Source of the DNA: Clostridia bacterium
GTDB taxonomy: Bacteria; Bacillota_A; Clostridia; Christensenellales; Aristaeellaceae
Direction of reading: 5' to 3'
Assembly: GCA_017938785.1 (NCBI GenBank)
Contig: JAGBAU010000083.1
Span: 1 to 5,029, forward strand
Length of the DNA: 5,029 nt
The position numbers and the translations under genes are program-made. Numbering within the stretch: position 1 is the stretch's first letter; every line of letters starts with the position of its first letter. Shown here one piece after another: positions 1-5,029 of this stretch. The notes below the pieces were generated by a model. The model worked only from the letters and a program-made list of their open reading frames with translations. It did no database searches and was not told where the DNA came from.

Positions 1-278
1 TGGATGGCGGCTTCCAGGCTGCCTTCTACGTGCACATCCTGGCCAACGTCGATGAACACGCAGGCCATGCCGGTGTCCTGGCAAACGGGCACATTGTTGG
101 CGTCGGCGATTTCATAGTTTTCAATGATCTGGTCCAGGATGCCCTGGGCAACCGGGAAGGTTTCGCACTTCCGGCAGCTGGTGATGCAGTCCTTCAGATC
201 GCTGGTCAGGTGGCAGTTGGCTTCGATGCACAGCTTGCGTACAACCTCCGTCACCTTTGCGGCTTCGATGATTCTCAT
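1..278 (-). CDS. Class I (Fe-S) fumarase-family hydratase, alpha subunit, N-terminal part (partial)
   Basis: Translating the minus strand from the ATG at 276-278 gives 92 residues that run off the left edge. They begin MRIIEAAKVTEVVRKLC and contain PVCQDTGMACVF at about residues 64-75. This is the conserved N-terminal block of oxygen-sensitive class I hydratases, in which the Cys (C66 here) is a [4Fe-4S] ligand. The family includes fumarase, L(+)-tartrate dehydratase and mesaconase, and two-subunit members have an alpha subunit of roughly 280-300 residues, so about a third is visible. The start is supported by GGAAGGAG eight bases upstream. The gap to the citF stop is only 16 bases, so it is very probably the fourth gene of the citDEF operon. 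With citrate lyase it would suggest malate/fumarate interconversion; with citramalate lyase it would be mesaconase. The visible N-terminus does not fix the substrate. The family call is firm, the substrate open. Confidence 0.88.
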   Translation of the reverse strand, partial: MRIIEAAKVTEVVRKLCIEANCHLTSDLKDCITSCRKCETFPVAQGILDQIIENYEIADANNVPVCQDTGMACVFIDVGQDVHVEGSLEAAI

Positions 279-294
279 AGTTTGAACTCCTTCC

Positions 295-1710
295 TTACTT
301 GGACGGTACGCTCATGATCGTATCGATCTGAGTGCCGTCTCTATAGATTACATTTGCAACGGTCTTTTCGCCCTTGCGGATCTTCGCAGGCTTGCCGGTG
401 ATGCGCTCGGCGATTTCCTTGAGCTCGTGGATATCCACGATGGGAAGACCTGCTTCCTTGAGCCGCTGGGTGAGCTCCACATTCTTCGGGTTCACGGCCA
501 CGCCGCGCTGGGTGACCAGCACGTCGATGTCCCGGCCGGGGGTGGAGATGCAGTTCACGCGGTCGGTGACGATGGGCAGACGCGCACGGAACAGCGGCGC
601 GATGATCATGGAGAGCTTTGCGCCGGCTGCGGTATCGCTGTGGCCGCCGCTGCCGCCCATGATGGAACCGTTGGAATCGGTGTGAACGTTGACGTTGAAG
701 TCGGTGTCCACCTCGGTTGCGCCCAGGATGACCACGTCCAGCTTGTCCACCACGGCGCTGGCCGCGGAGGGGCTGGCGTACTGCATGGCGGAAATTTCCT
801 GATGTGCAGGATTGGAGCGGATGGATTCAACCGCCTTCAAATCGAAGCACTGCACGTCCATCAGGGACCTGAAGCATCCCGCGTTCATCATGTCCACCAG
901 GTAGCCGGTGATGCCGCCGGATGCGAAGGAGCCCTGAATCTTGTCCTTCACCATGACGTCCATCAGGAACTTGGCCGCTGCCAGGGATGCGCCGCCCGCG
1001 CCGGTCTGGAAGGAGAAACCATCCTTCAAAAGGCCGGAGTGCTGGATGACCTGCACGGCGCGCTCGGCCATCACCAGGCCCACGGGGTCGCGGGTGATCT
1101 TGGTGGTGCCGGAGACGATGCCCTTGGGGTTGCCGATGGCGTCCACCTCCACCACGTAATCCACATAGATTTCGGGGATGGACCAGCCGAGCATCGGATA
1201 GGGCACCAGGTTGTCGGTGATGACGATGACCTTCTTAGCGTACTGGGCGTCCGGGAAGGCGTAGCCCAGGCTTCCGCAGGCGCTGGGGCCGTACTTGCCG
1301 GAGCAGTTGCCGGCGGTATCGGCGGTGGGCGCTGCGATGAAGGCCACGTCGATGGGCGTCATGCCCAGGGAGATGTCCCGGGGACGACCGCCGTGGGTGC
1401 GGAACTCCACGGGCTCGTCCATCAGGCCCTCGCTGATGCGGTGGCCCAGGCCGGCGGACATGTAGTTGGTTCGAATCTTGCGCACCACGTGGTTCCGGAT
1501 GTGCTCCTCCAGCGCGGGCGCATGAATATCAAATACGGAGCTGGCATTCAGGATCAAATCCTTGATGCCAAGGTTTGCGATTTCTTCCATCACCATATTC
1601 AGGGTGTAATCGCCGTTTCTGAGGTGGTGGTGGAAGGAAATGGACATGCCGCTCTTGAGGCCGGCCAGTTCGATGGCCTCCCGAAGGGTCTTTACCTGCT
1701 TGGTCTGCAT
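295..1710 (-). CDS. citF: Citrate (or citramalate) lyase alpha subunit, CoA/ACP transferase
   Basis: This 471-residue protein matches CitF along its length. Visible blocks include SFHHHLRNGD (25-34), HAPALEEHIR (63-72), ACGSLGYAFPDA (144-155), GFSFQTGAGGASLA (231-244), DVQCFD (285-290), LDVVILGATEVDTDFNVNV (324-342), GGSGGHSDTA (352-361) and VTQRGVAVNP (399-408). CitF exchanges the acetyl group on the acyl carrier protein for the substrate acid, forming citryl-ACP (EC 2.8.3.10) or, in citramalate lyase, citramalyl-ACP (EC 2.8.3.11). The ATG overlaps the citE stop by one base (TGATG), with GGAAGGAG inside the citE end nine bases upstream, so translation is probably coupled. An in-frame TGA at 1717-1719 rules out any longer form from an ATG. 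From memory of enteric CitF (about 510 residues), about 40 N-terminal residues are absent; the first homologous block starts near residue 8. The protein is cytoplasmic. The family call is secure; the substrate is inferred. Confidence 0.96.
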   Translation of the reverse strand: MQTKQVKTLREAIELAGLKSGMSISFHHHLRNGDYTLNMVMEEIANLGIKDLILNASSVFDIHAPALEEHIRNHVVRKIRTNYMSAGLGHRISEGLMDEPVEFRTHGGRPRDISLGMTPIDVAFIAAPTADTAGNCSGKYGPSACGSLGYAFPDAQYAKKVIVITDNLVPYPMLGWSIPEIYVDYVVEVDAIGNPKGIVSGTTKITRDPVGLVMAERAVQVIQHSGLLKDGFSFQTGAGGASLAAAKFLMDVMVKDKIQGSFASGGITGYLVDMMNAGCFRSLMDVQCFDLKAVESIRSNPAHQEISAMQYASPSAASAVVDKLDVVILGATEVDTDFNVNVHTDSNGSIMGGSGGHSDTAAGAKLSMIIAPLFRARLPIVTDRVNCISTPGRDIDVLVTQRGVAVNPKNVELTQRLKEAGLPIVDIHELKEIAERITGKPAKIRKGEKTVANVIYRDGTQIDTIMSVPSK

Positions 1711-2588
1711 CAGGCTTCACTCCTTCCCAATCCCAGTTCTTCGGCCATGGCGATGGTCTGCTGGGCGCGCGCCACGATGGGTGCGTCGATCATCTTGCCG
1801 CGCAGGGCCACTGCGCCCTTGCCCTGTTCCTTGCCAATGCGGATGGCTTCCATCACCTCGTAGGCGTAGTCGATATCCTTCTGGCTGGGGCTGAACACGG
1901 AATTGATGGCCTTCACATGGCGGGGCGAAATGGCGCTCTTCCCGGTGAAGCCCAGGCTCTTGGCGTACTGGGCGTCCACCCAGATGCCCTCGTCGTCGTT
2001 TACGTCGGTGAAGGGCGTATCGTAGACCTCTACCCCTGCGGCGCGGGCAGCCATCACCATGCGGCTGCGGGCGTAGGCAATTTCGTTGCCCTCCTTGGTG
2101 CGCTTGCAGTGGAGGTCTGCCGTCAGGTCCTCGCCGCCCAGGAAGATGGCCTTCACGCGCCCGGATGCGGAGGCAATGTTGAACGCATTCTCCACGCCCA
2201 GGGCGGTTTCAATCAGCGGAATCAGGCCCACGGTGTTCTTCTCCATGCCCAGCTTTTCTTCGAGCATGGTGATGTATTCGTCCACGGCCAGCACATCCCC
2301 TGCGCAGCTGGTCTTGGGCGGCATGATGAGGGAGGGCTTCACGGGAATGATAGTATCCAAATCCTTCTTCCAGAAGTCGGTGTCGATGGAATTGATGCGC
2401 ACGATGACCTCGCACTTGCCAAAGCCCATGCGGCCGATGGCGTTGCGCACCAGAATGCGGGCGGAATCCTTCTCGGTGGGTGCAACCGCGTCCTCAAGGT
2501 CGAGGATGACGGCGTCGGCGCCCAGGATTTCGCCGTTTACGATGATATTGGGCGTATTGCCCGGCAGGAAAAGCATGGAACGACGCAT
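1710..2588 (-). CDS. citE: Citrate (or citramalate) lyase beta subunit, citryl-ACP lyase
   Basis: This 292-residue protein has the usual CitE length and belongs to the HpcH/HpaI aldolase-type TIM-barrel family. Visible motifs are MLFLPGNTP (5-13), ILDLEDAVAP (28-37), VRIN with the substrate-contacting Arg at R64, PLIET with E127, and GGEDLTADL (151-159). E127 and D154 match the family's Mg-binding acidic residues. It cleaves the acyl-ACP made by CitF: citryl-ACP to oxaloacetate plus acetyl-ACP (EC 4.1.3.34), or citramalyl-ACP to pyruvate plus acetyl-ACP. The ATG at 2586-2588 is preceded by AAAGGAG, and the gap after citD is three bases. Its stop overlaps the citF start by one base. Free-standing CitE-like proteins also exist (malyl-CoA or citramalyl-CoA lyases, RipC), but the position between citD and citF identifies this one as the lyase beta subunit. 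Confidence 0.96.
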   Translation of the reverse strand: MRRSMLFLPGNTPNIIVNGEILGADAVILDLEDAVAPTEKDSARILVRNAIGRMGFGKCEVIVRINSIDTDFWKKDLDTIIPVKPSLIMPPKTSCAGDVLAVDEYITMLEEKLGMEKNTVGLIPLIETALGVENAFNIASASGRVKAIFLGGEDLTADLHCKRTKEGNEIAYARSRMVMAARAAGVEVYDTPFTDVNDDEGIWVDAQYAKSLGFTGKSAISPRHVKAINSVFSPSQKDIDYAYEVMEAIRIGKEQGKGAVALRGKMIDAPIVARAQQTIAMAEELGLGRSEA

Positions 2589-2591
2589 GGC

Positions 2592-2861
2592 TTACTCTCC
2601 TTTCGCTCGCACAACGGCGGTTTCCACACGGGCACGAATCACGCAATCCAGCGCGCCGCGGTCGATGAGCTTCACTTTGGCATTCTCCACGCCCTGTTCG
2701 CGCAGCACATCCTGCACAACCTCCCGAAGCTGGTCGCCAAACTGGTTGATGACCACCGAATCGATATCGATTTCGATGCCGTTCACGCCGGGCTCCAGCT
2801 CCACATATGCGTCGCTGGATTCCATGGTACCGGCGACTGCACGCTTCACAAGTTCACCCAT
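2592..2861 (-). CDS. citD: Citrate (or citramalate) lyase gamma subunit, acyl carrier protein
   Basis: Starting at the ATG at 2859-2861 this is an 89-residue protein, close to the normal CitD size. The block VAGTMESSDAYVEL (9-22) corresponds to the modified site of Klebsiella CitD, where the 2'-(5''-triphosphoribosyl)-3'-dephospho-CoA-derived group is attached to Ser14 of GTLESSD; the equivalent here is S15. QFGDQLREVV and GALDCVIRARVE further on are also typical. The protein carries acetyl and substrate acyl groups between CitF and CitE. An in-frame ATG at 2913-2915 would add 18 residues, but it sits at the predicted transcription start and lacks a binding site. The chosen ATG has AGAAGGGG about 11 bases upstream, and the protein then begins where known CitD proteins begin. 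It is the first gene of the minus-strand operon. The genes that attach the group (citX, citG) are not in the window. Confidence 0.95.
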   Translation of the reverse strand: MGELVKRAVAGTMESSDAYVELEPGVNGIEIDIDSVVINQFGDQLREVVQDVLREQGVENAKVKLIDRGALDCVIRARVETAVVRAKGE

Positions 2862-2894
2862 GTTTTTTCGTCCCCTTCTATAGATAGCAGTCAT

Positions 2895-2913
2895 GAATTG
2901 ATATAGATCATTC
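2895..2913. promoter_or_regulatory. Imperfect palindrome at the citD start point (candidate operator)
   Basis: The 19-base stretch GAATTGATATAGATCATTC has arms GAA-TGAT and ATCA-TTC around a four-base centre, broken by one unpaired base. It begins right at the predicted minus-strand transcription start, where a bound repressor would block initiation or early elongation. It could equally form a weak hairpin in the leader RNA. No regulator gene is visible in the window, so the function is inferred from position and symmetry only. Confidence 0.35.
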
Positions 2914-2920
2914 AACGATT

Positions 2921-2949
2921 ATTATATAATAGAATTCTCCATTTGACAA
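2921..2949 (-). promoter_or_regulatory. Sigma-70-type promoter of the citDEF-fumarase operon
   Basis: On the minus strand, TTGTCA (2949-2944) and a perfect TATAAT (2926-2921) are separated by exactly 17 bases. The predicted start point is near 2914, giving a leader of about 50 bases before the citD ATG. This is close to the housekeeping consensus and lies in a markedly AT-rich island between GC-rich genes. Such a strong core promoter would normally need an operator or repressor if expression depends on substrate. The start point is inferred, not measured. Confidence 0.85.
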
Positions 2950-2970
2950 CTATGTTTCATTTACAAGATA
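2940..2970. repeat. Short direct repeat covering both -35 boxes
   Basis: CATTTGACAACTAT (2940-2953) and CATTTACAAGATA (2958-2970) are near copies 18 bases apart, differing mainly by one inserted base. The first contains the minus-strand -35 box and the second the plus-strand -35 box. An 18-base offset is nearly two helical turns, so two copies would face roughly the same side of DNA, as expected for paired activator or repressor half-sites. Part of the similarity follows simply from both being -35-like, so this is tentative. Confidence 0.3.
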
Positions 2971-2988
2971 GGCAAATTCTGCTATACT
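2960..2988 (+). promoter_or_regulatory. Sigma-70-type promoter of citC and the downstream kinase-SAD gene
   Basis: TTTACA (2960-2965) and TATACT (2983-2988) are separated by 17 bases, each one mismatch from the housekeeping consensus. The predicted start is near 2995, leaving a short leader of about 23 bases before the citC ATG. Its -35 box is 10 bases from the -35 box of the opposite promoter, so the two polymerase sites are back to back and a single bound regulator could affect both. A perfect TTGACA at 2943-2948 on this strand has no good -10 box at normal spacing. Confidence 0.8.
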
Positions 2989-3017
2989 TTAAGCATGATA
3001 AACAGGGAGGTATGGGC

Positions 3018-3998
3018 ATGTATCTGGAGACCGGCAGCCCCATGCGGGGAACGATGCTCAGCCGCCTGAAAGCCTTCCTGAAGGACTGCGGCCTCACCTA
3101 CGACGAGGGCGTCGATTTCTCCTGCGCGCTCATCGAGGATGACGAAATCATCGCCGCCGGTTCGCTGGAGGTTGCCACCCTCAAGTGCATCGCCGTATCC
3201 CCCCTGCACCAGGGCGAGGATTTGACCTCCCGGCTGATCACCGAGCTTCGCCGGGAAGCCTTCAGCCGTGGACACGACCACCTGATGCTCTTCACCAAGC
3301 CGGGCAACCAGTTCATGTTCCGTGAATTCGGCTTCTATCCCGTATACCGCACCTCCGGCTGCCTGCTGATGGAGAACAAAAGGGACGGGCTGCAGAGCTA
3401 CATCGCCTCCCTGGACGCACCCCACGGGGGAACCATCGGGGCCATCGTGGGCAACTTCAACCCCTTCACCCTGGGCCACCGCTATCTGATCGAAACCGCC
3501 GCCGGGCAGTGCGATCACCTGCACGTGTTCGTGCTCTCCGAGAGAAAGAGCGCCTTTACGCCGGAGGTGCGCATGGAGCTTGCACGGGCGGCCTGCGCAG
3601 ACATCAAGAATATCTCCTTCCATTTCACCGGTCCCTACCTGGTGTCCACCGCCACCTTCCCCAGCTACTTCATCAAGGACAAGGCGCAGGTGGGCGGCAT
3701 CCACTGCGGTCTGGATGTGGGCGTATTCGCCGAAAGGATCGCCCCGGCGCTGGGCGTCACCCGCCGCTTCCTGGGCACGGAACCAATCTGCCCCGTCACC
3801 CGCTTCTACAATGAACAGATGAAGGCCCTTCTGCCCGGGCACGGAATCGAGGTCATCGAAATCCCCCGGCGCGAAGCGCAGGGCGAAGCGGTCAGCGCAT
3901 CCCGGGTGCGGGCGCTGCTCCAAGAAAAGAACTTCGCGGCCATCCGGCCCCTGGTGCCGGAGACCACTTATGATTATCTGATCAAAAACCACGGTTAG
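3018..3998 (+). CDS. citC: [Citrate (pro-3S)-lyase] ligase (acetate:SH-citrate lyase ligase)
   Basis: This 326-residue protein uses ATP and acetate to acetylate the thiol of the CitD prosthetic group, switching on the lyase (EC 6.2.1.22). The N-terminal part has a GNAT-like look (LKCIAVSPLHQGEDLTSRLI at 55-74, then FREFGFYPVY at 101-110). The C-terminal part is a nucleotidyltransferase with GNFNPFTLGHRYLIE (145-159), containing the TxGH variant of the HxGH motif. FPSYFIKDKA (214-223), LGVTRRFLGTEPICPVT (245-261) and SASRVR (293-298, the ISSTxxR-type motif) follow. All are typical of CitC. The start at 3018 is chosen because GGAGG (3006-3010) lies seven bases upstream. The in-frame ATG at 3012 is too close to it, and the in-frame TTG at 2943 precedes the predicted transcript. 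In many bacteria citC heads the citCDEF operon; here it is divergent, so activation and synthesis of the lyase are driven by separate promoters. Confidence 0.95.
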   Translation: MYLETGSPMRGTMLSRLKAFLKDCGLTYDEGVDFSCALIEDDEIIAAGSLEVATLKCIAVSPLHQGEDLTSRLITELRREAFSRGHDHLMLFTKPGNQFMFREFGFYPVYRTSGCLLMENKRDGLQSYIASLDAPHGGTIGAIVGNFNPFTLGHRYLIETAAGQCDHLHVFVLSERKSAFTPEVRMELARAACADIKNISFHFTGPYLVSTATFPSYFIKDKAQVGGIHCGLDVGVFAERIAPALGVTRRFLGTEPICPVTRFYNEQMKALLPGHGIEVIEIPRREAQGEAVSASRVRALLQEKNFAAIRPLVPETTYDYLIKNHG

Positions 3999-4003
3999 GA
4001 GGG
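3997..4003 (+). promoter_or_regulatory. Ribosome binding site overlapping the citC stop codon
   Basis: AGGAGGG begins within the citC TAG stop, six bases from the next ATG when measured from GGAGG. A ribosome finishing citC would cover it, so the following kinase-SAD gene is probably translated from the same mRNA and coupled to citC. No promoter is possible in the ten-base gap. Confidence 0.8.
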
Positions 4004-4008
4004 AACAC

Positions 4009-4953
4009 ATGGCATACCATCGAATGCAACAGAGCCTGATCCTGGCGTCCTTCTTCGCCCCCCGCGGCCAGAAGCGCATCTACGATCTGGGCATGCAGAT
4101 TGCACAGCTGTACCTGACCCCCTTCGATAAGCTGATCGGCATCATCGGCGACGCCGGCTCCGGCAAGAGCGCCCTGGTCAAGGGCATGTTCCCGGGCCTG
4201 GAGCTCACCAACGATGATGACGGCGTGAACGTGCGCCCCCTGCCCCTACTGGACATCAACGAGCCCCGCATGGGCTTCAACTTCTACACGCCCCACACCT
4301 ACCACCTGGACATCCGCTTCGAAACCGGCTTCACCCAGCCCCACGTGCTGGCGGAGGCCATCATGGAAGCCCTGCACCAGGGCAAGCGTGTCGTCGTGGA
4401 GCATTTCGACCTGATCTATCCCCTGCTGCCCCGCAATGCAGACCTGATGATCGGCGTGGGCGAACAGGTTCTGGTCACCCGTCCCACCATCTTCGGACCC
4501 GAGCCGGATGAATTCACGAAAACCGTGCATTCCTCCCTGCACTACCGCCTGATGGCCCACACCGCCGAGGACCTTTGCGAAATGCACATGGAGCCGGTGC
4601 TGGTGGACATCTGCAAGCACGATGACATTCACCACGGCTTCGTGCTGGCCTTCAAGGAAATGCCCCCGCTGATGGATCTCATCGAGCTGGAACGCAAGGT
4701 CAACGAGGATATCGCCGCCGACCTGCCGGTGCACTACCACGATGAAAACCACATCGCCGTAGGCGACCGCCTGCATGAATGCAGCGGCCCCCGCACCCAC
4801 GTGAGCACCACGGGCAAGATCAAGGGCTTCCGCCTGCACCACGAAATCGTCTACGATAACCAGATGCACCGCTACCTGCTGGTGGGCTTCGTGGGCGAGG
4901 ATTCTGAGGAAAACCTGAAGAAATTCCAGAATCGCAAGCAATTCATCTTCTGA
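4009..4953 (+). CDS. P-loop kinase-like protein fused to an alanyl/threonyl-tRNA synthetase editing (SAD/AlaX-like) domain
   Basis: This 314-residue protein has two parts. Residues about 35-170 look like a P-loop NTPase: the Walker A motif GDAGSGKS (47-54) follows the strand KLIGII, and KRVVVEHFD (126-134) is a Walker B-like strand, loosely like uridine-kinase-type folds. Residues about 175-295 resemble the editing domain of AlaRS and AlaX. LMAHTAEDL (181-189) sits where HTATHLL is expected, GFVLAFKEMPPL (210-221) where the RxxFDF strand lies, then LERKVNEDIAADLPV (227-241), and LHECSGPRTHVSTTGKIKGF (255-274) matches the CGGTHVxxTGEIGxF block. The zinc/catalytic pattern is altered: HxxxH reads H184-TAE-D188, and CxxxH reads C258 then H264 with two extra residues. 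Loss or change of deacylation activity is therefore likely. It has no signal peptide or membrane segment. Tight coupling to citC suggests a role linked to the lyase, but its substrate is unknown. Clostridial nucleoside kinases also pair these domains, to my knowledge in the opposite order. Confidence 0.75.
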   Translation: MAYHRMQQSLILASFFAPRGQKRIYDLGMQIAQLYLTPFDKLIGIIGDAGSGKSALVKGMFPGLELTNDDDGVNVRPLPLLDINEPRMGFNFYTPHTYHLDIRFETGFTQPHVLAEAIMEALHQGKRVVVEHFDLIYPLLPRNADLMIGVGEQVLVTRPTIFGPEPDEFTKTVHSSLHYRLMAHTAEDLCEMHMEPVLVDICKHDDIHHGFVLAFKEMPPLMDLIELERKVNEDIAADLPVHYHDENHIAVGDRLHECSGPRTHVSTTGKIKGFRLHHEIVYDNQMHRYLLVGFVGEDSEENLKKFQNRKQFIF

Positions 4954-4959
4954 TCCCCT

Positions 4960-4973
4960 GCGGCAGGTGCCGC
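4960..4973 (+). terminator. Small GC hairpin after the kinase-SAD gene (weak terminator candidate)
   Basis: GCGGC and GCCGC pair around an AGGT loop, seven bases after the stop codon. There is no T-run behind it, so it is not a convincing intrinsic terminator. It may be an mRNA-stabilising hairpin or chance in GC-rich sequence. The 68 bases between the two genes show no clear promoter, leaving it open whether the next gene is in the same operon. Confidence 0.25.
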
Positions 4974-5021
4974 CTTACATAGAATACCACCACAATACAT
5001 ACAACAAAGGAGTTTCCCGCA

Positions 5022-5029
5022 ATGAAGAA
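5022..5029 (+). CDS. Start of a downstream gene of unknown identity (partial)
   Basis: An ATG at 5022-5024 is followed by AAG and the first two bases of a third codon (Met-Lys) before the window ends. AAAGGAG at 5006-5012, nine bases upstream, is a strong binding site well placed for this ATG, so a real gene very likely begins here on the same strand as citC. Nothing can be said about its product. Confidence 0.65.

Follow-up and report, generated by a model that had tools for sequence, protein, structure and literature searches.

The open reading frame at positions 4009 to 4953 on the forward strand of the window (the whole stretch of DNA analysed, 5,029 nucleotides) is real, and encodes a conserved protein of 314 amino acids, here termed the fusion protein, in which a TsaE-like P-loop domain is followed by an editing-type SAD domain. 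In the Bacillota genomes sampled, its general partner is the glutamate mutase subunit GlmE. The explanation that we favor, with a probability of about one in three, is that it is an ATP-gated, metal-dependent SAD protein that works with a GlmE-type barrel, most likely in the trans-editing of tRNA onto which an acidic non-protein amino acid has been wrongly loaded.

The frame begins with an ATG and is supported by homologues and by a structure model. There were 3931 homologues at E≤1e-3, and this number, together with near-invariant motif residues, indicates that the motifs are not a product of chance. The original prediction had described a Walker A motif at residues 47-54 (GDAGSGKS, 4147 to 4170), HTAED (residues 184-188, 4558 to 4572), VNEDIAADLPV (residues 231-241) and a C-terminal block, CSGPRTHVSTTGKI (residues 258-271), and the translation places each of them exactly there. 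K53, H184, C258 and H264, which it had singled out together with D188, were conserved, like E187, in 61 of 61 aligned members of the family; position 188 was Asp in 60 members and His in one. C190 and C202 were invariant in the alignment of the window clade, and each was a Cys in 25 of the 61 rows family-wide.

The AlphaFold2 model of the fusion protein, built from the 61-row alignment (mean pLDDT 87.7, pTM 0.84), has two domains: a P-loop domain of TsaE/YjeE fold and a SAD fold of the AlaX/AlaRS/ThrRS type. The model ranges obtained with VIA-align delimit them to about residues 9-165 (4033 to 4503) and 173-311 (4525 to 4941), the latter also aligned by hhalign. TsaE was the best match in a structure search with the model, and among the matches listed none was a uridine kinase; mitoribosomal chains were among the matches to the SAD fold. 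Foldseek matches to aminotransferases and to SepSecS (prob 0.2-0.7, rmsd 13-18) were disregarded. Like TsaE (YjeE/YdiB; PF02367), the ATPase of t6A synthesis, the N-terminal half keeps the motif order Walker A, HxD, Glu, with HxDxR (residues 99-103, 4303 to 4317) opposite HxDxYR of TsaE and EHF (residues 131-133, 4399 to 4407) opposite EW. It differs from TsaE in that SPTF is replaced by LTNDD and EW by EH, so that SPTF and the Trp are missing, in the added SAD domain, and in scores that fall below the curated cut-offs: 15.1 bits against Pfam TsaE (cut-off 26.6) and 17.9 bits against TIGR00150 (cut-off 60.1) for the window protein, with 25.8 as the best score among the carrier copies examined. 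When members were scanned singly (E≤1), the TsaE profile nevertheless matched 58 of 61. The original prediction of a P-loop joined to a SAD domain thus stands for both halves; the P-loop, for which it had suggested a comparison with uridine kinase, is TsaE-like in fold and motif order. In the SAD-containing nucleoside (uridine) kinases of Firmicutes, the SAD domain lies ahead of the P-loop domain. The fusion protein likewise carries both in one chain, but in reversed order and with a TsaE-like P-loop. By analogy with TsaE, it is predicted to bind ATP.

The window protein scored 12.0 bits with Pfam tRNA_SAD (PF07973), below the cut-off of 24; 47 of 61 members matched when scanned singly (E≤1), and one homologue cleared the cut-off with 27.9 bits. 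With hhalign, the SAD half of the family aligned to seven AlaRS-type sequences with a probability of 97%, HTAED lying on HTATH, to eight ThrRS with 96%, the alignment beginning past the HTAED motif, and to three AlaX-like proteins with 32%. The fold is held in common with the editing domains of AlaX, AlaRS and ThrRS, as the original prediction had expected for AlaX and AlaRS, and the alterations that it had noted in the metal site are confirmed. Instead of the canonical HxxxH...CxxxH, the fusion protein has HxxxD...Cx5H, the first half being HTAED with Asp in place of the second His, and the second half CSGPRTH (residues 258-264, 4780 to 4800), where the motif C-x-G-P-x-x-H, as against CGGTH or CxGPH, lengthens the Cys-His spacing by two residues. 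In addition, 21-28 template residues are absent ahead of the Cys motif, and the domain stands behind a TsaE-like one, unlike the editing domains of PF07973. This site is predicted to bind a metal.

The window gene is preceded by citC (3012 to 3998, forward strand; TIGR00124, 312 bits, cut-off 262), of the [citrate (pro-3S)-lyase] ligase family, for which we chose the ATG at 3012 as start, the list of open reading frames giving a TTG at 2943. The citC stop (3996-3998) lies 10 nt ahead of the fusion ATG and is overlapped by a ribosome-binding-site-like AGGAGG (3997 to 4002), so that the adjacency reported by the original prediction holds in the window and translational coupling to citC is plausible. 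On the reverse strand lie citD, the acyl carrier subunit (2592 to 2915; TIGR01608, 105.8 bits, cut-off 63.5), a citE-like lyase subunit (1710 to 2588; TIGR01588, 303 bits, below the cut-off of 443), citF, the alpha subunit (295 to 1710; TIGR01584, 598 bits, cut-off 501), and, cut by the window edge, the start of a class I fumarase alpha-type gene, probably a mesaconase subunit (3 to 278; NF004885, 90.5 bits on the fragment). A sigma-70-like site, by consensus match, precedes citC (2960 to 2988, forward strand); it is one of three such sites at 2898-2988, around the divergent citD and citC starts, with 0.8 expected in the stretch scanned. Downstream, the last 8 bases (5022 to 5029, forward strand) are probably the start of glmS, their context being that of glmS in four relatives of the window (L002, L003, L004 and L057). 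Because these four relatives run on into glmS-glmL-glmE-mal downstream of the fusion gene, the cit genes of the window probably encode the citramalate lyase of the methylaspartate pathway; with citE under the citrate-lyase cut-off and citC, citD and citF over theirs, this assignment comes mainly from context. According to excerpts of PMC4682846 and PMC8473912, that pathway leads from glutamate through 3-methylaspartate, mesaconate and citramalate to pyruvate and acetate, and cit-annotated genes cluster with it.

Association with cit genes is a feature of one lineage. Among 81 loci, citC was found near the fusion gene in 6 and any cit gene in 7, so that the fixed place behind citC claimed by the original prediction does not extend beyond a single clade: the eight cit-linked rows, window included, group together on the tree (SH-aLRT 99) and need one change. 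In the seven cit loci fumB-fumA-citF-citE-citD diverge from the fusion gene, and citC lies ahead of it in six, L003 having no citC match. In L058-L060 the glm genes are on the far side and the gene after the fusion gene belongs to one cluster, with citX-citG in L058, the one scanned. The constant linkage with cit genes that a lyase accessory protein would need was thus not found. The original prediction had proposed that homologues spread without association to citrate/citramalate lyase genes would speak against it; this is what we observe for the cit genes family-wide, whereas the pathway of which citramalate lyase is the last step does show an association.

The association with that pathway is close. 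In 398 genomes of one phylum (that of G183), the fusion protein (E≤1e-10) was found in 73 and GlmE (PF06368) in 87, with both in 71 (Fisher p = 5e-60, kinship uncorrected). The two carriers without GlmE were G299, where the fusion protein exists as pieces with stops, and G547, a 1.7-Mb assembly. Conversely, 16 of the 87 GlmE genomes yielded no fusion protein, also with a wider alignment (A2): when the 18 discordant genomes were searched again with it, G299 and G547 alone matched. In 291 genomes of one class (that of G001), a sample that overlaps the former by at least G183, the fusion protein was found in 10 (E<1e-100), GlmE in 15 and both in 9; ten of 20 raw matches had been dropped (E 1.4e-4 to 9.6e-4, covering 48-84 profile positions around the P-loop). 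The named carriers are all Bacillota, among them Carboxydothermus, Desulfosporosinus, Desulfitobacterium, Desulfotomaculum, Natranaerobius and Petroclostridium. This pairing hints at a previously undescribed link between the two proteins.

Gene neighborhoods agree with genome content. With neighbors identified by Pfam on cluster representatives, glmS, glmL, glmE or mal occurred in 64 of the 81 loci, rph in 51, DUF4387 in 40 and AtuA-like genes in 39; gene calls were mechanical, one single-linkage cluster (cluster 2) merges AtuA-like and MBL-fold proteins, and contigs often stop near the fusion gene, so that the presence counts are lower bounds. A glm or mal match was missing from 17 loci, 16 of which are in GlmE-bearing genomes. 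A frequent order was glmS-glmL-glmE-mal-AtuA-DUF4387-(fumA-fumB)-fusion-rph-rdgB. The co-occurrence and the linkage with glm and mal genes expected of an accessory protein of the methylaspartate pathway were therefore both observed (71/73 genomes, 64/81 loci). The pathway clusters described in PMC4682846 contain the same neighbors (glmS, mutL, glmE, mal, mesAB, citDEF/CXG, murI and hgdBC), and no gene named in its Fig. 4 legend matches the fusion gene.

AtuA-like and DUF4387 genes (e.g. L086:6140-7498 and L074:11536-11865) are mostly found after mal, and the fusion gene is present twice, in tandem, in L093:8477-10389 and L096:8494-10314. In a Carboxydothermus (L103:2459-10640; fusion protein P0121) the genes are murI-like, glmS, glmL, glmE, HgdD-like, BadF-like, MBL-fold hydrolase, fusion and rph. 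We would guess that its HgdD/BadF pair is the double-cubane cluster protein and reductase of C. hydrogenoformans, a system named in an excerpt of PMC7306483.

TsaE works with the actin-like TsaD, and by this analogy MutL (GlmL) was considered as a general partner; it was rejected because 8 carriers yielded no MutL among the 18 tested, a set picked for doubts about a MutL or a full GlmE near the fusion gene. GlmS is not a constant companion either. In 11 carriers selected for an unusual GlmE score or setting (G315, G577, G554, G358, G531, G396, G367, G326, G403, G345 and G383), no GlmS-like match exceeded 39.7 bits, as against 209 in the control, G341, and in 8 of these 11 MutL was not found. 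The profile match of GlmE in six loci (L115, L117, L125, L127, L129 and L130) starts only at position 107-148. In GlmE, R100, R149, E171 and Y177 have substrate-binding roles (PMC10947579, as excerpted); mapped by us by motif and spacing, the six homologues have no match to R100, and in five of them the residues corresponding to R149, E171 and Y177 have been lost, L125 not covering that region. These homologues, in whose genomes neither a GlmS-like sequence (at family level) nor MutL was found, are apparently non-mutase derivatives. The fusion protein encoded beside them keeps K53, D101, E131, H184, D188, C258 and H264 in all five cases examined out of the six. Its retention with an altered GlmE and no GlmS suggests that it tracks a GlmE-type partner and not the mutase reaction. 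On the tree, nine no-GlmS rows need three changes; this was a quick tree with a long branch at L131, from which the cut-short L133 copy was left out, as were the copies of L072, L117, L121, L132 and L134, which are absent from the set of open reading frames used there and in the residue comparison, and the L097 copy was called short. A GntR-type gene precedes the altered GlmE in both L115:8294-9508 and L130:6815-8110.

In the trans-editing model, the TsaE-type half would bind ATP, the SAD site would hold a metal, and ATP binding or hydrolysis would gate the access of an acidic amino acid, or of its tRNA ester, to the SAD site. The protein would act beside, or bound to, the GlmE-type barrel, and its most likely activity would be the hydrolysis of mischarged tRNA. 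In ordinary carriers the acid would be (2S,3S)-3-methylaspartate, the product of glutamate mutase, and editing of 3-methylaspartyl-tRNA would explain why the fusion protein belongs to the methylaspartate pathway; lineages with a non-mutase GlmE would require another substrate. These lineages, the altered metal set and the shortened SAD speak against editing. Such lineages would be better accommodated if the TsaE-type ATPase assembled, activated or repaired the GlmE barrel and the SAD half were a metal-containing domain for docking or amino-acid binding without catalytic activity, a tentative alternative that our ranking places close behind editing. The altered SAD, and retention of the fusion protein with GlmE where GlmS (11 genomes) or MutL (8 of 18) was not found, also fit such a role. 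However, it leaves the use of an editing fold and its conserved metal set unexplained, 16 of 87 GlmE genomes manage without the fusion protein, and GlmS, GlmE and coenzyme B12 suffice for the activity of clostridial glutamate mutase.

It is rather unlikely that the SAD half is a sensor of glutamate, 3-methylaspartate or charged or uncharged tRNA, through which the ATPase half signals and controls the pathway: the operon position of the gene and the use of the SAD fold outside editing enzymes, in mitoribosomal chains, are compatible with this, but no DNA-binding or signalling domain was seen in the protein, and both presumed sites show the conservation of catalytic sites. The TsaE fold, a C-x-G-P motif as in ThrRS and the 51 loci with rph could also point to a t6A-related tRNA modification (TsaE with a ThrRS-like SAD) without any tie to glutamate mutase, the linkage coming from an old operon by rph, rdgB and yfcE. 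We consider this improbable: rph was not found in 30 of the 81 stretches, many of them with glm genes, presence follows GlmE, and each of the 20 carriers tested has a separate, canonical TsaE. Finally, the original prediction had suggested as ligand a nucleotide or an acyl-nucleotide connected with the lyase, the prosthetic group or the acetyl-ligase. Gene order in the window, and the order citC-fusion-citXG in L058 and probably in L059 and L060, would suit it, but because the fetched sequence shows a cit gene in only 7 of 81 loci, leaving 74 with none, and the cit-linked ones form one clade, a ligand of this kind is very unlikely as the general function.

The family is known to NCBI as 'alanine-tRNA synthetase second additional domain-containing protein', a name that covers one of the two domains only; other names at source are TsaE, lantibiotic ABC transporter, alanyl-tRNA editing protein and hypothetical. 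Searches of open-licence PMC literature, of which excerpts were available, returned no description of a TsaE-SAD fusion or of its link with glutamate mutase. We conclude that: i) the fusion protein combines two known domains in a new way and has a strong genomic partner, and ii) its close pairing with GlmE, even with an apparently non-mutase GlmE, defines a two-gene system that is testable either way. Editing or sensing of tRNA loaded with 3-methylaspartate or a similar acid would reveal how cells that make a non-protein amino acid as a main metabolite exclude it from their proteins; a role in the service of GlmE would instead mean that a TsaE-type ATPase has been recruited outside t6A synthesis. 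More speculatively, and with considerable doubt, a GlmE-type barrel may have its own TsaE-powered factor for trans-editing or tRNA sensing, which would tie the B12-dependent glutamate mutase to tRNA quality control; some lineages may then have lost the B12 chemistry, the former mutase subunit surviving there only as a partner of the fusion protein.
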